Part shown: positions 1-64,000 of the stretch, in pieces
How the letters are laid out: each line of letters begins with the position of its first letter
How positions within the stretch are numbered: position 1 is the first letter of the stretch
Assembly: GCF_000327485.1 (NCBI RefSeq)
Contig: NC_019943.1
Span: 1,612,001-1,676,000 of the forward strand
DNA length: 64,000 nt
Origin: Methanoregula formicica SMSP
GTDB taxonomy: Archaea; Halobacteriota; Methanomicrobia; Methanomicrobiales; Methanospirillaceae
Reading direction: 5' to 3'
Notes under the pieces: generated by a model
What the model saw: only the letters and a program-made list of their open reading frames with translations
What the model was told of the DNA's origin: nothing
The model's database searches: none
Program-made: the position numbers and the translations under genes

Positions 1-2241
1 CTCGACCCGGGCAATGCGCAGGCTGCCTATCACAAGGGGCTCTCGCTTGCCACGACCGGCCGGCACCCGGATGCGATCGAAGCTTTTGACCGCGTGATCG
101 AACGGGAACCGGGTTCTGTCGAGGGGTGGGTCCACCGGGGATTGTCCCTCTTTGCCCTCGGGAAATACAACGATGCGGTAGAATCCTATGTACGTGCCAT
201 TGCCATCGACCCGTCGAATGCCGAGGCATGGTATTTCAAGGGAAGCGCCATCTTCGCGTCAGGAGGGTATGAGGATGCCATCGAGGCCTTCAACAAGGCA
301 CTGGAGTTCCGGCCGGACTACGTATCTGCATACAACGACAAGGGCCGGTCGCTCTTCCACATGGGCATGTTCCGCGAGGCGGTCATTGCATTCGACAATG
401 CGCTGGCCCTCCAGCAGAAGAACGTGGATGCCCTGTACCACAAGGGTACTTCCCTCCTGCGGCTGGAACAATACGACGAGGCCATCCAGGCATTCGACCT
501 TGCCCTGAAGATACGGCCCAACCATGCACACCTCTGGACCGGAAAAGGCATTGCCCTGTCTGCACTGGGGCGGGACCAGGATGCGGTCAGCTTCTTCACA
601 AAGGCACTGGGTATCGACAGCCGGGATGCCCGGGCCGCATACCAGCTCGGGGTTTCCTACTTAAAGCTCAGTAAATACCATGAGGCAATCCGGTATCTTG
701 AGGGCGCCCTGGCACAGCAGCCAGCCTGCGTTGAAGCGAATTACCAGAAAGGGCGTGCGCTTGCGATGCTCGGGATGCATAACGATGCCATCACGGCTTA
801 TGACAAGGCGATTGCCGGAAAAGAGAACTTTGCCGAGGCCTGGTTGTACCGCGGGATCTCGCAGGCCAGCCTCGACCAGTACGACCGGGCGATCCTGGAC
901 TATGACCATGCGCTGGGCCTCAGGCCGGATTATGCACCGGCGCATCTCTTCCGGGGGATCGCTCTCATCCATCTCTCTCGTCATGATCAGGCCGTGGAAG
1001 CGTTCAACCATGCGCTGACTGTGGAGCCGGAGTACCCCGAGGCCCTGTTCTACAAGGGGCTTGCACTCCTGGAACAGGAGCTGTATACCGAGGCAATCCC
1101 GGTCTTCGATCAGGCGCTTGCCGCCAACAACCGGTATGCCGAGGCATGGCACAACAAAGGTGTTGCCCTTGCCCGCACCGGGCAGCATGAAGAGGCAATC
1201 GCTGCGTTCAATGCCGCTCTCGGGATCCGGTCCGACTATGCCGAAGCGCTGTTCGAACGCGGGAGATCGCTCGTGCACACCGGCATGTTCCGGGAAGCCA
1301 TTGCCTCCTTTGACCAGGTCCTGATCCTTGCTCCCGGTAATGCCAACGCACATTTCGAGAAGGGCCGGGCCCTGATTGCCCTTGGCAACCATGCCGGAGC
1401 AACGGCTGCCTTCGACAGGGCCATCGATATCAACCCCTCCTGCTGGCAGGCATTAGCCGGCAAGGGAAGGGCCGAGACGTACCAGGGCAACTACGATGGC
1501 GCGATCACGGCGCTCGACCGTGCCCTCGAGATCATGCCAAAGAAGGCAATCCTCCATGACCAGAAAGGACTTGCCTATGCGGCCCTTGAACAATACCGCG
1601 ACGCGGTGCAGTCCTATGACCGGGCCCTGGAGATCGAGCCCCTTCCGCGGGTCTTTGCCCACAAGGGTATCGCCCTTGCCGAGCTGGGGATGTACCGCGA
1701 TGCCATCGAGGCATTCGACAAGGCGATCGAGCATGACGGGAATCTTGCCGAGGCATGGATGGGCAAGGGGAATGTCCAGTACGACCTCGGCAAGTATGCT
1801 GATGCCGAAAAGGCCTATGAGCGCGGGCTTGCGCTCGACCCGGAGAATGCCGAGGCCTGGACACGACAGGGTATGGTTCTCTCAGCCCAGCAGAAGTTTG
1901 AGGAGGCGCTGGAGCACTACGACCGCGCCCTTATGATTGATCCGACGTTTTCCATTGCTTACTTCACCCGGGGAAGCGCCCTCATTGCGATGAAGCGGTA
2001 CCAGGAAGCAGTCGAGGCATTCGATGCCATGCTCCATATCCAGCCGGACTTTGTGGATGCGTATATCCACAAGGGCCGGGCGCTCCAGGAGCTGGAGCTG
2101 TACCAGGACGCTCTTGCAGTCTTCAAGCGTGCGCTCGAGATTGATCCGACCCGCAAAGAATGCTGGAACGATATCGGGGACATCCTGGACAGGATCGGGA
2201 AGCACGAAGAAGCCCGGATCTGTTATGAGAAGGGACGGTAA
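1..2241 (+). CDS. Tetratricopeptide-repeat protein, 5' end outside the window
   Basis: The reading frame is open from base 1, so the gene starts upstream and the GTG at 94 is only an internal codon. The visible 746 residues are wholly tandem 34-residue TPR units (about 22), each with the G/Y/A/F/P signature (for example ALEIDP, YYDKG-type helix starts). No signal peptide, membrane segment or other domain is visible in this part. TPR solenoids are protein-protein interaction scaffolds; partner and role are unknown. The gene converges on another TPR gene on the opposite strand, with about 50 bases between them containing short T/A runs suitable for termination of both. Confidence 0.9.
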   Translation, partial: LDPGNAQAAYHKGLSLATTGRHPDAIEAFDRVIEREPGSVEGWVHRGLSLFALGKYNDAVESYVRAIAIDPSNAEAWYFKGSAIFASGGYEDAIEAFNKALEFRPDYVSAYNDKGRSLFHMGMFREAVIAFDNALALQQKNVDALYHKGTSLLRLEQYDEAIQAFDLALKIRPNHAHLWTGKGIALSALGRDQDAVSFFTKALGIDSRDARAAYQLGVSYLKLSKYHEAIRYLEGALAQQPACVEANYQKGRALAMLGMHNDAITAYDKAIAGKENFAEAWLYRGISQASLDQYDRAILDYDHALGLRPDYAPAHLFRGIALIHLSRHDQAVEAFNHALTVEPEYPEALFYKGLALLEQELYTEAIPVFDQALAANNRYAEAWHNKGVALARTGQHEEAIAAFNAALGIRSDYAEALFERGRSLVHTGMFREAIASFDQVLILAPGNANAHFEKGRALIALGNHAGATAAFDRAIDINPSCWQALAGKGRAETYQGNYDGAITALDRALEIMPKKAILHDQKGLAYAALEQYRDAVQSYDRALEIEPLPRVFAHKGIALAELGMYRDAIEAFDKAIEHDGNLAEAWMGKGNVQYDLGKYADAEKAYERGLALDPENAEAWTRQGMVLSAQQKFEEALEHYDRALMIDPTFSIAYFTRGSALIAMKRYQEAVEAFDAMLHIQPDFVDAYIHKGRALQELELYQDALAVFKRALEIDPTRKECWNDIGDILDRIGKHEEARICYEKGR

Positions 2242-2289
2242 CCCCGATCATTTCACAAAAAATCCAGTCCGAAAAAAGAGCCCGGAAAA

Positions 2290-2979
2290 TTATTCTTCTT
2301 TTTCCCTCAGGATCAGGGCCCAGAACAGGATCCCGCTGATGATCGCGGCAATGCCGACGATTACTGGTGCATACGTGACATAGAACGGCGTAACGGAATC
2401 ACGGAGCTGGCGGGCGATCTCCCGGTTCTTGTCGATCTTGGGATATGCGGGATTGAGCTCCTTTACCGTGTCGAACGCTGCGATTGCTTCGTCGTACCGT
2501 TTCAGGCCGGCGAGCGCATATGCCTTGTTGAACCAGGCATCGGCATTCGTCGGATCAAGAGCAATCGCCTTCTCGAATGCCTGGACCTGCTGGAGGTAAT
2601 ACTCGTTTGCTTTCACCGTATCTTTTTTCTGGTCCTCGTATACGTACCCGAGATTATACAGGATCTGGCCCCGGTTGATCCAGCCGGGCAGGTAACTGGA
2701 ATTGAGGGCAAGGGCACGGGAGGAGGATTCGAGTGCACGGGAAAACTGCCCGTCGCGGTTCAGGGCATCGGCACGGGCGTCCCAGGCCTCGTAATACTCC
2801 GGCTCAAGCAGGAGGGCCTGGTCGAATGCGGCAATTGCGTCGGACAGGTTACCGGCAGCTACCGATGCTGTTCCCTGTTCGTACAGGGTAACGGCGTCCG
2901 GGGAATAGCCGGATGCAGGAACGGACAGGAAGAACAGGGCGAGGAGGACCACAATCAGGAACGGGTACTGGTGTTTCAT
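2290..2979 (-). CDS. Membrane-anchored TPR protein with signal peptide
   Basis: With the start at 2979 the product is 229 residues. It begins with a signal peptide or anchor (MKHQYPFLIVVLLALFF), continues with three to four TPR units (about residues 28-165; SDAIAAFDQALLLEP is a typical helix B), and ends with one membrane helix (about 195-217) and a charged tail LREKEE. Most of the protein should lie outside the cell. A longer frame reaches back to 3039, where ATG overlaps the stop of the methylase gene (TGATG). That start would bury the signal sequence behind 20 residues, so the internal ATG is preferred, although translational coupling from 3039 is possible. Function unknown. Confidence 0.75.
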   Translation of the reverse strand: MKHQYPFLIVVLLALFFLSVPASGYSPDAVTLYEQGTASVAAGNLSDAIAAFDQALLLEPEYYEAWDARADALNRDGQFSRALESSSRALALNSSYLPGWINRGQILYNLGYVYEDQKKDTVKANEYYLQQVQAFEKAIALDPTNADAWFNKAYALAGLKRYDEAIAAFDTVKELNPAYPKIDKNREIARQLRDSVTPFYVTYAPVIVGIAAIISGILFWALILREKEE

Positions 2980-3038
2980 AACGTGTGATACTATCTGGCG
3001 TACCGTGAAAAAAGCGTTCCCACCGGACAGGTCCCGCA

Positions 3039-4007
3039 TCAGCTGGTGAGGACGAGAACCTTCCGGGTGAGGCTCTTGTGGACGCGCTGGCTGTGCTGCT
3101 GCAGGACCGTCATGTGCTGTGCGGCGATTGCGGAGATGTCACGGTGAGTGACGACGACAGCCCTGCGCCCGGGACGGAGCACGCGGCAAATCTCTGACAG
3201 GGCGTCACTGTACAATCGGTCCATGGTGTCAGCCTTGAGGATGCAGACCGACTGGCCGTAGGGAAAATCGGTGACGATGCTGTCGATGGAATGATCCGGG
3301 AACGGGAGGCAGGTCGCATCAGCAGTAAGAAGGTCGGAATCCTTTGCATTCAGCCTGCTCCCGCCAATCATGAAAGGATCGAAGTCGCTGCCAATCGCGT
3401 GCATGCCGAGCAGTTCCGCCTCAATGAGAATGCCCCCGGTCCCGCAGAACGGATCCAGGAGCGTCTCGCCCGCCCGGGTACGTGCGATATTGACAAGGGT
3501 CCGTGCCATCCGGGGCATCATTACCCCCGGGTGGAAAAAGTCGCGTTTGCCGGGGTTCCGGTGGTCATAGCCCCCACGGTTGATCCGGTGCAGCACCTTT
3601 CCGAAATAACAGCGGTCCTCCGAGAGGATGGCCCGGTACTCGACTTCCGGATGGATCAGGGAAACCGGGCCATCGATCATGGTCCCGATAAGACGCTCGA
3701 ACTCCCGCTGCGATGCCGGATTGCGTTCCTGCGACCCCCCGTGGACTTTCTTTGCCCGGCCGGCAAAGGGACGGTCTGTTGTAAGTGCCAGTTCTTTGAG
3801 CAGGGCGCGGAAGGAGACGCAATCCGGTTCGCACTCGCCAAGGTATTCCAGGACAACCTGGGTCATGGCGAGGCGGAGTGAAGAATCAGGATCGGGGCAC
3901 TCGGCAACTGCCACCTGGAGCCTCTTGTCGGCGACCGTGCCGATACATTCGATCTCGGCAAACGGGAGTGTCGCGTTCTCTCCCGAGAGCTCAAAGAGCA
4001 GCTTCAT
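3039..4007 (-). CDS. tRNA (guanine-10-N2)-methyltransferase, Trm-G10/Trm11 type
   Basis: A 322-residue SAM-dependent methylase. The N-terminal half (about 1-140) is THUMP-like and starts with MKLLFELSGENATLP, the usual opening of this family. The C-terminal Rossmann domain carries the SAM loop DPFCGTGGILIEA (about 185) and the catalytic motif TDFPYGQS, a variant of the DPPYG motif used by N2-guanine methylases. Family members methylate G10 of tRNA. The frame extends to a GTG at 4031, but the ATG at 4007 fits the family start better. It is transcribed toward the membrane TPR gene and may be co-transcribed with it. Confidence 0.85.
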   Translation of the reverse strand: MKLLFELSGENATLPFAEIECIGTVADKRLQVAVAECPDPDSSLRLAMTQVVLEYLGECEPDCVSFRALLKELALTTDRPFAGRAKKVHGGSQERNPASQREFERLIGTMIDGPVSLIHPEVEYRAILSEDRCYFGKVLHRINRGGYDHRNPGKRDFFHPGVMMPRMARTLVNIARTRAGETLLDPFCGTGGILIEAELLGMHAIGSDFDPFMIGGSRLNAKDSDLLTADATCLPFPDHSIDSIVTDFPYGQSVCILKADTMDRLYSDALSEICRVLRPGRRAVVVTHRDISAIAAQHMTVLQQHSQRVHKSLTRKVLVLTS

Positions 4008-4080
4008 CCTGATCAGATGGTACCCGGCCACTCAAATAGATGCGCCAGAAAATAGAGGGAAAAACAGGGGATTTATCGAA

Positions 4081-5214
4081 TTACTTCTTCCCCTTCTTCT
4101 TTCCCATGATACCGGAGAAGAAGCCCCCGACCCCGCCACCCTTTCCTTCGAGCTCAATGATCTTCTGGTACAGTTCCTTCTGCTCGCTGCTGACGGATTT
4201 GGGGGTGACAATTTTCACCCGGACAAGGAGATCGCCGGGCTTTCCGCGCCGTTTGACGCCCTCGCCGGCAATTTTTAAGGCCATGTTGTACTGCACGCCG
4301 GCAGGGATCTTGAGGTCGATGTGGCGCTTGTCGATGGTCTCGATCTCAACATCCGTCCCAAGGACGGCCTGGGCAGGTGAGACTTCAATGACCGTCTCAA
4401 GGTTGTCGCCCGAGCGGATGAAACGTTCGTGGGGCATGACATAGACTTCAAGGAACAGGTCCCCGTTCGGCGCCCCGTAATCCCCGGCCTCGCCATAACC
4501 CTCCATGCGGAGCCGCATGCCGCTGTCAATCCCGGCCGGGATGTGAACCGAGACCTTTCGCTTGACCCGGTTGTGACCGGATCCGTGGCATTCGTGGCAG
4601 GTCTTCTCCGGGATCTTTCCCCGGCCCCCGCACTGGGTACAGGTGGACATCCGGACGAACTGGCCGAACGGGGAGTTGGTTGCCTGCCGCATCTGGCCGC
4701 TCCCGCCGCACCGCGGGCAGACGTTCAGCCGTTTTGTCTCGCTGCCGGAGCCGCTGCAGGTTGCACACGGCTCCGAGTGCATCACCTCAATTTCCCGGTC
4801 AATGCCGGCAACGGCATCCTCGAGCCGGATCTGGATCCGCATCAGGAGATCGGCGCCGGGCTGCGGGCCGGACCTCCGGTGGCCGCCCCCGCCGAAGAAA
4901 TCGAAGATGTCACCGAAGCCCGAGAAATCGGAGTAGAACCCGCCGTTCCCAAAGCCGCTGCCTCCGCCGGTGTAGGAGCCTTTCGACGCATTGGTGAAGG
5001 TCTCGTGGCCCATGTTGTCGTACTGGGCTTTCTTCTGGGCATCGGAGAGTACGCTGTAGGCCTCGTTGATCTTCTTGAACTTGTCTTCTGCGCCAGGCTC
5101 CTTGCAGACATCGGGGTGGTACTTGCGGGCAAGGTTGCGGTAGGCTTTCTTGATCTCTTTCTCGTCGGCATTCCGCGGGACACATAAGGTGTCGTAGTAG
5201 TCGCCCGCACTCAT
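4081..5214 (-). CDS. dnaJ: Chaperone DnaJ (Hsp40)
   Basis: A 377-residue class I J-protein. It has a J domain (1-70) with HPD at residues 33-35 for stimulating DnaK ATPase, a Gly/Phe-rich linker (about 75-120), and four CxxCxGxG zinc motifs ([32 protein letters not shown]). The C-terminal substrate-binding domains follow, then a Lys-rich end. It is the last gene of grpE-dnaK-dnaJ, 12 bases after dnaK. The DnaK system in methanogens is generally considered acquired from bacteria; gene order here matches the bacterial order. Confidence 0.97.
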
Positions 5215-5226
5215 TTACGGATCACT

Positions 5227-7095
5227 TCACTCGTCTTTTACTTTATAATCTGCGTTGACCACGTTGTCGTCGGTCTTAGGCTCCTGCCCGGGAGCCTGTC
5301 CGGCCCCGCCCGCAGCGCCGCCGGCCTGCTGCTGGGCTGCTGCCTGCTGCTCGGCCTGCATCTTCTGGTAGATCTTGGTGGTTGCGGCATAGACTGCCTC
5401 GGTCAGGGACTCCATTGCCTTCTTGATGGCTTCGAGATCTTCACCGGGCAAAACCTTCCTGACTTCTGCAATGCCCTCTTCGATCTTCGTCTTGTCTGCG
5501 GTCTCAAGCTTGTCGCCGCTCTCCTTCAACATCTTTTCTGCAGTGAAGACCGCCGTGTCGGCCTGGTTCCTGAGCTCGATCTCCTCGCGCTTCTTTTTGT
5601 CTTCTGCTTCGAACTGTTTGGCAGAGTCCATGGCCTTTTTGATGTCATCTTCAGAGAGCTTGCGGTCGCCCTTGATGGAGATGGCCTGCTGGTTTCCGGT
5701 GCCCATGTCCTTAGCCGAGACATGGATGATACCGTTCGAGTCGATATCGAACGTTACCTCGATCTGCGGGATGCCACGGGGTGCCGGAGGGATGCCGGTC
5801 AGCTGGAAGCGCCCGAGCGTGAAGTTGTCCTTTGCGAGCGCACGTTCGCCCTGGACCACATGGATCTCGACACTGGTCTGGCCGTCGGCTGCCGTGGAGA
5901 AGATCTGGCTCTTCCGGGTCGGGATGGTCGTGTTCCGCTCGATGAGCTTGGTAGCAATGCCGCCCAGGGTCTCGATACCGAGCGTGAGCGGGGTGACGTC
6001 CAGCAGTACGATGTCCTTTGCCTCACCGGTAAGGACCGCTCCCTGGATCCCGGCACCGAGCGCAACACATTCATCGGGGTTGATTCCCTTGTCGGGTTCC
6101 TTGCCAAGAAGCTTCTTGACCGTTTCCTGCACGAGCGGGACACGGGTCGAACCGCCGACAAGCAGGACATGGTCGATGTCCTTGGGCTCCAGCTTGGCAT
6201 CCGAGAGCGCCTGCTTGACCGGGCCCATGGTGGACTCGACCAGATCGCTGATCAGTTGTTCGAGCTTTGCCCTTGTGAGATCGATGTTGAGGAACTTGGG
6301 GCCGCTTGCGTCGGTTGTGATATAGGGCAGGTTGATGTTGGTGGTCTGCCGCTGGGAGAGCTCGATCTTTGCATTCTCCGCTGCATCGCGCAACCGCTGC
6401 ATGGCGAAGGGATCGTTCCGGAGATCGATGCCTTCCTTCTTCCTGAACTCCTCGACAAGGTAATCCTGCACCCGCTTGTCGAAATCGTCGCCGCCAAGGT
6501 GGTTGTTGCCGGCCGTGGACTTGACCTCGAAGACTCCGTCGCCAAGCGTCAGGATCGAGACATCGAAGGTCCCGCCGCCAAGATCGTACACGAGAACCGT
6601 GACATCGGTCTCCTTGTCGATGCCGTACGCAAGGGCGCTGGCAGTCGGCTCGTTGATGATACGGAGCACTTCGAGGCCGGCGATCTGGCCGGCGTCTTTT
6701 GTTGCCTGTCGCTGGGCATCGTTGAAGTACGCAGGGACGGTAATGACAGCTTTGGTGATCTTCTCGCCAAGATATGCCTCGGCATCGATCTTGAGTTTCT
6801 GCAGGATCATTGCAGAGATCTCCTGCGGGGTGTACGCCTTGCCGTCAATAGTTACCTTCTCACTTGTGCCCATCTTCCGCTTGATGGACTGGATTGTCTT
6901 TAACGGATTGGTTACAGCCTGGCGTTTTGCGAGACTGCCGACAAGGCGTTCGCCTTCTTTGGTGAACGCGACCACTGAAGCGGTCGTCCGCCCTCCCTCG
7001 GAGTTCGGGATAACAATGGGCTTCCCGGCCTCCATGATCGACATACAGGAATAGGTTGTTCCCAGATCGATTCCCAGAACCTTCTCATTTGCCAT
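5227..7095 (-). CDS. dnaK: Chaperone DnaK (Hsp70)
   Basis: A 622-residue Hsp70. The nucleotide-binding domain has the phosphate-1 loop [11 protein letters not shown], the phosphate-2 motif [13 protein letters not shown] and the adenosine motif [10 protein letters not shown]. The linker [17 protein letters not shown] leads into the substrate-binding domain and lid. The C-terminus is a Gly/Ala/Gln-rich tail. The frame runs to a TTG at 7104, but a GGAGG Shine-Dalgarno sequence at 7106-7110 is correctly spaced (10 bases) for the ATG at 7095. GrpE ends only five bases upstream of this start. It works with GrpE (nucleotide exchange) and DnaJ in ATP-dependent protein folding. Confidence 0.97.
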
Positions 7096-7100
7096 GGTTT

Positions 7101-7646
7101 TCAAGCCTCCTTGTGGTTGTTTTCTTTTCCCTTGGATACTGCTACTTTTGCATACCTGATAACTTTGTCATGCATCCGGTACCCGCGGCATACTTCGTCA
7201 ATAACGGTTCCGGTGCAGGCGTCCGAGGGCACATGGGCAATCGCCTCATGCTCCTGCGGGTTGAACGTTTTGTTGAGCGACTCTATGGGACAGACGCCGT
7301 GACGCTGCAGCTGGGCTGAAAGGAGCTGCTGAATCCGGACAACTCCCTCACGAAGGTGAGCGTCGTCCGATTTCAGTGCCCGTTCGATGTTGTCGGCAAC
7401 TTCGAGGATGTCACAGGCAAACCTCTCGTTTGCAAGGGCTATAGTCTGGACCCGGTCCCGCTCGCTGCGTTTTTTGTAATTTTCAAAATCCGCTGCAAGA
7501 CGCAGGAAACGGTCGTTCAGTTCTGCGTAGGCTTTCTTCTGTGCATCAGCTTCCGCAGTTCCGGATGCCGGGATCTCCGCATTCTGTGCGGCAATGTCCG
7601 GTGTCTCCTGTTCCGGGGGCTCCTGCCCGTTCTCTGCATTGCTCAT
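7101..7646 (-). CDS. grpE: Nucleotide exchange factor GrpE
   Basis: The product is 181 residues from the ATG at 7646. It has an acidic, Gln/Pro-rich N-terminus, a long coiled coil (about 35-75, [17 protein letters not shown]), and the C-terminal beta domain with [14 protein letters not shown] and [19 protein letters not shown], the GrpE hallmarks. It drives ADP release from DnaK. The TTG at 7670 and ATG at 7658 are in frame, but the TATA box near 7691-7698 places transcription start near 7670, so the ATG at 7646 is the best start. First gene of the chaperone operon. Confidence 0.95.
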
Positions 7647-7687
7647 AGTCCATCCCATTCGATGTTCCAATATCTATTGCATTGTGG

Positions 7688-7702
7688 TTCTATATAAACT
7701 TT
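7688..7702 (-). promoter_or_regulatory. TATA-box promoter of grpE-dnaK-dnaJ
   Basis: On the minus strand the sequence AAAGTTTATATAG matches an archaeal BRE/TATA element. It lies about 45 bases upstream of the chosen grpE ATG, predicting a transcript that starts about 20-25 bases before the gene. No obvious inverted repeat for a heat-shock repressor was recognised beside it. Confidence 0.6.
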
Positions 7703-7924
7703 GAGTAAGCGGATACCAAGCGAGCGGCAATTATTGGCCTGTTTCAGAAACTGGGACCAATATTCGCGTGAAATGAAGATCGGACAGGCCAGGTTTGTCA
7801 ATTTTGAGAGAGAATCTTCCCGGAATCAGGTTTTTTGGCAATGTTCTGCCGGTTACCTGCGCAACCGGAGGATGGAACCGGAAGTTCTCCTCCACACCTT
7901 TTTTCTCCCTTCCTGCCCAACGTT

Positions 7925-9415
7925 ATGACCATGAAGTGGGCACTGCTTTCAGTCTGGGATAAGACCGGGATTGTGGATCTGGCACGGGAACTTGCCGGAC
8001 AGAAATACAATATCATGAGTTCCGGGGGTACCGGCAAGGCTCTTGCCGCCGCCGGGATCCGCTACACGGAAGTCTCCAGTTATACCGGCTTTCCCGAGAT
8101 GATGGATGGCAGGGTCAAGACCCTCCACCCCCGGGTCCATGGCGGCCTTCTCGGGAGAAGGCAGATCGATGATGCTGTGATGGCCAAGCACGGGATCAAC
8201 AGGATCGACCTCCTTGTTGTCAACCTCTACCCGTTCGAAGCAATGTCGCAGAAGGACCTGGATCTTGAGAACCTGATCGAGTTCATTGACATCGGCGGGC
8301 CGGCGATGATCCGGGCTGCTGCCAAGAACTACCGTGATGTTGCTGTCGTTGTCGATCCCGCGGACTATCCGGCAGTCCTGGCTGCAATCAAAAGCGGCGG
8401 GATTTCCGAAGAACAGCGACTCGGGCTTGCAAAGAAAGTGTTCGCCCGTACCGCTGCCTATGATGCAGCAATCAGCAATTACCTCCAGCGGCTCGATTCA
8501 CCTTTCCCCCCCACCCTCTCGCTGCAATACACCCATGGCAGGCCTCTCCGCTATGGGGAGAATCCTCATCAGATGGCGGCAGTGTACGGCACTAGCGGGA
8601 TTGCCGGCGCAGAACCTCTCCAGGGAAAGCAGATGTCCTATAATAATTACCTCGACGTGAATGCAGGCGTTGCACTGCTCCGGGAGTTTGATGATGCAGC
8701 AGCGGTGATTGTCAAGCACAACAATCCCTGCGGTGTTGCCACCGGCACGGACGTTCTCGATGCCTACCTCACTGCCCGCGACGTGGACCCGGTCTCCGCG
8801 TACGGTTCGGTCGTTTCCGTCAATCGCGAGGTCACAAAAGCGTTTGCCGAAGAGATCTGCGGTACTTTTGTCGAAGTAATCGTTGCGCCGAAATTCTCCG
8901 CAGATGCCTTGAAGGTTATGAAGAAGAAGGAGAACATGCGTGTCCTTCTTCTGCCGGATCGCTGCGAAGCGGATGAGGTGCGGGCAATCGATGGGGGAAT
9001 CCTTGTCCAGAGGACACCGGCCTACCAGGAGCACTGGCAGGTAATCACGGACCGCGACCCGACTGCAGATGAGATGATGGCACTCCAGCTTGCCTGGAAG
9101 GTCTGCAAGCATACAAAGAGCAACACCATCATCTTTGCCGACCAGAAGAGGACGCTGGGGATTGGCGCCGGCCAGATGAGCCGTGTCGATTCGGCAAAGA
9201 TCGCCATCAGCAAGGCATGCGGTTCCCTGAAAGGATCGGCTGTTGCCTCCGATGCGTTCCTCCCGTTCCCGGATACGCTGGAAGTTGCCGCAGAGGCCGG
9301 TGCCACGGCACTTGTGCAGCCGGGGGGATCGATCCGCGATAAGGAAGTCATCGATGCCGCAAACCGCCTTCATATGGCAATGGTCTTTACGGGCGTACGG
9401 TACTTCAGGCACTGA
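7925..9415 (+). CDS. purH: Bifunctional AICAR formyltransferase / IMP cyclohydrolase PurH
   Basis: About 496 residues covering both PurH domains. The N-terminal MGS-like cyclohydrolase begins KWALLSVWDKTGI and carries VKTLHPRVHGGLLGRR; the formyltransferase domain follows, with NNYLDVNAG, VKHNNPCGVA and AFPFPDT-like DAFLPFPDTLEVAAEAG. It performs the last two steps of IMP synthesis. Many archaea instead use PurP and PurO, so the bacterial-type fusion is notable but known in some methanogens. Start choice: ATG at 7925 or 7931; no Shine-Dalgarno is evident, and the longer frame back to 7835 lacks family similarity. A T-rich tract follows the stop. Confidence 0.95.
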   Translation: MTMKWALLSVWDKTGIVDLARELAGQKYNIMSSGGTGKALAAAGIRYTEVSSYTGFPEMMDGRVKTLHPRVHGGLLGRRQIDDAVMAKHGINRIDLLVVNLYPFEAMSQKDLDLENLIEFIDIGGPAMIRAAAKNYRDVAVVVDPADYPAVLAAIKSGGISEEQRLGLAKKVFARTAAYDAAISNYLQRLDSPFPPTLSLQYTHGRPLRYGENPHQMAAVYGTSGIAGAEPLQGKQMSYNNYLDVNAGVALLREFDDAAAVIVKHNNPCGVATGTDVLDAYLTARDVDPVSAYGSVVSVNREVTKAFAEEICGTFVEVIVAPKFSADALKVMKKKENMRVLLLPDRCEADEVRAIDGGILVQRTPAYQEHWQVITDRDPTADEMMALQLAWKVCKHTKSNTIIFADQKRTLGIGAGQMSRVDSAKIAISKACGSLKGSAVASDAFLPFPDTLEVAAEAGATALVQPGGSIRDKEVIDAANRLHMAMVFTGVRYFRH

Positions 9416-9417
9416 TA

Positions 9418-9432
9418 TTTTTCCTCTTTTTT
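9418..9432 (+). terminator. T-rich transcription terminator after purH
   Basis: Fifteen bases immediately after purH consist almost only of T (TTTTTCC then six T), the usual archaeal termination signal. No hairpin precedes it. Confidence 0.5.
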
Positions 9433-9548
9433 AAAAATCAGGCAGAAATCTGCGATAGATATTTATTCTGCGAAGTTGCCATACCTTCTTTAAATCGTTT
9501 GTGGCCGCTTCCGGTCATGGACGATTTGACTATATTGAGGCGAAAAGA

Positions 9549-10190
9549 ATGGATTTCGGAAACATGCTTGGCGAGTCTTTTGCTTATGCAAAAGACGGGG
9601 TTGTTGGTAAATGGATGCAATGGATTCTGCTCCTGATTGCGACCATCCTTCTCTGTATCCCGCTCCTCGGGTATACCCTGAAGATCTATCGCGGTGAGAA
9701 ACCTGCCCCTGAAGTCACCGGGTGGGGGACTCTCATCATTGACGGTATCAAGTATCTCATCATCTCGCTCATCTGGGCCATCCCGTGCCTGATCATCTTC
9801 TTTGTGATGCTTGGTGCAGCGATAACCTCCTATATTACAAACCCTGCTGCAATCATAGGGATCATGGGTGGGATGCTCGTAGGCTTCCTCCTCTTCTTCA
9901 TTGTTGCCTTCATCACGGGCCTTCTTGCAACGATCGGTATCATCCGGTTTGCACGGACAGGATCCATGGGAGAGGCATTCAACTTCGGGGCAATCCTCGA
10001 AACCATTGGCAAGATCGGGTGGGTCAACTACATCATTGCCCTCATCATCATCGGTATCATCATCGGTATCATTGAATTCATCCTGATGGCGATCCCCTAT
10101 GTTGGAACACTCATCCTGTTCCTCATCGTCCCGCCCCTCGTGCTCTGGCAATCGCGCTATTTCTGCCTGATCTACGACAGCGCAGCATAA
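9549..10190 (+). CDS. DUF4013 polytopic membrane protein
   Basis: 213 residues, mostly hydrophobic, with about five to six membrane helices. The N-terminus MDFGNMLGESFAYAKDG and the motifs LKIYRGE, GIKYLIISLIW, IIRFARTGSMGEAFNF and IGWVNYIIALIII are typical of the DUF4013 family. A second copy of the family lies at 50809, sharing the FxYAK, RIYRG, CARTGS and IGWVNYIIAL blocks. A TATA-like CTTTAAAT at 9488 and GAGG at 9537 (eight bases before the ATG) support this start over the upstream GTG/ATG frame. Function unknown; integral membrane location is clear. Confidence 0.8.
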   Translation: MDFGNMLGESFAYAKDGVVGKWMQWILLLIATILLCIPLLGYTLKIYRGEKPAPEVTGWGTLIIDGIKYLIISLIWAIPCLIIFFVMLGAAITSYITNPAAIIGIMGGMLVGFLLFFIVAFITGLLATIGIIRFARTGSMGEAFNFGAILETIGKIGWVNYIIALIIIGIIIGIIEFILMAIPYVGTLILFLIVPPLVLWQSRYFCLIYDSAA

Positions 10191-10379
10191 TCCTTCAACA
10201 CTTTTTTCCCTGTTTTCTCCTGACCCTCACCAACGGAGATTCCTGTACATGCAGGAAAAATCCGGATGACCGGCATCTTACAACAAGAGTACGGTTGCTG
10301 AAGAACCCAACGTTCTGAAATTCAGGAAGATGAGCGCAGGAATGGGGGTCAACGGGATTGTGTATTGTAAAAAAATGGA

Positions 10380-12023
10380 TCAGCGCTGAACAGCACCGAG
10401 ATTGGCCTGTTCAACGGTTTTTGCATACCGGGCAAGGACACCGGTCAGGTTCTTTGTGACAGGTTTCCAGGTATTCTTCCGCTTTTTGAGTTCCTGTGCC
10501 GTGACCTTAAGATCGATTGCTTTCTTGTGGAGATCGACAGCAATCGTGTCGCCATCCTTCACCAGCGCTATTGGTCCACCGGCCGCTGCTTCCGGGGCCA
10601 CATGCCCGATACAGGGACCTCGGGTACCCCCTGAGAACCTTCCGTCAGTTATGAGAACCACTTTTTTAAACCCGAGCCCCATCAGTGCGGAGGTGGGTGA
10701 GAGCATCTCCGGCATGCCGGGTGCGCCACGCGGGCCTTCGTACCGGATAACGACAACATCTCCTTCCCGGATCTTCCTGCCAAGGATTGCTTTCATGGCG
10801 GGTCCTTCACCATCAAAGACACGGGCAGGGCCGGTATGCTTCCACATCTCCTTTGGTACAGCGGCGCTCTTCACAACAGCCCCGTCAGGCGCAAGCGATC
10901 CGGAAAGGATCCGGAGACCGCCTTCTGCATTGATCGGTTTTTTTACCGGCCGGATCACTTCGCTGTTTCTCACGACCGCGGACTTTGCGATATCAAGGAC
11001 TTTCCTGCCGGAGACCGTGGGGGTATTGTCAAGGAATTTCTCCAGCTGTTTCATGACCGCGGGAATCCCGCCGGCACGGTGGAGTGTCTGCATGGAGTGC
11101 GGGCCGGACGGCTGCATGTAGCAGATATGGGGGATTTTTCCGGCAAGTTCCGCAAAGTCATCCAGGGAAAGCGGGATTCCTGCCTCCGTTGCAATTGCCA
11201 TAAGGTGAAGGACCGTGTTGGTGGAACCGCCGAGTGCCATATCCACCCGGATGGCATTCCGCAGGCTCTTCTTTGTGATAATGTCCCGGGGGAGGACCTG
11301 TTTTTTTACGAGCGGGATGATTGCCTCACCGGTCTCGCGGGCGATCCGGAGTTTTCCGGCATCGACCGCGGGTGTTGCCGCACAGCCGGGGAGGGACATC
11401 CCCATGGCTTCGGTCATGCAGGCCATGGTGTTCGCGGTGTACAGCCCCTGGCAGGAGCCGCATCCCGGCATGGCGCAGCACTCGAGCTCGCCGAGTGCTT
11501 TCTCGGTCATGGATCCCGCGGCGACCTTTCCTACGCCTTCGAAGATATCGATGAGGGAGAGCTCCTTTCCGTCCTGGAAGCCGGAGAGCATGGCCCCACC
11601 GGTCAGGACTACTGTGGGGATATTGCACCGGACTGCTGCCATCAGCATGCCGGGCACGATCTTATCGCAGGTGCCGACGCAGACAAGGCCGTCGAAGCAA
11701 TGCGCCTGAACCATAAGTTCGATCGAGTCGGCGATGTTCTCACGCGACGGGAGGGAATACCGCATTCCTTCGTGACCCATCGCAATACCATCGCAGATAC
11801 CGATTGTGCCAAACTCAAAGGGCACACCGCCGGCCGCTGCAATGCCCTCCCTGACTTTCCCGGCCAGCTGGTTGAGGTGGACATGCCCGGGAACGATTGT
11901 GTTGTATGCATTCGCAATACCGATGAACGGGAGTCCCATCTCGCGATCGGTCACCCCAAGCGAGCGGAGAAGCGCCCGGTTTGGTGCCCGCTCATACCCT
12001 TTCTTTGCATTATCACTGCGCAT
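10380..12023 (-). CDS. ilvD: Dihydroxy-acid dehydratase
   Basis: 547 residues from the ATG at 12023. IlvD converts dihydroxy-acids to 2-keto acids in valine, isoleucine and leucine synthesis. Iron-sulfur and family signatures are clear: [32 protein letters not shown] and [19 protein letters not shown] near the C-terminus. Upstream in-frame sequence back to 12137 is a poor match to the family and overlaps the end of cfbB/cbiA. It complements the ilvBN and leuA genes about 30 kb away, so the pathway is scattered in this genome. Transcribed after the diamide synthase gene with an 85-base gap. Confidence 0.96.
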
Positions 12024-12108
12024 AAAAAACCAGACTACCTGTGAAAAAGAGATTCGTGCTCCTGAATGATTATCCCTTGTGTCTGCGTGCGAGGTGGTGC
12101 AGGGAGAA

Positions 12109-13437
12109 TCAGGTCCGCGAGAAGGATACTGCTGCATCTACAAAGCACCGGGCAAATGCTGGGGAAAAATACGCATGGGTGTACTGGCCCACTGCATTCA
12201 GGGACACGAGCCCGTCCCTGCCATCACAAATTCCCTTTCCCCTTGAGAGCGTGATGGTGAACCGTGCATCACGGTCGGGTTCGAGCTGTGAATAATGAAA
12301 CTCATGGCCGGTAACGGTTTGTCCGGGGGTGAGAAATGCCGCACCTGCAGAAGTGACGGTGCCTTTTGTATACCCGAGGGCCTGGATGCGTTTCGTCATG
12401 GTTGCTGAAACGGGAAGAATTCCGGTCATACGATGCGTTGCTTCTTCGGAGACTTCTCTTGCAAGGTACATCAGTCCTCCGCATTCACCAAGAATGGGCA
12501 GGTTTTCGGCCGCAGCTTTCGGGAGTTCTTTTGTGCAGATCGCTGATGCAAGGCCGGGAAGGAACAGCTCAGGGTACCCTCCTCCCATGTACACGGCATC
12601 AACGGGCGGCAGAGCATCGGCAAGCGGGGAGAAGAAGACAAGTTCGGCACCGGACCGTGCCAGCAGGTCGAGGTTGTCCCGGTAATAGAAGCAGAATGCA
12701 TTGTCATACGCAACACCGATTCGCGCACGGGACTCCACCGGAGGATCAGGTTGTGGCAGGAAAGGAAGAGAGGGGGCTGCCCGGGCTACTGACATCACCG
12801 CGTCAAGATCGCAATGTTCAGCAATCATGGCAGTTATCTCGTTGTGGGGGGCGGGCTCGTGGCCCATGACCAGCCCGAGATGCCGGCTCTTTACGGAAAT
12901 TTCATCGCTCCGCGGGATCCACCCCAGCGCGGGGAGCGCAAGGAACGGTTCGATCATCGCCCGGTGACGCGGGCTGCCGGTGCGGTTGACAATCACACCG
13001 GCAATCGTGACGGTTGGATCAAAATCCCGGAAACCACGGATGAGGGCATGGATGCTCCGTGACATCCCTTTTGCGTCGACGACAAGAATCACCGGAGCAT
13101 GAAGGATCCGGGCAACATGTGCGGTGCTGGCAAGGTCTGTCCCGTCGACCCCGTCGAACATCCCCATGACACCTTCGATGACCGCTATATCGGATCCTTC
13201 CGATGCATGGTGAAACGTATCAAGACAGCCGGTATCTCCCATCATGAATGGATCGAGATTGCGGGATTCACTGCCGCAGATCCGGGAATGGTGGCTGGGA
13301 TCGATGAAGTCAGGGCCGACCTTGAAGGGCTGGACACGGTATCCTTGTGCGACAAGGGCTCCCATGAGCCCGCCCGCGACAGTAGTCTTACCACACCCGC
13401 TGTGCGTTCCGGCAATAACAATACGGGGGATTGTCAT
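12109..13437 (-). CDS. Cobyrinate / Ni-sirohydrochlorin a,c-diamide synthase
   Basis: 442 residues with the CbiA/CfbB architecture. An N-terminal P-loop domain has [10 protein letters not shown] and KVGPDFIDP; a C-terminal class I glutamine amidotransferase-like domain has [11 protein letters not shown], the nucleophile motif GECGGLMYL, and a final His in GHEFHYS. The enzyme amidates side chains a and c of either cobyrinate (CbiA, vitamin B12) or Ni-sirohydrochlorin (CfbB, coenzyme F430). Sequence alone does not separate the two here; in a methanogen the F430 role is essential, but the genomic neighbours (ilvD) do not help. About 442 residues is normal for the family. Confidence 0.88.
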
Positions 13438-13604
13438 GAGATTGTTTCCGTTTTTTCTGGCAGATTGATCATGATGACCGGCTCGTTTGATATGCCGGGT
13501 CCCAGGAGTGATAACATGCTTTTGGGATCCGGATTAATGATACTGCAATGATACTCTGGCCGTATCGCAGATAAAGATGTATTTATTGAAAAAAGAGGAC
13601 TGGA

Positions 13605-14903
13605 TTATTCCTTTTTCTTCCGGTAATGGTATGCCAGGTAGGCAATGCCGATAACCGCAGCAGCAACAATCGAGAGATAGATGGGATTTGTCAGGATGAT
13701 GGCAATTCCTTCTGTTGCGGTAACGTCAACTGTGACTTTCATGGGATCCGAGATATGCGTATTGTCGAGAGCATCGCGGTACCGGATCTCTGAATCGAGG
13801 CCGTATTCTTTTATCGTGGCACTGCGGTCTACACCCAACGGGTACGTTATCACCCGTGATTCATTGGGCTGAAGATCGCCGATAAAGGCGATATCTGAAG
13901 CGCTGGTGAACGGATCTACGGCACTGATCCTCGCCTGGGCACTGTAAACCGGACTCCCCCCTATATTTTTATATTCAACCAAGATCTCTTTTTTGTTCCC
14001 CGGGTGCATTGCGGCCGGTGGAGAGACAATAGCAAAATTCACCTTTCCTCCAACGGGAACGCCAATGGTTTTTTCACGGGTTGATTCACTGTCTCCTTCT
14101 GCGTTCAGGTACACGACACCAACATCAACCGGGTAGGACTGCTGTTCCGCACGGCCCGAAACCGAGATTTTATACCGGGCGGTTGCAGTGCTTCCGGCAG
14201 GGAAATCGCCGATGTAGACACTGTCATCTACCGGAAGAATCGGGCTGTCGCCATTACGGGTAAGGACAACAATAGCCTGCGATCCATGGGCAGTGCCGGA
14301 ATTTTTTACCTGTATGGTAATGTATCCTTTGGCCCCCGCGGTTATATGTTCAGGTTCCGCAGAGAGGACGTCTATTACAACTTCCGGTTTGATTGTGATG
14401 GGGATATCCAGCGTGATCTCTTTTGACTGGTAGAAATATTCCATTGTTGCATCATTGTACTGGCTTGCGGAAGAGAGGTAGGAATAGTTCAACATCAGAG
14501 GAAGGATGTAGGTTCCCCCTTCTGCATTTTCCAGGATCTTTACCGTGTATTGTGCAACGGCGGATGATGATTCGGCCAGGTCACCCAGCATAACCGGATC
14601 GGTTTTTATCGACACCGGCGCATTGCCCGAGGAGAGTGTGGAGATAAGGAATTTCGCAGTGGTTGGCAGGTCATCCCTGTCAGTGATCCCGGACTGAACC
14701 AGTTTGTCTTTACTCTGCCCGGTGTTCTGGATTGTGATGCTGATCTGCACATCAGAATTTGGTGAGAATTCATTGGTTCCTGAAATGGATGCCGAAAGAT
14801 TCGGGCTACCGGACAGGTAGAGTGTTCCACCCATGACGGGTTTGACAAGAAGGGCAGCCATTACGAATAATACGAGAATAATGATGCTTTTAGTCACTGC
14901 CAT
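13605..14903 (-). CDS. Secreted, membrane-anchored surface protein with CARDB/S-layer-like repeats
   Basis: 432 residues. A signal peptide (IIILVLFVMAALLVKPVMG) is followed by three to four beta-sandwich repeats of the COG1361/CARDB type (phrases such as VQISITIQNTGQSKDKL, YITIQVKNSGTAHGS and ILVEYKNIGGSPVYSAQ). A C-terminal membrane helix (about 402-424) and a YRKKKE stop-transfer end complete it, giving an external protein held at the cell membrane. Substrate and partners unknown. It is divergent from the lipoprotein at 15198, and a perfect 13-bp tandem repeat lies 34-59 bases upstream of its start. Confidence 0.75.
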   Translation of the reverse strand: MAVTKSIIILVLFVMAALLVKPVMGGTLYLSGSPNLSASISGTNEFSPNSDVQISITIQNTGQSKDKLVQSGITDRDDLPTTAKFLISTLSSGNAPVSIKTDPVMLGDLAESSSAVAQYTVKILENAEGGTYILPLMLNYSYLSSASQYNDATMEYFYQSKEITLDIPITIKPEVVIDVLSAEPEHITAGAKGYITIQVKNSGTAHGSQAIVVLTRNGDSPILPVDDSVYIGDFPAGSTATARYKISVSGRAEQQSYPVDVGVVYLNAEGDSESTREKTIGVPVGGKVNFAIVSPPAAMHPGNKKEILVEYKNIGGSPVYSAQARISAVDPFTSASDIAFIGDLQPNESRVITYPLGVDRSATIKEYGLDSEIRYRDALDNTHISDPMKVTVDVTATEGIAIILTNPIYLSIVAAAVIGIAYLAYHYRKKKE

Positions 14904-14936
14904 ATATACCTACCATGAACATCTGATAACATACAT

Positions 14937-14962
14937 TATGTGTGTATTCTATGTGTGTATTC
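14937..14962. repeat. Perfect 13-bp tandem direct repeat in a divergent promoter region
   Basis: TATGTGTGTATTC occurs twice back to back (14937-14949 and 14950-14962). It lies between the divergent surface-protein gene (start 14903) and the lipoprotein gene (start 15198), close to where the minus-strand promoter should be. A regulator binding site is possible; simple slippage is the alternative. Confidence 0.6.
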
Positions 14963-15162
14963 CCAAAGAAAAATTTCTTAAACCGAGATTGTTCCTATAT
15001 CCAATGATAATCAACGGTAAAAAAAATTTTGGAGATGTTTGCGATAATGAAACGAAGAATCATGGTATCTTTCTTCAGGTATCTCGTCATTTTCTGCGGT
15101 ACTAAGAAATTCGTAAGAATTTATGGAACCGGTTGTTGATTATGTCGTATCATCTTTTGAAA

Positions 15163-15172
15163 ATTTTATAAA
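15163..15172 (+). promoter_or_regulatory. TATA box of the lipoprotein gene at 15198
   Basis: ATTTTATAAA sits about 30 bases before the ATG, predicting a transcript starting within a few bases of the start codon. A weak AGGT at 15191 could still act in ribosome binding if the leader is slightly longer. Confidence 0.5.
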
Positions 15173-15197
15173 CCATTAATTACAGTAATCAGGTATA

Positions 15198-15989
15198 ATG
15201 ATAAAACGAAGTTCAATTCTCCTGAGTCTTTTCATAATTGCCCTTCTCATTCTCACCGGGTGTGTGGCACCACCGAAAGAAACACCCGGTTCAATTGATT
15301 CGGCTGGTTCATCATCTATTGTCACGGGGGAAAAGACAATTCCTGGTACAACAGCGACTCCAGCTAACGTTTATGTAACTGAAGTTACACCGTATGTGAC
15401 ATTATTTGGTATTGAGAGCCCCGATTCTTCCGATTCACGTGCAATCTCAACCCCGACCCCGGTTCCAGAAGACCGTAGCTGCAGGATTTTCACAACAACC
15501 CAGACTTACTTTTATAATGGGACCGCTTTCACGTTTGATCTCAAGAATCCACCGATGTATATTAATTACTCAGTCATTCCCCAGAATATTACTGTCAATA
15601 AACCAGCGACATCCCGGTTTGGGAAAAAAGAAGACGTTGTCTACCAGTATTCAACATATGATCCGCAATCCTATCTCATCATAACAGTGCGGAGCAAATC
15701 AACTGGTGAGATTTATCTTGAGGACGGATTTGGTACTGAATACACAACTTACCCTTCTCGCACGCTGAAAGTATTAAATGCGGATGATATGTTGATTGAA
15801 ATAAATGGTAACAAGATCACAGCCACCACGAATTTTTGGGTAAAACCCTACGGCAATTTTGATGATCCACAGAATATGACATTTGATACATGTACTTACT
15901 GGGGGCAGACCCGCGATGTAACAGCACATGCTCTTGTCACAGCGACGACAACTCCTACATGGGCTCCCGGAAATGTCATAAAACGGTAA
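15198..15989 (+). CDS. Putative lipoprotein of unknown function, AT-rich gene
   Basis: 263 residues. The N-terminus is a lipoprotein signal (SLFIIALLILTGC, Cys about 22), then a Thr/Ser/Pro-rich linker to about residue 95 and a folded domain with many Tyr/Thr residues (FDLKNPPMYINYSVIPQNI, LLITVRSKSTGEIYLED-like). No family was recognised; similar lipoproteins are frequent in Methanomicrobiales. The gene and its flanks (about 14930-16030) are clearly richer in A+T than neighbours, with codons such as AAT, ATT and TAT common, which could mean recent acquisition or weak selection. It stands alone, with its own TATA box, upstream of a tRNA gene. Confidence 0.7.
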   Translation: MIKRSSILLSLFIIALLILTGCVAPPKETPGSIDSAGSSSIVTGEKTIPGTTATPANVYVTEVTPYVTLFGIESPDSSDSRAISTPTPVPEDRSCRIFTTTQTYFYNGTAFTFDLKNPPMYINYSVIPQNITVNKPATSRFGKKEDVVYQYSTYDPQSYLIITVRSKSTGEIYLEDGFGTEYTTYPSRTLKVLNADDMLIEINGNKITATTNFWVKPYGNFDDPQNMTFDTCTYWGQTRDVTAHALVTATTTPTWAPGNVIKR

Positions 15990-16073
15990 CATATTTTTAC
16001 ACAGCATATTTTAAAAACGGTGAGATATTTAAACGATGAAAACTATTGTAGTAAGGCAGGCGTATAACCTCGC

Positions 16074-16145
16074 GTCCCGGTGGGGTAGTGGACATCCTAG
16101 AAGCCTGCGGAGCTTTTGACCCGGGTTCAAGTCCCGGCCGGGGCG
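16074..16145 (+). tRNA. tRNA-Arg (anticodon GCG)
   Basis: A full 72-base cloverleaf folds by eye. The acceptor stem is GTCCCGG with CCGGGGC (one T-G pair), followed by T8, A14 and G18-G19. The D stem is 10-12/23-25, the anticodon stem GAAGC/GCTTT with seven-base loop CTGCGGA, a four-base variable loop comes next, and the T arm is CCGGG-TTCAAGT-CCCGG. The anticodon at 16107-16109 reads GCG, so it decodes CGC (and CGU by wobble). G73 follows and CCA is not encoded; a short T-run comes right after. No intron. Confidence 0.93.
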
Positions 16146-16236
16146 TTCCTTTTTCGGGTTGGATTCCCGGCAGCATCTGAAAAACCGATAGCAATCGCTA
16201 TGAAATCTGCGTTTTAAAAATGAATAACAATTTTTC

Positions 16237-17037
16237 CTATACCATCTGCCCGATGAACAATGCGATAAATCCACAGCCACTGACTGCAAGAATACTGATA
16301 ACCGCATAATCGCGGGAAAGGAAAACCCGCTCGCGAACATGGGTTCTCTTGCCTGTCCGATACCCGCGCATATCTATCGTAAGGCCGAGAACATTTGAAC
16401 GAAGCAAAGCATTGGAAACGAGCGGGATGACAATCGGGGCAACACTTTTCACTTTCCCGGTGATTCCCGTCCCTGGATTGAATCCCCGTGCCAGCTGGGC
16501 TTCATGGATACGCTGCCCCTCAATCTGGAGTGTCGGGATGAAGCGAAGCGCGATGATGAACATCAGGATATAATCTATGGGAAGCCGGACCTTCTCCAGC
16601 GCATGGACAATGTCTCGTGGCTGCGTCGAGATCAGGAAGAGCTGGAACGCGAAGATGAGGATCATGAACCGGAGCGTGAGTACAATACCAATCATGAGCC
16701 CGCCGCTTGTAATTGGGATGAAACCCCCGATGAACGGGATCCCTGCCGGGATCACATACCCCAGAGTTTCTCCCCCGGGCATGGTGACGACCGTTATGAG
16801 GATGAAGATGATACTCATCACAAGGATGAACTTGAGCTGCTGGAGTGATTCCCTCAAGAGTTCACCATACGCGGCGAACACGAGCATGGCAAAGACCATG
16901 AGGCAAAGGAACGGGATGCTTGTCGCGATAATTGCCATGAGCGAGACAAGGATGATGAAGAAGATCTTGGTATACGGATGGAGCCGGTGCAGGAACGCAT
17001 CTTTGTGCACATACTGGAGGATCTCGGCCATAGTCAT
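16237..17037 (-). CDS. ecfT: ECF transporter transmembrane component EcfT (CbiQ family)
   Basis: 266 residues with about five to six membrane helices. It has the two EcfT coupling motifs in the cytoplasmic helices: AQLARGF (about 185) and DMRGYRTGKRTH (about 223), where the Ala/Met-Arg-Gly triads contact the ATPases. It begins at the ATG at 17037, which overlaps the stop of the ATPase gene by ATGA, so it should be translationally coupled. It links ATPase and substrate-binding S component in an energy-coupling-factor vitamin or nutrient importer. Confidence 0.9.
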   Translation of the reverse strand: MTMAEILQYVHKDAFLHRLHPYTKIFFIILVSLMAIIATSIPFLCLMVFAMLVFAAYGELLRESLQQLKFILVMSIIFILITVVTMPGGETLGYVIPAGIPFIGGFIPITSGGLMIGIVLTLRFMILIFAFQLFLISTQPRDIVHALEKVRLPIDYILMFIIALRFIPTLQIEGQRIHEAQLARGFNPGTGITGKVKSVAPIVIPLVSNALLRSNVLGLTIDMRGYRTGKRTHVRERVFLSRDYAVISILAVSGCGFIALFIGQMV

Positions 17038-18461
17038 GCACCTCCAATGTCAGACACGATCTTCCCGTTTTCCATCAGGATAACACGGTCGGCGCAATGC
17101 TGCGCGATCTCCTTGTTATGCGTGATAATGAGAATCGTATGTCCTTTCTCCTGGAGGTGTTTGAGCATCTCGATGACCATTCTCGCTTCGTTCCCGTCAA
17201 GGCCGGTGGTGGGCTCGTCCAAAACGATGACGCCGGGTTGCATGGCAACAACGCAGGCTATCGCAAGCCGCTGCCGTTCACCACGGGAGAGCCAGCGGGG
17301 GTAGAATCCCCCAGAATCGGAAAGTCCCGCGTCACGGAGTGCGGCATCGATGACCTCATCGCTCTTTTCGATTCCAAGGTTGTGAACACCGTATGCAATC
17401 TCGTCCCGTACGGTATCGGCAAAGAACATGTGGTCCGGGTTCTGGAAAACAAGACCGACATCATGGGCGAGTGTTGCGATACTGCAATCCTTTGTATTTT
17501 TCCCATTGATGATGACATCCCCGCTTGTTGGCGTAAGGAGCCGGTTGAAATGCTTGACAAGTGTTGTCTTCCCTGATCCGTTCTCACCAACGATAGCGAC
17601 AAAATCACCCCGCCTGATGGTCAGGCTGATCCCGGAAAGGGCTTCGACATCTCCATAGGAATAGCGGAGATCCTGCACCGAGATGATAGGGCCATTGGCT
17701 GACGAGTGCGGCACCGCTTTACGGATTGTGGTGAAATCCGGCAGAACCATGGCGCGGATCCGTTCATTTTGCAGAACCTGTTCCGGTATGCCTTTGGTTG
17801 TGATGGTCCCGGCTTCCATGATGACAAGGGTATCCACGAGATTTTTAAAATGGTGGTATTTGTGCTCCACCAGCAGAATGGTCTTTCCCTGCTGTTTGAG
17901 ATCGGAGAGGATATCAGCGATCCTTTTTGTGGCGTGCTCGTCAAGCTCGGATGTCGGCTCGTCAAGGATGAGGATATCGTTTCCGAGAGCTAGCGTTGCG
18001 GCAAGGGCAACACGCTGTTTCTGGCCACCGGAGAGGTGATGCGGGGACCTGTCCCGGAGTTTTTCCAGATAGGTGGTTTTCATGATGCCGGCAAGACGCT
18101 CCTCAATATCGGCAGCCGATAATCCGCGGTGTTCCAGTGCTGACAGGATTTCCTCTTCAACCGTTGTGAAGATCATCTGGGCTTCAGGGTCATCGAATAC
18201 GACACCGACATTCTGCGCGAGATCCGAGAGGGTTGTATACTCTGCCACATCTTTCCCGTCAACAACTATGGAGCCCTCCTTTTTCCCGCCATATTCATGA
18301 TGCAGGATACCGGAAGCTGCAAGACAAAGCGATGTTTTTCCGGCACCAGAAGGCCCGGTCACCATAACGCACCGGCCTTCCTCAAGAGAGAGGGATACAC
18401 GGTGCAGGGCCGGCTGCACCGTGTGGGGATACGTGTACGTAATATCTGTTAGTTCGATCAT
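17034..18461 (-). CDS. ECF transporter ATPase, two ABC domains fused in one chain
   Basis: 475 residues holding two complete ABC ATPase domains. Domain 1 (about 1-235) has Walker A GPSGAGKTS, signature LSGGQKQR and Walker B ILILDEPTSELD. Domain 2 (about 255-475) has GENGSGKTT, a modified signature LSRGERQR and VIVLDEPTTGLD. In most ECF systems EcfA and EcfA' are separate proteins; here they form a single pseudo-dimer. It overlaps both neighbours by ATGA (S component upstream, EcfT downstream). The single-chain design and the changed second signature suggest asymmetric ATP sites. Confidence 0.92.
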   Translation of the reverse strand: MIELTDITYTYPHTVQPALHRVSLSLEEGRCVMVTGPSGAGKTSLCLAASGILHHEYGGKKEGSIVVDGKDVAEYTTLSDLAQNVGVVFDDPEAQMIFTTVEEEILSALEHRGLSAADIEERLAGIMKTTYLEKLRDRSPHHLSGGQKQRVALAATLALGNDILILDEPTSELDEHATKRIADILSDLKQQGKTILLVEHKYHHFKNLVDTLVIMEAGTITTKGIPEQVLQNERIRAMVLPDFTTIRKAVPHSSANGPIISVQDLRYSYGDVEALSGISLTIRRGDFVAIVGENGSGKTTLVKHFNRLLTPTSGDVIINGKNTKDCSIATLAHDVGLVFQNPDHMFFADTVRDEIAYGVHNLGIEKSDEVIDAALRDAGLSDSGGFYPRWLSRGERQRLAIACVVAMQPGVIVLDEPTTGLDGNEARMVIEMLKHLQEKGHTILIITHNKEIAQHCADRVILMENGKIVSDIGGA

Positions 18462-18991
18462 TCCTGTCCTCTAAGAAGCACCCTGCTGGAAGGGATGTAG
18501 AGGAACTGGACTACGATTGCATTAAAGACTGCCGTTATGACCACGATAGGGACAAAAACAGCGACAAAGGCCATGATGTCTCCCCCGTATTTTGGGCTGG
18601 AGAGCACACTTGCACCAACAAACATCATTGCTATCGCAGCAAAGGAGAAGCCACTGGCAAGTGTTGCAAGAAACGTGGTAACGGTCGGGGCGAGTTTCGT
18701 CCGCTCCCTGAGGGCTGCGTAGAGAATAAAACAGACCAGCGCACCGATTGGCTCACTGATGATATTTGCCGGAGGGAACATCGAACTCGATATCAGCATC
18801 GAAAGGACACCGGCAACAAGACCGATACCGAGCGCTTCCAGGATCTTCGGCCGTATCAGGATAATCGCAAGACAGTAGAACGCGATGATCATATTCGGTG
18901 TCAGGGGAGTGTGGAGCATCGCAAGGAAGTACCGGAGGATGGCACCGATAGCAAGCAGAATTCCTACAATAGCAATATCTTTTGACTTCAT
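18458..18991 (-). CDS. ECF substrate-binding (S) component, TrpP-like
   Basis: 177 residues from the ATG at 18991, with five to six membrane helices. The start KSKDIAIVGILLAIGAILR and the PPANIISEPIGALVCF segment resemble the TrpP (putative tryptophan transporter) family of S components. Substrate is therefore proposed as tryptophan or a related compound, at moderate confidence. The longer frame to 19087 adds a Cys/His-rich leader without family similarity. It is first in the ecfS-ecfA-ecfT operon and overlaps the ATPase gene by ATGA. Confidence 0.7.
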   Translation of the reverse strand: MKSKDIAIVGILLAIGAILRYFLAMLHTPLTPNMIIAFYCLAIILIRPKILEALGIGLVAGVLSMLISSSMFPPANIISEPIGALVCFILYAALRERTKLAPTVTTFLATLASGFSFAAIAMMFVGASVLSSPKYGGDIMAFVAVFVPIVVITAVFNAIVVQFLYIPSSRVLLRGQE

Positions 18992-19233
18992 GATTTGCAC
19001 AACCATAACCAGGTAACAAGGATGACAAGCGACTGAACAAGAGCCGCGCAATGAATTTTGTATGCCTTGATGTATACATTTGTTCATTTATGTATTAAAT
19101 ATTGCTTTCTGGAAGGGGCACATTATTGGTATTCAGGCAAGAATCCCGGCGGAGTGGTATACAGCGAGAATCCCATTTCGACCACCAGATTCATGACCAA
19201 CGCGATCACTGTCAGGTATAGTGAAATATCTGT

Positions 19234-20466
19234 ATGCCGTTCTCACCCGGTAGCGACTCCCTGTACAGGGAATCCCTTGTTCTTCATGAAAAACACCGTG
19301 GGAAACTTGCCATCCGGCCGAAGGTCCTTCTAAAAACACGACATGACCTGTCCCTTGCTTATACACCAGGAGTTGCTGAAGTAAGCCGTGAGATTATCCG
19401 TAACCGGGACAATGCGTACGAATATACCCTGAAGGCAAATACCATCGCGATTGTTACGGATGGTTCAGCGGTTCTCGGGCTGGGCAATATCGGGGGATAT
19501 GCAGCGATACCGGTGATGGAGGGAAAAGCGATCCTGTTCAAGGAATTTGCCGGAGTAGATGCGTTCCCGATCTGTTTTGAGAGTTACGAGACGGATTTTG
19601 TGGACAAGGTCAGAAACATTGCGCCGGTCTTTGGCGGCATCAACCTTGAAGACATTGCCGCGCCGAAATGCTTCGAGGTAGAAGATGCCCTTCAGGATAT
19701 CGGGATCCCGGTCATGCACGACGACCAGCACGGAACTGCAGTAGTCGTTCTCGCAGCACTTATCAATGCCTGTAAAGTAACAGGAAAAAAATACAAAGAT
19801 CTGAACATTGTTATCAATGGGGCCGGTGCTGCCGGATATGCCATTACGAGGATGCTGAAATGCATCGGCTACAGCCCGGAAGTCTGTACCCGGGTCAACG
19901 AGATTATTGTCTGCGATACGCAGGGCACGATATTCCGGGGCCGGGAAGGGCTCTACCAGAACAAGTACAAATTCATCATATCAGAAGAAACCAACCGGAT
20001 CGCCCTGAGCGGAACACTTGCCGACGCCTTGTGCGGAGCCGATGTGTTCATCGGGGTCTCTGCCCCGGGTCTTGTGACACCGGAGATGATCCGGTCTATG
20101 AACAGGGATCCCATTGTTTTTGCCATGGCAAATCCCGTTCCGGAGATTATGCCGGATAAAGCAAAAGAGGCTGGTGCAGCCGTTGTCGGCACCGGCCGGA
20201 GCGACTATCCCAACCAGATCAATAACGTACTGGCGTTCCCCGGAATATTTCGGGGTGCGCTGGATGCCCGGGCTACCCGGATCACCGATGACATGAAGAT
20301 CGCAGCCGCACATGCCATTGCCGGTTGTGTAACAAAACCGCGCCCTGATTGTATCCTGCCCAGTATCCTTGACAAGAGCGTGACAAAAAGGGTTGCAACA
20401 GCGGTAGCAAAAGCCGCCGTTGCATCCGGGTGCAGCCGTTCTGTTCCATCATCCCGGCACCAATAA
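19234..20466 (+). CDS. Malic enzyme (oxaloacetate-decarboxylating malate dehydrogenase)
   Basis: 410 residues. The N-terminal malic domain has LSLAYTPGVAEVSREI, VTDGSAVLGLGNIGG and the metal-binding VMHDDQHGTAVV. The NAD(P)-binding domain has NGAGAAGYAITRML, and the C-terminal part reads GTGRSDYPNQINNVLAFPGIFRGALD. The enzyme interconverts malate and pyruvate plus CO2 with NAD(P). In a methanogen it would connect the incomplete TCA cycle to pyruvate and can supply NAD(P)H. It faces the same way as the aldehyde dehydrogenase downstream but is separated by 139 bases. Start at the first ATG; the LYRESLVLHEKHRGK opening is typical for the family. Confidence 0.92.
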   Translation: MPFSPGSDSLYRESLVLHEKHRGKLAIRPKVLLKTRHDLSLAYTPGVAEVSREIIRNRDNAYEYTLKANTIAIVTDGSAVLGLGNIGGYAAIPVMEGKAILFKEFAGVDAFPICFESYETDFVDKVRNIAPVFGGINLEDIAAPKCFEVEDALQDIGIPVMHDDQHGTAVVVLAALINACKVTGKKYKDLNIVINGAGAAGYAITRMLKCIGYSPEVCTRVNEIIVCDTQGTIFRGREGLYQNKYKFIISEETNRIALSGTLADALCGADVFIGVSAPGLVTPEMIRSMNRDPIVFAMANPVPEIMPDKAKEAGAAVVGTGRSDYPNQINNVLAFPGIFRGALDARATRITDDMKIAAAHAIAGCVTKPRPDCILPSILDKSVTKRVATAVAKAAVASGCSRSVPSSRHQ

Positions 20467-20605
20467 TCGCCGTTCAATCACAGATAACAATACTTCATTT
20501 GTTACATTCAGATATTCAACCGGATGGGTGGATTTTTAGGGCACAGCCGCAAAGTAAACCAGTACTACGGGATGGAAGAATGTCCCTGAAGGGATGCGAT
20601 AACAG

Positions 20606-22036
20606 ATGCTGATGCGGATTGGCGGGGTCGATGCAGAACCTGGCAATGACAGCTGGATACCGGTAATTAACCCGGCCACTGGTGATGAGATCGACCGTGT
20701 TCCAGAAGGGACAAAAGACGATGTTGAACGCGCAGTGGCCGCTGCAGATGCAGCTTTTTTTGTATGGAAGAAAAAAACGCAGCGTGAACGGGGAATGATC
20801 CTCTTTCGTGCTGCCGGGATTGTTCGGGAACAGCACAAGGACCTGGCACGTCTTCTCACCACGGAACAGGGAAAACCCCTTCGCGAATCCATTGACGAGA
20901 TCCGGGGGTTTGCCAACATCCTTGAATTTTATGCCGGGATCTCCGGAGCCCAGAACGGCGAACTGGTCCGACTGGGTGCAACAGGAGATGCCCTTGTTAC
21001 CCGTGAACCACTGGGCATTTGTGGTGCCATCATTCCCTGGAACATGCCGGTCCTTATCATGGGCTGGAAGGTCGGTCCTGCATTGCTGGCCGGCAACACC
21101 CTTGTCCTCAAACCTGCATCCTCGACACCGCTGACCACGCTCCGTCTTACACAGATCCTCGATACGGTGGGACTGTCCCCCGGAACCCTGAATATCATCA
21201 CCGGTCCTGGCGAGACTGTCGGTGAAGCTATCGCGGAACACCCGTCAATAAAAAAACTCTCCTTTACGGGGAACTATGCAACAGGACAGCGGATCCGCGA
21301 ACGCGCTGCCGGAAGCATTAAGGAACTTACGCTCGAACTCGGGGGATCCGACCCGATGATCGTTATGCCCGATGCGGATATCAACAAGGCCGTTGATGGC
21401 GCAATCCGGGGGAGGTTCTATAATGCGGGCCAGACCTGCACTGCCGTTAAACGTCTTTTTGTCCATGAATCCATTGCCACCGAATTCTCCCGCAAACTCA
21501 AACAGAATGCAGAGGCACTCAGGCTGGGGAATGGCCTTGATACCGGAACGGATATGGGCCCGCTCAACAGCGCCATCCAGCGTGAGCGTATCGAAATACT
21601 TATTAACAAGGTCCAGGATGCAGGGCAGGGCACTATCCTTACCGGGGGGACAAGGCCCGAGGGAGCGGAGTATTCACGGGGATTTTTCTTCCGGCCCACG
21701 GTAGTATCTGATGTGGAGAAGACCAGCGGGCTTCTGACCGGGGAAGTTTTTGGGCCGGTCCTGCCTGTCGTACCGGTGCCCGATCTGGACACTGCTATAA
21801 CAGAGGCAAACCGTACATCATATGGTCTTGGGGCATCAATCTGGACGAACAACCTCCATACCGCAAAACGGGCATTTGACGAGATCCACGCCGGCATCAT
21901 CTGGGTGAACCGGCACCTTACCGTTCCCCCGGAAATCCCGTTCGGCGGAATGAACGAGAGTGGCCTTGGGAGGGAGAATGGTCTTCATGCGCTGGAGAGC
22001 TACTCCCGGACAAAGACCCTGCTGCTCGGGTGGTGA
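20606..22036 (+). CDS. NAD(P)-dependent aldehyde dehydrogenase
   Basis: 476 residues of the ALDH superfamily. The catalytic Cys lies in NAGQTCTAVKR and the general-base Glu in TLELGGSDP. The cofactor region has PWNMPVLIMGWKVGPALLAGNT, and the C-terminus has PFGGMNESGLGRENGLHAL. It resembles the lactaldehyde/succinate-semialdehyde dehydrogenase subgroup; the true substrate cannot be told. Methanogens use a lactaldehyde dehydrogenase to make lactate for coenzyme F420, which is one option. ATG at 20606 or 20612 are both possible starts. Confidence 0.88.
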   Translation: MLMRIGGVDAEPGNDSWIPVINPATGDEIDRVPEGTKDDVERAVAAADAAFFVWKKKTQRERGMILFRAAGIVREQHKDLARLLTTEQGKPLRESIDEIRGFANILEFYAGISGAQNGELVRLGATGDALVTREPLGICGAIIPWNMPVLIMGWKVGPALLAGNTLVLKPASSTPLTTLRLTQILDTVGLSPGTLNIITGPGETVGEAIAEHPSIKKLSFTGNYATGQRIRERAAGSIKELTLELGGSDPMIVMPDADINKAVDGAIRGRFYNAGQTCTAVKRLFVHESIATEFSRKLKQNAEALRLGNGLDTGTDMGPLNSAIQRERIEILINKVQDAGQGTILTGGTRPEGAEYSRGFFFRPTVVSDVEKTSGLLTGEVFGPVLPVVPVPDLDTAITEANRTSYGLGASIWTNNLHTAKRAFDEIHAGIIWVNRHLTVPPEIPFGGMNESGLGRENGLHALESYSRTKTLLLGW

Positions 22037-22044
22037 GATCTCTC

Positions 22045-23109
22045 TCATCGTCTCCTGCTGATCTGGAGCAGGATGGCGGCAACGAGTCCGGAGAAGATTA
22101 CCCACACTGGAACATCAGCATGGGTTGTTACAGGTTCGACTGTCCGAACCGTCGGGGTAGTGGCGATTGCAAAGGCGGTCTTTGTCTCAGGTAATGGTGT
22201 CATAGGAAGCTGGACCGTCGTTGTCGGGGCCGGTGTTGCTGCAAGGATATTGAAGGTGGCCGAACCTTTCACGTCCTGCAGGATCCCTTCAACCGTAATG
22301 ATATATTCGTCCGGCCTGAATGTTGCCGAGTCAATGGCAAAAGACCACTGGTTTTTCCCGCCGGTTCCTGCAGTCACTTCCACAACACCGCTTGCTCCGG
22401 AATAGGCTCCGGACTGGCTTTTTTTTGTGGGGGAAAAAGAGGAGGAATAGACATCTACCTGGAGCTTGTCACCGACTGCAAGGTTTGTCGTGCCGGAGAT
22501 CATGAATTTCTCACCCACAACATGGTCGCCAACCGGATTGACAAACGCATTCGGAGGATTGATGAAGAACGACACCGTGGCAAAGGTATCATCGACATTC
22601 TGGCTGCCGATTGCCCGCATGAGCGCTGACGCCGCATCCGAGCTCTGGAGATTGCCGGCGCGGGTCAGCTGAAAAATTGCTGTGCCGCTGCCGCTTCCCC
22701 CGCTGGCCTGCATCTGGCGATTGATCACCTGTCCAGTTGCCGCGGAGTAGGTAATATCATACTGCCCGTTCATCATGGGGTGCTGGACAATGACCAGATA
22801 CTGGCCGGGAGCAAAGTTCTGTGTCTCGGTCGAGGTGATCTCATAGGTATAGGTATTGTCGCTGTTGACCTGTACGGTGGTGATCCTCACCATGTTATTG
22901 CCAATGAGCCAGATCTGAAGACCGTTTTGAGGATGACCGGTCGCAACACCGTTAATATACACGGGATCACCGTTGGATATTGTTGTCGAACCGGAAGATG
23001 CACCGGGAGTCAGGGTAACTGCTGTAGCAGGCATGCTCAGTAAAACGAAAAGGATAAGCGTAAGCGAACAACGCATGAAAGACCGACCCGGGATGACGGG
23101 GATGTTCAT
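22045..23109 (-). CDS. DUF3821-type secreted, membrane-anchored surface protein
   Basis: 354 residues. It has an N-terminal signal peptide (RCSLTLILFVLLSMPATAV), an immunoglobulin-like module with GDPVYINGVATG and GLQIWLIGNN (the pattern of DUF3821 proteins of Methanomicrobiales), and a second beta domain (VGDHVVGEKFMISGTTNLAVG). A Thr/Pro-rich stalk (about 290-330) and a C-terminal membrane helix ending ISRRR follow. It should display two beta domains on the cell surface, attached by the stalk. The ATG at 23076 would give a shorter and more normal signal peptide. Function unknown. It converges with the aldehyde dehydrogenase with only eight bases between stops. Confidence 0.7.
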   Translation of the reverse strand: MNIPVIPGRSFMRCSLTLILFVLLSMPATAVTLTPGASSGSTTISNGDPVYINGVATGHPQNGLQIWLIGNNMVRITTVQVNSDNTYTYEITSTETQNFAPGQYLVIVQHPMMNGQYDITYSAATGQVINRQMQASGGSGSGTAIFQLTRAGNLQSSDAASALMRAIGSQNVDDTFATVSFFINPPNAFVNPVGDHVVGEKFMISGTTNLAVGDKLQVDVYSSSFSPTKKSQSGAYSGASGVVEVTAGTGGKNQWSFAIDSATFRPDEYIITVEGILQDVKGSATFNILAATPAPTTTVQLPMTPLPETKTAFAIATTPTVRTVEPVTTHADVPVWVIFSGLVAAILLQISRRR

Positions 23110-23242
23110 GATGGAATCCTCATACCATACTCTGGGAATGCCTGTTTAATATCCTGTTGTCATTATCCACGAAGCGTTATGATCAGGGGGTATTCAAGAA
23201 TTAGTCTATGATACCCGTGCAAAGGATTCCACAATGAAAAGT

Positions 23243-23580
23243 GAGTGGGAGGAGTAAGCCTCCTTTTGTTTCAAGCGGCATTTAGCTCTGCGTCATACCC
23301 GGACGGATACCGGACGATCCATCTGTCCTGTTCTGACTTGCACCCGCAGGGATTCGCCGTTTCACCGTTTCCTGCCCGTGATCGCTCAGCGGGTTACTCG
23401 CATGGAGACCATGCTTCTCGCCGTAAGGCTCAACCGCATCATGACTGTTGGCAGGCCGTGTCGTTTCTGTGCCATTGCCGTGACTCTCGCCACCCGTACT
23501 TGCGTACGGCTGCGTGCCCGGTGGGTGGGGGGACTTTCCTCAGCAACATTTCTGTCACCGTCAGCCGCTCTCTCCCTCTC
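23243..23580 (-). ncRNA. rnpB: RNase P RNA, archaeal type
   Basis: On the minus strand the conserved P4 5' block GAGGAAAGTCCCCC (near 23530) is followed by the CR-II/III region (GAGTAACCCGCTGAGCGA, then GGTGAAACGGCGAATCC and GGGTGCAAG). The 3' block AAACAAAAGGAGGCTTAC comes next, whose GGCTTA pairs back to form P4. The ends pair as P1/P2: GAGAGGGAGAGAG at 23580 with CTCCTCCCACTC ending at 23243. A GAAA-capped hairpin (GTGACA/TGTTGC) sits between P2 and P4. This RNA is the catalytic core that cuts 5' leaders from tRNA precursors. End positions are inferred from P1 and may be off by a few bases. Any reading frames here are fortuitous. Confidence 0.92.
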
Positions 23581-23719
23581 AGTATTCTATGGGCGGGCAG
23601 AGGAGATAAGCACAGCGTCAGGGCCGCCATTTCAGGATCATTTCCCGCATAGTGTGCAGATTCGATAGATTGGTATACCAGATGCACCAAGTCAGTCACA
23701 ACAGAAGAAAGGAACTGCC

Positions 23720-24283
23720 ATGGAACTGCTCACCGATGAAGAGGGGCTCATGGCGATCCGCTCTGCACGCGGCGCCGTTGAGTACGTCTGCGCAAAGAAG
23801 CCAAAACCTGTCCTGAAACTCACCCCGATATTCAATGAGAAGCGCGGGGTTTTCGTCACCCTTACAATAAACGGGCAACTCCGGGGATGTATCGGGCTTC
23901 CCTACCCGGTAATGCAGCTGGAGCAGGCAATCGAGCATGCCGCAACAGCGGCAGCAACAGAGGACCCCCGGTTTCCGCCGGTGGAAAAATCCGAGCTCCC
24001 GCAGATTACAGTCGAGGTCACTATCCTGACCGTTCCCGTGACGATAGAAGGCGACCCGGAAGACCGGCCGGGAAAGGTTGTTGTGGGACGGCACGGGCTC
24101 ATTGCCCGGGGCATGGGAACAAGCGGACTCCTCCTCCCCCAGGTGGCAACCGAATATGGCTGGGATGCAAAGACCTTCCTCGACCATACCTGCATGAAGG
24201 CCGGCCTTCCTCACCACTGCTGGACCTACCCTTCGATTGAAGTCCTTACCTTTGAGGGCCAGATCTTCACCGAGAAGCACTGA
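23720..24283 (+). CDS. AMMECR1 domain protein
   Basis: 187 residues covering a single AMMECR1 domain with its signature LRGCIGLP (about 55) and typical flanks GVFVTLTINGQ, AATAAATEDPRFPPV and HGLIARGMGTSGLLLPQVATEY. The family is conserved in archaea and eukaryotes; its biochemical role is not settled (radical-SAM or protein-modification partners have been proposed). AAAGGA about eight bases before the ATG supports the start. It begins about 140 bases upstream of the RNase P RNA 5' end, divergently. Confidence 0.92.
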   Translation: MELLTDEEGLMAIRSARGAVEYVCAKKPKPVLKLTPIFNEKRGVFVTLTINGQLRGCIGLPYPVMQLEQAIEHAATAAATEDPRFPPVEKSELPQITVEVTILTVPVTIEGDPEDRPGKVVVGRHGLIARGMGTSGLLLPQVATEYGWDAKTFLDHTCMKAGLPHHCWTYPSIEVLTFEGQIFTEKH

Positions 24284-24337
24284 GGGGAACCGTTTAACAG
24301 CCGGGAGCGCGCATGTACAAGGCGATCAGGGTATACC

Positions 24338-25792
24338 ATGGCCATTGCATTTGAGAGCCTGTACAGCGACATTGCCGGGCGTTGCGGGAAACTGACGGTC
24401 GGGAAGAAAACGGTAAAGACCCCCGCGCTCCTGCCGGTCATCAACCCCCACCTCCAGCTCGTGACCCCTAAAGAGATGCAGGCAATGGGAGTCGAGGCCC
24501 TCATCACCAATGCCTACATATTCTCCCAGAGCAGGCAGTTCCGCGAGCGGGCACTCACCGAAGGGCTGCACAAAGTCCTGGACTTCGATGGCGTCATCAT
24601 GACCGATTCCGGGTCGTTCCAGCTCTCGGTCTATGGCGAGGTCTCCATCACCAACACCGAGACCCTCTCGTTCCAGCGGGACATCGGGAGCGATATCTGG
24701 GTCCCGCTCGACATCCCCACCTCCCCGGCAGCAGACCGCGAGACAACCGAACGCGAGCTGGCCATCACCCTCCAGCGCCTTGCCGAGGCAAAGGAGGTCT
24801 TCGGGCCCGATGCGCCGATCGCCGGGCCGGTCCAGGGAGGAACGTTTGGCGATCTCCGCGAGTTGTCGGCACGGAAAGTCACGGAACTCGGCTTCACGTT
24901 CTGCCCCGTCGGTGCTGTAGTCCCCCTGATGGAATCATACCGGTACCGCGATCTCGTGAAAGTCGTGATGGCTTCGAAACGGGAACTCTCCCCCTCTGCC
25001 TGCGTCCATCTCTTCGGTGCAGGCCACCCCTCGATGTTCGCCCTTGCAACCGCGATGGGCTGCGACCTCTTCGACTCGGCCGCATATGCCCTGTATGCCA
25101 AGGATGGGAGATATCTCACTGCCCATGGGAGTTACCGCATTGAGGAACTTGCCGATCTCCCCTGTGCCTGCAGCGTCTGCCGGTCCCATACAGCCGAGGA
25201 ACTCCGGGCAGCACCGGACCGGGAACGCCTGCTCGCACTCCACAACCTGTATGTGACCCTGGCCGAGATCTCGCGGGTCCGTCAGGCCATTGTCGATGGC
25301 ACGCTCTGGGAACTCGTTGACGAGCGGTGCCGGGGTCATCCCCGGCTTCTCGATGGTTACCGGGAACTCCTTACCCACGCACCTGCACTTGCAGCCCATG
25401 ACCGTGTATCAAAACGGCGCTTCTTCTACCGGGGTGACGAGAGCTGCCAGCGCACCGAAGTGCTGCGGTACCAGCAGCAGCTTGCCCGGCTCCGGCTCGG
25501 GAAGAATGTGCTTGTCGTGATCGATGGCAAAGTGCAGGGGGGGTACGATGATACGCTCTTCTTCAGGCCCCCGTTCGGCCCCTATCCCGCTGAACTGAGA
25601 GAAACATTCCCGATCGGGCCATGCGAAACCCCCGACTGGGATGCAGCGATGGTCCACCAGGGATGCAGGGGCATCCGGGCACTCGCAGAATCACATCCAA
25701 AATCCCGGATTGTGATCGCGGCCGGCCCGGCATGGGCCGGGCTCATCCGGGAAGAACTCGCGGAAATGGAGACTGTCGATGACGAAGTTTGA
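24338..25792 (+). CDS. tgtA: 7-cyano-7-deazaguanine tRNA-ribosyltransferase (archaeosine Tgt)
   Basis: 484 residues. The catalytic TIM barrel has the general acid/nucleophile region [25 protein letters not shown], the fold motif [14 protein letters not shown], and the zinc site CACSVC (about 278-283) with a following His. The enzyme exchanges guanine 15 of the tRNA D-loop for preQ0. It lacks the complete C-terminal PUA part seen in the longest single-chain archaeal TgtA. The last 14 bases overlap arcS, which performs the next step, so the two act as one modification operon. Confidence 0.94.
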
Positions 25793-27413
25793 TATCCGGA
25801 AACGCGACGGGCTTGCCCGCACCGGTGTGTTCGATGCAGGGGCCGGCCCCGTGCAGACACCGGTTGCCACGGATATGGAGTTCCTCTTTCCGGGACTTGC
25901 ATCCGCCTCGTTCATCAACATCCCGCTTTCAGCCCCGGCAAAACTCGTGGAACAATACCCGCCGTCCATCACAAACGGCCCGGTTATCATCCACCCGCAA
26001 CGGAAAAATACTGCAGAGAGCGGCGACTGCGTCATGGCTGCAGGCTGGCATACGGCGTTCTCCAATCCGAGGAATTATGTGGACTGGCTTGTCGGGCTCA
26101 AGGAGAAGACCCCTGCCGACACTGCCTGGTATGCCCCTGCTGCGGCCCTGCCAACGACTGTTGCCATACTCTGCTACTCCGGCTTTGACCTTTTCGATTA
26201 CACAGCTGTTGACCTTAAGTCCGCGCAAGGCATCTTCTGCACTCCAGAAGGAGAGTTTCCTGCCAATGCAATGGAATCTGGTATCTGCACCTGCCCCGGC
26301 TGCAAAACCGGCAATCTCAAAGAACACAATCGCGAAGCATTGCGCCGGGAGATCGCACTCGTCGCCCGGTTCATCCGGCAGGCACAGCTCCGCGACCTGG
26401 TTGAATCCCGGTGCCGGATGGAGGCAAACCAGGTTGCCATCATGCGCTACCTGGACCGCCACGATACATTCACGGAGCAAGCGCAGCCCATTGCGCGAAG
26501 CGGGGTGATGCGGGCAAACTCTGCCGAGACCATGCAGCGGGCCGAGGTGCAGCGCTTTGCCGAACGGGTCCTTTCGCGCTATGTCCCGCCACCAAAATGC
26601 GATGTTGCCGTGCTCCTGCCCTGTTCAGCGAGAAAACCCTACTCGCTCTCGCAGAGCCACCGCCGGTTCCAACAGGCTATCGGGGGAAGGGCCCACGAAC
26701 TGATCGTCACCTCCCCGCTCGGCCTGGTCCCGCGCGAACTGGAGTGCGTCTATCCTGCCGGCCATTACGATGTGCCGGTCACCGGGTACTGGGATGCCGA
26801 AGAGTGCGCATTCATCTCCGGGATTCTTGCACGCTATTTCGCACGCCACCGCTACCGGCGGATCATCGCCCATCTCGAAGGTGGGGCGCTCCTTGTTGCC
26901 CGTCAGGCGGCGGAGATTGCCGGTATCACGCTGGAATTCTCCTGCACCGATGATCCGGCAGGTCCTGCTGCCCTGAACGCGCTCGACGCAGCCCTTGCGG
27001 GGGAACGGAGGATCAAGGACAACCATCTCCATGGGATGCTCTCCTACCAGTTCGGGGCGGATGTCGATACCAAAGGCATTGTCTCCCGGGGTCGTTTCCC
27101 CGAGCTCTTTTACAGCAAAGGCACCACCCAGTTCTTCTCCATCGATACCGGCACCGGCCTCCTCCGCCCCACGTTCGATGGCTGGGCCCTTATCCCGGAG
27201 GGTTATCGTGTTACCATCGACGATTTCGTACCGGAGGGAGATGTCCTTATCCCCGGCGTGACCGGTGCCGACCCGGCGATCCGGGATGGCGATGAGGTCC
27301 TTATCACCGGAAAGCGCGTCCTTGCAACCGGCCGTGCAGCCCTGCCGGCGGGAGAGATGCTCCGTTCGCGGCGGGGCGTTGCCGTGCGGGTGCGTAAGAT
27401 AAAGAGACTGTAG
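25779..27413 (+). CDS. arcS: Archaeosine synthase ArcS (TgtA2)
   Basis: 544 residues. The N-terminal half is a Tgt-like barrel without the nucleophile motif of TgtA. The middle carries the ArcS hallmark [16 protein letters not shown] (about 283) and [27 protein letters not shown]-terminal PUA domain (about 465-544, [17 protein letters not shown] and [17 protein letters not shown]) binds tRNA. ArcS converts the nitrile of preQ0-modified tRNA into the amidine of archaeosine; some archaea use a Lys intermediate with RaSEA. Overlaps tgtA by 14 bases. Confidence 0.93.
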
Positions 27414-27499
27414 AACAAATTCGTACGATACATTTCAACCAGAAATGGAGTGAACAGGTTGTTACGTTGCGAGAAAGCTGACCAGGCAGGGTGGACACA

Positions 27500-28693
27500 G
27501 TGAGCGCCCCTGCCCATGCACAGGACGGGCAGGGTGCAGGCCCTGCGGTAAAGCCGGCGATCATTGCCGTTGTGAAGGAATCTGCTGTCGGGGAACTCCG
27601 GGTTGCCACCGTGCCTGAGGTTGTCCAGAAACTGGCAAAAGCCGGCCATGAAGTCCGGGTCGAGAAAACTGCCGGCACAGGAGCATACTATCCCGATGAG
27701 ATCTATGCTGCTGCCGGAGCAACAATCGTACCCGGCCGGCAAGAGCTCCTGAAAGGGGCCCAGGTCGTCCTCTGCGTCCAGCCCCCGACCGTTGAAGATG
27801 CGGAGCAGTTTGCCGAAGGAACCATTGTCATCGGCTTCATGAACCCCGCAGGAAACCTCGAGGCAATCAGGAAGATGCGGGACCGTAAGGTCACTGCCTT
27901 TGCGCTCGAACTCGTGCCGCGTATCACCCGGGCACAGGGTATGGACGCGCTCAGTTCCCAGGCAACCGCTGGCGGGTATGCCGCAGTTGTCATGGGTGCC
28001 GCAAACTGCCCGAAGTTCCTCCCGATGCTCACGACTGCTGCCGGAACGATACGTCCTGCAACCGTCCTCATCCTCGGTGCTGGTGTTGCCGGCCTCATGG
28101 CCATCGCCACGGCAAAGAGGCTCGGCGCCCTTGTCGAGGCCTACGATGTCCGCCGCGCAGCCGGCGAACAGGTCCGGAGCCTTGGCGCAAAGTTCCTCGA
28201 GCTCGAGATCAATGCCGAGGGCCAGGGCGGGTACGCCCGCGAGCTCACTCCCGAGGAGAAGGCACTGGAGCAGGAGATGGTCTCCGCTGCCGTTGCAAAG
28301 GCCGATATTGTCATTACCACCGCAGCCATTCCCGGCCGTAAAGCCCCGGTCCTCATCACGAAAGAGACCGTTGCCCGGATGCGCCCGGGTGCCGTCATCG
28401 TGGACCTGGCTGCCGAGACCGGCGGGAACTGCGAACTGACACAGGCCGGAAAGACCCTCATCGAGCATGGCGTCACCATCATCGGCCCGAGGAACCTCCC
28501 GGCACGGGTGCCGTTCCATGCAAGCCAGATGTACGCAAAGAACCTCCAGTCCTTCCTTTCGCTGGTTGTTGCAAAAGACGGTTCGCTCGTGAAAGACTAT
28601 TCCGACGAAATCCTTGCCGCAAGCCTGCTCGTCCATGAAGGCGAGGTGCGCCATGCACCGACCCGTGACCTCATTGGCGGAGGAAAACCATGA
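27500..28693 (+). CDS. pntAA: NAD(P) transhydrogenase subunit alpha, part 1 (NAD(H)-binding)
   Basis: About 397 residues forming the soluble dI domain: AVVKESAVGELRVATVPEVV at the N-terminus, the Rossmann loop LILGAGVAGLMAIATAKRLGA (the tail lies just past the core GAGVAG), the RQD-type loop YDVRRAAGEQVRSLGAKFLE, and VDLAAETGGNCELT. It passes hydride between NADH and the PntB-bound NADP. A GTG at 27491 is in frame; the GTG at 27500 is preferred because GGTGG lies at 27490-27494, five bases before it. Its end overlaps pntAB by ATGA. Part of a split alpha subunit, as in Rhodospirillum-type enzymes. Confidence 0.93.
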   Translation: MSAPAHAQDGQGAGPAVKPAIIAVVKESAVGELRVATVPEVVQKLAKAGHEVRVEKTAGTGAYYPDEIYAAAGATIVPGRQELLKGAQVVLCVQPPTVEDAEQFAEGTIVIGFMNPAGNLEAIRKMRDRKVTAFALELVPRITRAQGMDALSSQATAGGYAAVVMGAANCPKFLPMLTTAAGTIRPATVLILGAGVAGLMAIATAKRLGALVEAYDVRRAAGEQVRSLGAKFLELEINAEGQGGYARELTPEEKALEQEMVSAAVAKADIVITTAAIPGRKAPVLITKETVARMRPGAVIVDLAAETGGNCELTQAGKTLIEHGVTIIGPRNLPARVPFHASQMYAKNLQSFLSLVVAKDGSLVKDYSDEILAASLLVHEGEVRHAPTRDLIGGGKP

Positions 28694-29001
28694 CCGATAT
28701 CTCTGCATTCTGGACTGCCATCTATATCGCAATGCTCGCCGCGTTTACCGGCTATGTTGTCATCAACCGGGTTCCGGTCATCCTGCACACGCCCTTGATG
28801 AGCGGGTCGAACTTCATCCACGGGATAGTCCTTGTCGGCGCCATGGTGGCCCTCGGCCTTGCCGCAACGCCGCTCGAACAGGCCATTGGTTTTGTGGCCG
28901 TTGTCCTTGGCGCGGCAAACGTCACCGGCGGCTATGTCGTGACCGAGCGGATCCTCCAGATGTTTGACAAGAGCGGCAAGAAGCCGGGAAAGGAGGCATA
29001 A
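28690..29001 (+). CDS. pntAB: NAD(P) transhydrogenase subunit alpha, part 2 (membrane)
   Basis: 103 residues with three membrane helices (about 8-25, 42-60, 65-84). Family motifs are VINRVPVILHTPLMSGSNFI and LGAANVTGGYVVTERILQMF. With PntB it forms the proton channel. It is joined by ATGA to pntAA upstream, and its own stop lies one base before the pntB start, with AGGAGG inside its 3' end serving as the pntB ribosome site. Confidence 0.94.
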   Translation: MTDISAFWTAIYIAMLAAFTGYVVINRVPVILHTPLMSGSNFIHGIVLVGAMVALGLAATPLEQAIGFVAVVLGAANVTGGYVVTERILQMFDKSGKKPGKEA

Positions 29002-29002
29002 G

Positions 29003-30388
29003 ATGACCGACCTTTCCTTCCTCATCGAACCGATCTACATCGCCACGATCTTCTTCTTCATCGTAGGCCTCCAGCGGATGAGCCACCCGCTCACGGCCCG
29101 GAGCGGCATTATCTGGGCCGGCGCCGCGATGTTCATTGCAACCATCGTCACGTTCTTCACTCCTGACCTCACCAACCTTGCCCTGATCGCGATCGCTATC
29201 GTCATCGGGGGCGGTTTCGGGTACATCGCCGCAAAGCGCGTTGCCATGACCGATATGCCCCAGATGATTGCGCTCTACAATGGCATGGGTGGCGGTGCAG
29301 CTGCCTGTATCTCGGCCGTTGCGCTCCTCGTCACCACGACCCCCGTCACCGGTGCGTTGGCCGTTATTGGTGGGCTCATCGGGGCGGTCTCGTTCTCGGG
29401 AAGCATTATCGCGTTCCTGAAGCTCCAGGGTTTGATGCCGGCACGGGCGATCAGCTTCCCGGGCCAGCAGATCCTGAACATGGCAGTCCTCGCCCTTGCC
29501 GTCATCTCCGGGGCCTGCATCATCCTCCAGCCGGCATTCATCCCGTTCACGGTAGCAGCCTACCTGCCACTCTTCTTTATCCTCGCGCTCGGCTTCGGCC
29601 TCCTCATGACCCTCCCGATCGGTGGCGCAGACATGCCGGTCGTCATCTCCATGTACAACGCCTTCACCGGTCTTGCCGTGGCACTTGACGGGTTCTCGTT
29701 TGCAACCCCCAACTATGCCATGATCGTTGCCGGTGTGATTGTCGGTGCTGCAGGTTCACTCCTCACTCTCCAGATGGCAAAGGCCATGAACCGCTCGCTG
29801 ACGAATGTCTTCTTTGGCGCATTCGGCGCAAAGGACGAGAGCGGCGGGGAAGTGAAGGGCAGCATGAAAGCGATCGAGACCGACGATGCTGCGATCCTCC
29901 TTGCCTATGCAAACAAGGTAATCATCGCACCCGGATACGGCATGGCCGTTGCCCAGGCCCAGCAGAAGGTCAAGGAGCTCACCGACCTGCTCGCAAGTAA
30001 AGACATCACGGTAAAATTTGCCATCCACCCGGTAGCAGGACGGATGCCCGGGCACATGAATGTCCTGCTTGCCGAGGCTGGGGTCTCGTACGACCAGCTC
30101 TTTGACCGGGACGAGATCAACCCGGAGTTCCCGGCAACGGATGTTGTCCTTGTGATTGGTGCAAACGACACGGTCAACCCCGCAGCGCACCGCCAGGGCA
30201 GCCCGCTCTTTGGGATGCCGGTCCTCGATGTCGAACAGGCAAAGAACGTCATTGTCCTGAAGCGGGGCCAGGGACGGGGCTTTGCCGGGATCGAGAACGA
30301 CCTGTTCTACCGTGACAACACGAGAATGCTCTATGGCGACGCACAGGAAACCGTCGGAAAACTTGTGCAGTCCCTCAAGAAATTATAA
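29003..30388 (+). CDS. pntB: NAD(P) transhydrogenase subunit beta (membrane and NADP(H)-binding)
   Basis: 461 residues: about nine membrane helices (1-260) and a C-terminal NADP(H) domain (about 290-461) with PGYGMAVAQAQ, FAIHPVAGRMPGHMNVLLAEA, IGANDTVNPAA and VIVLKRGQGRGFAGIENDLFY. The ATG at 29003 follows AGGAGG at 28991-28996; the longer frame to 28964 is not needed. The complex couples proton flow to NADPH formation from NADH. This enzyme is uncommon in methanogens, which mostly use F420-dependent NADP reduction. Confidence 0.95.
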   Translation: MTDLSFLIEPIYIATIFFFIVGLQRMSHPLTARSGIIWAGAAMFIATIVTFFTPDLTNLALIAIAIVIGGGFGYIAAKRVAMTDMPQMIALYNGMGGGAAACISAVALLVTTTPVTGALAVIGGLIGAVSFSGSIIAFLKLQGLMPARAISFPGQQILNMAVLALAVISGACIILQPAFIPFTVAAYLPLFFILALGFGLLMTLPIGGADMPVVISMYNAFTGLAVALDGFSFATPNYAMIVAGVIVGAAGSLLTLQMAKAMNRSLTNVFFGAFGAKDESGGEVKGSMKAIETDDAAILLAYANKVIIAPGYGMAVAQAQQKVKELTDLLASKDITVKFAIHPVAGRMPGHMNVLLAEAGVSYDQLFDRDEINPEFPATDVVLVIGANDTVNPAAHRQGSPLFGMPVLDVEQAKNVIVLKRGQGRGFAGIENDLFYRDNTRMLYGDAQETVGKLVQSLKKL

Positions 30389-30483
30389 AACTCCCCACCA
30401 ACTCTTCTTTTCTTTTCATCCCCGTTTTCACGAACCGGGCAGTACCGTGTCTGCCTTCAGAAAAACGGCCCGGAAACGGTGAA

Positions 30484-30492
30484 CTTATATGG
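30484..30492 (+). promoter_or_regulatory. TATA box of the vWA-PP2C-kinase-HEAT operon
   Basis: CTTATATGG lies in the 116-base gap after pntB. It predicts transcription start near 30510-30515, which is downstream of the TTG at 30505 and therefore argues for a later start of the first gene. Confidence 0.45.
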
Positions 30493-30504
30493 TTATCTGC
30501 CAGA

Positions 30505-31251
30505 TTGAATGGTAAGCGAGGGGGTATTATCATAGACGATACAATTCCGATTCCTGATGGGCAGGTTGCCAAAAAGAAGCTGCACTTTTTCTGGCTCGCG
30601 GATTGTTCCGACTCCATGCGGGGAAAGAAGATCGCGACCCTGAACCAGGCAATCCGCGAGGCAATCCCTGAGGTCCAGAAAGCGGTCGCTGCCTATCCCC
30701 AGGTGGAGATCTTCATGCGGGCTATCAGATTCTCCGATGATGCGGCCTGGCATGTCGGACCAGACCCGATCCCTCTGGCCGACTTCACCTGGCCGGAACT
30801 GGAGACAGCGGGGCTTACCGCCACTGCAAAGGCCATCAATCTCCTCACGGGCGAACTTTCCGTTGAACACATGCCCCGCCGCGGACTCCCCCCGGTCTGT
30901 ATCCTTGTCTCCGACGGTTTCTGTACCGATCCCCGTGATGAATACGACAACGCCATTGCCGAGCTTTCGAAGATCCCCTGGGGCGTAAAAGCTGTCCGGC
31001 TCGCCATCGCTATTGGGGATGAATCGGATTACAATGAACCCGAGCTCCTGAAGTTTGTCAACCAGGACCAGATCGGCCTCCTGAAAGCGCATTCTCCGGA
31101 GGAACTGGTCACCTATATCAAGTGGGCTTCGGTGTCGGCATCGGTTGCCTCGTCCCGGGGCAGGAGCCGGAGCACCGCCATGGAAGATACATCAAATGTC
31201 TCCCTTGAATCGCCACCCCCGATGATAACCTCCAATACCGATTTGTTCTAG
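30505..31251 (+). CDS. vWA domain protein, TerY-like
   Basis: Up to 248 residues; one von Willebrand A domain (about 25-210) with the MIDAS motif at D33-S35-S37 (ADCSDSM) and the third-strand CILVSDGFCTD. The tail (about 212-248) is Ser/Arg/Pro-rich. The closest concept is TerY of tellurite-resistance clusters. The start is doubtful: TTG at 30505 opens the frame, but the TATA box and a strong GGGGGT at 30520-30525 point to initiation near 30526-30532, where only ATT or ATA codons lie in frame. It is the first gene of a four-gene operon with PP2C, kinase and HEAT proteins, seven bases before the phosphatase gene. Confidence 0.85.
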   Translation: MNGKRGGIIIDDTIPIPDGQVAKKKLHFFWLADCSDSMRGKKIATLNQAIREAIPEVQKAVAAYPQVEIFMRAIRFSDDAAWHVGPDPIPLADFTWPELETAGLTATAKAINLLTGELSVEHMPRRGLPPVCILVSDGFCTDPRDEYDNAIAELSKIPWGVKAVRLAIAIGDESDYNEPELLKFVNQDQIGLLKAHSPEELVTYIKWASVSASVASSRGRSRSTAMEDTSNVSLESPPPMITSNTDLF

Positions 31252-31258
31252 ACCATTC

Positions 31259-32173
31259 ATGCCTGAGCCCCGACAATTCCTCTGTGCATGCGACCCATCG
31301 CTTGGGTGGGCGTTCGGGTGCAGCCGGACAGGGGCGTCCCACATCCGGCTTTCCCGACCCTGTGAAGACGCCTACGCGATCTATAGCGGAGCTTCTGGTG
31401 CGATTCCCTGCATCGCAGTCGCCATTGCTGACGGCCATGGTGACCCACGTCACGATATGAGCGGGACCGGCGCATCCCTTGCCGTACAGGCCGGGGTGGA
31501 TGAGCTCACCGGCTTCCACCGTATGCGTGTCCATACTGTCCCGCCGCATATCCTCCGCTCGGAGTTCAAAGCGGATTTTCCCCGGAGAATTACCCGCCGC
31601 TGGAGGGATTATGTCCAGGCCGATGCAGCCACCCATGAGATAGCAAGGCCGGAATCAGATCCCTATATCCGCTATGGATCAACCCTTATTTCGGCTCTCA
31701 TCGTTGCCGATACCATCCTTATCGGCCAGATCGGTGACGGGGATATAGTCCTGGTCCGGCCAGACGGGACTATCGAATCCCCGATCCCTCCCGAGACCCG
31801 GCTTGTGGGAAAGGAGACCCACTCGCTCTCGTCCCGGGATGCCCATCTTCTCTGGCGGACCGCAACTCTCGACCGGGAGAATGGCGGTGTCCTCATTGCC
31901 GCAACTGACGGCGTTTCAGACTCGTTTGACAGTACGGCAGGCGGGGAATTTTTCACGTTTGTCAAAAGCCTTGTTGACCGGGTGAAGGATTTTGGGATCG
32001 AGAGTGTTGCCGGTTCGATGGCAGGATGGCTTGACCGGTACTCCGAACTTGCAAGCGGGGATGACATGACAATCGTCTTTGTGAGTATCAATCCTGATGA
32101 GAGTATCCCCCCCTCACCCATACATGAACCAGAACCAGACGAAAAGGCCCCGGGCCTCACGGAGTGCTGGTAA
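31259..32173 (+). CDS. PP2C-family serine/threonine protein phosphatase
   Basis: 304 residues with the metal-binding PP2C motifs in order: PCEDAYAI (E36-D37), AIADGHGD (D58-G59-H60), a Thr/Ser-rich strand YGSTLISALIVAD, QIGDGDIVLVRPDG, AATDGVSDSF and GDDMTIVFV. These coordinate the two Mn/Mg ions. No membrane segment. It likely reverses phosphorylation by the kinase encoded next, whose ATG overlaps its stop (TAATG). The vWA gene precedes it. The N-terminal 25 residues (Cys-rich, ACDPSLGWAFGCSRTG) are typical of the TerY-associated PP2C group. Confidence 0.92.
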   Translation: MPEPRQFLCACDPSLGWAFGCSRTGASHIRLSRPCEDAYAIYSGASGAIPCIAVAIADGHGDPRHDMSGTGASLAVQAGVDELTGFHRMRVHTVPPHILRSEFKADFPRRITRRWRDYVQADAATHEIARPESDPYIRYGSTLISALIVADTILIGQIGDGDIVLVRPDGTIESPIPPETRLVGKETHSLSSRDAHLLWRTATLDRENGGVLIAATDGVSDSFDSTAGGEFFTFVKSLVDRVKDFGIESVAGSMAGWLDRYSELASGDDMTIVFVSINPDESIPPSPIHEPEPDEKAPGLTECW

Positions 32174-33525
32174 TGCCCCTTGCTATAGGTCAACGGGTAA
32201 AGGCCGAACTTTCAGGCACGGAACTGCACGTCATCCGGAAACTCGGTGAAGGGACCCAGGGAGAGGTCTATCTTGTCGAAGGAACGCAGGGGTACCAGGC
32301 CGTCAAATGGTACAAACCCGAACAGGCAACGAAGGAACAACGATCGGCAGTGCTGTATCTTGTCCGGACCGGCCCCCCGTTCGGCGCAGCCGGCCGGAGG
32401 TTTATCTGGCCCCTCGATCTTGTCACCGTACAGGACCCTTCCCAGTTCGGGTACCTGATGACGCGGATCGATACGCAACAATTTGCAGAACTTGGTGAGA
32501 TCTGGGCACATATCAAACCGGTTCCCAACTTCTCATCCCTTTGCGAGATCTCGTACCAGCTTGCCAACAGTTATCGCGCCCTCCATCTGTCCGGTCACTG
32601 TTACCGCGATATCTCTGCCGGCAACCTGATGTTTGATCCGGTAACGGGTGATGTCCTGATCTGCGACAATGATAATGTCGGGGTCAACCGCCAGTCCCGC
32701 TGCCAGGTCTGGGGAACAATGGAATACATGGCACCCGAGATCATCCGGGGGGAGGCCGATCCCTCAACCCAGACAGACCTTCATTCGCTTGCCGTCCTCC
32801 TCTTCTACCTCTGGGTCTGGCACCACCCGTTCCATGGGGAGATGGAGTACCGTTTTCACTGCTGGGACATCCCGGCCAAGAAGAAAGTGTATGGCGAATC
32901 ACCGGTCTTTGTCTTTGATCCGGAGAACCCGGTAAACTGCCTGCCCCCGGACCCTGATTATGCCATTGCACGCGAACGCTGGGGATACTGTCCATCTGAC
33001 CTGCAGGATCTGTTCCTCCGGGCCTTCACGGACGGCCTTCACGATCCATCAAGAAGGGTCACCGAGGGCGAATGGCAGAACCTGTTCTCCGCAATAAAAG
33101 ACCGGATCATTGCCTGCCCAAAATGCCGCGCAGAAAACTTTCTTGAAGAAACCGGCAGGCCGGGTTCCTGCTGGTACTGCCACATCACCCTTCCTGCACC
33201 TCCGTCCCTTGTTGTGAAGCGTCCATCCGGGGAGATCTCCATTGCTCTCTCAAACGGCACCACGATCCGGCGAAGGCATGTCTCCCTGACCCCGGCCAAT
33301 GATGACGGGGGGGCAATTATCGGCATTGTTGTACCGCACCCTTCAATAACCGGTGCTTCCGGGATCCGGAACACCACCAGGACACCATGGAACGCGGAAT
33401 TTCCGGATGGGAGCGCAGCAATCGTCTCTCCGGGTCGCGCAGTCCCGTTGAATCCCGGGACCACCATTACGATCGATGGAGTAGTTCTTACTATTGTTGC
33501 CCCTCCTACAACGGTGATACCATGA
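32173..33525 (+). CDS. Divergent protein kinase with zinc ribbon and C-terminal beta domain
   Basis: 450 residues. The kinase domain (about 15-310) has the Gly loop GEGTQGEVYLV (25-35), the ATP Lys in AVKW (K45), a catalytic loop CYRDISAGNLMF (Y144-R145-D146, N151), and CDNDNV (D165-N-D167) in place of DFG. A zinc ribbon follows (C315, C318, C333, C336). The rest (345-450) is a beta-rich domain of FHA-like length, with PHPSITGASGIRN and VPLNPGTTITIDGVVL. Start: ATG at 32173 with GGAG eight bases upstream, preferred over GTG at 32164. Both ends overlap neighbours. Soluble; probably active, since Lys, Asp and metal-Asp are all kept. Confidence 0.88.
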   Translation: MPLAIGQRVKAELSGTELHVIRKLGEGTQGEVYLVEGTQGYQAVKWYKPEQATKEQRSAVLYLVRTGPPFGAAGRRFIWPLDLVTVQDPSQFGYLMTRIDTQQFAELGEIWAHIKPVPNFSSLCEISYQLANSYRALHLSGHCYRDISAGNLMFDPVTGDVLICDNDNVGVNRQSRCQVWGTMEYMAPEIIRGEADPSTQTDLHSLAVLLFYLWVWHHPFHGEMEYRFHCWDIPAKKKVYGESPVFVFDPENPVNCLPPDPDYAIARERWGYCPSDLQDLFLRAFTDGLHDPSRRVTEGEWQNLFSAIKDRIIACPKCRAENFLEETGRPGSCWYCHITLPAPPSLVVKRPSGEISIALSNGTTIRRRHVSLTPANDDGGAIIGIVVPHPSITGASGIRNTTRTPWNAEFPDGSAAIVSPGRAVPLNPGTTITIDGVVLTIVAPPTTVIP

Positions 33526-34382
33526 ACGATGACGCAAGGACCATCCTTCTTTCGCTGGTCTCCCGCTACGGTACATCCATTGCATCAGACCCGCTCCGGT
33601 GCGAAGCACTGCTCCGGGACACCTGCCCGCGGTGTCGCCGCGAGATCTTCGTTCTTGTCAATGCCGTACGCCAGCAGATTCCCGCGGATCTTCTCTCTCC
33701 CCGTCATTCCCTCACGCCGGAACTGTTCCGGAGTTTTCTCAAAAAGCGTTTGCAGGACGAACTCGCATTCTCGGATGAGGCCGCCACTTGGGCTGTTGAA
33801 ACCTGGGCAACGGCACTGGGTATCAATACAATAAAGAATTCCGCAAAATCCGGTCTATCACACGGGGTGGGGGATCGTAAGCAGGGGGTAACGTTTCCGG
33901 AAGATAAAAAGTCAGAGACCGATCCAGAACAACGGGCAGAGTGGGCTGCCAGTCTCGACTCCAAAGACAGTACGGTCCGTCTTGCTGCAATCCAGGCAAT
34001 GGCGCGGGATCCGGATAACGAGACCCTCCATCTCCTGGTCACCGCACTGGAGAATCCGTCCTGGAACATCCGGGAAGCAGCGTTCGATGCACTAATTGAT
34101 GCCGGTGGCCGTGGAGTTCCGCACCTGATCGATGCACTCGGCGATTCGCATGAGCGGGTTGTCACGACCGCAGCTCTTGCTCTTGGGGCACTCCAGGCGC
34201 AGGAGGCCACGGAACCACTCATCGCCCTGCTTGAACAAGGCAGGATACGTATCCCGGCAGCCATCTGGGCACTTGGCGAGATCCGGGACAGCCGGGCAAT
34301 CACACCCCTGACGAAATTCCTGAACAACCGCGATCCGCAGATCGTTGCTGAGGCCGAGGCGGCATTAAAAAAGTTCGCGTAG
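33522..34382 (+). CDS. HEAT-repeat protein with an N-terminal helical module
   Basis: 286 residues from the ATG at 33522, which overlaps the kinase stop (ATGA). The N-terminal part (1-110) is a compact helical module with LRCEALLRDTCPRCRREIFVL and ATWAVETWATALG; modules of this LLRD...WA-ALG pattern recur next to signalling kinases and FHA proteins, but I cannot name the family. Residues 140-286 are about five PBS-lyase-type HEAT repeats (VRLAAIQAMARDPD, IREAAFDALIDAG, ALGEIRDSRAITPL). Probably a scaffold or target of the kinase/phosphatase pair. Confidence 0.8.
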   Translation: MNDDARTILLSLVSRYGTSIASDPLRCEALLRDTCPRCRREIFVLVNAVRQQIPADLLSPRHSLTPELFRSFLKKRLQDELAFSDEAATWAVETWATALGINTIKNSAKSGLSHGVGDRKQGVTFPEDKKSETDPEQRAEWAASLDSKDSTVRLAAIQAMARDPDNETLHLLVTALENPSWNIREAAFDALIDAGGRGVPHLIDALGDSHERVVTTAALALGALQAQEATEPLIALLEQGRIRIPAAIWALGEIRDSRAITPLTKFLNNRDPQIVAEAEAALKKFA

Positions 34383-34406
34383 CAGGGAACTGAAGAGCAC
34401 TACCGA

Positions 34407-36002
34407 TCAGGATGACGGGTTTTCCATCACCGAGAAGACCAGATTCCGGCCAAATGCTTTCTCAAATGCCCGTTTCTCATTCTCGATCCCCCAGATCTCC
34501 AGCTGGCATTCCCCCCGTGCCTGGATTTCGAGCCGGGCTGTATCCTTGTTGGCAGCAGTGAAACGGACATGCTGCACAAGGGCAGCATGGCTCCGGTCCA
34601 GGCTCTCTCCCAGACGCAGGAAACAGGAGAGGAGACGGAGTGCCCGCTGGTCGCGGGGATCCAGGTCCGTGACAAAGGTGTCTTTTTTCCGCGGGCTCTT
34701 TTTTCTGTGGAACCGTGCCAGCATGGCGATAAGGTTCACTTCCCGGTCATTGAAACCAAGAAGTTCGGAATTCCGGATAATGTAATACGAGTGCGCATGG
34801 TGGTTGGTAAACGATATGAACGAACCGATATCATGGAGGAACGCTGCATACTCGAGCAGTTCCCGTTCAGCATCGGAAAAATCATGGAGCTTCTTTGTCT
34901 TTGCCGAATCGAACATTTCGAGCACGAGATTGGTTACCGTACGGGCATGGATTTCATTGATTCCGCAGGACCTTCCGAGCTGAAGGACGCTCCGCTGCCG
35001 GGGCGTCAGTTCTCCCATCAGGGGGAAGTTGTCCATCCGGGAGAGGTAATCGACAAGCAGTCCATCCTGCAACCCGCGGCTGGTAACAGAGATCTCCAAA
35101 AGGCCCAGTTCCTTCATGAAGACTTCGAGTATGATAGCGCCGGGAATGATGATATCCGCGCGCTCGGGATTGATCCCCGGCACCCGCCTTCGCTGTTCAA
35201 GCGTCAGCGGTGAAAGGAGTTCTATGAGCTTCTTTACTTCCTTGTATTTCAGCGTCAGCCCGTTTGACCGGGGTTCGGTCACTGATGCAGGATGGTGTGC
35301 CTTCCCGGCAATTTCCGCAAGGTTCATGATCGTGCCGGATCCCCCGATGGCACATTCAGGTTTCAGCGAACGGATGGCAGCGGTTGCATGGACAATGGCA
35401 TTCCGGACATGCTGCTGGATCTTTTTCTGCTGTACAGGTCCGACAATCCCCCGTTCGTCCGGGGAGGGATAGGTATTGGCGAGCCGTATGGCCCCGATAC
35501 GGAAACTGTCAAGATGGGTATATCCTTGTGCATCACCGATGGCGATCTCGGTGCTCCCGCCGCCGATATCGATGCAGAAGATTCTTCGGCCGGCAAGATG
35601 GATTGCGCTCGCCACACCGAGATAAATAAGGCGGGCCTCTTCGCGGCCGGAGATAACCCGTATGTCCAGCCCTGCTTCCTGCCGGATGCGGTGCAGCAGC
35701 TCGTTCTGGTTTGAGGCCTCTCGGGTAGCCGACGTGGCAACCGCGACAAATTCCTCAGTATGGAAGGTGCGGGCAAGGTCCACAAACATCTTTGCCACGA
35801 TAACGGCCCGTTCCATCGCAGCCAGGGTGATCTCCTCTGCTTCGAACTCTCCCTCCCCGAGACGCACCTGCTGCTTCTGGCGCGAGAGAATGGTATACGA
35901 ATGATTCGGGTTGAGCCGGACAATGAGCATACGGAACGAATTTGTCCCGAGATCGATGAACGTGACGACCCGTCCTTCCGGCCCGATAGTTCCGTCACTC
36001 AC
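34407..36002 (-). CDS. ppx: Exopolyphosphatase/guanosine pentaphosphatase (Ppx/GppA)
   Basis: 531 residues. The ASKHA-fold N-terminal half has the phosphate loop FIDLGTNSFRML, TSATREASNQ, ISGREEARLIYLG, DIGGGSTEIAIGD and GGSGTIMNLAE. The C-terminal third (about 320-510) is an HD-type helical domain with AAFLHDIGSFISF. It hydrolyses inorganic polyphosphate from the end and possibly pppGpp. The gene starts at the ATG overlapping the CHAD-HD stop by ATGA and is last in the ppk1 operon, so synthesis and degradation of polyphosphate are co-expressed. Confidence 0.92.
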   Translation of the reverse strand: MSDGTIGPEGRVVTFIDLGTNSFRMLIVRLNPNHSYTILSRQKQQVRLGEGEFEAEEITLAAMERAVIVAKMFVDLARTFHTEEFVAVATSATREASNQNELLHRIRQEAGLDIRVISGREEARLIYLGVASAIHLAGRRIFCIDIGGGSTEIAIGDAQGYTHLDSFRIGAIRLANTYPSPDERGIVGPVQQKKIQQHVRNAIVHATAAIRSLKPECAIGGSGTIMNLAEIAGKAHHPASVTEPRSNGLTLKYKEVKKLIELLSPLTLEQRRRVPGINPERADIIIPGAIILEVFMKELGLLEISVTSRGLQDGLLVDYLSRMDNFPLMGELTPRQRSVLQLGRSCGINEIHARTVTNLVLEMFDSAKTKKLHDFSDAERELLEYAAFLHDIGSFISFTNHHAHSYYIIRNSELLGFNDREVNLIAMLARFHRKKSPRKKDTFVTDLDPRDQRALRLLSCFLRLGESLDRSHAALVQHVRFTAANKDTARLEIQARGECQLEIWGIENEKRAFEKAFGRNLVFSVMENPSS

Positions 36003-37609
36003 CGGAAAACCAGCTCCCGTTGGAATGCTTCCCGAAAGAGGTCGGCCTGCGACAGGGCACGCTCCTTTTCCCGCGAGACGTCACCGCTTGCAACGACATC
36101 GCAGAGAATCTCTTTTTTTCCGATGATGCAGTGGATCTCCCGGACTGCACCGGAATGGAAATGATCCAGGGCATTTCCTATGCGGAGGAGGACGGCAAGC
36201 CGGACAACAGCATCCTGATCATTTTCTGAGAGAAGGGAGAAGAGCGGGTGCGAACGGATCCGGACCTTCCCGTTATGGCTGGATGCGATGAGGCCTGCAA
36301 CAGAACGACCAGCCATATCAAGCGGCAGGGACTCATCAGAAAAGATTCGGGCGGCTGACCGTTCACGGTGCTTTCTCTTCCCACGGGTCATCCCGATGTC
36401 GTGAAGCATCGCGGCGCATTCGAGAAGTGCACGGTATTGTTCGGAAAGATGGTGCACGTGAACGAGACCATCAAAGAGCATGAGCGAGAGCCGGGCTACG
36501 TTCTGGTGATGGGCAAATCCTGCAGGCCATGACGATGCCAGATCAGCGCTTGCAGTACGAAGGGCTGCTGAGTCCAGCATCTGCTCACAGCGATATTCCC
36601 GTTTCCTTCCGTTGACAAGCGTGCCAGAAACCAAATTCCAGGTCTTCTCGTCGTTCAGTTCCTGCCAGTACTGCACCAGGTGCCGGTGGATTCTCTCGCG
36701 TTCCTGTTCGCGGTCCTTTAAGAACAACCGAAGGCTGGCAAGCGTTGCCGTATCCGGGCCCTTCTTTTTCGACCTCATCCGGCCCCGCTCATAAAGGAGC
36801 AGCCGCGTTACGTGATCGATCCAGACATCGCAGTCATGGAGATCGCCAAGGATCTGCTGGAGGTTCTTTGCTGCTGCATGCGGTTTTTTCAGCCCGTTGC
36901 GGTAGACAGGGCCATAGACTTCCATAGTGTATCGCAGCTTCTTGGCTGCAATCCGCATGGCATGGTGTTCAGCAACTGCGTCGGTATGATGGAGCCATGG
37001 TTCATAGGACTGCATGGCGGCAAGACGGGAGCTGATCCGGAATGCAGCCATGGTCGGGATGCCCCGCGCAATCGATGAAGGCGGTGCATTATGGGTGCCA
37101 GAGGTTTTTTGTGCAAATAACTCCTCCATTTCCGGAATAATCCTGCTCTTCTCCAGCGCATCAAGCGCAAAGACTACCCCTTCCTGTGCCTGTGTGCGCC
37201 GAGTATGGAGATCGCCAATAAGATACGCAAATGCCGGCTCCAGCTCATGCCTGTCAGGAGTTGCAGGATTTTTGCCAGGAACCGGTGCTCCGGGATCCGT
37301 CTTTTGGTACTCTGTAAGAAACGCTATCTGGACATCGATATCCCGCGCTTCACCCAAAGCACGGGTAATTCCGGTAATCTCCCGGATCCACCGGGCATAC
37401 GGTCTTTCGGAAAAGCAGGTCCCAAAAAGGGGAAGGGCGGCACGGAGCCGGCGGGATGCAACCCGCATGCGGTGAATGTATTCACGGTCTTTTGCATCAC
37501 GGACACCGGCAATCTCTTTTTCAAATGCTGCAAGGAGCGGGGGCAGACACTGCTGCGAGAACCAGCGAAGGCCGGGGCCGCACGCCTGCCGTTTAAAGGT
37601 GCTGGTCAT
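35999..37609 (-). CDS. CHAD domain fused to a Ppx-type HD domain
   Basis: 536 residues from the ATG at 37609, supported by GGGGTG six bases upstream (a GTG at 37618 is also in frame). Residues about 10-320 are a CHAD domain with its conserved basic helix IHRMRVASRRLRAALPLF and a second motif MRIAAKKLRYTMEVYG; CHAD domains bind polyphosphate through these Arg/Lys/His faces. Residues about 350-530 are an HD domain with CAAMLHDIGMTRGKRKHRERS and IASSHNGKVR. It resembles the C-terminal third of the downstream Ppx, suggesting a domain swap. It overlaps ppk1 by 17 bases and ppx by four. Confidence 0.9.
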   Translation of the reverse strand: MTSTFKRQACGPGLRWFSQQCLPPLLAAFEKEIAGVRDAKDREYIHRMRVASRRLRAALPLFGTCFSERPYARWIREITGITRALGEARDIDVQIAFLTEYQKTDPGAPVPGKNPATPDRHELEPAFAYLIGDLHTRRTQAQEGVVFALDALEKSRIIPEMEELFAQKTSGTHNAPPSSIARGIPTMAAFRISSRLAAMQSYEPWLHHTDAVAEHHAMRIAAKKLRYTMEVYGPVYRNGLKKPHAAAKNLQQILGDLHDCDVWIDHVTRLLLYERGRMRSKKKGPDTATLASLRLFLKDREQERERIHRHLVQYWQELNDEKTWNLVSGTLVNGRKREYRCEQMLDSAALRTASADLASSWPAGFAHHQNVARLSLMLFDGLVHVHHLSEQYRALLECAAMLHDIGMTRGKRKHRERSAARIFSDESLPLDMAGRSVAGLIASSHNGKVRIRSHPLFSLLSENDQDAVVRLAVLLRIGNALDHFHSGAVREIHCIIGKKEILCDVVASGDVSREKERALSQADLFREAFQRELVFR

Positions 37610-39695
37610 ACCAGGCACCCCGGTGCTCGATAAGCCATGACTGGGCGTTCATAGGAGTCTCGCCGGGAACGGACGCCCTGCGGGAGTACGTGCCGTCGGA
37701 ATGCAGGCAGCGTGTTTTGACAGTATCCCCCAGCTGGACCGGGAGAATGGTAGCAATGACCGCCTTTTTCAGCAACTCGTTTTCCACCGGGAAGAGGACT
37801 TCCACGCGCTTATCAAGATTGCGTGGCATAAGGTCTGCACTGCCCAGCCAGACTTCTTCGTTCCCGCCATTGTGGAAGTAATAGACCCGGGCATGCTCGA
37901 GAAAGCGTCCGACAATAGCAGAGACACGGATGTTCTCGCTGATCCCGGGTAATTCCGGGCGGAGGCAGCAGATCCCCCGTACCTGCAGGTCCACCCTGAC
38001 ACCGGCCGCTGAAGCACGGTACAGGGCCGCGATACAGGCAGCATCGACAAGGGCATTCATCTTGAAGATCAGGTTCCCGTCGCCATGCGATCTCTGCCGG
38101 GCGATCTCACGGTCGATTTTCTGGAGGATCATCTTCCGGATGGTGACCGGGGCCACCATCAGCTTGGCGTATTGTTCGATCCGGGCATAACCGGTAAGGA
38201 AGTTGAAGAGATTGGCAACATCCTCGCCAATACCCGGATCGCAGGTCATGAGCCCGAAATCCGTATAAATCCGGGCGGTTGCGGCATTGTAATTGCCGGT
38301 TCCCAGGTGCATGTACCGGCGAATCCCGTCTTTCTCGCGCCGCACCACCATACAGAGTTTGGCATGGACCTTGAGGTTGACGACTCCATACACCACATGA
38401 ACGCCAAGTCGTTCCAGTGCCCGCGCCCAGCCGATGTTGTTCTCCTCATCGAAGCGTGCCTTGAGCTCGATCAACGCTGCAACGGTCTTGCCATTCTCCC
38501 GAGCCTCCATCAGGGCATTGACAATAGGCGAATTCGGGCCCACGCGGTAGAGCGTGATCTTGATCGCAAGCACGTCGGGATCACGGGCAGCCTGCCGGAT
38601 GAAGTTGACGACCGGTGTAAAACTGTCATACGGGTGATAGAGAAGAATGTCATGACGCCGGATCGCGGAAAAGACATCCTGGTCATCAGCAAGGTCTTCC
38701 GGTGTTGAGGGGAGGAACGGAGAATCCTTGAGTTCGGGACGGTCAAGAGACATCAGCTGCATCAGGTCGGCCATTCCCACCGGGTGGGCAACGCGGTAGA
38801 TCATGGACTTGGGAACACCCAGTTTTGAGCCAAGCGTGTGGCAGATCCCGTCATGCATGGAACATTCAACCTCAATGCGGACCGGCTTGCCCCGTGCACG
38901 TTGCTCCACAACTTCCTCGACCGTGGTGAGCAGGTCGGACGCCTCGTCCACTTCAATCTCCAGATCTGCGTCGCGGGTGATGCGGAACGGAAATGAAGCT
39001 ATAACTTCGAGTCCCGGGAAGAGCATGTCAAGGTGGGCGGCAATAATCTCTTCGAGATATACAAACTGGACAAGGGAGTCATCGTTTCGGGTACTTCCAT
39101 CAGCATCGGGAATCCTGACCAGTCGCGGGAAGAGCTTGGTCGGCACCTTGACCCGTGCAAAGAATTCTTTGCCGGTATGGTCCCGGACCATGATGGCGAG
39201 GTTGAGGGAAAGGTTCGAGATAAACGGGAACGGGTGCGAGCTGTCAAATGCAAGCGGGGTTAAGACCGGAAAGATCTCTTCAACAAAGAACCGGTCCATG
39301 GCCGATTTCTGCCGGTCGGTCAGGGCATGGTATTTCCGGAGGAGGATCCCCTGTTCGGCAAGCCGGGGCAGGAGTTCCTTGTGCCAGCAGTCGTCCTGTG
39401 CCTGCAGGTCAGGGAGGAGCATCGTGTGGATTGCATCCAGCTGCTGGCCGGCAGTCATCCCGTCCGGTGGTGCCTTGAGCACGCCTTTCCTGAGCTGCCG
39501 CTGCAGCCCCGAAACGCGGATCATGAAGAATTCGTCCAGGTTGTTGGCAAAGATGGAAAGGAACTTCACCCGTTCAAGCAGGGGGTGGCTTTCGTCCAGG
39601 GCCTCGTCCAGTACATGCCGGTTGAACAGTATCCAGCTCAGTTCGCGGTTGATATAGAGAGACGGATCATCATACCGCATTTCCTGCGCGTCCAT
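37593..39695 (-). CDS. ppk1: Polyphosphate kinase PPK1
   Basis: 700 residues, normal for PPK1. The four-domain layout is visible: N-terminal INRELSWILFNRHVLDEA and FLSIFANNLDEFFMIRVSG; the head domain; then ITLYRVGPNSPIVNAL, ELKARFDEENNI and the autophosphorylated His in VHAKLCMVVRREKDG; and the C-terminal GTGNYNAATARIYTDFGL and GSADLMPRNLDKRVEVLFPV. It polymerises the ATP gamma-phosphate into polyphosphate and can run in reverse. First gene of the operon with CHAD-HD and ppx on the minus strand. Confidence 0.96.
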   Translation of the reverse strand: MDAQEMRYDDPSLYINRELSWILFNRHVLDEALDESHPLLERVKFLSIFANNLDEFFMIRVSGLQRQLRKGVLKAPPDGMTAGQQLDAIHTMLLPDLQAQDDCWHKELLPRLAEQGILLRKYHALTDRQKSAMDRFFVEEIFPVLTPLAFDSSHPFPFISNLSLNLAIMVRDHTGKEFFARVKVPTKLFPRLVRIPDADGSTRNDDSLVQFVYLEEIIAAHLDMLFPGLEVIASFPFRITRDADLEIEVDEASDLLTTVEEVVEQRARGKPVRIEVECSMHDGICHTLGSKLGVPKSMIYRVAHPVGMADLMQLMSLDRPELKDSPFLPSTPEDLADDQDVFSAIRRHDILLYHPYDSFTPVVNFIRQAARDPDVLAIKITLYRVGPNSPIVNALMEARENGKTVAALIELKARFDEENNIGWARALERLGVHVVYGVVNLKVHAKLCMVVRREKDGIRRYMHLGTGNYNAATARIYTDFGLMTCDPGIGEDVANLFNFLTGYARIEQYAKLMVAPVTIRKMILQKIDREIARQRSHGDGNLIFKMNALVDAACIAALYRASAAGVRVDLQVRGICCLRPELPGISENIRVSAIVGRFLEHARVYYFHNGGNEEVWLGSADLMPRNLDKRVEVLFPVENELLKKAVIATILPVQLGDTVKTRCLHSDGTYSRRASVPGETPMNAQSWLIEHRGAWYDQHL

Positions 39696-39845
39696 ATATT
39701 CCCCCGGAGTAATCCGCCGGAAAGGTGCTCCCCGGCGTGTCCATCAGTAGTGATGGATCTGCTATAAAATATACTCTTCTCTGACGGCAGGATCCCTGCA
39801 CTGCCCCGGTCCGTTCAAAAAACCATAGAAAATCCGGTTCATCCT

Positions 39846-40520
39846 TCAGCCATTGAAGTTGTGATACCGGTAACAGTTGTCAATAAACTCCTGTTTGTTC
39901 CGTTCCGTAGGTTTCGTTGCGGGACGGAGGTACCCGATGGAGGGGGTCTGTTTCGCAGGACAGAACGGGCAGAGGGCAGCATCCACATCACTGGCTTTTT
40001 CCCGCACAGGACAATAATAGACTCCGCCCGTGTACTCCACCTCATCCCCGCCCGGAAAGGGCGTTCCCACGGCATGACCTGGTTCTTCGAGCACCAGCAT
40101 GGAATACCCGGCAAGGAGATACTTGAGGAACCGGATTACCGGTAAATCCCCGCCTTCCTCATCACCGCATTGCCGTGCAACCATCTCCCAGTAGTTCTTC
40201 TGCGCCGGCAAGACCGGTTGTTTCAAAGTTTTATACACGCCCTGCTGGTTGTCAAGCCGGATCCGCTGGCATGTCCCGAGCAGGTACTCGGTGATTTTTG
40301 CGGTCAGCCGTTCGCGATAGGCAGGATCGAGGTCCCGGACTTTTGTCTCAAAATTTCTCTTCATCTGCTGGATGTCTGAAGGGGAATAGAGAAGGACAAG
40401 GCCGGCTATCCGCTCTCCCAGTTCCCCTCGTGTTGTTGCCCGCATCAGTTCCCTGCACTGGCGATCAACACGGGCATCAGGTATAATCTCTGGTGCAGGC
40501 TTTTTTCCGAATAATCCCAT
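39846..40520 (-). CDS. DUF2115 (UPF0305) family protein
   Basis: 224 residues from the ATG at 40520. Conserved blocks are LLYSPSDIQQMKRNFE, YLLGTCQRIRLDNQQGVYKTL, QKNYWEMVARQCGDE and the Cys-rich end YYCPVREKASDVD-ALCPFCPAKQTPSIGYLRP, typical for this methanogen family. Four Cys near the C-terminus may bind metal. Function unknown. A TATA box on the minus strand (AGAATATATCG, 40559-40569) puts the transcript start near 40540, which rules out the longer frame to 40658 and fits the chosen ATG with a leader of about 20 bases. Confidence 0.85.
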   Translation of the reverse strand: MGLFGKKPAPEIIPDARVDRQCRELMRATTRGELGERIAGLVLLYSPSDIQQMKRNFETKVRDLDPAYRERLTAKITEYLLGTCQRIRLDNQQGVYKTLKQPVLPAQKNYWEMVARQCGDEEGGDLPVIRFLKYLLAGYSMLVLEEPGHAVGTPFPGGDEVEYTGGVYYCPVREKASDVDAALCPFCPAKQTPSIGYLRPATKPTERNKQEFIDNCYRYHNFNG

Positions 40521-40558
40521 ACACAGATTTTCTGACTGCAGGAACATGTGAACGGTGA

Positions 40559-40569
40559 CGATATATTCT
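40559..40569 (-). promoter_or_regulatory. TATA box of the DUF2115 gene
   Basis: AGAATATATCG on the minus strand, about 40 bases before the chosen ATG at 40520. Confidence 0.5.
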
Positions 40570-40644
40570 CTCCGGTTGCAATTGAATGCTGCCCGGGCGA
40601 TAGAACATGTACATCCCGTTATGCTGAGTGGTGCAGCGAGATTT

Positions 40645-40652
40645 TTTATATG
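40645..40652 (+). promoter_or_regulatory. TATA box of the leuA-ilvB-ilvN operon
   Basis: A T-rich stretch ending TTTATATG (40645-40652) lies about 40 bases before the leuA start, predicting a leader of only about 10-15 bases. It is divergent from the DUF2115 promoter, 75 bases away. Confidence 0.5.
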
Positions 40653-40684
40653 CACCATTCCAATGATTATTCATGGTGTATACC

Positions 40685-40711
40685 ATGAGTGAGTGTTTTA
40701 TTCGCCGATAA
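40685..40711 (+). other. Out-of-frame ATG and eight-residue overlapping mini-ORF at the leuA start
   Basis: ATG at 40685 opens MSECFIRR and stops at TAA 40709-40711. It overlaps the leuA GTG by one register. The tandem GAGTGAGT at 40687-40694 explains it: deleting one GAGT would give ATG directly in frame with the same protein start MSVLFADN. Confidence 0.5.
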
Positions 40712-42179
40712 TCTGCGCTTTTTCGACACAACATTACGGGACGGGGAACAGACTCCCGGCGTCTCGCTGAATCCCGAACAGAAATTTGAGATTGCATCCA
40801 GGCTCTCGGACATTGGCATCGATGTCATTGAAGCGGGATCTGCTGCTGCCTCGGATGGTGAGCGTGAAGCAATCCGCCGGATTGCGGAAGCCGGGCTGAA
40901 AGCAGAAATCTGTACGTATGTCCGTGCCCTCAGGGAAGATATCGATTACGCTGCGGACCTGGGCGCGGATTCGGTCCACCTCGTCATTCCGGTCAGCGAC
41001 CTGCACATAACAAAGAAGCTGCGGAAGAACCGCGACCAGGTTGCGGCAATGGCATACGATGCAGTGGAGTACGCAAAAGGCCGCGGGCTCATTGTCGAAC
41101 TTTCAGGAGAAGATGCATCGCGGGCTGACCAGAAATTCCTGCATGAGATTTTCTCCGGGGGAGTAGAGCGGGGGGCAGACCGGCTTTGCTTCTGCGACAC
41201 GGTCGGTCTCCTGACACCAGAGAAGACCGCGGAATATATCCCGCCGCTTTCCGCGATCGCCCCGCTCTCGATCCATTGCCATGACGACCTTGGCTTTGCC
41301 CTGGCCAACACGATGGCAGCCTTAAAAGCCGGGGCCGGCTGTGCCCACGTGACCATCAATGGCCTTGGAGAGCGGGCAGGTAACACGCCCTTTGAAGAGG
41401 TTGTGATGGCACTCGAAGTACTGTACGGTTACCGGACACGGATCGTCGAGGAGAAGATCTACCCGCTCGCAAGCCTCGTATCCCGGCATACCGGTGTTGC
41501 GCTTGCCGTGAACAAGGCGATCGTGGGCGAAATGGCGTTCACGCACGAGAGCGGAATCCATGCCCATGGCGTCATGCGCGAACCCTCCACGTACGAATCG
41601 GTGAAACCCGAGATGGTGGGCCGCAAAAGGCGGATCGTTCTAGGCAAACATTCGGGTACCGCATCGGTCGAGGCTGCCCTGCATGAAATGAATTACAATG
41701 CCGACGAGAAGCAGGTAAAGGAGATCGTAAAACGGGTCAAGCAGCTTGGCGACGAAGGCAAGCGTGTCACGGATGCAGACCTGATGGCCGTAGCCGATGC
41801 CGTGCTCTCGATCGAGTGCAAGCCGGTCATCAAGATGCGGCAGTTCACCGCAACCTCCGGCAGCCACATGATCCCGACTGCTTCCGTAACGCTTGTTGTC
41901 AACGGGCAGGAGATGACCGGCGCGGCCACCGGTGACGGCCCGGTCGACGCAGCCATGGAAGTCCTCAGAAAATGCGTGAGTGATGTTGCCGATATCCGGC
42001 TTGAGGAGTATCATGTGGACGCGATCAGCGGCGGGACGGACGCTCTCGTCGAAGTAACAGTAAGATTAAGTAAGGACGGGAAGATAATTACATCACGCGG
42101 CGCCCGCACCGACATCATCATGGCATCCGTCGAGGCGATGATCGCCGGCATGAACAGACTATTGAGGGACAGAACATGA
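40689..42179 (+). CDS. leuA: 2-isopropylmalate synthase / (R)-citramalate synthase family enzyme
   Basis: 496 residues. The TIM barrel has FDTTLRDGEQTPGVSL (metal-binding Asp and catalytic Arg), IHCHDDLGFALANT (metal-binding His pair), NGLGERAGNTPFEEV and the LGKHSG motif. The C-terminal regulatory domain (about 370-496) is present, which excludes the short homocitrate synthase AksA. LeuA (leucine) and CimA (isoleucine via citramalate) are too alike to separate by eye; the VRALREDIDYA region leans slightly to CimA and the ilvBN context fits both. It starts at GTG 40689, where a 4-bp GAGT duplication has pushed the ATG at 40685 out of frame. It ends by ATGA overlap with ilvB. Confidence 0.88.
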   Translation: MSVLFADNLRFFDTTLRDGEQTPGVSLNPEQKFEIASRLSDIGIDVIEAGSAAASDGEREAIRRIAEAGLKAEICTYVRALREDIDYAADLGADSVHLVIPVSDLHITKKLRKNRDQVAAMAYDAVEYAKGRGLIVELSGEDASRADQKFLHEIFSGGVERGADRLCFCDTVGLLTPEKTAEYIPPLSAIAPLSIHCHDDLGFALANTMAALKAGAGCAHVTINGLGERAGNTPFEEVVMALEVLYGYRTRIVEEKIYPLASLVSRHTGVALAVNKAIVGEMAFTHESGIHAHGVMREPSTYESVKPEMVGRKRRIVLGKHSGTASVEAALHEMNYNADEKQVKEIVKRVKQLGDEGKRVTDADLMAVADAVLSIECKPVIKMRQFTATSGSHMIPTASVTLVVNGQEMTGAATGDGPVDAAMEVLRKCVSDVADIRLEEYHVDAISGGTDALVEVTVRLSKDGKIITSRGARTDIIMASVEAMIAGMNRLLRDRT

Positions 42180-43849
42180 AGACCGGGGCAAAAATCCTCG
42201 TTGAATCGCTGCAGCGCGAAGGGACCGAGATCATTTTCGGGTACCCGGGCGGTGTAGTGCTGCCGATCTATGATGAACTCTACGACTCGTCACTTCGGCA
42301 CATTCTCGTACGGCACGAACAGGCTGCCGCGCATGCCGCAGACGGCTATGCACGCGCAAGCGGTCGTGTAGGCGTATGCCTCGCAACGAGCGGCCCCGGT
42401 GCATGCAACCTTGTCACCGGCATAGCCACGGCGTACATGGACTCGGTCCCGATTGTCGCCCTTACCGGGCAGGTTCCGACAACCCTGCTGGGCAACGACG
42501 CGTTCCAGGAGTCTGACATCACTGGCATCACGATGCCGGTCACGAAACACAACTACCTTGTGAAGCGCACCGAGGACTTAAGCCGGGTTGTCAAGGAAGC
42601 GTTCTATATTGCGGGGACCGGCCGACCGGGCCCGGTGCTTGTCGATATCCCGAAGGATGTCAGCACCACCTCAGTAAAAGACATTCCCGTCCCTGATAAA
42701 GTCCAGCTCCGCGGCTACAATCCGACCTACTCCGGCCATAAGCGACAGATAGAGAAGGCACTCCAGCTGATCATGGCTGCCGAGCGGCCGGTCATCTACG
42801 CAGGAGGCGGGGTCATCCTCTCAAATGCATCAGCCGAACTCATTCGCATAGCAACGGAACTCGGGATTCCGGTGACGACAACGCTTATGGGCCTTGGCTG
42901 CATTCCCTGCGATCACCCGCTTAACCTCGGTATGCTCGGCATGCACGGTACAGAGTACGCGAACTTCGCGATCACCGAATGCGACCTTCTCTTCGCCATT
43001 GGGGTCCGGTTCGACGACCGGGTAACCGGCAAGACCGAGACCTTCGCCCCGCATGCAAAGATCATCCATATCGATATCGACCCGGCGGAGATCGGCAAGA
43101 ACAAGCGTGTCGATGTGCCCATAGTCGGTGACACAAAGACGGTCCTTACGGACATGCTCGCCTGCATGAAGAAGAAGGGCATCCATGACGCCTGGATCAA
43201 GAAGATCAAACACTGGAAGCAGCACCACCCGCTCAAGTGCCCGGACGACGGGTGCCTCCACCCGCAGTATATCATCCGGCAGATGAGCGAGCTCCTAAAA
43301 GGCGACGCGGTGATCGTTTCAGAGGTCGGACAAAACCAGATGTGGACTGCCCAGCACTTCTGCTTCCGGCACCCCCGCACCTGGATCACGAGCGGCGGTC
43401 TTGGCACGATGGGGTACGGTCTCCCGGCTGCGATGGGAGCGCATTTTGCCCGGCCGGATCTCCCGGTCTTTGACATTGCCGGCGATGGCAGCATCCAGAT
43501 GAACATCCAGGAGTTTGGCACCATCGCCCACTACAACATCCCGGTCAAGGTCGCGATCCTCAACAACCGGTATCTCGGCATGGTCCGGCAGTGGCAGGAG
43601 CTCTTCTATGACCGGCGGTATTCCTACACTGAGCTGCCATCCGTTGAATTTGTGAAGATCGCCAATGCATACGGCATTGAAGGAATCAGGATTGAGTCTC
43701 CCGACGAGGTCATGCCCGCACTGAAGGCTGCCGTTGAATGCAACGGCCCGTTCGTCCTGGACTTCCGGGTCGAGCGGGAGGAGAACGTCTTCCCGATGGT
43801 CCCGGCCGGTGCTGCGATCAATGAGATGATCGGGGGGCACCCGCGATGA
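42176..43849 (+). CDS. ilvB: Acetolactate synthase, large (catalytic) subunit
   Basis: 557 residues of the thiamine-diphosphate family. The N-terminal domain has IFGYPGGVVLPIYDEL with the catalytic Glu in VRHEQAAAHAADGYARA. The FAD/middle domain has GVRFDDRVTGK; the C-terminal ThDP/Mg site is DGSIQMNIQEFGTIAHYNIP followed by NNRYLGMVRQWQELFY. It condenses pyruvate to acetolactate or pyruvate plus 2-ketobutyrate to acetohydroxybutyrate. ATGA overlaps at both ends join it to leuA and ilvN. Confidence 0.96.
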   Translation: MKTGAKILVESLQREGTEIIFGYPGGVVLPIYDELYDSSLRHILVRHEQAAAHAADGYARASGRVGVCLATSGPGACNLVTGIATAYMDSVPIVALTGQVPTTLLGNDAFQESDITGITMPVTKHNYLVKRTEDLSRVVKEAFYIAGTGRPGPVLVDIPKDVSTTSVKDIPVPDKVQLRGYNPTYSGHKRQIEKALQLIMAAERPVIYAGGGVILSNASAELIRIATELGIPVTTTLMGLGCIPCDHPLNLGMLGMHGTEYANFAITECDLLFAIGVRFDDRVTGKTETFAPHAKIIHIDIDPAEIGKNKRVDVPIVGDTKTVLTDMLACMKKKGIHDAWIKKIKHWKQHHPLKCPDDGCLHPQYIIRQMSELLKGDAVIVSEVGQNQMWTAQHFCFRHPRTWITSGGLGTMGYGLPAAMGAHFARPDLPVFDIAGDGSIQMNIQEFGTIAHYNIPVKVAILNNRYLGMVRQWQELFYDRRYSYTELPSVEFVKIANAYGIEGIRIESPDEVMPALKAAVECNGPFVLDFRVEREENVFPMVPAGAAINEMIGGHPR

Positions 43850-44349
43850 AACCGCACACGCTCTCCGTCCTGGTCGAGAACAAGGCCGGTGTTTTGTCAA
43901 GAGTCACCGGGCTCTTCTCCCGGCGCGGATTCAACATCGAGAGCCTCGCTGTCGGCCCCTGCGAAGAGCCGGGCATGAGCCGGATTACCATTGTCGTTAT
44001 TGGTGACGATGCCCAGGTCGAACAGGTAATGAAACAGCTCAACAAGCTCATCGACATCATCAAGGTCTCAGACCTTACCGGCAACGAACGGGTGGAGCGT
44101 GAACTGGCGCTCATCAAGGTGACCGCCGAAGTCGGAAGCTCCCGCGCAGAGATCATGCAGATCGCCGAGATCTTCCGGGCGCAGATCGTTGATGTCAGCC
44201 CGAAGTCACTCATCCTCCAGGTTATCGGTACCCCGCAAAAGATCGATGCCATGGAAAAACTACTCCGCCAGTATGGTGTGAAAGAATTCGTCCGGACCGG
44301 AACCGTCGGAATCCTCCGCGGGACCAAGAATGTCGCGGGCGGAAAATAA
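43846..44349 (+). CDS. ilvN: Acetolactate synthase, small (regulatory) subunit
   Basis: 167 residues. The N-terminal ACT domain (LSVLVENKAGVLSRVTGLFSRRGFN lies across residues 5-29, with the key GVLSRV turn) gives valine feedback control. The conserved IESLAVGPCEEPGMSRITIVV and LIKVTAEVGSSRAEIMQIA complete the family. It activates IlvB and starts by ATGA overlap with it. A run of seven T follows the stop, ending the operon. Confidence 0.96.
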   Translation: MKPHTLSVLVENKAGVLSRVTGLFSRRGFNIESLAVGPCEEPGMSRITIVVIGDDAQVEQVMKQLNKLIDIIKVSDLTGNERVERELALIKVTAEVGSSRAEIMQIAEIFRAQIVDVSPKSLILQVIGTPQKIDAMEKLLRQYGVKEFVRTGTVGILRGTKNVAGGK

Positions 44350-44351
44350 TT

Positions 44352-44359
44352 CTTTTTTT
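44352..44359 (+). terminator. T-tract terminator after ilvN
   Basis: A seven-T tract starts three bases after the ilvN stop, typical for archaeal termination; no hairpin. Confidence 0.5.
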
Positions 44360-44447
44360 CTATCTGCCTGATAGTTCATGCAGGCTATGTCCACACCCAT
44401 ACTTTGATATTATCTTTCTGCCCATTCGGTTTCAGGAGTGTGCAGAT

Positions 44448-45356
44448 ATGAAGCGGAACATTATCAGCATCGATGAGAAGAAATGCACCGGCTGCGGCCA
44501 GTGCATCCCCGACTGCCCAGAGGGAGCGCTCCAGCTCATCGATGGCAAGGCCCGGCTCGTGAGCGATCTCTTCTGCGACGGTCTTGGGGCCTGCATTGGT
44601 ACCTGCCCGGAAGGTGCGATCAGCGTGATCGAACGCGAAGCCGAACTGTATAACGAGAAAGTGGTGATGGGGACCATCGCAAAACAGGGAAAACCGGTCA
44701 TTAAGGCGCATCTTGAACACCTTGCCAGCCATGGGCAGGTTGGATACTATAATGATGCAATCGAGTTCCTGATCGAGAATGGTATCCCGATTCCCGATCA
44801 TGAGCCCCCGGTGGCAAAGAAGCCGGCACCATTCGGTACAAGGTCAACCAGGAAAAATCCTCCTGCAGTCTGCCACGCGGGCCCCCATGAACCCAATCCA
44901 TTTACCGGTTGTCCGGGTGCAGCGGACCGGGACATCCCGAGAGAAGTCCCGTATCCGGGACCAAAGCAGCCGGTTCCCGGCTCATCTTCTTCAGAGCTCC
45001 GGCAATGGCCGGTCCAGCTGGCGCTGCTGAACCCGGCTGCAGCGTACTTTAAGGATGCAGATCTTCTCGTTTCTGCTGACTGTGCCCCGTTTGCCTATGC
45101 CGGATTCCATGAGGACATTCTGAAAGGAAAGATCGTGATCATCTTCTGCCCGAAACTCGATGCGGATATTGAAGGCTACATCAGCAAACTTGCTGCCATC
45201 TTTTCCATGCATACGATCAAATCGGTCACGGTCATCCGCATGGAGGTACCGTGTTGCGGTGGAGTACGCTATGTGGTTGAGAAAGCCATGGAAAAAGCCG
45301 GCAAAAAGATCCCGCTTGAGGAAAAGACCGTCATGATAGACGGAAAACTCCGGTAA
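44448..45356 (+). CDS. Two-cluster [4Fe-4S] ferredoxin-domain protein with C-terminal domain
   Basis: 302 residues. Residues 1-65 are a bacterial-type ferredoxin with two Cys sets, CTGCGQCIPDCPEGA and CDGLGACIGTCPEGA (the second has an unusual CxxxxxC-type spacing at its start). A Pro/Gly-rich linker (about 115-185) leads to a C-terminal domain with further conserved Cys in SADCAPFAYAGFHED, IFCPKLDAD and VPCCGGVRYVVEKA. It is probably an electron carrier or scaffold for iron-sulfur redox chemistry; the family is common in methanogens and uncharacterised. It follows ilvN after a terminator and has its own weak GTG-rich upstream region. Confidence 0.85.
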   Translation: MKRNIISIDEKKCTGCGQCIPDCPEGALQLIDGKARLVSDLFCDGLGACIGTCPEGAISVIEREAELYNEKVVMGTIAKQGKPVIKAHLEHLASHGQVGYYNDAIEFLIENGIPIPDHEPPVAKKPAPFGTRSTRKNPPAVCHAGPHEPNPFTGCPGAADRDIPREVPYPGPKQPVPGSSSSELRQWPVQLALLNPAAAYFKDADLLVSADCAPFAYAGFHEDILKGKIVIIFCPKLDADIEGYISKLAAIFSMHTIKSVTVIRMEVPCCGGVRYVVEKAMEKAGKKIPLEEKTVMIDGKLR

Positions 45357-45404
45357 CTTTTTTACCCGTTTTTAAAAAGAAAAGAGCCGTATGATATATC
45401 CGGA

Positions 45405-46316
45405 TTATATCTGCCGGAAGACCCCCTTTGGCACCGCGATCTCGAACCGGGCACCCTGGCCGGGTGTGCCGGATTCCCAGATGGTGATGCCGGTCACGCC
45501 AAGTGTTTCCCGGATCAGGAAGAGACCGTAACCGGCGTGCTTCCGGCTGCCCCATTCCTTGGGGAAGAGATAGCCTTTCTTTTCCTGCGAGATCCCGACA
45601 CCATCGTCTTCGAATAGGATCACCATCTTGTCATCCGCTTTCTTGCGGTAGATCCGGATCTGTGTAAGCTTGGGGCCGCCATATTTCAGCGAGTTGCTGA
45701 TCAGGTAATAGAAGACCTTCTCAAGAAGTGGGTCAGCATAGATCTCCATGTCATGGACTTCCATATCGAAGCTGACATTGCCGAGGTCGACGCCGACTTT
45801 TGCCCGCATGATGGCATCGGCAACATTCTGCCATGACGGCGGAACAGCGCCGATGTCCTGGTATTCCTTGGTGAACTTGATCTGTCGGCGGATCCGGTCG
45901 ATCGCCTCGTCAACGGCCCGGACAACGGGCGTCTTCTCGGCCTGCTCAAGGTTCCGGTGGAGTTGTGTCAACTCGTTGAGGATATCGTACCGGGTGATAT
46001 TGTTGAGGAACATGAGCTTGCTGTTTGCCCGCTCCAGCGCATCCTGGAGCCGGCCCGTCTCTTTTGATACCTGCGTTACTTCATTCCAGCGACGGACGGC
46101 AAAGAAGACAAAGCCCACCGTGAGGAAGATTGCAGCAATGAAAAATGCACTTGTCTGCTGTGCACCGGACGATTCGAGAGCCCGGATCAGAACCTCCGGC
46201 AGGTTCATGAAATACGCAGCGATATACACGACCACGGCAAAGATGGCGATGATAAAAATGTCAACAAGCATCTTGAAGTGGGGCAGTCGTGCTATCTCTT
46301 TTGCCTCAGCACTCAT
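45405..46316 (-). CDS. Membrane histidine-kinase-like protein with Tyr at the phosphoacceptor site
   Basis: 303 residues from the ATG at 46316. Two membrane helices (about 18-40, 56-74) are followed by a short coiled coil and a dimerisation helix NNITRYDILNEL. Methanomicrobial sensor kinases usually read R-H-D here; residue 110 is Tyr (codon TAC at 45987-45989, one base from CAC). The HATPase domain is intact: LISNSLKYGG (N box), FEDDGVGIS (G1) and HAGYGLFLIRE (G2). It may bind ATP without autophosphorylating on His, for instance as a partner of another kinase. No response regulator is adjacent. The longer start at 46355 adds 13 residues without clear support. Confidence 0.85.
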   Translation of the reverse strand: MSAEAKEIARLPHFKMLVDIFIIAIFAVVVYIAAYFMNLPEVLIRALESSGAQQTSAFFIAAIFLTVGFVFFAVRRWNEVTQVSKETGRLQDALERANSKLMFLNNITRYDILNELTQLHRNLEQAEKTPVVRAVDEAIDRIRRQIKFTKEYQDIGAVPPSWQNVADAIMRAKVGVDLGNVSFDMEVHDMEIYADPLLEKVFYYLISNSLKYGGPKLTQIRIYRKKADDKMVILFEDDGVGISQEKKGYLFPKEWGSRKHAGYGLFLIRETLGVTGITIWESGTPGQGARFEIAVPKGVFRQI

Positions 46317-46432
46317 ACCGATATATCCACTGCCTGAAGTTATCAATTTTATCAATAGTCTCTTATTTTATTTCGCATCCGGGCACGAATTACTCCGTTA
46401 CATCTCCTCCGCCCCGGGAGCGCGGAGCGTGC

Positions 46433-46453
46433 CGGAATGGATAACCGGCAGGT
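46433..46453. repeat. Small inverted repeat
   Basis: TGCCGG and CCGGCA flank a nine-base loop in the 262-base gap between the histidine kinase and the decayed gene. No other signal was recognised in that gap. Confidence 0.35.
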
Positions 46454-46578
46454 TCTATGAATCTCCGTAGTCGTGAAGTATTGCCCGTCATCCATGTACG
46501 CAATATATTCCTACTGGCATGGATAGAAGGGCAGGGCAACTGGACAACAACAGTTGCACGAATGGAGGAACAACAACC

Positions 46579-47000
46579 ATGAAGATACTTACATGACAGG
46601 GAAACAACAATCAGATGCAGGCACCGCCATCCGGGGGAAAGGGCACTCCCGGGCAACAGAGGAGCGAAGCAGGATACAGCGCTGATAATGGAAGAGAGCG
46701 ATCTTCAGACAGTGCAGGTGGCAACATGACCGCCCCCATGAGACCGGGCGGTATGAATGAAAAGGGAAATATGACACCCCCGGACTTCGGGAACAAGACC
46801 TCCCGGAAGTACGGCAACATGATGCCGTCGATGTTTGGGAATGAGACCGCGGGCAACCAGTCATCCCATGAGATGCGGGGCGGACATGGGTTTGCAGGAA
46901 ACAGTATGGCCCCGACACCTCCGGACAACAGCAGTCGCTCGAAAGCCAGATCAACAGCATCATCAGTCAGGTACAGGCACAATTGTCTGGAAAGAAATAA
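46579..47000 (+). pseudogene. Decayed gene for a secreted Met/Gly/Asn-rich small protein
   Basis: A good ribosome site (GGAGG at 46564-46568, ten bases ahead) precedes ATG 46579, which gives MKILT and then TGA at 46594-46596. The same frame continues open as QGNNNQMQAPPSGGKG and a Met/Gly/Pro/Asn-rich chain to about 46930. A shift of frame then restores a sensible helical end, QQSLESQINSIISQVQAQ-LSGKK, stopping at TAA 46998-47000. The start looks like a signal peptide whose middle was deleted. At least two lesions are therefore present, so no intact product is expected. Original function unknown. Confidence 0.55.
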
Positions 47001-47035
47001 TCCGGATAAACAAAATTTTCTTTTTTATCCGGAAA

Positions 47036-47248
47036 TCAGGAATCCCGCCAGTCCTGGCGGTCCAGCCAGACCATGTATCCAAGGGCGGTTGCAAGACAGA
47101 GGGCAACGAAAAGTGTTGGCATGTACCATTCCCGGGAGAGATACTTCAGCATGGCAGAAAGGACGAGCCCAAGACAGATGGCAACAAGCATCATGCTGGT
47201 CACTACCTTTGGATTCGTAAAAGTCTGATAAATCAGCTGGAGATCCAT
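47036..47248 (-). CDS. Small two-helix membrane protein
   Basis: 70 residues from the ATG at 47248, with two membrane helices (about 15-34 and 42-61) joined by the short turn KYLSREWYMP; the tail is acidic and polar (DRQDWRDS). The longer frame to 47584 overlaps the opposite lipoprotein gene and is not supported. No family was recognised. It is probably real because the hydrophobic pattern is regular and the frame fills an otherwise empty stretch. Confidence 0.5.
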   Translation of the reverse strand: MDLQLIYQTFTNPKVVTSMMLVAICLGLVLSAMLKYLSREWYMPTLFVALCLATALGYMVWLDRQDWRDS

Positions 47249-47395
47249 GATGTTCAGATTGAGTTGTAGGGTGGGATAAAAGAAAAAAGATTTGGGGGAG
47301 AGGTACAAAATGCAAATCTTCCTGACACAGCCCGTTGAACCAGGACTATCAGCCCAATTCATATACTCTTCCGGTTCCACGTGGAATACGAAGAG

Positions 47396-48079
47396 ATGTC
47401 CCGCGTTCTTTCCCTGCTGATCCTTGCTCTTGCATGGATCATTGTCTGCGTTGCAGCATCCGGTTGCATCGCTCCCGCTGCACCTGCAACCATGACGGGG
47501 ACCGGGAAGGAGGGCGGGGCTGTCACTATCGTGTCCCATCCTTCCGGCGCAGAGGTATCCCTTGACACCATAGTCCGGGGCCACACGCCGATAACACTGG
47601 AAGCCATTTCAGCCGGCAATCATACGGTCCGGCTTGCGTTGACCGGCTACGAATCCTGGTCAGGTTCTTTTTTTGTTGGTGGTACCAAGAACGAGATGAT
47701 AACAGCAGATCTCATTGCACAGAATATCTGCGAGCCGGTTACAACCGCTGTGTCCGCAACGTTTCCTCGTGCAGCACCAGAGATCCATGTCGAAGGGTAC
47801 TGGGAGTACCCGCAGGGAAGAGTAACAACGGAGAACCCGGTTCCGCTGGTTGTCCACACGGAGGCTTTCAATACTGGCTCGGCAGGTGCACGGGCAGTAA
47901 GTGTATCCGCCAATTTTTACTACCGTGGCCATATGGCCTGCTGGAACACTCTGTCCCTCGGGACTCTTGCGGTCGGGGGTCACGTGAGCCGAGACAGCCT
48001 TGTTACCTGCACACTGCCCCTGCCGATCTCTGAAGATAGTCTTGAACTGAAGTTCGAGAATATTGTAATACAAGAATAA
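47396..48079 (+). CDS. PEGA-domain lipoprotein
   Basis: 227 residues from the ATG at 47396. A lipoprotein signal ends in AASGC (Cys about 23), followed by a Thr/Gly linker and a PEGA domain (about 42-105): VTIVSHPSGAEVSLDT, HTPITLEAISAGNHTVRL, ALTGYESWSG. A second beta domain (about 120-227, VVHTEAFNTGSAGARAVSVS) resembles CARDB-like folds. It should be tethered outside the membrane. PEGA domains are found in surface proteins and are probably adhesive or carbohydrate-linked; the role here is unknown. A TATA-like CATATAC at 47360 predicts a leader of about 10 bases. Confidence 0.75.
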   Translation: MSRVLSLLILALAWIIVCVAASGCIAPAAPATMTGTGKEGGAVTIVSHPSGAEVSLDTIVRGHTPITLEAISAGNHTVRLALTGYESWSGSFFVGGTKNEMITADLIAQNICEPVTTAVSATFPRAAPEIHVEGYWEYPQGRVTTENPVPLVVHTEAFNTGSAGARAVSVSANFYYRGHMACWNTLSLGTLAVGGHVSRDSLVTCTLPLPISEDSLELKFENIVIQE

Positions 48080-48147
48080 CCGGCTGCACGCAGGCGCAAT
48101 AGTTGATAGGGATAGAATGAGATACGTCATACCAGGAGAGCCAGTTC

Positions 48148-48639
48148 GTGAAGAACATCGTCCTGATCGGCATGCCGGGAGCCGGAAAGAGCACTATCGG
48201 TGTTGTCCTTGCCAAGGCGCTGAAAAAGAAGTTTGTTGATACGGACCTCCTCATTCAGGAAGAGACAGGACGAGCCCTGCAGGAGATCCTTGATACAGAC
48301 GGCACAGCAACATTCCGGAAGATTGAGGAAGATGTCATCATCTCGCACAGGTTCCATAACACGGTGATTGCAACCGGGGGGAGTGTTGTCCTGAGCCCGA
48401 AAGCAATGGAGCACCTTAAAACGGATGGGATAATCGTGTACCTGAAGGTCTCACTTCCGGAGATCGAGAAAAGACTGGTCAACATCAGAACACGGGGCAT
48501 CGTGCTGGAGACAGGCCAGACACTTCAGGCTGTTTACGACCAGCGGGTGCCGCTGTACGAGCAGTATGCCGACATCACGGTCGACTGCTCCGGCCATGAC
48601 TTCGAACGGGTTGTCGCGAAGATCCTGGAACGGATGTGA
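48148..48639 (+). CDS. Shikimate kinase, P-loop (bacterial-type, AroK-like)
   Basis: 163 residues of the NMP-kinase fold: Walker A GMPGAGKST (8-16), the shikimate-binding FVDTDLLIQEETG, the Arg in FRKIEEDVI, TGGSVVLSP (bacterial enzymes have three Gly; the third is Ser here), a lid Arg in RTRGIVLETGQTL, and DQRVPLYEQYADITVDC. It would phosphorylate shikimate in aromatic amino-acid synthesis. Most archaea use an unrelated GHMP-type shikimate kinase, so either this is a transferred enzyme or it has another small-molecule substrate. It starts at GTG 48148 with GGAG ten bases upstream. Confidence 0.75.
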   Translation: MKNIVLIGMPGAGKSTIGVVLAKALKKKFVDTDLLIQEETGRALQEILDTDGTATFRKIEEDVIISHRFHNTVIATGGSVVLSPKAMEHLKTDGIIVYLKVSLPEIEKRLVNIRTRGIVLETGQTLQAVYDQRVPLYEQYADITVDCSGHDFERVVAKILERM

Positions 48640-48697
48640 CAGACAAAGAACCGTGAGTTACTGGAAAAACAAAGGGAGATATCTTCCGATGAAACAA

Positions 48698-50377
48698 TCA
48701 TTTTTTCCGTAACAGGATAATCCCGCTGACTGCCAGTACCGCAACAAGGACACCGAGCAGCGTCTTTTTTGCCGGGGTCGTGGGGACCGTGGTTGAAACC
48801 GGCTGCTTGGAATCCAGCCAGTCCATTACGTATGTCAGCTGGACGTCCTCGCCTGCTATGGCCCGGGCAAGAGTCGCTTCGTTCAGCGGGACACGGACCG
48901 TAGGTGAAACTCCTCCTTTGAGAACTGCGTTACTATCAACCTGGATCGTCCCGTGCTCGTCCAGCGAGGCGCCATCCGGGAAGAGGATATACATCCCGAG
49001 CGGGAGCGCAGCCTGGAAATTGTTCATGCCGAACGCCCCGTTGGACCCGTAGAAGGAGACAATCGCCCCGGTACCTGAGCGGACAAACACGTTCGGGACA
49101 CCTTCACCCGAACTTATCGTATCGGGAGATACCATGACCGCGACCGGGCCTTCGTACCGGACTGCCTGCGGCTGCGACCAGGCCTCGGTCAGAACCGGGA
49201 ACTGTTTTGTGCCGGGATCGTACTTCGTGCCGTACTCGTAGAAGACCGGCCGGTCAACGAACCAGCCGGCCATGCAGGCCGCAAGGTTGTCGTCCCCGCC
49301 GCCATTGAACCGGAGGTCGAGGACAATGCCGGGGGACTTGTTCGCGATGGCCGAGAGCATCGCGGCCTTAAACGGCTGGTACACTTCATAACGTTCTTCG
49401 TACACGGCAATGTAAGTGTACCCGTTCCGGAGAGTCTTCACCGTCACGATATCGTTGCTGACCTGCGGGCGGATGCCGTGGAGCTGGTCATCGGTGCCAA
49501 TGTCATTGACTGCCTTTCCGAGATAGAACGTGCCCTGTGTGAGCGTATCGTACCGGTCATCATATGCGGTCAGGTTCAGGACCCGGGGGTGGGGGATGGA
49601 ACCGTACGTGATTTTCACCAGAGCAGGTGTGCCGATCGGGGCACGGATGAGGAGCCGGGTCTTCTGGACCCGGATGCCCTCTTCGGTCGAGGGCTTCTTG
49701 TACGCCCAGATGAACGAGGTCGCATTAATGGCGTCGTGGATCTCAACGCCGTTCCAGCCGGTCACTTCGTCACCGGACCGGATACCGGCCTGTTCGGCGG
49801 CACTCCCGTTTGCCACGTATGCCACGACAACATCGCCGGAGTCCAGCTGCACGAGCGATATCCCGTACCCGCCCCCGATATCCGCATACTTTGCGCCAAA
49901 GTCGCCTTCGTTCGGGAGGACATTCACGTGCCCGTCCGGGATCGCGTACAGGTATCCCCGGATCGCCCGGTAATACGCGGCTTTGTCCTGTGCCTTTTCA
50001 GCTGCCTTCACCGCAGGCTCCCGGGTAGTATAGAGCTCGTCCCAGTCAATGTTCTTCCACTGCGAGAAAGCATAGCGCTCCTTCATCAGGGAATGGAGTG
50101 AAGAGAATGCGTGGCTCCAGGTGTTGTTGGTGAAGTCCGCAGGAGGCGTCATGTTCGCTGCAATGGGTGCAAAGGGGGCGTTTGCATCCTCCGTGTATGC
50201 CGTCTCATTGCCCTGCTCGAAGATGGCGCAGGTGTCCTTCCAGACCGTGAGGCTGCCCGGGTCTGCGGCCAGGGCGGGAGCTGCTACAAGGATGAGTGAG
50301 AGAAGGGTAACAACGACACGAAACCGGTGTACCACATTCGTTCTACACTCGCCGGGGGAAGGGGAAGCAGGACTCAT
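48698..50377 (-). CDS. Secreted, membrane-anchored S41-family peptidase with PDZ domain
   Basis: 559 residues. It has a signal peptide (VVVTLLSLILVAAPALA), an N-terminal helical region, and a PDZ-like domain (about 165-215, GGGYGISLVQLDSGD and AAEQAGIRSGDEVTGWNG). The S41 catalytic core has IVLDLRFNGGGDDN and the putative nucleophile in VSPDTISSGEGVPN. A Thr/Pro linker and a C-terminal membrane helix ending LLRKK complete it. It would act outside the cell on surface or secreted proteins. The expected Lys of the Ser/Lys dyad is not obvious (GAFGMNN replaces the usual GxxTxGKG), so activity is uncertain. Confidence 0.82.
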   Translation of the reverse strand: MSPASPSPGECRTNVVHRFRVVVTLLSLILVAAPALAADPGSLTVWKDTCAIFEQGNETAYTEDANAPFAPIAANMTPPADFTNNTWSHAFSSLHSLMKERYAFSQWKNIDWDELYTTREPAVKAAEKAQDKAAYYRAIRGYLYAIPDGHVNVLPNEGDFGAKYADIGGGYGISLVQLDSGDVVVAYVANGSAAEQAGIRSGDEVTGWNGVEIHDAINATSFIWAYKKPSTEEGIRVQKTRLLIRAPIGTPALVKITYGSIPHPRVLNLTAYDDRYDTLTQGTFYLGKAVNDIGTDDQLHGIRPQVSNDIVTVKTLRNGYTYIAVYEERYEVYQPFKAAMLSAIANKSPGIVLDLRFNGGGDDNLAACMAGWFVDRPVFYEYGTKYDPGTKQFPVLTEAWSQPQAVRYEGPVAVMVSPDTISSGEGVPNVFVRSGTGAIVSFYGSNGAFGMNNFQAALPLGMYILFPDGASLDEHGTIQVDSNAVLKGGVSPTVRVPLNEATLARAIAGEDVQLTYVMDWLDSKQPVSTTVPTTPAKKTLLGVLVAVLAVSGIILLRKK

Positions 50378-50460
50378 GCTGCTTCTCTATTATCGTGCAT
50401 TCGGTTAAGGTATTTTCCCCTACGACCGGATGCCGGGCATACAAAAAAGGGAAAGACTGG

Positions 50461-50622
50461 TCACCATGACTTCCATCCCCGGGATTTGTACTTCCGCAGG
50501 AGTTCGCCAAATTTTCGGAAAAACTGTTTCTCTTCAAGCCGGAATCCCTTGTTGAGCTGCCGGCGGGCACGAGATGTATCATGGCGGTACCAGAACCGGG
50601 TTGTCTTCACGGTATCTGACAT
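50461..50622 (-). CDS. Small basic protein, hypothetical
   Basis: 53 residues from an ATG at 50622, strongly basic (KTTRFWYRHDTSRARR, FFRKFGELLRKYKSRGWKSW), with no membrane segment. It lies in the 431-base gap between the S41 peptidase and the DUF4013 gene; nothing else in that gap was recognised. A Shine-Dalgarno sequence is not clear (AGGT touches the ATG). It could be a nucleic-acid-binding peptide or a chance frame. Confidence 0.35.
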   Translation of the reverse strand: MSDTVKTTRFWYRHDTSRARRQLNKGFRLEEKQFFRKFGELLRKYKSRGWKSW

Positions 50623-50808
50623 ACCTGATTGTTTTTTCTGGCTCTTTTCCATTCTTTGTGGTCGCGGGCTGCGTACCAATCGTCGGAACTTCCCTCGTTC
50701 AACCATATGGCCGGTGCGCGATCCGCTGCCACGAGTGCCCCGGGGCCATGAACGCTGCGAAAAACGTGCCTTTTGGCCAATGCACTTATTATCCCGGACT
50801 TATGACCG

Positions 50809-51612
50809 ATGAATATGGATAACGGAATCCTCGTTACCGAATCGTTCAGCTATGCAAAGGAGACTCTTGCCGGGAAATGGACCCGCTGGCTCACCTTCAT
50901 CATCTGCGGCCTCCCTATGGCGCTCCTCCCGTTCGTCTTCGATCCGGAGAAGATCGCAGTGGCTACCAAGTTCAGCTGGGACCTCATCCCGATCAGGGAG
51001 ATCGCAGCCCTGATGATCGCTGCCTTCCTTCTCTCGTTCATCACCTCGGGTTACCTGGCCCGGATCTACCGGGGCGCAGCAACCCCGCCGGAGTTCGACA
51101 ACTGGGGCCCGCTTTATATTGACGGGATTAAGATCGCCGTGACAGGGATCCTCTGGTTCATTCCGGTAATCCTTGCCTTTGCGCTGATGGTTGTATTCGC
51201 TATCCTTGGCTTATCGCATGACAGCCCCCTGCCCGGGCCTCTTGGCATCGGCCTTGTCATCATCTTTGTCATTCTCGCGATCGCCCTTGCCATCATCGCA
51301 CTGCTTTACAGCATGATGGGCATCATCCGCTGTGCCCGCACGGGGAGCATCCGCGAGGGTATCCGCTTCACAGCCATTACGGAGACCCTGAAGTCCATCG
51401 GCTGGGTGAACTACATCATCGCTCTCGTTATCCTCTTCGTCATCGGGATCGTATTCTTTTTCGCCCTGAGTGCCATCTCCCTCATCCCGTACGTGGGAGA
51501 TATCATCCAGCTCGTCTTCATCCCATTCTATACAGTATTCTCGGCCCGGTACATGACCCGGGTGTACGAGCACAGCGAATCGCAGGCAGCGGCGCCGGTT
51601 GTGACGGGTTAG
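50809..51612 (+). CDS. DUF4013 polytopic membrane protein (paralog of 9549)
   Basis: 267 residues with about six membrane helices. It shares with the protein at 9549 the blocks ESFSYAKETLAGKW, YLARIYRG, LYIDGIKIAVTGILW, CARTGSIREGIRF and IGWVNYIIALVILF. The linker after helix three (LGLSHDSPLPGPLG) is longer. Function unknown. A stem-loop plus T-run terminator lies just downstream. Confidence 0.8.
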   Translation: MNMDNGILVTESFSYAKETLAGKWTRWLTFIICGLPMALLPFVFDPEKIAVATKFSWDLIPIREIAALMIAAFLLSFITSGYLARIYRGAATPPEFDNWGPLYIDGIKIAVTGILWFIPVILAFALMVVFAILGLSHDSPLPGPLGIGLVIIFVILAIALAIIALLYSMMGIIRCARTGSIREGIRFTAITETLKSIGWVNYIIALVILFVIGIVFFFALSAISLIPYVGDIIQLVFIPFYTVFSARYMTRVYEHSESQAAAPVVTG

Positions 51613-51632
51613 ATTTTTTTCTTTTTTAATAG

Positions 51633-51659
51633 AGTCCGGGCACCGGACTGTCATTTTTT
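51633..51659 (+). terminator. Hairpin plus T-run terminator after the DUF4013 gene
   Basis: AGTCCGG and CCGGACT form a perfect seven-pair stem around GCA, followed four bases later by six T (51654-51659). An additional T-rich tract (51614-51628) precedes it. This is bacterial-like in form. Confidence 0.55.
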
Positions 51660-51789
51660 ACATGCTCTGCTGAAGCTCGTTCTGAAAAAAGGGCTGATTG
51701 TGCGCAAATCTTAAAACAAATCTCTGAAACCGGAACTTCCGAAACAAGATAGAATTCTTCCTGTTATGATCGCCCCCCTTGCGCCAGCC

Positions 51790-51858
51790 CGCCCCGGGGC
51801 GCCCTTCGGGGCGGCGGCCGTTCATCACAAATGGGGGTATGGGGGCATCAGCCCCCAT
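51790..51858. repeat. GC-rich palindromic element with three hairpins
   Basis: Three adjacent hairpins stand out in the 331-base gap (51613-51943): CGCCCCGGGGCG at 51790-51801 is a perfect palindrome; CGCCC-TTCG-GGGCG at 51800-51813 has a stable TTCG tetraloop; and ATGGGGGC-ATCA-GCCCCCAT at 51839-51858 is a perfect eight-pair stem. The block differs sharply in composition from the A/T-rich flanks. It looks like an interspersed palindromic repeat or a structured RNA; no second copy was found in this window. Confidence 0.5.
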
Positions 51859-51943
51859 CGATACTTCAAAGGATTTCAACACAGCGAAATTTTTTAATGC
51901 TATCCCGGAACAAAACAAAAACCAGAATAAAAAAAGAGAGAAA

Positions 51944-52540
51944 TTACTTAATCTTTGCCGCGGCCTTGCCGGCAACAGTCTTCAGCACCTCATAATCGCT
52001 GGCAGTGCCGTTTGCGTACAACTCCTCATATACATCATACTTCACGAATGCGATAATGTAAACGTCAAAAGGTTCGCCGGGTTGGGTCACTTTCAGCGCA
52101 CTGCTCGCATCACCGATGCCGGGCGACGGCAGGTCTACAATCGTGACATTCCTGTCTTCGATTGTCCAGTTCTTGAAGCTCGACACGGTGTCGAGGACAA
52201 TGAGCGTGATATTTTCCGCTGGGTACACGGAAATCAGCTGGTCGAGCCCGCGGGCATCCGGGCCCCGGACCTCAAAGGAGACTCCATATCCTTTCTTCCA
52301 GCCCTTTCCCAGCGCCCATTCCCGCATGTCTGATGCGTTCCGCTGGAATTCCTCCACCAGCATGAAGTTCGCCGGGAGATCGGATAGCTGCAACGCCATC
52401 TTCGCGGGTTCGAGGGTCGAGAGTTTCTGCCCGGGTGCGGGCTGTGCGGGAGCTGTATTCGTGCAGCCCGCAATACCGGCACAGAGGATAAGTGCAATGG
52501 ACATGAGTACGATCATGAAGTAAAAAGACAGTTTTCTCAT
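51944..52540 (-). CDS. Putative lipoprotein of unknown function
   Basis: 198 residues from the ATG at 52540. The signal peptide MRKLSFYFMIVLMSIALILC leads to the lipobox AGIAGC. The mature part starts with a Pro/Ala linker and holds a small alpha/beta domain (LQLSDLPANFMLVEEFQRN, YGVSFEVRGPDARG, LIVLDTVSSFKNWTIEDRN). The family was not recognised, although SDLP-x-NF-type phrases are common in methanomicrobial lipoproteins. Outside-facing, lipid-anchored by inference. Confidence 0.7.
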   Translation of the reverse strand: MRKLSFYFMIVLMSIALILCAGIAGCTNTAPAQPAPGQKLSTLEPAKMALQLSDLPANFMLVEEFQRNASDMREWALGKGWKKGYGVSFEVRGPDARGLDQLISVYPAENITLIVLDTVSSFKNWTIEDRNVTIVDLPSPGIGDASSALKVTQPGEPFDVYIIAFVKYDVYEELYANGTASDYEVLKTVAGKAAAKIK

Positions 52541-52645
52541 GGTAATGCATGCCCCGGCAAAACGGTTAAGGGTTACCCGCAAAAGGGAGCCGGGCTGCGA
52601 CAGGGCGACTTCCCGTTGTTAAAAAATAAGAGAGAATATGTCGCT

Positions 52646-52804
52646 TCAGCTGACCAGCACACCGACAAGCGCACCGGCAATCGCCGCAGCGGCAGCAATG
52701 GCGCAGGTCTCAAGGATGGTCCGGAACATGGGCATCTCGCCAGAGCATTGCCAGATCGAGTTTTTCATCCTGCAGAAAGGGGAAGGACCCGGGGACGTGT
52801 TCAT
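52646..52804 (-). CDS. Small membrane protein, hypothetical
   Basis: 52 residues from the ATG at 52804. A polar N-terminus with two Cys is followed by one Ala-rich membrane helix at the C-terminus (AIAAAAAIAGALVGVLVS). GGGGGT about seven bases ahead of the ATG on the minus strand, and a TATA-like CTTAAATATT farther upstream, support it. No family was recognised. It fills most of the 490-base gap between the lipoprotein and the TMEM175 gene. Confidence 0.5.
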   Translation of the reverse strand: MNTSPGPSPFCRMKNSIWQCSGEMPMFRTILETCAIAAAAAIAGALVGVLVS

Positions 52805-53030
52805 GTGAAATACCCCCGGCAACACTGTGTAAAAATTATGGTGACAAGTGTAATCTGGAATAATATTTAAGCATGGGTAAAAGGTGAGCGAGACAGCCGT
52901 TTTTTCAAGAGTCAAATCTGGCTTGGCCACCACCGTCGGGGTTCCGCTGCGCGCAGGATCCTGCAATGCAACAGGGATCTTGCTGGCAGCAACCATTATT
53001 CCTTATGGGCGCTGAACTCTCCGGCAGTCC

Positions 53031-53681
53031 ATGACAGAAGAAACCTCTTCATTCGGGACCATGCACCTCACGAAGAGCCGGCTCGAATCGCTCTCCGATG
53101 GGATCTTCGCGTTCGCGATGACCCTGCTTGTTATCAGTATCAACCTGCCGGATAAGTCCCGGATCGTGCAGTCGCAGGCATATGCAACGCACCTCATCCT
53201 CTCGCTGTACTCGGATTTCTTCCACTATGTCCTCGCTTTCCTCATCCTCGGAGCATTCTGGCTGAGCCACCACATTATGATCCACCCGGTAAAAACTCTT
53301 GACCGTATCTTTATCTGGCTCAACCTCGGGACCCTGCTCTTTGTCTCCCTCCTTCCTTTCTCCACTTCATTTGCGGGAGATTTCCCGGATACTTCTCTTG
53401 GCGCGATAGTCTTCGAGGCCAATCTCCTTGCTATTGGCCTTGGAATGTTCTGCCAGTGGAAGTACGCAACCAGCAGCCACCGGCTTGTAGGGGCTGAGCT
53501 TCCGGATGAATTCATCCGGCACGTAGCCTTGGGCACGCTCGTTGTCCCCGGGATCTCGTTCCTCGGCATTCTTATTGCCCTGACGGGAAACCTCTACAGC
53601 CAGGCTGTATACCTGATGCTCCCTTTTGTGGGATTCCTGCTCCACCATTATCACCGCAATGACCGGGTTTCTTCAGCCTGA
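53031..53681 (+). CDS. TMEM175-family potassium channel-like protein (DUF1211)
   Basis: 216 residues with about six membrane helices. The first helix has the family signature RLESLSDGIFAFAMTLLVIS (the usual motif is R..FSD...AI..TLL), which lines the pore in TMEM175 channels. GAFWLSHHIMIHPV follows in helix three. Prokaryotic members form tetrameric K+-selective leak channels. An internal ATG at residue 11 is an alternative start. It has no operon partner. Confidence 0.85.
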   Translation: MTEETSSFGTMHLTKSRLESLSDGIFAFAMTLLVISINLPDKSRIVQSQAYATHLILSLYSDFFHYVLAFLILGAFWLSHHIMIHPVKTLDRIFIWLNLGTLLFVSLLPFSTSFAGDFPDTSLGAIVFEANLLAIGLGMFCQWKYATSSHRLVGAELPDEFIRHVALGTLVVPGISFLGILIALTGNLYSQAVYLMLPFVGFLLHHYHRNDRVSSA

Positions 53682-53770
53682 TCCGGCCCCGGCGTTTTCT
53701 TTTCGCATCGTTTCATTAAACGGAATTTTTCCGCTGATGCTCGTGCACGGTCAGGCACGACGGGCCTGCA

Positions 53771-55336
53771 TCAGAGAGCCAGCATCACACAGAGCATAAC
53801 ACCGATAGTGAGGGTGAGCGCAACCGCCACCGGGGCAACACGGCGGACAACCTCGCCCTCGATACCTATCTTGTCGATGACAGCAGCCGCGTTGATGATC
53901 TTTGCCACAGCAACACCGGAAGCAACTCCCCCGGCCGTTGCATGCGCCGCGTATACGGGCATGAAGTCAAGCGAGAGGACATTTGTCGATTTGTCGATAA
54001 TGCCGTAGAACATCACGTTCGAAGAGGCCTCGCTGCCGGAGATGAACGATCCAAAGAGTCCCAGCAGTGGGGAGATGAGCGGGAACCCAACACCAAACGT
54101 CAGGGCGAGCGTGAGTCCGATGACCGCGTTCATGTTCAAGGCGTCTGCACCGGGCAGGAACGAGAGGGTTCCGCCAACGACCGACCGGCCGGACCAGTCC
54201 ATAACATACGCAATGGCAAAGAAGACCATGGCAGCGAGTGTCGGGCTCCAGGCCCTTTTCACCCAGAGCGAGAGGATGTCCTTTGCCTCAGTACGGTTCC
54301 GGACAAGGAACGGGGCGGAGATGAGCGTACTTACAACCACCCAGAAGTAGGCCTGGTTGAGGAGCTTTAAGTCAATGACCTTGTCGGCAATGACCGGAAC
54401 CTTCTGCACGGGACCCAGTATAGCATAGAGCCCTGACTGGATGAGCGGGATGCTAATGATGACGGCAAACGAAACAAGGAGGATCCAGGGGAAAGCCGCC
54501 TTCCAGAGCGGCATACTGCCCTCCGGAAGGGGGATGGCCGGGGCAGCGTCTATCGGTTTTCCCCGCAGGGCCCGGAGGAGGAAGAGGACGATGATAGTCA
54601 CGAGTCCTGAGAAGACGCCCACGAGGCCGATGGCGGAGGCAGGAAGGATAGCTACAAAGAGGATAGCGGAGAAACCGAGCGTCAGGCCGGCAAGGAGTGC
54701 CGTGAAAAGCCCCTTCTTCACACCTTCAAATCCATCGGCAATCCAGAGCATGCCAAGCGCGATACCGGTAGAGATGACGGGAAGGAACAGTGCCACCTGG
54801 CAGCCAAGCGCTTTTGCGTCAAAACCAAAGGCAGCGGCGGGGATCGTGATGGGGACTGCAAGGAGCGAGAAGGAGGTGAGCGGGTCATACCCGAGGCAGG
54901 GCAGGGCAACAGCCGCAAGGGGGGAGAAGCCGAGCGCCATCATGATGGGCGGGAGCATCGTGACCGGCGTGGCACCAATCGAGACCAGGAACGACCCGAA
55001 TCCCACGTTCAGGATCATGATCTGCTCGTAGCGCTCGGCCGCGATTGATTTGACGTATGCGGTAATCCGGCTGATCGCCCCGGTCAAATCCATCATCGTT
55101 ACCTGGAGAATGGTGAAAAGGACCATGAGTGATATACCAAACGACGAGAGAATACCGGCCCAGGATGCTGCAAGCGCAACGGAGAGTGAGGTCTGGAAGA
55201 AGATCACGGCAATGACGACCGTCAGGAGCCAGCCCAGGATCGCCATCAGCGTACCCGATTGTTTCAGGAAGACGAGCCCGATGAAGATCAGGATAATGGG
55301 AAGGATGGCAAGAAGGAACAGGAAAGCAAGATCCAC
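53771..55336 (-). CDS. L-lactate/glycolate permease family transporter (LctP)
   Basis: 521 residues with about 12-14 membrane helices. LctP family blocks are ILQVTMMDLTGAISRI, GFGSFLVSIGATPVTML, LPCLGYDPLTSFSLLAVP, LLGLFGSFISGSEASSNVMFYG and HATAGGVASGVAVAK. It would carry lactate or a similar 2-hydroxy acid with protons. Lactate is not a usual methanogen substrate, so it may serve carbon assimilation. It diverges from the livK gene. The GSEASSN motif is strongly conserved in the family. Confidence 0.88.
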   Translation of the reverse strand: MDLAFLFLLAILPIILIFIGLVFLKQSGTLMAILGWLLTVVIAVIFFQTSLSVALAASWAGILSSFGISLMVLFTILQVTMMDLTGAISRITAYVKSIAAERYEQIMILNVGFGSFLVSIGATPVTMLPPIMMALGFSPLAAVALPCLGYDPLTSFSLLAVPITIPAAAFGFDAKALGCQVALFLPVISTGIALGMLWIADGFEGVKKGLFTALLAGLTLGFSAILFVAILPASAIGLVGVFSGLVTIIVLFLLRALRGKPIDAAPAIPLPEGSMPLWKAAFPWILLVSFAVIISIPLIQSGLYAILGPVQKVPVIADKVIDLKLLNQAYFWVVVSTLISAPFLVRNRTEAKDILSLWVKRAWSPTLAAMVFFAIAYVMDWSGRSVVGGTLSFLPGADALNMNAVIGLTLALTFGVGFPLISPLLGLFGSFISGSEASSNVMFYGIIDKSTNVLSLDFMPVYAAHATAGGVASGVAVAKIINAAAVIDKIGIEGEVVRRVAPVAVALTLTIGVMLCVMLAL

Positions 55337-55585
55337 AATGAACTACCCGGTGAGTCTGTCCTGAGCTGTTGGACAGGATCAAGGAAAACCATATCGTTTT
55401 GGTGCGGCACAACCGGAATCCGTTCAACGGAACATCATCGCCGCGTTTGGAAGGTATGATGTTCGATAACCCTGATTTGGATACCGTGCGCCCCCTTTCT
55501 TTGATACGACAAACATCCTGAGGTGCACCACCCCGGAGATAAACCGATAATTATTATTACGCCAGCGACCACCAATTCTTTGTCA

Positions 55586-55600
55586 TGCTATATCATAGCA
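55586..55600. promoter_or_regulatory. Inverted repeat before livK
   Basis: TGCTAT-ATC-ATAGCA is a perfect six-base inverted repeat 20 bases before the livK ATG. It may be an operator (its CATGCTA/TAGCAT core recalls the 22-bp sites near 60430 and 60500) or part of a promoter. GGGAG follows directly upstream of the ATG. Confidence 0.4.
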
Positions 55601-55619
55601 TAGAAGGGAAGGGAGTTCC

Positions 55620-56954
55620 ATGAAATATTCTGTTCTCATTATTGCGGCCCTGCTAATCGCGGCCGCATGCATTGCCGGTTGTACACAGCAGCAGGCATCA
55701 ACACAGTCCTCGCCCGCTGCATCGCAGGACACGATTAAGATCGGCGTCATCGCATCTCTGACCGGGCCTGCAAGCAATGTCGGCACCAACATGTGGCAGT
55801 CGGCGCAGGTTGCTGCTGAAAAAATCAATGCTGCGGGCGGGGTTACAGTAAAAGACGGCGCAAAAAAACAGGTAAAGCTGATTGTGGGAGACGATGAATC
55901 AACCCAGGCCGGCGGCCAGAAGGCTGCAACCAAACTCATTACCGATGACAAAGTCGACATTCTTGTCGGGGGATACTCGAGCGCCGTGACCTCGGCGTAC
56001 GAACAGACCATTGCCGAGTACAAGGTGCCGTATATCGTGACAGGCGCATCAAGCCCGATCATCACGCACCGGACCGACATCGACACGAGCTATGTCTTCC
56101 ACCACTGCCCGACTACCGACACCTACGGGGAATACACGACAACATTCATCGATGAGGTCGTCCGGGCGGCCGTGAACAAGAAACTCGGCACTGCATCCGA
56201 CCGGCCGTTCCGGCTTGCGGTCCTGTACCAGGACACCGCGTTTGGCAAAGGTGTCCAGACTGCGGTAAACAATACCATCACAAAGAAGAACCTCAACATC
56301 GTGCTCGTCTCCCAGCAGAGTTTCAAGATGGGCGAGAGCGACTTCCGCACCCAGCTGACCGCGATCAAGGCGGCAAAGCCGGACGCAGTCTATATCGCGG
56401 CGTTCCCGAACGAGGGCGCCCCGGCCATTGTGCAGGCCCGGCGGGACATCAGCCTGAACACCATCTTCCTTAATGTCGAAAACAATGACAATGCCCAGTT
56501 CTACAAGGACGTCGGGCAGTACGGCGAGTATGGCGTGATCGAAAGCCGGTTCTCGCCCTACACCGCACCTGCGGGGGCTGTTGCAACGGCACAGGACGGG
56601 TTCAAGCAGGCGTACTACAAGAAGTTCGGGACCTACCCGGACATGATGGGTGCGTCCACGTATGAAGGGGTGTTCATCGCTGCGGAGGCAATCAAATCCG
56701 CGGGAAGTACCGACAAGACCGCAGTCCGGCAGGCACTCACGACCCTGAAGATGCCGCAGGTCATTGAAGCAATGAAGGACTCGACCATCTCGTTCTCGTC
56801 TGACTTCCGCGAATCCTCGTTCGACCTCTGGATGGAGCAGCTCTATATGGATGCAGCGGCCGGTGAAACGCGGCCGAAGATCGTCTGGCCCGACAACCTG
56901 AAGACAACGGAGTTTGTCCTGCCGTCCTGGTACGAAGCGGGAAGCAGCGTATAA
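55620..56954 (+). CDS. livK: Branched-chain amino-acid-type ABC transporter, substrate-binding lipoprotein
   Basis: 444 residues. The lipoprotein signal ends in ACIAGC (Cys about 21). The periplasmic-binding fold type I follows: IKIGVIASLTGPASNVG, VDILVGGYSSAVTSA, FRLAVLYQDTAFGKG, LVSQQSFKMGESDFRTQLTAI. It captures amino acids or related solutes outside the membrane and delivers them to LivH/LivM. Ligand not determinable; similar proteins also bind urea, amides or aromatic acids. GGGAG is four bases before the ATG. First of livK-H-M. Confidence 0.9.
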   Translation: MKYSVLIIAALLIAAACIAGCTQQQASTQSSPAASQDTIKIGVIASLTGPASNVGTNMWQSAQVAAEKINAAGGVTVKDGAKKQVKLIVGDDESTQAGGQKAATKLITDDKVDILVGGYSSAVTSAYEQTIAEYKVPYIVTGASSPIITHRTDIDTSYVFHHCPTTDTYGEYTTTFIDEVVRAAVNKKLGTASDRPFRLAVLYQDTAFGKGVQTAVNNTITKKNLNIVLVSQQSFKMGESDFRTQLTAIKAAKPDAVYIAAFPNEGAPAIVQARRDISLNTIFLNVENNDNAQFYKDVGQYGEYGVIESRFSPYTAPAGAVATAQDGFKQAYYKKFGTYPDMMGASTYEGVFIAAEAIKSAGSTDKTAVRQALTTLKMPQVIEAMKDSTISFSSDFRESSFDLWMEQLYMDAAAGETRPKIVWPDNLKTTEFVLPSWYEAGSSV

Positions 56955-57024
56955 AGCATACCATCCCTTTTTATTCCGGGCATCATGATCATCTCCCTAT
57001 ACACAGGCAGGTGCTGATCGGCTC

Positions 57025-57903
57025 ATGGACGAGATCTCCATCATCCTCCAGATCCTTTTCTGGGGACTCTATGCCGGGTGTATCTATATCCTGCTTGCCA
57101 CGGGGCTGAACCTGATCTTCGGCGTCATGAAGGTCGTCAACTTTGCGCATGGCGAGTTCCTGATGGTGGGCGCATACATCACCTTCACCGTCTTCCTTTT
57201 AACCGGCTTCAACCCATATGTCATCCTCCTCCTCTCGATGCTCGCGCTTGTCGGAATTGGCGCCGTGGTCGAACGGCTCTGCTTCCGCCCCATTCTCGGG
57301 ACCGGCAAACTCAACGAGATCTTCCTCTCCATCGGCCTCATCTACATCTTCCAGAACGGGGCCGCCATGATCTGGGGGGATGCGTGGCAGAGCGTCAAGA
57401 GCCCGTATGACGGTATTACGGTACCAGTCGGCCCGTTGTCCGTTCCGCTTGATTATATCATTATCATGGTCGTGACAGCTCTGGTCCTCTGCGGGCTGTA
57501 CCTCTTTTTGAAAAAGACGACCATTGGCATGCAGATGCGGGCAACGAGCCAGAACCGGAAGGGCGCAATGCTGGTCGGTATCGATGTGGAACGGATCGAT
57601 GTCATCAGTTTCGGCCTCGGCTGTGCGCTTGCGGCGGCGGCTGGAACACTCTGGGTGGTGAGCGGGCAGGTCTTCAACCCGTACATGGGCGCGATCCCCG
57701 CAGTCAAGGCCTTTGCCATCATCATCCTTGGCGGCCTCGGGAGTATCCCCGGGGCCATCATCGGGGGACTCCTGATGGGCCTTGCCGAGAACGGCGCCGC
57801 ATTCCTGCTGGGGGGGATCTGGAAAGACGCGGTCTCGTTCATCGTCCTGATCGTTGTTCTTGCAATACGGCCGACCGGGCTCTTTGGCGGGAAGGAGGGG
57901 TGA
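57025..57903 (+). CDS. livH: Branched-chain amino-acid-type ABC permease LivH
   Basis: 292 residues with about eight membrane helices. Conserved motifs are GLNLIFGVMKVVNFAHGEFLMVG at the N-terminal part (core VNFAHGEF) and RATSQNRKGAMLVGIDVERI, plus the coupling AFAIIILGGLGSIPGAIIGG. It pairs with LivM to form the channel. It lies 70 bases after livK and ends two bases before the livM ATG. Confidence 0.93.
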   Translation: MDEISIILQILFWGLYAGCIYILLATGLNLIFGVMKVVNFAHGEFLMVGAYITFTVFLLTGFNPYVILLLSMLALVGIGAVVERLCFRPILGTGKLNEIFLSIGLIYIFQNGAAMIWGDAWQSVKSPYDGITVPVGPLSVPLDYIIIMVVTALVLCGLYLFLKKTTIGMQMRATSQNRKGAMLVGIDVERIDVISFGLGCALAAAAGTLWVVSGQVFNPYMGAIPAVKAFAIIILGGLGSIPGAIIGGLLMGLAENGAAFLLGGIWKDAVSFIVLIVVLAIRPTGLFGGKEG

Positions 57904-57905
57904 AG

Positions 57906-58895
57906 ATGCTGACGAATATTTCGCCGTCGCTCCGGTACGTGACTGCCCTTGCGCTCATCGCCGCATTAACGCTCCCCTTCCTCACCGACAACATGTTTGT
58001 CGTGAACCTTGCCGTCCTGATGATGATCGCCATCATCTTCGCTTCGGCCTGGAACCTTCTCGCCTGCTCGGGCCAAGGGTCACTGGGCCACGCAGCGTTC
58101 TTTGGCATCGGGGCGTACGCATCCACTCTGGTTGCTGTGACGCTCGGGATCACACCGTTCATTACCATCTTCATGGGGGCAGGAGTGGCTGCAGTCATCG
58201 GGATCCTCATCGGCCTTACCTGCGTGCGACTGAAGGAGTGGTTCCTTGCCATGGTCACATTCGGGTTCGCCATCATCGTCCAGACGCTCGTGGTCAGTGT
58301 GCTTGCGCCCATGACCGGAGGATGGGACGGGATACCTTCGCCCCGGCTTGTCAGCCCTGCCATTCCGGGCTACCAGCTGATCGAATACTATGCCATCCTC
58401 CTCATCACCATCGCGACCATCATCGCCATCTGGTATATTATGCGCTCGAAGGCCGGTCTCGCGTTCCTCGCGATCCGCGAGAACGAGACTGAGGCGCGGG
58501 CTGCCGGGATCAACCCGGTCCGGTACCGGCTCATTGCGTTTGCTATCTCCGCGTTCATCGCGGGGATCGCCGGGGCGCTCCAGATCCACCATATCGGGTA
58601 CATCACGCCAGAGTTATTCGGTGTCGACAACTCGTTCTGGCCAATCACCTATGTCATTCTCGGCGGACTGGGCACCATCGCAGGCCCTGTTATCGGCACA
58701 GTCGTGCTGACGGTCATCTGGGAAGGGCTCAAAGAGACTGGCATGACCTTTGCCCGGTATGTCATCATCGGCATCATCCTCATCCTGACGATCATCTTCC
58801 TGCCAAAAGGGCTCGTCAGCCTGCCGGAACATCTTAAAGAATGGAAAGCACGGAAGAACGGAAAAACGGAAATACTTCCTTCGACTGGAAAATAA
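57906..58895 (+). CDS. livM: Branched-chain amino-acid-type ABC permease LivM
   Basis: 329 residues with about nine membrane helices. It has SAWNLLACSGQGSLGHAAFFG, LAFLAIRENETEARAAGIN and YVILGGLGTIAGPVIGTV, all LivM hallmarks. Start: ATG at 57906 with GGAGGGG five bases upstream, preferred over GTG at 57900, which would sit too close to that site. The C-terminus is Lys-rich. It converges with livF. Confidence 0.93.
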   Translation: MLTNISPSLRYVTALALIAALTLPFLTDNMFVVNLAVLMMIAIIFASAWNLLACSGQGSLGHAAFFGIGAYASTLVAVTLGITPFITIFMGAGVAAVIGILIGLTCVRLKEWFLAMVTFGFAIIVQTLVVSVLAPMTGGWDGIPSPRLVSPAIPGYQLIEYYAILLITIATIIAIWYIMRSKAGLAFLAIRENETEARAAGINPVRYRLIAFAISAFIAGIAGALQIHHIGYITPELFGVDNSFWPITYVILGGLGTIAGPVIGTVVLTVIWEGLKETGMTFARYVIIGIILILTIIFLPKGLVSLPEHLKEWKARKNGKTEILPSTGK

Positions 58896-58964
58896 CAGGG
58901 ACTCATTTCCAGTTTTTACGGGTTTAGACCGGTACCAGGTAGCCGGAGCGTTTCCTGTCCCGGA

Positions 58965-59660
58965 TCAAATCCCCAGGTACGCTTTCTGGATCCGGGGGTC
59001 GTTGAGAAGCATTTTAGACTTCCCCTCTTCAACGATCCGGCCATTCTCGAGAACATAGCCCCGTTCGCACATGGCAAGGGCATTCCGGACATTCTGCTCT
59101 AAGAGGAGGACGGTCATGCCCTCGCGGCCAAGGTGTTCTAACGCACGGAAAACCTGGCCGGTCAGGAGCGGAGAGAGGCCGGTGGAAGGCTCATCAAGGA
59201 TCAGGAGCCGGGGCTCTGACATGAGCGCCCGGCCGATAGCAAGCATCTGCTGTTCACCGCCGGAGAGCGTCCCTGCCTCCTGGCGCTCCCGTTCCCGGAG
59301 GACCGGAAAGAGGCGGAATACGCGGTCAAGGGCTCCTTCCCGATGCGGATTCTGTGTCCCGCCCAGCAGGAGGTTTTCGATAACGGGCATGGACGGGAAG
59401 ATCTCGCGTTTCTCGGGAACGAGAGCGAGACCCCGGGTAAAGAGCTCATACGGCGGACGGCCAAGCACCTCCTGTCCGTCGAACACAACCGATCCGGTGG
59501 CCCGCTTGTTCAGGCCGGCAATGGTCTCGACCGTGGTCGTCTTGCCGGCGCCGTTGGGGCCGATCATGGTCACAAGCTCTCCCTTGTTGACATGGAACGA
59601 GAGGTCCCAGACTACCTGGAGATTACCGTGAAAGACATTAAGGTGGGAGACTGAGAGCAT
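58965..59660 (-). CDS. livF: Branched-chain amino-acid-type ABC transporter ATPase LivF
   Basis: 231 residues from the ATG at 59660, with Walker A GPNGAGKTT, signature TLSGGEQQMLAIGRALM and Walker B LLILDEPSTGLSP, the usual LivF set including LVPEKREIFPSMPVIENLL. It powers LivH/LivM together with LivG. The longer frame to 59696 overlaps livG and is not preferred. It follows livG by 16 bases on the minus strand. Confidence 0.93.
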   Translation of the reverse strand: MLSVSHLNVFHGNLQVVWDLSFHVNKGELVTMIGPNGAGKTTTVETIAGLNKRATGSVVFDGQEVLGRPPYELFTRGLALVPEKREIFPSMPVIENLLLGGTQNPHREGALDRVFRLFPVLRERERQEAGTLSGGEQQMLAIGRALMSEPRLLILDEPSTGLSPLLTGQVFRALEHLGREGMTVLLLEQNVRNALAMCERGYVLENGRIVEEGKSKMLLNDPRIQKAYLGI

Positions 59661-59676
59661 GGCAAAGAAAACCTTC

Positions 59677-60405
59677 TTAAAACGCGTCGATGTCACCGAG
59701 ATAGGTGTCGATGACCCGCTGGTTGTTCACTACGTCATGCGGGAAGCCGTCAGCAATCTTCTCGCCATGGTCGAGGACAACAATACGGTTCGAGACTCCC
59801 ATGATGACGCTCATGACATGCTCGATGATCAAAATTGAGGTCCCGCCATCCCGGATCTTCCGGATCAGGTCCACAGCCTCGCTGCTCTCTTTCGGGTTGA
59901 GCCCGGTGGTGAGCTCGTCTAAGAGGAGGAGTTTTGGGTGGCTCGCAAGTGCCCGGGCAAGCTGGAGACGCTTGAGCTCGACAACATTGAGGTTTCGCGT
60001 CAGGGTGCCGGCTTTCTCCCCCGGGAAATTAACAAAGGAAAGGATCTCTAGGGCCTCAGCCCGGGCATCCCTCATGTCTGGAGACCGGGTGTTCCCGAAC
60101 AGGACGCCGATCATCACGCACTGCTCTGCGCTCAGGTTCGGGAATGATTCGGCGATCTGGAACGTCTTGGAAATACCTCTGCGGCAGATCCGGTCAGCGC
60201 TCATGCCTGTGATATCTTCGTTGAGGAACGTGACTTTCCCCCCTGTTGGGGAGAGCATCCCGGAGATGATATTCAGGAGCGTTGTCTTGCCGGCCCCGTT
60301 CGGCCCCACGAGCCCGATGATCTGGCCGGTGCTCATCGTGAGATCGACATTGTTCACTGCAGTAAGGCCGCCGATCTGCTTGGTGACACCGGAAAGAGAG
60401 AGCAT
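59677..60405 (-). CDS. livG: Branched-chain amino-acid-type ABC transporter ATPase LivG
   Basis: 242 residues with Walker A GPNGAGKTTLLNI and the LivG insert GISKTFQIAESFPNLSAEQ. The signature helix reads TLTRNLNVVELKRLQLARAL where LSxGxxRR is expected, so the Ser-Gly of the signature is missing; the Walker B LLLLDELTTGLNP has Leu in place of the Pro seen in DEPT. Archaeal LivG members often vary here, but both changes sit in the ATP site. It heads the livG-livF pair, divergent from the symporter. Confidence 0.9.
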   Translation of the reverse strand: MLSLSGVTKQIGGLTAVNNVDLTMSTGQIIGLVGPNGAGKTTLLNIISGMLSPTGGKVTFLNEDITGMSADRICRRGISKTFQIAESFPNLSAEQCVMIGVLFGNTRSPDMRDARAEALEILSFVNFPGEKAGTLTRNLNVVELKRLQLARALASHPKLLLLDELTTGLNPKESSEAVDLIRKIRDGGTSILIIEHVMSVIMGVSNRIVVLDHGEKIADGFPHDVVNNQRVIDTYLGDIDAF

Positions 60406-60428
60406 GGACGATCACGGAGCCGGAAATA

Positions 60429-60450
60429 TGTCATATGTTATCATGGAGCA
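60429..60450. promoter_or_regulatory. 22-bp site 1 of a repeated pair
   Basis: Core TCATATGTTATCATGG; 18 of 22 bases match site 2 (60493-60514). It lies 24-45 bases before the livG ATG, next to a minus-strand TATA-like element (TTTTATTATG near 60451-60460), where a bound repressor would overlap the livG transcription start. Confidence 0.55.
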
Positions 60451-60492
60451 TAATAAAAGATACCCGTGCACCATACCGAACCATTTCGAATT

Positions 60493-60514
60493 TGTTATAT
60501 GTTAGCATGCTGCA
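60493..60514. promoter_or_regulatory. 22-bp site 2 of a repeated pair
   Basis: Core TTATATGTTAGCATGC; starts 64 bases after site 1 in the same orientation. It overlaps the likely TATA (TTGTTATATG, 60492-60501) of the symporter operon, about 30 bases before the small membrane peptide gene. Confidence 0.55.
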
Positions 60515-60529
60515 ACCTAACACGGTACA

Positions 60530-60637
60530 ATGTTTGGGTTACCGGATTTGACTGTCATTATCGTTGGCGGGGTTGTGCTCGTCATCATTGCTGCATTGCT
60601 GTACTGGGGACTCACCTTTAAGGAGAACGCATCATGA
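60530..60637 (+). CDS. Symporter small accessory protein, single membrane helix
   Basis: 35 residues: MFGLPDLTVIIVGGVVLVII then AALLYWGLTFKENAS. One membrane helix (about 7-27) is followed by YWGLTFKE, the look of the small accessory peptides that precede sodium:solute symporter genes. Its TGA overlaps the symporter ATG (ATGA), so the two are coupled. It is too short for most gene finders. It probably binds or stabilises the symporter. Confidence 0.75.
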   Translation: MFGLPDLTVIIVGGVVLVIIAALLYWGLTFKENAS

Positions 60638-62139
60638 GCGATATTGTGACCGTTGTCCTTGTGGCAATCTATTTCCTCGCCATGGTGGGGATCGGGGTCT
60701 GGGCCTCAAAGAAGATCCACAACATGGAAGACTATGTTGTTGCGGGAAGGTCTCTCGGCTTCTGGGTCTTCACCCTTCTCATGATCGGGTCGGTCTGCTC
60801 GGGCATGTCACTTCTCGGTGTCTCAGGACTGGGATTCAAGTTCGCCTGGCCCACCATCTGGGAGCAGATCGCGGTTCCGCTCTCCATCGCGTTCTGTATC
60901 ATCTTCTTCGGTGTCAAGATGTACGCGGTGGCAAAGAAGTCCGGTTACATGACCGTGCAGGACTACCTCGCCCACCGGTTCGAGAGCAATACGGCGCTCC
61001 GCGGACTTTCCGCCGTGTCGGGCATTGTCGTCTCCATGATCTACCTGGCCGGCCAGTACACCGCAGTCAGCATCGTGCTGATGTGGCTTTTCAAGATCCC
61101 GCATCTCTGGGCACTCCTGATCGGTGCGGCCATTGTCACAATCTACACGGTCATCGGCGGGTTGTACGCGGTGTCATGGACTACGCTCGTCCAGGGCGTC
61201 ATCCTCATAGCTGGCGTCCTCATCATGGCCCCCTTCGTCATTATGGCGGCCGGGGGGTTCACGCATGTCAATGAAGTGATGGCATCCATCAACCCCTCAA
61301 ACGTAGATCCCTGGGTTGCCGGAGGCGTTTTCTGCCCTGAGTATGTCGTGTCGTTCTTCCTCCTCCTCACTATTGGCCTTGCCTGCGCCCCACACGTGAT
61401 CAACAACGTGCTGGCGGTAAAAGACATCTCGTACTTCAAGTGGGCCCCGCTCATCGCGTTTGTCGTGTACGGCATCGTGATGTTCCTCCTGAAGTTTGCC
61501 GGGTTTGCCGGGATGTCCATGGTCAAGGAAGGCCTCATTGTCCTGCCGGATGTGAAGAATGCATCAGACTACATCTTCGTTGCCGGAATCGAGTACGCGC
61601 TCCCGAGCGTCCTCCTCTGGGGCATTCTCGGTGTCATCATTCTTGCTGCGGTCATGTCCACGACCGATCGCCTGATGCTCACCATCGGCACGTACTTCTC
61701 GTGGGACATCTACAAGATGATCTTAAAACCCGATGCACCGGACAAGCAGGTGCTCCTCGTCAGCCAGCTCTCGGTCCTGGGCGCCGCTGTCCTCACACTC
61801 CTGATGGCCATCAGCCCGCCGGACATGCTCGTCTGGCTCATCTGGGCCGGCATCGGGATCATGTTTGCCACCTTCGCTGTTCCCCTTCTTGCCGGGCTGT
61901 ACTGGCGGGGTGCAACCCGCGAGGGCGCCCTTGCGTCAATGGCGCTTGGCCTGATCGCCGCCCTCTTTTTCGGTGGCCTGAGCTACTTCAAAATCAAACT
62001 CTTTGCAATGCCTATGCACTTCTCGTTCTACGCCTTTGCCATCTCGCTCATTGCGATGATCGTTGTCAGCATGGTGACAAAGAAGACCTCGGAGAAGGTA
62101 CTGGACGAGACCATGACCGGCTGGTATATCCGGCGATAA
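60634..62139 (+). CDS. Sodium:solute symporter (SSS family)
   Basis: 501 residues with about 13 membrane helices. SSS features are KIHNMEDYVVAGRSLGFW at the N-terminus, VQDYLAHRFESN, GGLYAVSWTTLVQGVILI and VMSTTDRLMLTIGTYFSWDIY (Ser/Thr of the Na2 site). Substrate is not clear; acetate, pyruvate, proline or pantothenate are typical for the family. It is coupled to the 35-residue gene upstream and shares the repeated-site promoter region with livG. A seven-T tract follows the stop. Confidence 0.92.
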   Translation: MSDIVTVVLVAIYFLAMVGIGVWASKKIHNMEDYVVAGRSLGFWVFTLLMIGSVCSGMSLLGVSGLGFKFAWPTIWEQIAVPLSIAFCIIFFGVKMYAVAKKSGYMTVQDYLAHRFESNTALRGLSAVSGIVVSMIYLAGQYTAVSIVLMWLFKIPHLWALLIGAAIVTIYTVIGGLYAVSWTTLVQGVILIAGVLIMAPFVIMAAGGFTHVNEVMASINPSNVDPWVAGGVFCPEYVVSFFLLLTIGLACAPHVINNVLAVKDISYFKWAPLIAFVVYGIVMFLLKFAGFAGMSMVKEGLIVLPDVKNASDYIFVAGIEYALPSVLLWGILGVIILAAVMSTTDRLMLTIGTYFSWDIYKMILKPDAPDKQVLLVSQLSVLGAAVLTLLMAISPPDMLVWLIWAGIGIMFATFAVPLLAGLYWRGATREGALASMALGLIAALFFGGLSYFKIKLFAMPMHFSFYAFAISLIAMIVVSMVTKKTSEKVLDETMTGWYIRR

Positions 62140-62146
62140 TTTTTTT
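62140..62146 (+). terminator. T-tract terminator after the symporter
   Basis: Seven T directly follow the stop codon. Confidence 0.45.
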
Positions 62147-62244
62147 ACAGCGGAGCGATCATTGCCGCTTTGCCAGAGGACTACAAAGAAACCTTTTTTC
62201 TTCCTGCCGGGAAAGGAGTGTAAAGCGAGATCCGGTGATCCCTG

Positions 62245-62904
62245 TTGCGTTCCTGCCCTTCCTGCGGTGCACCCGCAAAACCCGTTGACAAGTTCTGCGG
62301 CCAGTGCGGTGCACAACTCGGGACAGTTACGGAGATTGACGGGAATGAACAAACCCCCCGTGCACCGGCCTTTTCGAAAAAGGTCCTGATTGTCATCCTT
62401 GCAACCGGAATCATCATTGCCATTGCTGTTGGCGCGATTTTCCTGAAGAGCGAGGGAAATGCAACCGGAAATCCGGTCGCGGCCAACAGGACTCCGTCAT
62501 CGTATGTCATTATTGAGACCGAAGCACCATTACCAGCGATCTCCACAACACCCCTGATTACTGCAACGCCGTCACCAACCGCAATCCCGACAACCGTGAC
62601 GACCCCAAAGCATAGCACATGCCCGACAGACCGGCGGCTCTGCGGTACAAACTGTACGGACACCCTGACCGACAGCAGCAACTGCGGTTACTGCGGCAAT
62701 GCATGCCCCCGGGGCCAGGCCTGTGTCAATGGCCACTGTATGCTGGACTGCCCGGCCGGGAAGACTGCGTGTGTCGAAGGGTGTTTCAACCTTGAAACCG
62801 ACCCCGACCATTGCGGCATCTGCAGCAACAACTGCCCGGCCGGCCTTGTCTGTTCAAAAGGCCAGTGCGCACCGCCACCAACAACCATCAACAGGGCGCT
62901 GTAG
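62245..62904 (+). CDS. Zinc-ribbon membrane protein with Cys-rich extracellular domain
   Basis: 219 residues. An N-terminal double-Cys zinc ribbon (C4, C7, C18, C21) lies on the cytoplasmic side. One membrane helix (about 47-67, VLIVILATGIIIAIAVGAIF) is followed by a Thr/Pro linker and an outside Cys-rich region (about 120-219) with repeats of the C-x3-C-x...-NCGYCGNAC and GxxCxxGxC types, recalling Stig1-like or notch-type Cys repeats. The start is TTG at 62245, preceded by GGTGAT five bases upstream. Function unknown; it may sense or scaffold at the surface. Confidence 0.72.
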   Translation: MRSCPSCGAPAKPVDKFCGQCGAQLGTVTEIDGNEQTPRAPAFSKKVLIVILATGIIIAIAVGAIFLKSEGNATGNPVAANRTPSSYVIIETEAPLPAISTTPLITATPSPTAIPTTVTTPKHSTCPTDRRLCGTNCTDTLTDSSNCGYCGNACPRGQACVNGHCMLDCPAGKTACVEGCFNLETDPDHCGICSNNCPAGLVCSKGQCAPPPTTINRAL

Positions 62905-62938
62905 TCATTCTTCACATGCCGGAGTTTTCACCCCTATG

Positions 62939-62946
62939 AATATATG
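62939..62946 (+). promoter_or_regulatory. TATA box of the FAD oxidoreductase gene
   Basis: AATATATG, about 30 bases before GTG 62971; implies an almost leaderless transcript. Confidence 0.4.
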
Positions 62947-62970
62947 GCCGGCAGGCTAACCTATGGTGCA

Positions 62971-64000
62971 GTGACAACAGCAGTTCTTGGCGGAGGCTTG
63001 ACCGGGCTTACCCTTGCCCGGCTCCTGCACGAGCGGGGAGAAGAGGTAATTGTCCTTGAAGCGGAGCCGGAGATTGGCGGGCTCTGCCGTTCCGTGACAA
63101 GGGACGGTTTCACCTTTGACATCGGCGGGTCCCATATCATCTTCTCCCGCGACGCCGAAGTGCTCGCGTTCATGCGAAGGATGATTGCGGGAAACGAACA
63201 ACGCAACAACCGGAATACCAAGATCTTCTACAAGGGATCCTTTGTCAAGTACCCCTTCGAGAACGGTCTTTCTGAACTTCCTCCTGAAGACAGGTTCCTC
63301 TGCATCAATGGGTTTGTCCAGAACCTTATCGCAGTCGAGAAAGGAGAGGTAAAAGAACCCGGCAACTTCCGGGAGTGGATCTATTTCACATTCGGATCCG
63401 GTCTCGCAGAATGCTACATGGTGCCGTATAACGAGAAGATCTGGAAGTACCCCACGGAGAAGATGTCGCTCCACTGGGTGGACGGCCGCATCCCCCGCCC
63501 CCCGGTCGAGGACATCATCAAATCTGCAATCGGGATCGAGACCGAGGGTTATACCCACCAGGCGGTCTTCTCCTACCCGCTCGACGGGGGCATCGAAGCA
63601 CTTGTCAGGGCAATCGCAAAGCCCGTGGAGAAGTTCATCCGCACCGGCTTCCGCGTAACGTCTGTTAAGAAGACGGGCACGGCCTGGCTGGTCAGCAATG
63701 GCATCGAAACGATCCCTGCTGACCGGATCATCTGCACGATTCCGGTCCAGCACCTGCTCCCCTGCCTTGACCATGTCCCGGCAGAAGTACAAGCCGCCTG
63801 TAAAGCCCTGGTGTACAATTCCATCGCATGCATCACTATCGGCATACAGGGAACATTGCCCCCCATCTCCTGGATGTACATCCCGGACAAGAAACTCGGG
63901 ATGACCAACCGGCTCTCCTTCCCTTCGAACTTCAGCCGTCATGCTGCGCCGGAAGGATGCAGTTCCATCCTTGCCGAGATCACCTACCAGCCGGGCGACG
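62971..64000 (+). CDS. FAD-dependent oxidoreductase, protoporphyrinogen oxidase/mutase-like, 3' end outside window
   Basis: At least 343 residues are visible and the frame stays open at base 64000. The N-terminal Rossmann motif AVLGGGLTGLTLARLLHERG binds FAD, followed by VLEAEPEIGGLCRS and FDIGGSHIIFSRD, typical of the flavin amine-oxidase/UDP-galactopyranose mutase-like superfamily (FKYPFENGL-type phrase VKYPFENGLSELP and GSGLAECYMVPYNEKIWKYP favour the sugar/polysaccharide-related group). Start: GTG 62971 is preferred, because AATATATG at 62939-62946 looks like a TATA box placing the transcript start near 62968; ATG 62944 is the alternative and would lie inside that box. Substrate unknown. 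Confidence 0.82.
   Translation, partial: MTTAVLGGGLTGLTLARLLHERGEEVIVLEAEPEIGGLCRSVTRDGFTFDIGGSHIIFSRDAEVLAFMRRMIAGNEQRNNRNTKIFYKGSFVKYPFENGLSELPPEDRFLCINGFVQNLIAVEKGEVKEPGNFREWIYFTFGSGLAECYMVPYNEKIWKYPTEKMSLHWVDGRIPRPPVEDIIKSAIGIETEGYTHQAVFSYPLDGGIEALVRAIAKPVEKFIRTGFRVTSVKKTGTAWLVSNGIETIPADRIICTIPVQHLLPCLDHVPAEVQAACKALVYNSIACITIGIQGTLPPISWMYIPDKKLGMTNRLSFPSNFSRHAAPEGCSSILAEITYQPGD

Follow-up and report, generated by a model that had tools for sequence, protein, structure and literature searches.

The window, i.e. the whole analysed stretch of 64,000 nucleotides, belongs to an archaeal chromosome of 2,820,858 bp, and its LivK protein has its closest named relatives in Methanoregula genomes. 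An lctP gene on the minus strand precedes livK-livH-livM on the plus strand, livF and livG on the minus strand with livG first, and a 35-aa open reading frame together with an SSS symporter gene on the plus strand. Genes, palindromic sites (dyads) and promoter-like stretches are listed below; operator assignments are predictions, and TATA- or BRE-like stretches were recognised by eye.

53771-55336, minus strand: lctP-type permease, divergent from livK (PF02652, 159 bits, cutoff 27)
55547-55559, plus strand: livK TATA-like stretch, ATAATTATTATTA
55581-55600, plus strand: predicted 20-bp livKHM operator, TGTCA-TGCTA-TATCA-TAGCA, with the core dyad at 55586-55600
55620-56954, plus strand: livK, substrate-binding protein (PF13458, 179 bits)
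57025-57903, plus strand: livH, permease (below the curated cutoffs of named models)
57900-58895, plus strand: livM, permease (below curated cutoffs)
58965-59696, minus strand: livF, ATPase (best model LivF, below cutoff)
59677-60405, minus strand: livG, ATPase (best model LivG, below cutoff)
60429-60443, plus strand: weaker dyad that overlaps the next one, TGTCAT-ATG-TTATCA, in the left part of site 1 and shared with G165, a close relative
60436-60450, minus strand: predicted livG operator dyad, TGCTCC-ATG-ATAACA in minus-strand reading, right part of site 1
60451-60460, minus strand: livG TATA-like stretch, TCTTTTATTA in minus-strand reading
60484-60500, plus strand: symporter BRE/TATA-like stretch, TTTCGA and TTATAT
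60493-60507, plus strand: predicted symporter operator dyad (site 2), TGTTAT-ATG-TTAGCA, overlapping TTATAT at 60495-60500
60508-60522, plus strand: weak second symporter dyad, TGCTG-N5-TAACA, abutting the first 15 bp further on (9/12 positions)
60530-60637, plus strand: 35-aa hydrophobic open reading frame, overlapping the symporter start by ATGA
60634-62139, plus strand: SSS-type sodium/solute symporter (PF00474, 196 bits)

The 35-aa frame adjoins the symporter gene also in five other loci (L382, L384, L385, L387 and L399), with identities ranging from 61 to 97 %. A profile search yielded no Pfam or NCBIfam match for it; the peptide is perhaps a small subunit of the symporter, and its mRNA may be nearly leaderless. 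The PDB relatives of LivK comprised general Leu/Ile/Val, urea and other receptors, and no substrate was called from them.

Two 22-bp copies lie between livG and the symporter operon, at 60429-60450 (TGTCATATGTTATCATGGAGCA) and at 60493-60514 (TGTTATATGTTAGCATGCTGCA). They are identical in 18 of 22 positions at an offset of 64 bp, as the original prediction had described them. Eighteen matches were also the maximum for any ungapped pair of 22-mers in 60406-60529, and 300 dinucleotide shuffles yielded at most 16. An automatic repeat search had no entry for this pair; the longest exact run common to both copies has 8 bases (ATATGTTA), and the search required a seed of 9. The inverted repeat upstream of livK was confirmed at 55586-55600 (TGCTATATCATAGCA). 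Read as TGCTAT-ATC-ATAGCA, it can be set beside site 2, TGTTAT-ATG-TTAGCA; site 1 resolves into two overlapping weaker dyads beginning at 60429 and 60436, of which the right one (60436-60450) is the livG dyad kept by relatives. The conserved unit is the 15-bp dyad TGYTAW-N3-WTARCA and not the whole 22-mer.

A weight matrix was built from the sites of other genomes, one of which is closely related and identical in its livK and symporter sites. With this matrix, six of the nine top scores of the window fell into the two intergenic regions of the cluster (55586, 60493, 55581, 60436, 60429 and 60508), and the livK repeat was the best copy in the window. The score of site 2 was reached by none of 1000 shuffles of the livG-symporter intergenic region, that of 60429-60443 by 40; site 1 by itself is weak. 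Allowing at most one mismatch, TGYTAWNNNWTARCA matched three times in the window against 0.45 expected, and one of 100 shuffles had equally many matches. A site-like stretch at 52617-52631 was absent from the two relatives examined and is attributed to chance.

Conservation and distribution of the dyad

Thirty livK loci of Methanoregula with named records were compared, a set independent of the table of 84 sites described below, with some genomes common to both. An exact dyad within 100 bp upstream was present in 27 of the 30 loci (shuffle expectation 0.005), and at least 11 of 12 positions were kept in 29 (shuffle expectation 0.135). The thirtieth locus reached 11/12 after correction of its start codon, so that all 30 livK loci carry the dyad, and the livK repeat can be accepted as the third member of the group that it was suspected to be. 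At the symporter, a dyad of at least 10/12 positions was found 140-145 bp upstream in all 15 other same-genus loci examined; a symporter match had been obtained in 17 such genomes, of which G006 and G122 were left out. The second, abutting symporter dyad reached at least 10/12 in eight of these 15 loci and 9/12 in this genome. Within the family, 12 of 30 symporter loci including this genome had a dyad of at least 10/12 at 139-147 bp upstream, identical in eight, and 18 of 30 stayed below 10/12 at the usual place. Several symporter orthologues without the dyad retain a TCGA-N5-8-TTAT stretch. For livG, a dyad of at least 10/12 was located 26-53 bp upstream in 17 of 26 loci and was missing in nine.

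With this conservation at livK, symporter and livG, a chance origin of the 22-bp similarity or its derivation from common promoter composition is hardly conceivable. The score of site 1 alone lies within reach of shuffled sequence, as given above, but an 18/22 match was never obtained from the 300 shuffles, and conservation contradicts the chance reading.

The table of 84 sites, which covers clustered loci only and in some rows has start codons called too far upstream, assigns 42 sites to livK, 14 to paaK, three to the symporter, two to lctP and 23 to other genes, the latter mostly without a recurring gene downstream. Loci L300 and L301 do not enter the comparisons. Copies exist near further transport genes, namely before lctP, and also before paaK. 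Of the two outcomes named beforehand as refuting the original prediction, a repeat not conserved among relatives and a lack of additional copies at transport genes, neither occurred. In most livK loci of the table an AT-rich stretch occupies the place of the livK TATA-like stretch. The paaK dyad was present in six of six same-genus genomes. It was missing from all 13 loci that represent other genera of the family, although one of them, G114, carries a dyad at the more distant position -118, and from all 11 loci of f5. Relatives have sites at lctP in L062, L067 and L201, and where lctP and symporter genes diverge, the site of the symporter is common to lctP in four of five loci. Within the window, no separate site belongs to lctP.

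Sites were also found upstream of two paired DhnA-type aldolase genes in G025, G189 and G204. The aldolase-type protein of L203 is an ADTH synthase according to TIGR01949 (347 bits, cutoff 299); the other proteins were named by eye. This link, from three genomes, falls behind the livK and paaK links in strength, because the gap to the gene amounts to about 170-225 bp and a TATA-like stretch follows the site in L203. In L202 and L203 (genus g21) the ADTH synthase pair and its site adjoin an MBF1-like gene, recognised by eye. Other neighbours were noted at the paaK operator. A Cas1 gene is divergent from the paaK operon on the far side of the operator (L071 3385-4494, L136 4189-5127) in a cluster of 11 loci, the L136 protein matching PF01867 with 172 bits, and in family f2 (L111, L143, L147) genes of a polar-amino-acid type ABC transporter adjoin the operator.

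Genome-wide counts gave a modest enrichment, and it is the promoter positions that carry the case. The strict pattern TGYTATNNNATARCA had three exact matches in this genome versus one for the reversed control; with two mismatches allowed there was no excess in this genome (183 versus 228 reversed). Summed over 19 same-genus genomes, the exact pattern occurred at 24 places versus five reversed, and over 12 other genomes at four versus two. In a survey of the class (159 genomes, completeness at least 85 %), 67 genomes had an exact match: 49 of 70 in family f1, 9 of 20 in f2, 2 of 5 in f3, 5 of 21 in f6, 1 of 32 in f5 and 1 of 11 in f4. Family f1 had 66 places versus 28 in the control, f2 nine versus five. 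A further exact dyad of this genome, L002 1501-1515 (G000:C1:275926-275940), is situated 64 bp from a DEAD-box helicase gene and 325 bp from a second SSF symporter gene; it may be a chance occurrence or a further member of the regulon.

Operator architecture and promoter placement

The half-site is TGYTA, and in the dyad TGYTA-N5-TARCA the half-sites are 10 bp apart, a spacing that allows a dimer to contact the DNA from a single side. Among 40 distinct livK sites the five bases 5' of the core were kept as well (T in 35, G in 36, Y in 31, Y in 40 and A in 35), which gives the extended livK operator TGYYA-TGYTA-TANCA-TARCA. Its ideal form, TGCTATGCTATAGCATAGCA, is a perfect 20-bp palindrome and stands before livK in L107 and L206. 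The dyads are often doubled, with an offset of 5 bp at livK and paaK, up to a perfect (TGCTA)2(TAGCA)2, and of 15 bp at the symporter. These offsets correspond to half a turn and one and a half turns, and thus two dimers could occupy opposite faces of the DNA. Dyads that overlap with a displacement of roughly half a turn resemble the operators of the DtxR/IdeR and QacR type, where two dimers bind on opposite faces in response to metals or drugs; the likeness here is one of site geometry. Zur/Fur boxes have the form TGTTATANTATAACA with A/T at the centre; the outer 12 positions of the dyad resemble them, but centres such as AGC, ACC and ATC occur.

By eye, the symporter dyad lies over the TATA-like TTATAT, as had been proposed for site 2, and the livG dyad between the TATA-like box and the presumed transcription start. 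At livK and paaK the dyads coincide with the presumed start or follow it closely. Archaeal operators at such promoter places fit repression. Because the dyads cover the TATA box, separate it from the start or follow the start directly, a protein bound to them is likely to act as a repressor.

For livK and paaK, a dyad within the presumed leader could also be read as an mRNA hairpin near the ribosome-binding site, as the palindrome could form a 6-bp stem. In seven of 14 paaK sites, however, the third pair would be a C-A mismatch in the sense strand and break the stem, which speaks for DNA binding. The symporter dyad, moreover, overlaps the TATA box and thereby lies in front of the presumed start, and its sixth pair would be T-T. 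The stem mismatches at paaK and the position of the symporter site led us to reject the RNA hairpin as highly unlikely.

The two sites might further form a fixed pair that loops the divergent promoters, as 64 bp correspond to about six turns. The same offset is found in L384, and the best dyads are 56-57 bp apart both here and in L382. In L385, L387, L391 and L399, on the other hand, the distance amounts to 119-150 bp. A fixed looping pair is very unlikely and was rejected on this variable spacing. Since the livG-to-symporter distance varies among species from 56 to 150 bp, each dyad belongs to its own promoter.

Proposed regulon and candidate regulators

The observed sites, their conservation and their promoter positions are probably explained by one regulon of Methanoregula and some relatives, in which the site pair would represent two operators under a common putative dimeric repressor. 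Binding of this repressor to the dyad of each promoter would block transcription of livKHM, of livGF and of the small-ORF/symporter operon, and elsewhere in the genome of paaK-paaK-ACT; in some relatives lctP and ADTH synthase would be additional targets. Where dyads are doubled, a second dimer would bind on the opposite helix face. Of the originally predicted co-repression of the amino-acid importer and the symporter by one regulator, the co-regulation is thus supported by the conserved dyads, and the repression is suggested by promoter placement.

The signal would be related to aryl acids or to amino acids of the aromatic group. This theme of the regulon is derived from the PaaK-like ligases (below curated cutoffs), the double-ACT protein, a match to PF19571, and ADTH synthase. 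In Methanococcus maripaludis, aryl acids feed aromatic amino acid synthesis, as recounted in PMC4162585. We hold a role in aromatic metabolism at a little better than an even chance. Somewhat below even stands the wider proposal that a repressor, bound as two dimers to the opposite helix faces of (TGCTA)2(TAGCA)2-type operators, governs a previously undescribed aromatic or aryl-acid regulon. This would combine importers of three kinds (LIV-type ABC, SSS symporter, LctP permease) with the activation of arylacetate by PaaK and, in part of the species, with the entry reaction of aromatic synthesis. A literature search confined to one collection turned up no entry naming this operator.

In E. coli, one regulator, TyrR, controls aromatic biosynthesis and uptake genes. 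The present system differs in the domain of life, the protein and the site, and its aromatic theme is a presumptive one. Closer in phylogeny is Tar of Thermococcus kodakarensis, according to PMC6737238 an activator with a palindromic site, TGGACA-N8-TGTCCA, upstream of BRE/TATA, which is common to several aromatic amino acid operons. A shared palindrome is also what we observe; unlike that of Tar, it reads TGYTA-N5-TARCA and is placed over or after TATA.

A TrpY-family protein is encoded in this genome (L293 4692-5192; NF053754 TrpY_fam, 213 bits, cutoff 180), and as regulator it would sense tryptophan or another aromatic amino acid. This reading, which fits the aromatic gene set, is doubtful. 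The TRP box TGTACA differs from the dyads and occurs in none of them, and no dyad of at least 11 positions precedes the TrpY-family gene in L293. The protein was found in 100 of 100 genomes searched. Its N-terminal DRRVVD stretch did not vary among the 28 sequences compared, whether or not their genomes carry the motif; TrpY therefore gives no explanation for a motif of confined distribution. The model case is TrpY of Methanothermobacter thermautotrophicus, which according to PMC6737238 represses aromatic amino acid genes, the trp operon included. Its known targets are trp genes, unlike the importers and paaK found here.

Archaeal Lrp/AsnC regulators such as Ss-LrpB, Ptr2 and FL11 recognise short dyads of about 13-15 bp at amino-acid genes, and a regulator of the Lrp family had been suggested for the present sites. 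A single protein with an AsnC_trans_reg match was found in the genome (L196 1432-1926, minus strand). Its PDB relatives are archaeal Lrp proteins, an aminotransferase gene follows its gene, and an amino-acid-responsive protein of this kind could bind 15-bp dyads of the 6-3-6 type, similar in length to archaeal Lrp sites. Unlike in the known systems, however, this protein does not track the motif: all 80 genomes searched within the order have it, though the exact motif is nearly absent from f5 and f4. Its recognition-helix region, moreover, differs between species of the genus that have the same operator. These observations leave the Lrp suggestion unsupported, and we regard the assignment as unlikely. 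The strong variability of the recognition-helix region among close species, with the rest of the protein kept, is odd for a sequence-specific regulator.

As neither the Lrp/AsnC protein nor the one of the TrpY family was missing from any genome searched, with or without the motif, neither is singled out. For 127 cluster representatives near the sites, the N-terminal 70 residues were inspected by eye and no regulator was recognised; the likeliest regulator is a third, unlinked protein. With the operator as a single DNA bait, it could be fished out. Few archaeal regulons have been defined, and this one, from a methanogen genus that is in culture, would offer a clean operator, its places in the promoters and a small set of genes. 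It may also hint at what the LIV-type importer, the symporter and the LctP permease transport; their family names reveal little about the cargo. A search for ACT domains in six genomes, aimed at a regulator with such a domain, yielded the TrpY-family protein and an ACT protein whose neighbouring gene resembles homoserine dehydrogenase by eye.
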